In this document: positions 1-7,476 of the stretch, piece after piece
Layout of the letters: the number at the start of each line of letters is the position of its first letter
Position numbering within the stretch: position 1 is the first letter of the stretch
Position numbers and translations under genes: made by a program
Notes under the pieces: generated by a model
Database searches by the model: none
Seen by the model: only the letters and a program-made list of their open reading frames with translations
Told to the model about the DNA's origin: nothing
Origin: Methanomassiliicoccales archaeon
GTDB taxonomy: Archaea; Thermoplasmatota; Thermoplasmata; Sysuiplasmatales; Sysuiplasmataceae
Reading direction: 5' to 3'
Length of the DNA stretch: 7,476 nucleotides
Assembly (NCBI GenBank): GCA_027365715.1
Contig: DAHXLZ010000265.1
Span: 1 to 7,476, forward strand

Positions 1-138
1 GTTATTTTCTCATTGCCGGCAAACACCAAGTCTCAGACGCTCCATCGCACTCAAACCGTGGGCAAAGAGCCGGGAAGGAAGTTTCAGCCTACAGTCAAAG
101 TCTTCAGATAGATAGGGTTTCAACTGTGAGCTCAATGC
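1..138. other. Left-edge intergenic stretch, no gene recognised
   Basis: I see no convincing gene, tRNA or terminator here. On the minus strand the frame of the neighbouring RHH gene continues for 42 codons after its TGA, but the product has no recognisable character. The other two minus frames are broken by stops. If the window is circular, the zinc-ribbon frame from the right edge would extend into this stretch as far as a TGA at 33-35. Confidence 0.5.
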
Positions 139-771
139 TCACTGGTTCTTTGCTGAGAACTCTTCATATGCGGCGGAAACGTTCTCAAGGCTGGTCCTCA
201 GCTGCTCGTTTTCCTTGATCAGTCGCTCGTTCTCCTTGAACAGCTTCTCATTTTCCTTCATCAGTCTTTCGACTTTGCTTAAGAGGCCCGGTCCGTCAGT
301 TATGACATTAGATGTTATGCCCTGATCATACACACCTATGAGACTCTTTGCCGACTCTAACACAGATACCTCATCGACGAGCTTTGACGGGCTTTCTGGC
401 ACATGGCTGTTAAGATTGAGTTCCTGCGTGAATCTCTTCATCGCGCTCGACAGCTCCGTTGCGTACGTCGCGATGTATTTGTTCTTTCCTTTCCCTCTCG
501 CTATTTCTACATCGAGGCCTTTCACTATAAAATCCCGTTTCCGTAGGTGTTCCAGGATTGCACGAGCTTCCTTGACAATTTCCTCATCGGAAACCTCTGA
601 GACTGATTGCTTCTCGGTCTCAGTCGATTCCATATATTTCGTCAGCCCTTTCTCGACAAACTCTGAAACATTCATGTCTCTCTCAAGGGCAGCCATCTTG
701 ACTTTCTTCCAGAATGCGGGATCAATCATCAGTGAAGTATATCCTCTTTCAGCGGCCACAGTCGAAATCAC
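139..771 (-). CDS. RHH DNA-binding protein with C-terminal coiled coil
   Basis: A 210-residue protein, probably a DNA-binding regulator or partition-type protein. Residues about 10-48 fit an RHH (CopG/Arc-like) fold: a short strand (TSLMID), a helix beginning PAFWKKVKMAALERDM, a turn, and a second helix (NVSEFVEKGLTKYM). The middle is basic and unrecognised. Residues about 165-200 form a coiled coil with heptads of the type LxKENE, with Asn in core positions, as expected for a dimer or tetramer. The start is a GTG; the only nearby in-frame ATG (residue 15) would cut off the RHH strand. No Shine-Dalgarno site precedes the GTG. With the TATA box at 810-818 read leftward, the leader would be about 20 nt. 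The gene diverges from the replication operon, which suits an autoregulator or segregation factor. The family role is inferred from fold only. Confidence 0.75.
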   Translation of the reverse strand: MISTVAAERGYTSLMIDPAFWKKVKMAALERDMNVSEFVEKGLTKYMESTETEKQSVSEVSDEEIVKEARAILEHLRKRDFIVKGLDVEIARGKGKNKYIATYATELSSAMKRFTQELNLNSHVPESPSKLVDEVSVLESAKSLIGVYDQGITSNVITDGPGLLSKVERLMKENEKLFKENERLIKENEQLRTSLENVSAAYEEFSAKNQ

Positions 772-801
772 TCCAATGCATGATTGTTGAATTGCTACTT
801 A

Positions 802-822
802 ATACTGAGTTATATATACTGA
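802..822. promoter_or_regulatory. Direct repeat flanking the TATA box, candidate RHH operator
   Basis: ATACTGA occurs at 802-808 and again at 816-822, so the copies are 14 bp apart and lie on either side of and partly within the TATA box. RHH proteins commonly bind short repeated half-sites in their own promoters, and both flanking genes encode RHH proteins. Binding here would block TBP access in both directions. The repeat is seen; its role as operator is inferred. Confidence 0.4.
810..818. promoter_or_regulatory. Shared TATA box of the divergent promoter
   Basis: TTATATATA is a near-symmetric archaeal TATA element. Read rightward, transcription would start near 839-842, downstream of the first ATG of the small RHH frame at 824, so that ATG cannot be its start. 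Read leftward, it would start near 790, giving a leader of about 20 nt for the GTG at 771. A single box may serve both genes. No clear purine-rich BRE was found on either side. Confidence 0.6.
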
Positions 823-850
823 AATGTTATTCTGGTGTTATGGTGATAAG

Positions 851-1030
851 TTGCGACCTGGTTGGAAAACTCGAACTGTGTTGATGCCTCCCGAAGACTA
901 TGATGCCCTGGAAGAAGTGTGTGAAAAGGTCAATGTTGACAGAAGCACATTGATGCGTCTCTTCATGAGGGACGGGATTGCCCGTTTCAACAGAGGAGAG
1001 CTACCGATACTCGGCAAAGATAGGGAATAA
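851..1030 (+). CDS. Short RHH (CopG-like) regulator, TTG start
   Basis: A 59-residue protein made almost entirely of an RHH fold: a strand (KTRTVLM), helix 1 after PPEDYDALEEVCEKV, then helix 2 (DRSTLMRLFMRDGIARF). This matches the usual RTVRLP..Y..L...A.. .SRSELIR pattern of CopG-like repressors, which bind DNA as dimers and often control plasmid copy number. The open frame reaches an ATG at 824, but that lies only 6 nt after the TATA box and upstream of the expected transcript start. I chose TTG 851 because GGTGAT at 842-847 is an exact archaeal Shine-Dalgarno sequence 3 nt before it. It is the first gene of the operon, and its place before the replication gene fits copy-number control. The product class is well supported; the target is inferred. 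Confidence 0.75.
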   Translation: MRPGWKTRTVLMPPEDYDALEEVCEKVNVDRSTLMRLFMRDGIARFNRGELPILGKDRE

Positions 1031-1042
1031 GGAGACGTTTGG

Positions 1043-1141
1043 ATGGGAGATGAAAAGCAGACGCATCCCAGGCTCTTCCAGCTCTGGGAACAATTAATAA
1101 AACTATCCAAAGAGCAGGAGCAGGAGGGAAAGAAAAAATGA
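1043..1141 (+). CDS. 32-residue small protein coupled to the replication gene
   Basis: A very short frame with good translation signals: GGAG at 1031-1034, eight bases before the ATG, and a TGA that overlaps the next start as ATGA (1138-1141). The product has a central amphipathic-looking stretch (RLFQLWEQLIKLS) followed by a charged tail rich in Glu, Gln and Lys. No family is recognised. It could be a real small protein or a leader peptide whose translation opens the start of the replication gene. The GGAGGG that serves the next gene (1123-1128) lies inside this frame. Confidence 0.5.
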   Translation: MGDEKQTHPRLFQLWEQLIKLSKEQEQEGKKK

Positions 1142-3180
1142 CTGTAAAAAAAGCACCCCCTGCCGGCAAGCAGGAGGAGCAAGACAAGAGCGGTCAAAGT
1201 AATGCTTCACAGTCAGATAAACCTTCACATTCTGAAGCGCAGATGGTGCAATGCATTTATTGCGACAAGGTCTGGAATGCTGGCAAGGATCGTGTGCTTG
1301 ATGACTTCCCAATTGTATGTAGCCACTGCGGGAAGGATCAACCGGGCAATGCAGCAAGAGACATGTGGACTGAGTCACAGAAAACGATTCTTGAACTGAA
1401 ATCAGGAGCCAAGGTAATCTTCAAGGAAGCACGCGCAGTCAATCCGGCCCTCGACGTTGCACATGGCGTGATGATCATTACGAAACTGCTGCCAGGGGAA
1501 TTCAAGGCATTTCATCCGAAAACACATGAATTCATCGGCATGACGTACGAACTCCGGAATTTCACCATAACCAGTGAAGGAGAAATATTCGAATGCACGG
1601 CCGGCGAATTTCGACAGCGAGATTTATTCCCGAAGGTCCCGGATAGCGATGTCGAATGCCCCTGGAGCGCATCGTCTGTGAAGCGATTTATCGATGGGGA
1701 CGCACACGTCAATCCTGCAGTTCTGTTCCAGAAGACCAGGGACGCATTCGATTACTACATGGACTTTGGCGAAGTGAAAGGAGCGTCTGCCTATTGCGCA
1801 CTGTACAACATGCTCACTTATTTTTTCGTCTTATTTGACGCCGTGCCCTATCTCAAGCTCAGCGGTATGAAAGGAGCAGCGAAAACCAAACTCTGTGAGC
1901 TGTTTCTCCAGATGGGGTTCAATCCCCTTATGGCCGTTGCTCTCACTTCGGCCATACTCTATAGAACCATCCAGGACACGCGCGGCGTCATGATCATCGA
2001 TGAAGGGGAATCACTCCAATTCAATGATGATCAGCGCGCTGAAATGATTGCCATTCTGAATTCAGGCTGGAGAGCGAATGGGAGTGTTTCCAGAATGAAC
2101 ATGGAGGGGAAGCGGAAGAAGCGTGAACACTTCAGCACTTATGGCCCAAAGATTATCGGTGCAATAAATGCGGTCATCGATACACTGGGAGACAGGGCTT
2201 ACGAAATTCTCCTGCTAAAAACACTCGATGAGGAAAAGGCCAATCGAGGCGTGAAAAACGGTGATAAGGGTCTCAGTGCGATTCGAGACGACCATTACAT
2301 CTTACTCATGACACAATGGCAGGAAGTTAGACAGATTCTGGAGACCATTGAGAATAAAGACAGACTGCTTGGAAGAGAATGGGACAAAGCCAAACCACTC
2401 CTTGTCTTGGCCGAATTTATTGACAGTTATATGCCCGAAGAGAAGAGAACTGTGAGGCAGGAGCTGACTGAATTTGTGAGAGAACAGACAAGAGACCGAC
2501 GGGAAGACACTTCCGACTCTTTTGACGCGCTGATCCTCGATGAACTTGAAACAATGGTGGTATCAGAAACAAAACGCGTTACGAATGATGAGCAACCGAA
2601 TAGACAGGTTGAGATTGTGTTGAAAGTGCTTGCGGAAGCTGTAGCTATCGCGGAGGGGAATGATGTTGAGAAGAAGAATTTCAATCTCGGTCGCTACAGT
2701 AAGAGGTTGTCGTCCCGGCTCAGAAGCATGGGGCTGATTATGAACAAGAGGATGAGCATGGGAGTCACCAAATTCGACACCACACTCGCCAGGATTCAAC
2801 TCGCAAAAAGTAGATATTTCAACCTCTCCTCTACTACCTCTACTTCTTCTATTTCCTCTACTACCTCTACTACCTCTACTAATAATAATGAAAAAACAGT
2901 AGAGCAAGTAGAGCAAGTAGAGATTGTAGAGGAGAAAGAGCGGGCGGTAGAGGAAAAAGCCGTAGCACGTCTCTCTTTGTCAGATGTGAAGCTTCTTCTC
3001 GTCCGTTTCGGTGTAAAATACGGCATTTTCGAAAGAGCAGGAAAGCAGGCCGTGTCCACAATTCCGACATTCATTCTTGAAAAATCACATCCGGACCTCG
3101 TCGGACACTTGCGAGCTGGCGGCTGGCGGGATCAGGAGAAGCGAGACCGTTCAGGCTCATACTGGATGCAGGAGGCCTGA
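1138..3180 (+). CDS. AAA+ ATPase, plasmid/virus replication helicase-like
   Basis: A 680-residue protein, probably the replication initiator/helicase. In order: a polar N-terminus; a zinc ribbon with C39-x2-C42 and C61-x2-C64; an unassigned region; then an ATPase core. The core has Walker A GMKGAAKT (243-250), in which Ala replaces the usual Gly before Lys; Walker B VMIIDE (284-289); a sensor-1 Asn near 344; and LGDR (350-353), a likely arginine finger. The pattern LSG.KG..KT, IIDE, LN.GWR.NG, YGPK.I..I, LGDR resembles the DUF3631-type ATPases of plasmid primase-helicases. No primase domain is present. A winged-helix-like segment follows (about 518-560), then a Ser/Thr linker (564-583), a Glu-rich stretch (about 585-605), and a small C-terminal domain ending GSYWMQEA. 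GGAGGG lies 9 nt before the ATG. Replication is inferred from family and context. Confidence 0.75.
   Translation: MTVKKAPPAGKQEEQDKSGQSNASQSDKPSHSEAQMVQCIYCDKVWNAGKDRVLDDFPIVCSHCGKDQPGNAARDMWTESQKTILELKSGAKVIFKEARAVNPALDVAHGVMIITKLLPGEFKAFHPKTHEFIGMTYELRNFTITSEGEIFECTAGEFRQRDLFPKVPDSDVECPWSASSVKRFIDGDAHVNPAVLFQKTRDAFDYYMDFGEVKGASAYCALYNMLTYFFVLFDAVPYLKLSGMKGAAKTKLCELFLQMGFNPLMAVALTSAILYRTIQDTRGVMIIDEGESLQFNDDQRAEMIAILNSGWRANGSVSRMNMEGKRKKREHFSTYGPKIIGAINAVIDTLGDRAYEILLLKTLDEEKANRGVKNGDKGLSAIRDDHYILLMTQWQEVRQILETIENKDRLLGREWDKAKPLLVLAEFIDSYMPEEKRTVRQELTEFVREQTRDRREDTSDSFDALILDELETMVVSETKRVTNDEQPNRQVEIVLKVLAEAVAIAEGNDVEKKNFNLGRYSKRLSSRLRSMGLIMNKRMSMGVTKFDTTLARIQLAKSRYFNLSSTTSTSSISSTTSTTSTNNNEKTVEQVEQVEIVEEKERAVEEKAVARLSLSDVKLLLVRFGVKYGIFERAGKQAVSTIPTFILEKSHPDLVGHLRAGGWRDQEKRDRSGSYWMQEA
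2829..2952 (+). repeat. Phased heptamer inverted-repeat array inside the replication gene
   Basis: The left arm has six 9-bp units; five carry exact CTCTAC (starts 2829, 2838, 2856, 2865, 2874) and the unit at 2847 is degenerate. The right arm has exact GTAGAG at 2899, 2908, 2917 and 2926, also at 9-bp spacing, and at 2947. CTCTACT at 2856, 2865 and 2874 pairs with AGTAGAG at 2916, 2907 and 2898, giving three perfect 7-bp helices separated by 2-nt mismatches around a 17-nt A-rich loop (2881-2897). In the protein the left arm encodes Ser/Thr repeats and the right arm VEQ repeats, so the two arms use different codon phases for complementary DNA. This may be an iteron-type origin, a cruciform, or an mRNA hairpin. 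The array is seen; the role is inferred. Confidence 0.8.
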
Positions 3181-3181
3181 C

Positions 3182-3361
3182 ATGATTCGGAAAGTCGATG
3201 AGGCGACAATCCAGAGGGTTGTCGCACTGCGCCGGGGCTTCTACCATTACCCGTGGCGGCTCATATCGAAACGGACAGGCCTGTCGATTTACATGTGCCG
3301 GCGCGTCTATTTCGAATGGCAGGCTGCAGCTGCGAAGGCTGAGCGGGAGGCCTTCCAATGA
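3182..3361 (+). CDS. 59-residue stand-alone HTH protein
   Basis: A small basic protein that is essentially one helix-turn-helix: DEATIQRVVALRRG, then PWRLISKRTGLSIYMCRRVY as the likely turn and recognition helix, then EWQAAAAKAER. It aligns without difficulty to the N-terminus of the next protein and to the C-terminal HTH of the serine recombinase two genes on. GGAGG at 3171-3175 lies 6 nt before the ATG, which falls one base after the stop of the replication gene; the gene ends in an ATGA overlap with the next. Because it has a recombinase-type HTH without a catalytic domain, it may compete for or help organise the recombinase site, or act as a repressor. That role is inference. Confidence 0.7.
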   Translation: MIRKVDEATIQRVVALRRGFYHYPWRLISKRTGLSIYMCRRVYFEWQAAAAKAEREAFQ

Positions 3362-3942
3362 CCCGTATTTTCAGCGACGAGCAGATAATGGTTCGAGTAG
3401 CCATGCTGCGTCAGCATGGATTCACCTGGAAGCGCATATCAGAAGAGACGGGCATTTCGGTATCGGCGTGTGTCCACGCCTATGAGGAATGGCAGGCGGA
3501 CCAGGCAAAAGAGCGGGGCAGTTCAGAGAAGCAGTCCCACATGCTCTTCATATTTTCAAACGAGGACTTTGCAGACTTTCTTGTGGAGAAGCTGAGAGGC
3601 GGCTGGATAATTGTTGACACCGGCGAGGACCTGGGAGCTCTTAAGATGTTTGAGGCCGAAGTTTATCCTCCAGACACGCCGGCCAACGACGGCTTCGAGA
3701 TCCTTCACCACTGGGGCATCCGTGTTCATGGGGTCGTTTTCCTTGCAAAGAAAGTGGACGCCCTCCGGCAATTCTTGCAGAAGCACTGCGTGAACTTATC
3801 TGATGTAAAGTGGAATGAGCTCATCTGTATTGGTATTTCGAAAGCCACTCTCGAAGGCACTGCGCCCTTGTCGCATCATTATCTGGAGACTGCAGAACAG
3901 ATACAGGCGCTCGTAGAAATTCTTTCGACGGAGGACTCATGA
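3358..3942 (+). CDS. HTH protein with unrecognised C-terminal domain
   Basis: A 194-residue protein. Residues 1-52 repeat the HTH of the preceding gene (DEQIMVRVAMLRQHG, WKRISEETGISVSACVHAY, EEWQADQAKERG). Residues about 60-194 form a separate globular domain that I do not recognise; it is mixed alpha/beta in character (LFIFSNEDFADFLVEKL, GWIIVDTGED, HGVVFLAKKVDALRQFL) and shows no nuclease, ATP-binding or metal-binding motif. GGGAGG at 3345-3350 is 7 nt before the ATG, and both ends overlap neighbours as ATGA. Its position just before the serine recombinase suggests a DNA-binding partner or directionality factor, but the sequence alone does not show this. Confidence 0.7.
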   Translation: MTRIFSDEQIMVRVAMLRQHGFTWKRISEETGISVSACVHAYEEWQADQAKERGSSEKQSHMLFIFSNEDFADFLVEKLRGGWIIVDTGEDLGALKMFEAEVYPPDTPANDGFEILHHWGIRVHGVVFLAKKVDALRQFLQKHCVNLSDVKWNELICIGISKATLEGTAPLSHHYLETAEQIQALVEILSTEDS

Positions 3943-4586
3943 CACAGACTGCTGCCCTCTATGTTCGCGTCAGCACTCAGGATCAATCACTCGAAGGTCA
4001 GGAGCGCGAGCTGCGTGCCTACGCTGAGGCTCGTTCCTGGCAGGTTGTTCATATCTACAGAGAGAAGGTCAGTGCGACGGGGAAGGTTAGCAGGGAAGAG
4101 TATGAGAAACTGCTATCAGACGCAAGGAGTCAATCGCGCCCCTGGAAGCATGTTCTTGTCTGGTCCCTGGACAGATTCTCCAGGGAGGAACGGTTCACCA
4201 TGGCAGTAGACGCCATATGGCAACTCGAAGCGTGTGGCATCAATTTTCACAGCCTGAAAGAGCCCGCTATTGACACGCCGGAGAACGGACAGGAGGATAT
4301 CGGCCGAACCATTCTCAGGGCCATTCTACCCATCATTGCTTCTTTTGAGAGCAAACGCAGGTCTGAAAGGGTCAGGGTCGCCATGTCAGATATCAAGGCC
4401 GGCAGGCGTGTTCCCCGTTCTCCTGTCGGCAGGCCGCGAAAGATTACAGCTGTGAAGGTTCAGACCGCTTCAATGCTGAGAGACCAGGGCATGCCCTGGA
4501 AGGAAATAGCGAGGCGTGTCGGCCTTCCTGCCGAAACGTGCCGGAAGGCTGTCAGGGAGCTCAGACACACACTTGGCAGGAAGTGA
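3939..4586 (+). CDS. Serine recombinase (resolvase/invertase family)
   Basis: A 215-residue protein with the full layout of a small serine recombinase. The catalytic domain opens at once with ALYVRVSTQDQ, giving the nucleophile S12 and the active-site R10. WSLDRFSR (75-82) carries the conserved Asp-Arg and Ser-x-x-Arg-type residues, and the region ending FESKRRSERVRVAM is the long dimer helix. A basic minor-groove segment (GRPRK, about 164-168) leads into the C-terminal HTH (about 178-208, WKEIARRVGLPAETCRKAV). Such enzymes break four strands through a Ser-DNA link to resolve plasmid multimers or invert segments. It is not the IS607 type, which has its HTH at the N-terminus. GGAGG at 3930-3934 precedes the ATG, which overlaps the previous stop. 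Catalytic residues look intact. I could not find its crossover site. Confidence 0.9.
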   Translation: MTQTAALYVRVSTQDQSLEGQERELRAYAEARSWQVVHIYREKVSATGKVSREEYEKLLSDARSQSRPWKHVLVWSLDRFSREERFTMAVDAIWQLEACGINFHSLKEPAIDTPENGQEDIGRTILRAILPIIASFESKRRSERVRVAMSDIKAGRRVPRSPVGRPRKITAVKVQTASMLRDQGMPWKEIARRVGLPAETCRKAVRELRHTLGRK

Positions 4587-4590
4587 TATC

Positions 4591-5583
4591 ATGACCTACT
4601 ATGTCTACGACGAGGCAACGGTATCAGACCCGACGTACGGAGGAACGACAAAGATAGCCTACGGGACGAAGGGCTCAGGGAAGAGCACACTGATCACCAG
4701 GTGGCTCTTCGAGGCCCTGCAGAGGCATGAGACGGCAATATGGAGAGCCCGCTACACTGACACCTGGAATGTTTTCGCCCAGGCGAGGGGAACGCAGCTC
4801 CTCGTTCCTCTCGGCTCGGATGTGGAGCTCCTGCTTTCTCCGATCGTGCGCGCAGGAAAGACAGTGCCCGTTCTCCCTGAGAACCTCGGTCGAGGCATAA
4901 CTGTGACGGGTTACACATCGCCTGAGGACGCCGTGCGGCTACTGCGTCCCGCTTCGGCCAATATCATTGCGACGCCGTTCGCCAGGCAAGAGCAAGAAGT
5001 GCCCTTCTGGACCGCGTTCGCGTTTTATCTCGTGCGCAGGCCTGACCTGAGTTTCGTTCACTTTGCTATCGATGAAATTGACGAGCTCTTCTCTCCGTAT
5101 CCGCCCTGGTCGCTGTATGATTATTACATGCGCTTCAGGGATGCTTTCAGAGACTTCCGGAAGACAAGAGTGCAGTTCAGCGCCTCTGCGCACATTTACA
5201 GCGACGTGGACTACAGAATCGAGAATAAGTTCAGATATCGCGCATACCTCCAGGGCGCGATGGTGAAGACCAGCCGGGCTGTCGTCAAACAGCGTTATGT
5301 GAATGCCCTGGGGAAATGGGAGGGCATAATGGAAAGCACCAGGTATCAACACTTCGAGTTCGGCCCAATCCCGGAGCCTTTCCGGCCTGCAGACATGATC
5401 ATCACACGCATTCGTCCTGCCACTCAGGATGAGCCGCAGCCTCAGCCTGCGGCGGAGCTCCCCGCAAATACGCGCCGGCAGGTCGTGTGCCCGAAATGCG
5501 GCAGGGCAGTCTACACCAGGATGCCGGCAGGAGAGTATGTGCGATGTTCCAATCTGAGCTGTAGACACAAGTTCTGTGTGTGA
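4591..5583 (+). CDS. P-loop ATPase with C-terminal zinc ribbon
   Basis: A 330-residue protein. Walker A is GTKGSGKST (25-33) and Walker B is HFAIDE (157-162). After these, FRKTRVQFSASAHIYSDVDYR (roughly 190-210) resembles the sensor region of FtsK/HerA- and Zot-like DNA-translocating or membrane-associated ATPases. The C-terminus is a zinc ribbon with C300, C303, C319 and C324, plus a fifth Cys at 329. The frame opens upstream inside the recombinase gene, but ATG 4591 is preferred: GGAAGTGAT just before it is close to the archaeal Shine-Dalgarno consensus, and it avoids a 71-bp overlap. There is no signal peptide or membrane segment. It could move or package element DNA, or act in segregation; the exact family is unresolved. 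It is the last gene of the operon. Confidence 0.7.
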   Translation: MTYYVYDEATVSDPTYGGTTKIAYGTKGSGKSTLITRWLFEALQRHETAIWRARYTDTWNVFAQARGTQLLVPLGSDVELLLSPIVRAGKTVPVLPENLGRGITVTGYTSPEDAVRLLRPASANIIATPFARQEQEVPFWTAFAFYLVRRPDLSFVHFAIDEIDELFSPYPPWSLYDYYMRFRDAFRDFRKTRVQFSASAHIYSDVDYRIENKFRYRAYLQGAMVKTSRAVVKQRYVNALGKWEGIMESTRYQHFEFGPIPEPFRPADMIITRIRPATQDEPQPQPAAELPANTRRQVVCPKCGRAVYTRMPAGEYVRCSNLSCRHKFCV

Positions 5584-5611
5584 GGCATCTTCATGTGCAC
5601 ATCAGTAGCCA

Positions 5612-6121
5612 GTGCGACTGAAGGGGCTGCACGACGTGTGTGACGATTGTTCCAGGACTAAGTTTGGCGGCGTGGTGCGCCTTGGTGCTTGCGACTGCAA
5701 GTGCAGGACCGAATGGACGCTTAGAACCTCAGCCCTCAGGACGTGCAGGGGCAGGCCCGTTACAAAGGTAACTTCCCCCTTCGAACCTTACAAGGCGACA
5801 GCACGCTGTCTGCGGTGTCAACACTCGCTGAAGGACAAAAGCTGCACCAGTGTCCCTCGAGAACAACCTAATCCGGCGGGAAGGCCTATAATGGGAGCAA
5901 GCTCAAGAGACAGCATGTAGGGTGAACAGCGTAAGCGTTCGTGGTGACTTGTCGCCTCAGGTGAGCTGTGGGCGGTCGCCAGAAAGATTATATGCCGCCG
6001 CCAGGCGTGGGAGAAACCCATGTCGGGAGAAAAGGTCGGAATCTCAGCTCCTGACGGTATGCGGTCCAAAGGCAAGCGTTTTGACCGGTCGAGAGACCGC
6101 AGCGCATAGTTAGTGTTATGC
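5612..6121 (+). ncRNA. Candidate structured RNA, group II intron domain I-like remnant
   Basis: The stretch has no believable protein but many strong hairpins on the plus strand: 5688-5701, 5759-5772, 5797-5810, 5924-5940 (GUAA tetraloop), 5952-5964, 6008-6020, 6022-6055 (8 bp), 6086-6099 (GAGA tetraloop) and 6104-6121. It begins with GTGCGAC at 5612, the group II intron 5' consensus, 29 nt after the ATPase stop. TGGTGACT at 5942-5949, just after the GUAA hairpin, can pair with the eight bases before 5612 (7 of 8, one G-U), the place and partner expected for EBS1-IBS1. Segments such as GAGCTGTGGGC and CGTGGGAGAAACCC are reminiscent of intron domain I. I found no domain V hairpin or reverse transcriptase before 6660, so if it is an intron it is truncated. 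Other structured RNAs remain possible. Confidence 0.4.
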
Positions 6122-6440
6122 AGGGGCAAGATACGGCACTAAGTGGTACTTTGTACCATATACCCCCCTCCGTTATGTACATAGTATACAAGGACGCCTA
6201 AGTTTCCAGGTCGCTGAGCGTGGGCCTGTGGTACTTTTCACCAACTGCGGCGACACTTTCTTTGCCGTTCTCTCCGGCCGGAATTGGACGCATTCATCCT
6301 GTCTTCAGTCTTGGCGGCCGGACCTGCAGCTGATACTGTTGGTGTGATAGAGAAGCGGCAGGGAATTGCCACACATCAATTCAGGAGGTCATCTTATACG
6401 GCGTGCCCTCCGTTCGTGCAACCTGAGCGCTCTAATTGCG
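6122..6440. other. Intergenic stretch with hairpin, C-tract and palindrome
   Basis: No gene is supported. It holds a perfect 6-bp hairpin with a TTT loop (TGGTAC/GTACCA, 6144-6158), followed by a six-C tract (6163-6168) and a 10-bp palindrome TATGTACATA (6174-6183). GTGGTACTTT occurs twice (6143-6152 and 6228-6237). The hairpin could end operon or RNA transcription, but no T-tract follows it. From about 6351 the frame that leads into the integrase relic is open, without recognisable motifs until 6441. Confidence 0.5.
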
Positions 6441-6634
6441 TTCGATGTTCGTAATGTGGCGGAAAAAGCGGCGATTCATCCGGATGTGTGCGGTCACACC
6501 TTCGCAGGACATATTTGAGAATGTCAGGACAACTCGACGAGATCAGGCCCTCCAGGGCAACCGGCCCGGTGATTATCACACAAAGTCATTTGAATTGTTT
6601 GCCATGTGGCAAACCGGACCTTTTCTCCCGATAG
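6441..6634 (+). pseudogene. Tyrosine recombinase (integrase) relic, frameshifted
   Basis: One frame (6441-6515) reads VRNVAEKAAIHPDV then CGHTFAGHI before a TGA. This aligns with the box II region of tyrosine recombinases (AEKAGIHPHxxRHTFATHL), but the catalytic Arg is Gly here (GGT). Directly after the stop, another frame (6515-6634) continues as LRMSGQLDEIR, matching the LLxSGxDLxxIQ segment that normally follows, and a third frame gives ALQGNRPGDYHTKSFEL, like the LLGHxSxxTTxxYxL tail with Tyr changed to Phe. Three collinear pieces in three frames, with lost catalytic residues, suggest a decayed gene. It is short and the upstream half is not recognisable, so chance similarity cannot be excluded. 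Confidence 0.45.
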
Positions 6635-6636
6635 GG

Positions 6637-6642
6637 TTTTAT
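6637..6642 (+). promoter_or_regulatory. Weak TATA-like box for the coiled-coil gene
   Basis: TTTTAT is centred about 27 nt before the ATG at 6667, the distance expected if transcription begins at or next to the start codon. The gene has no Shine-Dalgarno sequence, which also fits a leaderless transcript. The box sits between GGG and CCC and departs from the archaeal consensus, so the call is tentative. Confidence 0.3.
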
Positions 6643-6666
6643 CCCGTTCACACATAACTGTTAACC

Positions 6667-6906
6667 ATGCCTGGAGAGAAATCAATCCTGGAGGGAATAA
6701 AGAGTTTCTTCCTGCCTGAGTTCAATAAGGTTGAGGGAGAACTGAAGGCCGTGAGGTCTGATATATCGCGGGTAGAAGGCACACTGAGAGCAGAGATATC
6801 GAGTGTCAGGGTTGAACTCAAGGCACTCTCTGAGAAAGTGGACCTGGTAAGAGATATGGAAAAACTTAAGCTGAGAGTTCAGGAATTGGAGCAGGGAAGA
6901 CGGTAA
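6667..6906 (+). CDS. 79-residue coiled-coil protein
   Basis: After a short N-terminal segment (ILEGIKSFFLPEFNKVEGEL) almost the whole protein (about 20-76) is a heptad coiled coil with hydrophobic residues at regular spacing (VRSDISRVEGTL, VRVELKALSEKVDLV, LKLRVQELE). There is no signal peptide or membrane span. Short archaeal proteins of this build, with an N-terminal EGIKxFFLPE-type motif and a coiled-coil tail, are familiar to me as conserved proteins of unknown function. It has no Shine-Dalgarno site and may be leaderless. It stands alone, separated from the operon by the RNA-like and relic regions. Role unknown; an oligomerisation or adaptor protein is plausible. Confidence 0.65.
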   Translation: MPGEKSILEGIKSFFLPEFNKVEGELKAVRSDISRVEGTLRAEISSVRVELKALSEKVDLVRDMEKLKLRVQELEQGRR

Positions 6907-7057
6907 GTCATACTCTTTATCGAATTATAATAATGCTCGAATATTCGTAATTCAAATATGAAATGCAGGCATTTTCAGGACTGACTATTTAAATAAAAAC
7001 ACCTTCGGATTGCCTGATTTACGCGAAATACCCCCCCTTTTCGTATATTTTTATTGT
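6907..7057. other. AT-rich intergenic region with short palindromes
   Basis: This stretch is markedly richer in A and T than its neighbours. It contains the palindrome CGAATATTCG (6938-6947) nested in a GAATTA/TAATTC inverted repeat (6922-6953), AAATGC-AG-GCATTT (6961-6974), TATTTAAATA (6986-6995), and a seven-C tract (7031-7037) followed by TTTTCGTATATTTTTATT. It could hold a terminator for the coiled-coil gene, a promoter, or a DNA-unwinding element. No gene is supported. Confidence 0.45.
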
Positions 7058-7140
7058 GTCGGACAATGCCCGACGCCGGCGAGCTCGCCAGGAGGCCTCT
7101 TTTGAGAAGGAAATTGACTCGGGCCCGTTGTCTGACAGAC
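7058..7140. repeat. Cluster of GC-rich palindromes
   Basis: Five inverted repeats lie within 83 bp: GTCGG-7 nt-CCGAC (7058-7074), the perfect 12-bp palindrome GGCGAGCTCGCC (7078-7089), GAGGCCTC (7092-7099, followed by TTTT), CGGGCCCG (7120-7127), and GTCTG-A-CAGAC (7130-7140). They sit beside the AT-rich stretch and just after the end of the minus-strand zinc-ribbon gene. Possible roles are recombinase binding sites, an origin, or a transcription end. A 60-codon plus-strand frame beginning with GTG at 7056 runs across them but has no supporting signals. Confidence 0.55.
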
Positions 7141-7166
7141 TGATTATTATTCATACGCGGAAAACT

Positions 7167-7476
7167 TCATGGCTGCTTTGCTCTGAGTTCCTCGACGAAC
7201 TTATCTCTCAGCTGAGGGTTCTTGAGAATTTCAGATAGGACGCTTTCGAGGAGGCCGGCCTTGACACTCTCCGGCGCGCTTCTCAATATGGACTTTGCCA
7301 GGGGATCAACTGCCATCGAGCTCTGGATAGAGGCCTCAATCTGCTTCTCTTTCTCTTCCATTTCAATGGCAAGCCTGGTATCGAACGGCAGCCAGCAATT
7401 TTTACAATATGTCGCGGCAGAAGTGTTAAGCGTCCTGCATCTTGCGCATTCCCTGGGGAGCTCATCGATGGGCTGG
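7167..7476 (-). CDS. C-terminal part of a zinc-ribbon protein, probably a tyrosine recombinase
   Basis: The frame is open to the right edge, so the start is missing; 102 codons are visible. From the edge it reads PIDELPRECARC, giving a CxxC-x10-CxxC zinc ribbon (Cys codons at 7446, 7437, 7404 and 7395), then WLPFDTRLAIEMEEKEKQIE and a helical tail ending FVEELRAKQP. Many archaeal tyrosine recombinases end in just such a ribbon (CPRC..xNPPxAKYCxxCGxPLD) followed by an EIEEK-type helix, so this is most likely the tail of the element's integrase; the catalytic domain lies outside the window. The first ATG inside the window (7361) would remove the ribbon and should not be used as the start. Another zinc-ribbon protein is the alternative. 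Confidence 0.6.
   Translation of the reverse strand, partial: QPIDELPRECARCRTLNTSAATYCKNCWLPFDTRLAIEMEEKEKQIEASIQSSMAVDPLAKSILRSAPESVKAGLLESVLSEILKNPQLRDKFVEELRAKQP

Follow-up and report, generated by a model that had tools for sequence, protein, structure and literature searches.

The 7,476-bp stretch of archaeal DNA analysed here, referred to below as the window, contains a helicase gene whose reading frame holds two facing sets of short repeats around an A+T-rich gap. Comparison with related genes suggests that this array is the origin of an archaeal mobile element, in which inverted iterons flanking the gap are read by winged helix 1 of the very initiator that the gene encodes. A probability of roughly 0.6 is given to this reading, which is built on sequence comparison. 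An earlier note on this DNA had offered three options for the array, and of these an iteron origin bound by the protein in which it lies appears to be the best supported by comparison.

The array is made up of six left units with the core CTCTACT and five right units with the core AGTAGAG (Table 1). The left units begin at positions 2829, 2838, 2847, 2856, 2865 and 2874 and encode a Ser/Thr repeat; the right units begin at 2898, 2907 and 2916 (exact copies), 2925 (TGTAGAG) and 2946 (GGTAGAG) and encode a Val-Glu-Gln repeat. All spacings within either set are 9 bp, with the exception of the last right unit, which lies 21 bp from its neighbor. The left unit at 2847 (TTCTATT) is degenerate. The 17-bp gap between the sets, AATAATAATGAAAAAAC, is 88% A+T as compared to 52% for the whole gene. 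In the left set codons end after motif bases 1 and 4, and in the right set after bases 3 and 6, and it is in this motif register that the two arms have the different codon phases ascribed to them; on the + strand, however, codon position 3 is the first base of both cores. The distance from the end of the array to the end of the helicase stop codon is 228 nt.

Table 1. Location of the helicase gene, its domains and the elements of the array (positions are those of the window).
Feature	Position	Strand	Description
Initiator helicase ORF, 680 aa	1138..3180	+	N-terminal domain, MCM-like AAA+ core, winged helix 1, disordered linker, C-terminal domain
Winged helix 1, proposed array reader (putative role)	2605..2817	+	residues about 490-560; helices and beta hairpin in model
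Single-strand ladder (predicted)	2820..2960	+	7-bp helices with 2x2 internal loops between, adjoining gap
Left iteron set (putative)	2829..2880	-	6 units, AGTAGAG on - strand (CTCTACT on +), 9-bp spacing
A+T-rich gap, possible melting site (putative role)	2881..2897	.	88% A+T
Right iteron set (putative)	2898..2952	+	5 units, core (A/T/G)GTAGAG
Extra C-terminal domain past array	2968..3177	+	residues about 611-680; model block pLDDT 57-86

The complementary heptamer arrays reported at 2829-2952 are real and well beyond chance. The ten copies of CTCTAC/GTAGAG present in the window, against a random expectation of about 3.7, all lie in the array, and a motif-blind scan counted 10 core copies as compared to at most 4 in 100 dinucleotide shuffles. 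When a fixed stretch of 270 nt after the winged helix is searched, the top inverted repeat in the window scores 21.0; none of 300 protein-preserving synonymous recodings exceeds 16.5, and none of 300 codon shuffles exceeds 13.0. Because both the score and the copy number exceed the recoding and shuffle nulls, the peptide alone does not explain the array. The heptamer with one mismatch is not enriched across the window (20 matches vs a shuffle mean of 18.1); the excess resides in the exact copies and their clustering. Single stems with scores near 15.0 are no proof, as one of score 15.0 is also present in an unrelated ORF of another locus (L076). GC skew does not change direction at the array and is uninformative over 7.5 kb. 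A search of Rfam with the window returned two microRNA-family matches, both far under the gathering scores, which probably merely reflect the hairpin. The 16-mer CTCTACTACCTCTACT was also considered as a shared mobile repeat and was rejected; it is found in 71 viral-contig stretches, and 0/71 have at least two copies of GTAGAG in the flank examined.

The protein encoded by the gene has the fold of initiator helicases, in which an AAA+ helicase fold is followed by a winged helix, as in Cch and SaPI Rep. The predicted model has a mean pLDDT of 75.6 (22-row alignment). Winged helix 1 ends with the anchor LAKSRY, and the C-terminal domain (residues about 611-680) is winged-helix-like by eye. The array occupies codons 564-605 of the 680-aa ORF and is placed inside a disordered linker because model confidence is low over residues 562-609; it is confined to the part of the linker with pLDDT below 50. 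Searches with the protein returned no Pfam family over its cut-off (DUF927 is the recognised domain of Cch), no prim-pol match, no relative in viral contigs or phages, and nothing useful among solved structures searched by sequence; in plasmids, only weak matches in 5 records were obtained.

Relatives of this gene in Thermoplasmata carry linkers with other cores, including CCTAAC/GTTAGG in L073, TCTACC/GGTAGA in L074, CTATAC/GTATAG in L097, CTCAAC/GTTGAG in L085, and ACTAAC/GTTAGT in L088. The linkers of L075 and L084 have TTAACT/AGTTAA-like cores that are nearly one core, and GTTAAT is also among the cores of the relatives. The peptides that these linkers encode, among them Pro-Asn, Ser-Thr, Ile-Asn, and Pro-Ile repeats, bear no relation to one another. 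Despite these differences in core and peptide, the two arms of each gene remain reverse complements of one another, a pattern that points to the selection at the DNA level proposed in the earlier note. Comparison of the homologue linkers at the DNA and protein levels thus revealed the opposite of the outcome that the earlier note had named as refuting, namely one peptide kept with free synonymous codons and non-complementary arms.

The agreement between arms was quantified in several ways. In a swap matrix of 9 loci, for which the arms were hand-picked, each of the 9 rows has its highest value where a left arm meets the right arm of its own gene, and the own-arm value is reached by 0 to 18 of 1000 synonymous recodings; L075 and L084 are close to tied, and the second-best fit of L073 is the arm of L088. 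Over the fixed 270-nt stretch, all 10 linker-bearing genes lie above both nulls, their values being reached by at most 6/300 synonymous recodings and at most 9/300 codon shuffles, as compared to 0/5 linkerless helicases, two of which were compared over short stretches of 42 and 123 nt. A protein-only test of the complementarity of linker halves, which ignores codon linkage and in some members (P0002, P0016) selects a best pair other than the visible arms, gave values reached by at most 5/100 residue shuffles in 13 of 18 family members and by 8 to 13 in the other five; P0006, which has no linker, was left out, and P0001 and P0003 are the window and L074 at the DNA level. The left-arm units of the coding arrays are 9 or 18 nt apart, with the exception of two steps in L073, whose arms are unequal (10 vs 3 units). 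L075 (at L075:3871-3893) and L084 (in the corresponding part) each have a second right-type cluster, some 70-80 nt beyond the first, which brings these genes to three sets.

The position of the array relative to the winged helix is nearly constant, and its position relative to the stop codon is not. Of the 14 genes measured, 13 have their first unit 3-58 nt past the winged-helix anchor, and in L085 the distance is 122 nt; from the anchor to the stop codon it is 12-624 nt (10 of the 14 genes). The array is inside the linker in the window, L073, L074, L075, L084, and L097 and in the coding tail in L109 (last 29 codons). In L108, L112 (touching), and L115 it spans or touches the stop codon, and in L099, L107, and L114 its units begin after the stop. 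The picks of the motif-blind scan for L099, L107, L108, L109, L112, L114, and L115 all contain GTTA on one strand. These distant helicases come from a further search (A4), in which 26 loci, part of the places found, were scanned; an array near the stop was detected in 7 of the 26 and none near the stop in the other 19, which counts against the origin reading. Four of the seven array loci were seeds of the search, and among the non-seed loci the count is 3/21 (L112, L114, L115), with the scan value reached in 0/100, 9/100, and 3/100 shuffles, respectively. An array was sought in L086, L089, and L093 and none was found; L113 and L123, where the wrong end was scanned first, still gave no array upon re-scanning. 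The array of L075 escaped the motif-blind scan, as it lies beyond the part covered; for this locus and for L100 the scan selected a different motif. In L126, another distant helicase, a 963-aa ORF contains seven CCACCG/CGGTGG copies in both orientations, some 420-306 nt ahead of its stop codon (0/100 shuffles), making this a candidate in-gene array.

Inverted repeats of this kind could be maintained as binding sites or as a stem. In the four arrays examined, left and right arms agree at rates of 0.75-1.0 in positions one to six and of 0.17-0.47 farther on, the exceptions being 0.60 at the seventh core base in the window and 0.75 in L074; the units were located by their core, so the core agreement figures are partly circular. 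The conserved part is a 6-7-bp core in these arrays, as for protein sites. The array of the window is also predicted to fold (RNA, -55.4 kcal/mol, z -6.80; DNA, z -3.85), as are those of eight of nine further loci (z -3.31 to -6.89). Since inverted sites are always able to pair, predicted folding by itself cannot tell sites from a stem, and a hairpin potential as strong as the site pattern is a point against an origin read by iterons. It might consequently be argued that selection acts on the fold, as a cruciform or a single-strand hairpin, and that the repeats only keep the stem of a stem-loop origin, for which the origin of pRN1 is a precedent, as a 100-nt stem-loop with unconserved sequence in which symmetry matters in the part of the source compared (PMC4234260). 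However, in the four arrays the 2-3-base spacers mostly show little agreement between arms, the arms of L073 are unequal, the fold of L085 is not beyond shuffles (z 0.36), and G:T pairs are not enriched among the mismatches of the four stems (6/22 vs about 5 expected). A stem-loop origin is considered less likely than iterons but is a serious rival. The cruciform or hairpin option of the earlier note has predicted folding in 9/10 arrays in its favor, but the iteron origin is better supported; its third option, an mRNA hairpin controlling the downstream genes, has no specific support, given the absence of G:T enrichment and the location of the array outside the gene in some distant relatives.

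The array could also be read by a protein other than the helicase, such as a partition or repressor protein, or could be arm sites of an integrase. A ribbon-helix-helix candidate is encoded just upstream (824-1030), with a weak match (E 0.079) under its cut-off; no such gene is recognised in the short upstream part of L074, where a 63-aa ORF has no Pfam match, and the constant place of the array behind the winged helix of the helicase argues against any separate reader. Integrase arm sites are judged unlikely, as the array is separated by about 2.7 kb in L073 and 5.3 kb in L075 from integrase-like ORFs that were called by eye and that Pfam does not confirm. A separate reader is accordingly rated as rather improbable. 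It is very improbable that the array reflects functionless growth, by in-frame 9-nt tandem duplication together with an inverted copy, tolerated in a disordered linker. Such growth would fit the 9- or 18-nt steps of the left units and the restriction of the window array to the low-confidence linker, but it needs many origins with new cores, each inverted, each close behind the winged helix, and some outside coding sequence.

For the favored reading, in which inverted iterons are read by winged helix 1, the following mechanism is proposed. First, the initiator would bind the two facing iteron sets through winged helix 1, with two initiator oligomers assembling, one on each set. Next, the A+T-rich gap would be melted by these oligomers, which would then load as a pair of helicases. 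The frame would run through the origin into the extra C-terminal domain, and because it continues through the origin, the origin would also be translated, as a disordered linker whose peptide would be free to be whatever the iterons spell. The origin would have been taken into the gene, and not the reverse. The gap is not A+T-rich everywhere, with values of 0.57 in L073 (gene 0.55) and 0.47 in L099 (gene 0.46). A more tentative proposal, to which we give somewhat less than even odds, is that the initiator gene grew through its own downstream origin, that linkers were swapped as cassettes between unrelated helicases, and that self-binding could block transcription and thereby adjust how much short protein is made relative to the full-length form.

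Exchange of modules is suggested by three loci. L088 and L100 encode D5/P4-type helicases and each contain two pairs of TTGRACAC-like sites (TTGAACAC or TTGGACAC-like), 52-54 nt apart, and their C-terminal domains are of the same kind as in close relatives. In L098 the ATPase part is unlike those of L088 and L100 and is unnamed by Pfam (tested through L101), the units are TATCGTC, and the C-terminal domain is like that of P0015. The helicase gene of L088 is on the minus strand, and at about L088:1700-2160 its own TTGAACACG pairs are followed by a short ACTAAC/GTTAGT array, which resembles one implied for P0013/P0014 and adjoins a C-terminal domain of the other family. L088 looks like a chimera produced by recombination inside the putatively origin-bearing linker, and the linker seems to be the point at which modules are exchanged. 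The core appears to travel with the helicase and winged helix 1, not with the C-terminal domain, although L088, with its two kinds of array, blurs this correspondence between array and module. The C-terminal domain was considered as the array reader and is disfavored by L098, which has a P0015-like C-terminal domain but another array.

Several known systems share features with the window. The C-terminal domain of SaPI Rep reads an iteron origin directly downstream of its gene (PMC7581432), the PICI origin is an AT-rich region flanked by two iteron sets (PMC6092414), and SaPI Rep is described in the Cch2 paper as binding 'as two hexamers' (SaPI/Cch2 sources PMC7581432, PMC6092414). Judged from the passages compared, which do not give the relative orientation of the two PICI iteron sets, the window resembles SaPI/PICI and SCCmec Cch/Cch2 in its related helicase fold and in having two iteron sets around an AT-rich region directly behind the DNA-binding domain. 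In contrast to the SaPI/PICI origin, which follows the gene, the window array is inside the frame and archaeal, its sets face oppositely, and a further domain lies beyond it. The array is not immediately 3' of the initiator gene in the window and is so in the distant L099, L107, and L114. The initiator of phage lambda is not known to contain a helicase. This phage has its ori, with four 19-bp repeats, in the middle of gene O (PMC3985674, in part). The window array, as a candidate origin at 2829-2952 inside the ORF at 1138-3180, would likewise be in the middle of an initiator gene; it differs from the four 19-bp iterons in having 11 units with a 6-7-bp core and 9-bp spacing, arranged as two facing sets within a helicase gene.

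In pRN1, the origin is a stem-loop of unconserved sequence that lies downstream of a gene (PMC4234260). Like the window, pRN1 is an archaeal element with a helicase that has a winged helix, and structure is kept while sequence changes, in the window as predicted folds; unlike the window, which has iteron-like units inside the gene, its origin is downstream of a prim-pol/SF3 gene and without iterons in the passages compared. Borg repeats are tandem and create disordered protein stretches in archaeal extrachromosomal elements (PMC9879509). The likeness to them that had been suggested holds for the tandem units and the disordered linker but is limited by arrangement, as Borg repeats are, in the source passages, pervasive direct repeats, whereas the arms of the window are also inverted and occupy one nearly fixed place. 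By analogy, the window would work like SaPI/PICI, be placed like lambda ori, and fold like pRN1; it is assigned to none of the three because for each at least one defining feature fails or rests on inference.

If the origin reading is correct, origins could be found by searching for inverted short repeats that code for a disordered linker behind the winged helix of an initiator, a signature that ordinary annotation overlooks. This would provide candidate origins and initiator-iteron pairs for mobile elements of Thermoplasmata, as well as a natural series for the movement of an origin into a gene. Because cores differ between related elements, the reader-site code of the winged helices would be testable. 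A search of the open-access literature found no paper on origins inside Thermoplasmata initiator genes among the matches listed, which is weak evidence of novelty.

The surroundings of the helicase genes contain several further features. In the window, a minus-strand ORF (139-771) has a weak ribbon-helix-helix match and includes a 21-bp tandem repeat of 3 copies that encodes coiled-coil heptads (204-266). Downstream of the helicase gene, positions 3939-5583 encode a serine recombinase (Resolvase, E 1.2e-27) and, behind it, an ORF that matches phrog_22963 (function unknown, E 2.1e-31) and that by eye is ATPase-like with a C-terminal cysteine pattern. In the next 1.1 kb or so (5584-6660), no gene is recognised by eye and there is no Rfam match at E 0.1. 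Genes for tRNA-Arg (TCG), which are possible integration targets, lie upstream of the helicase gene at L073:4234-4307 and L075:14-88. Finally, a transposase-like ORF (by eye) is found at L072:7543-8058, on the other strand and shortly behind the open part of a broken-off helicase gene.
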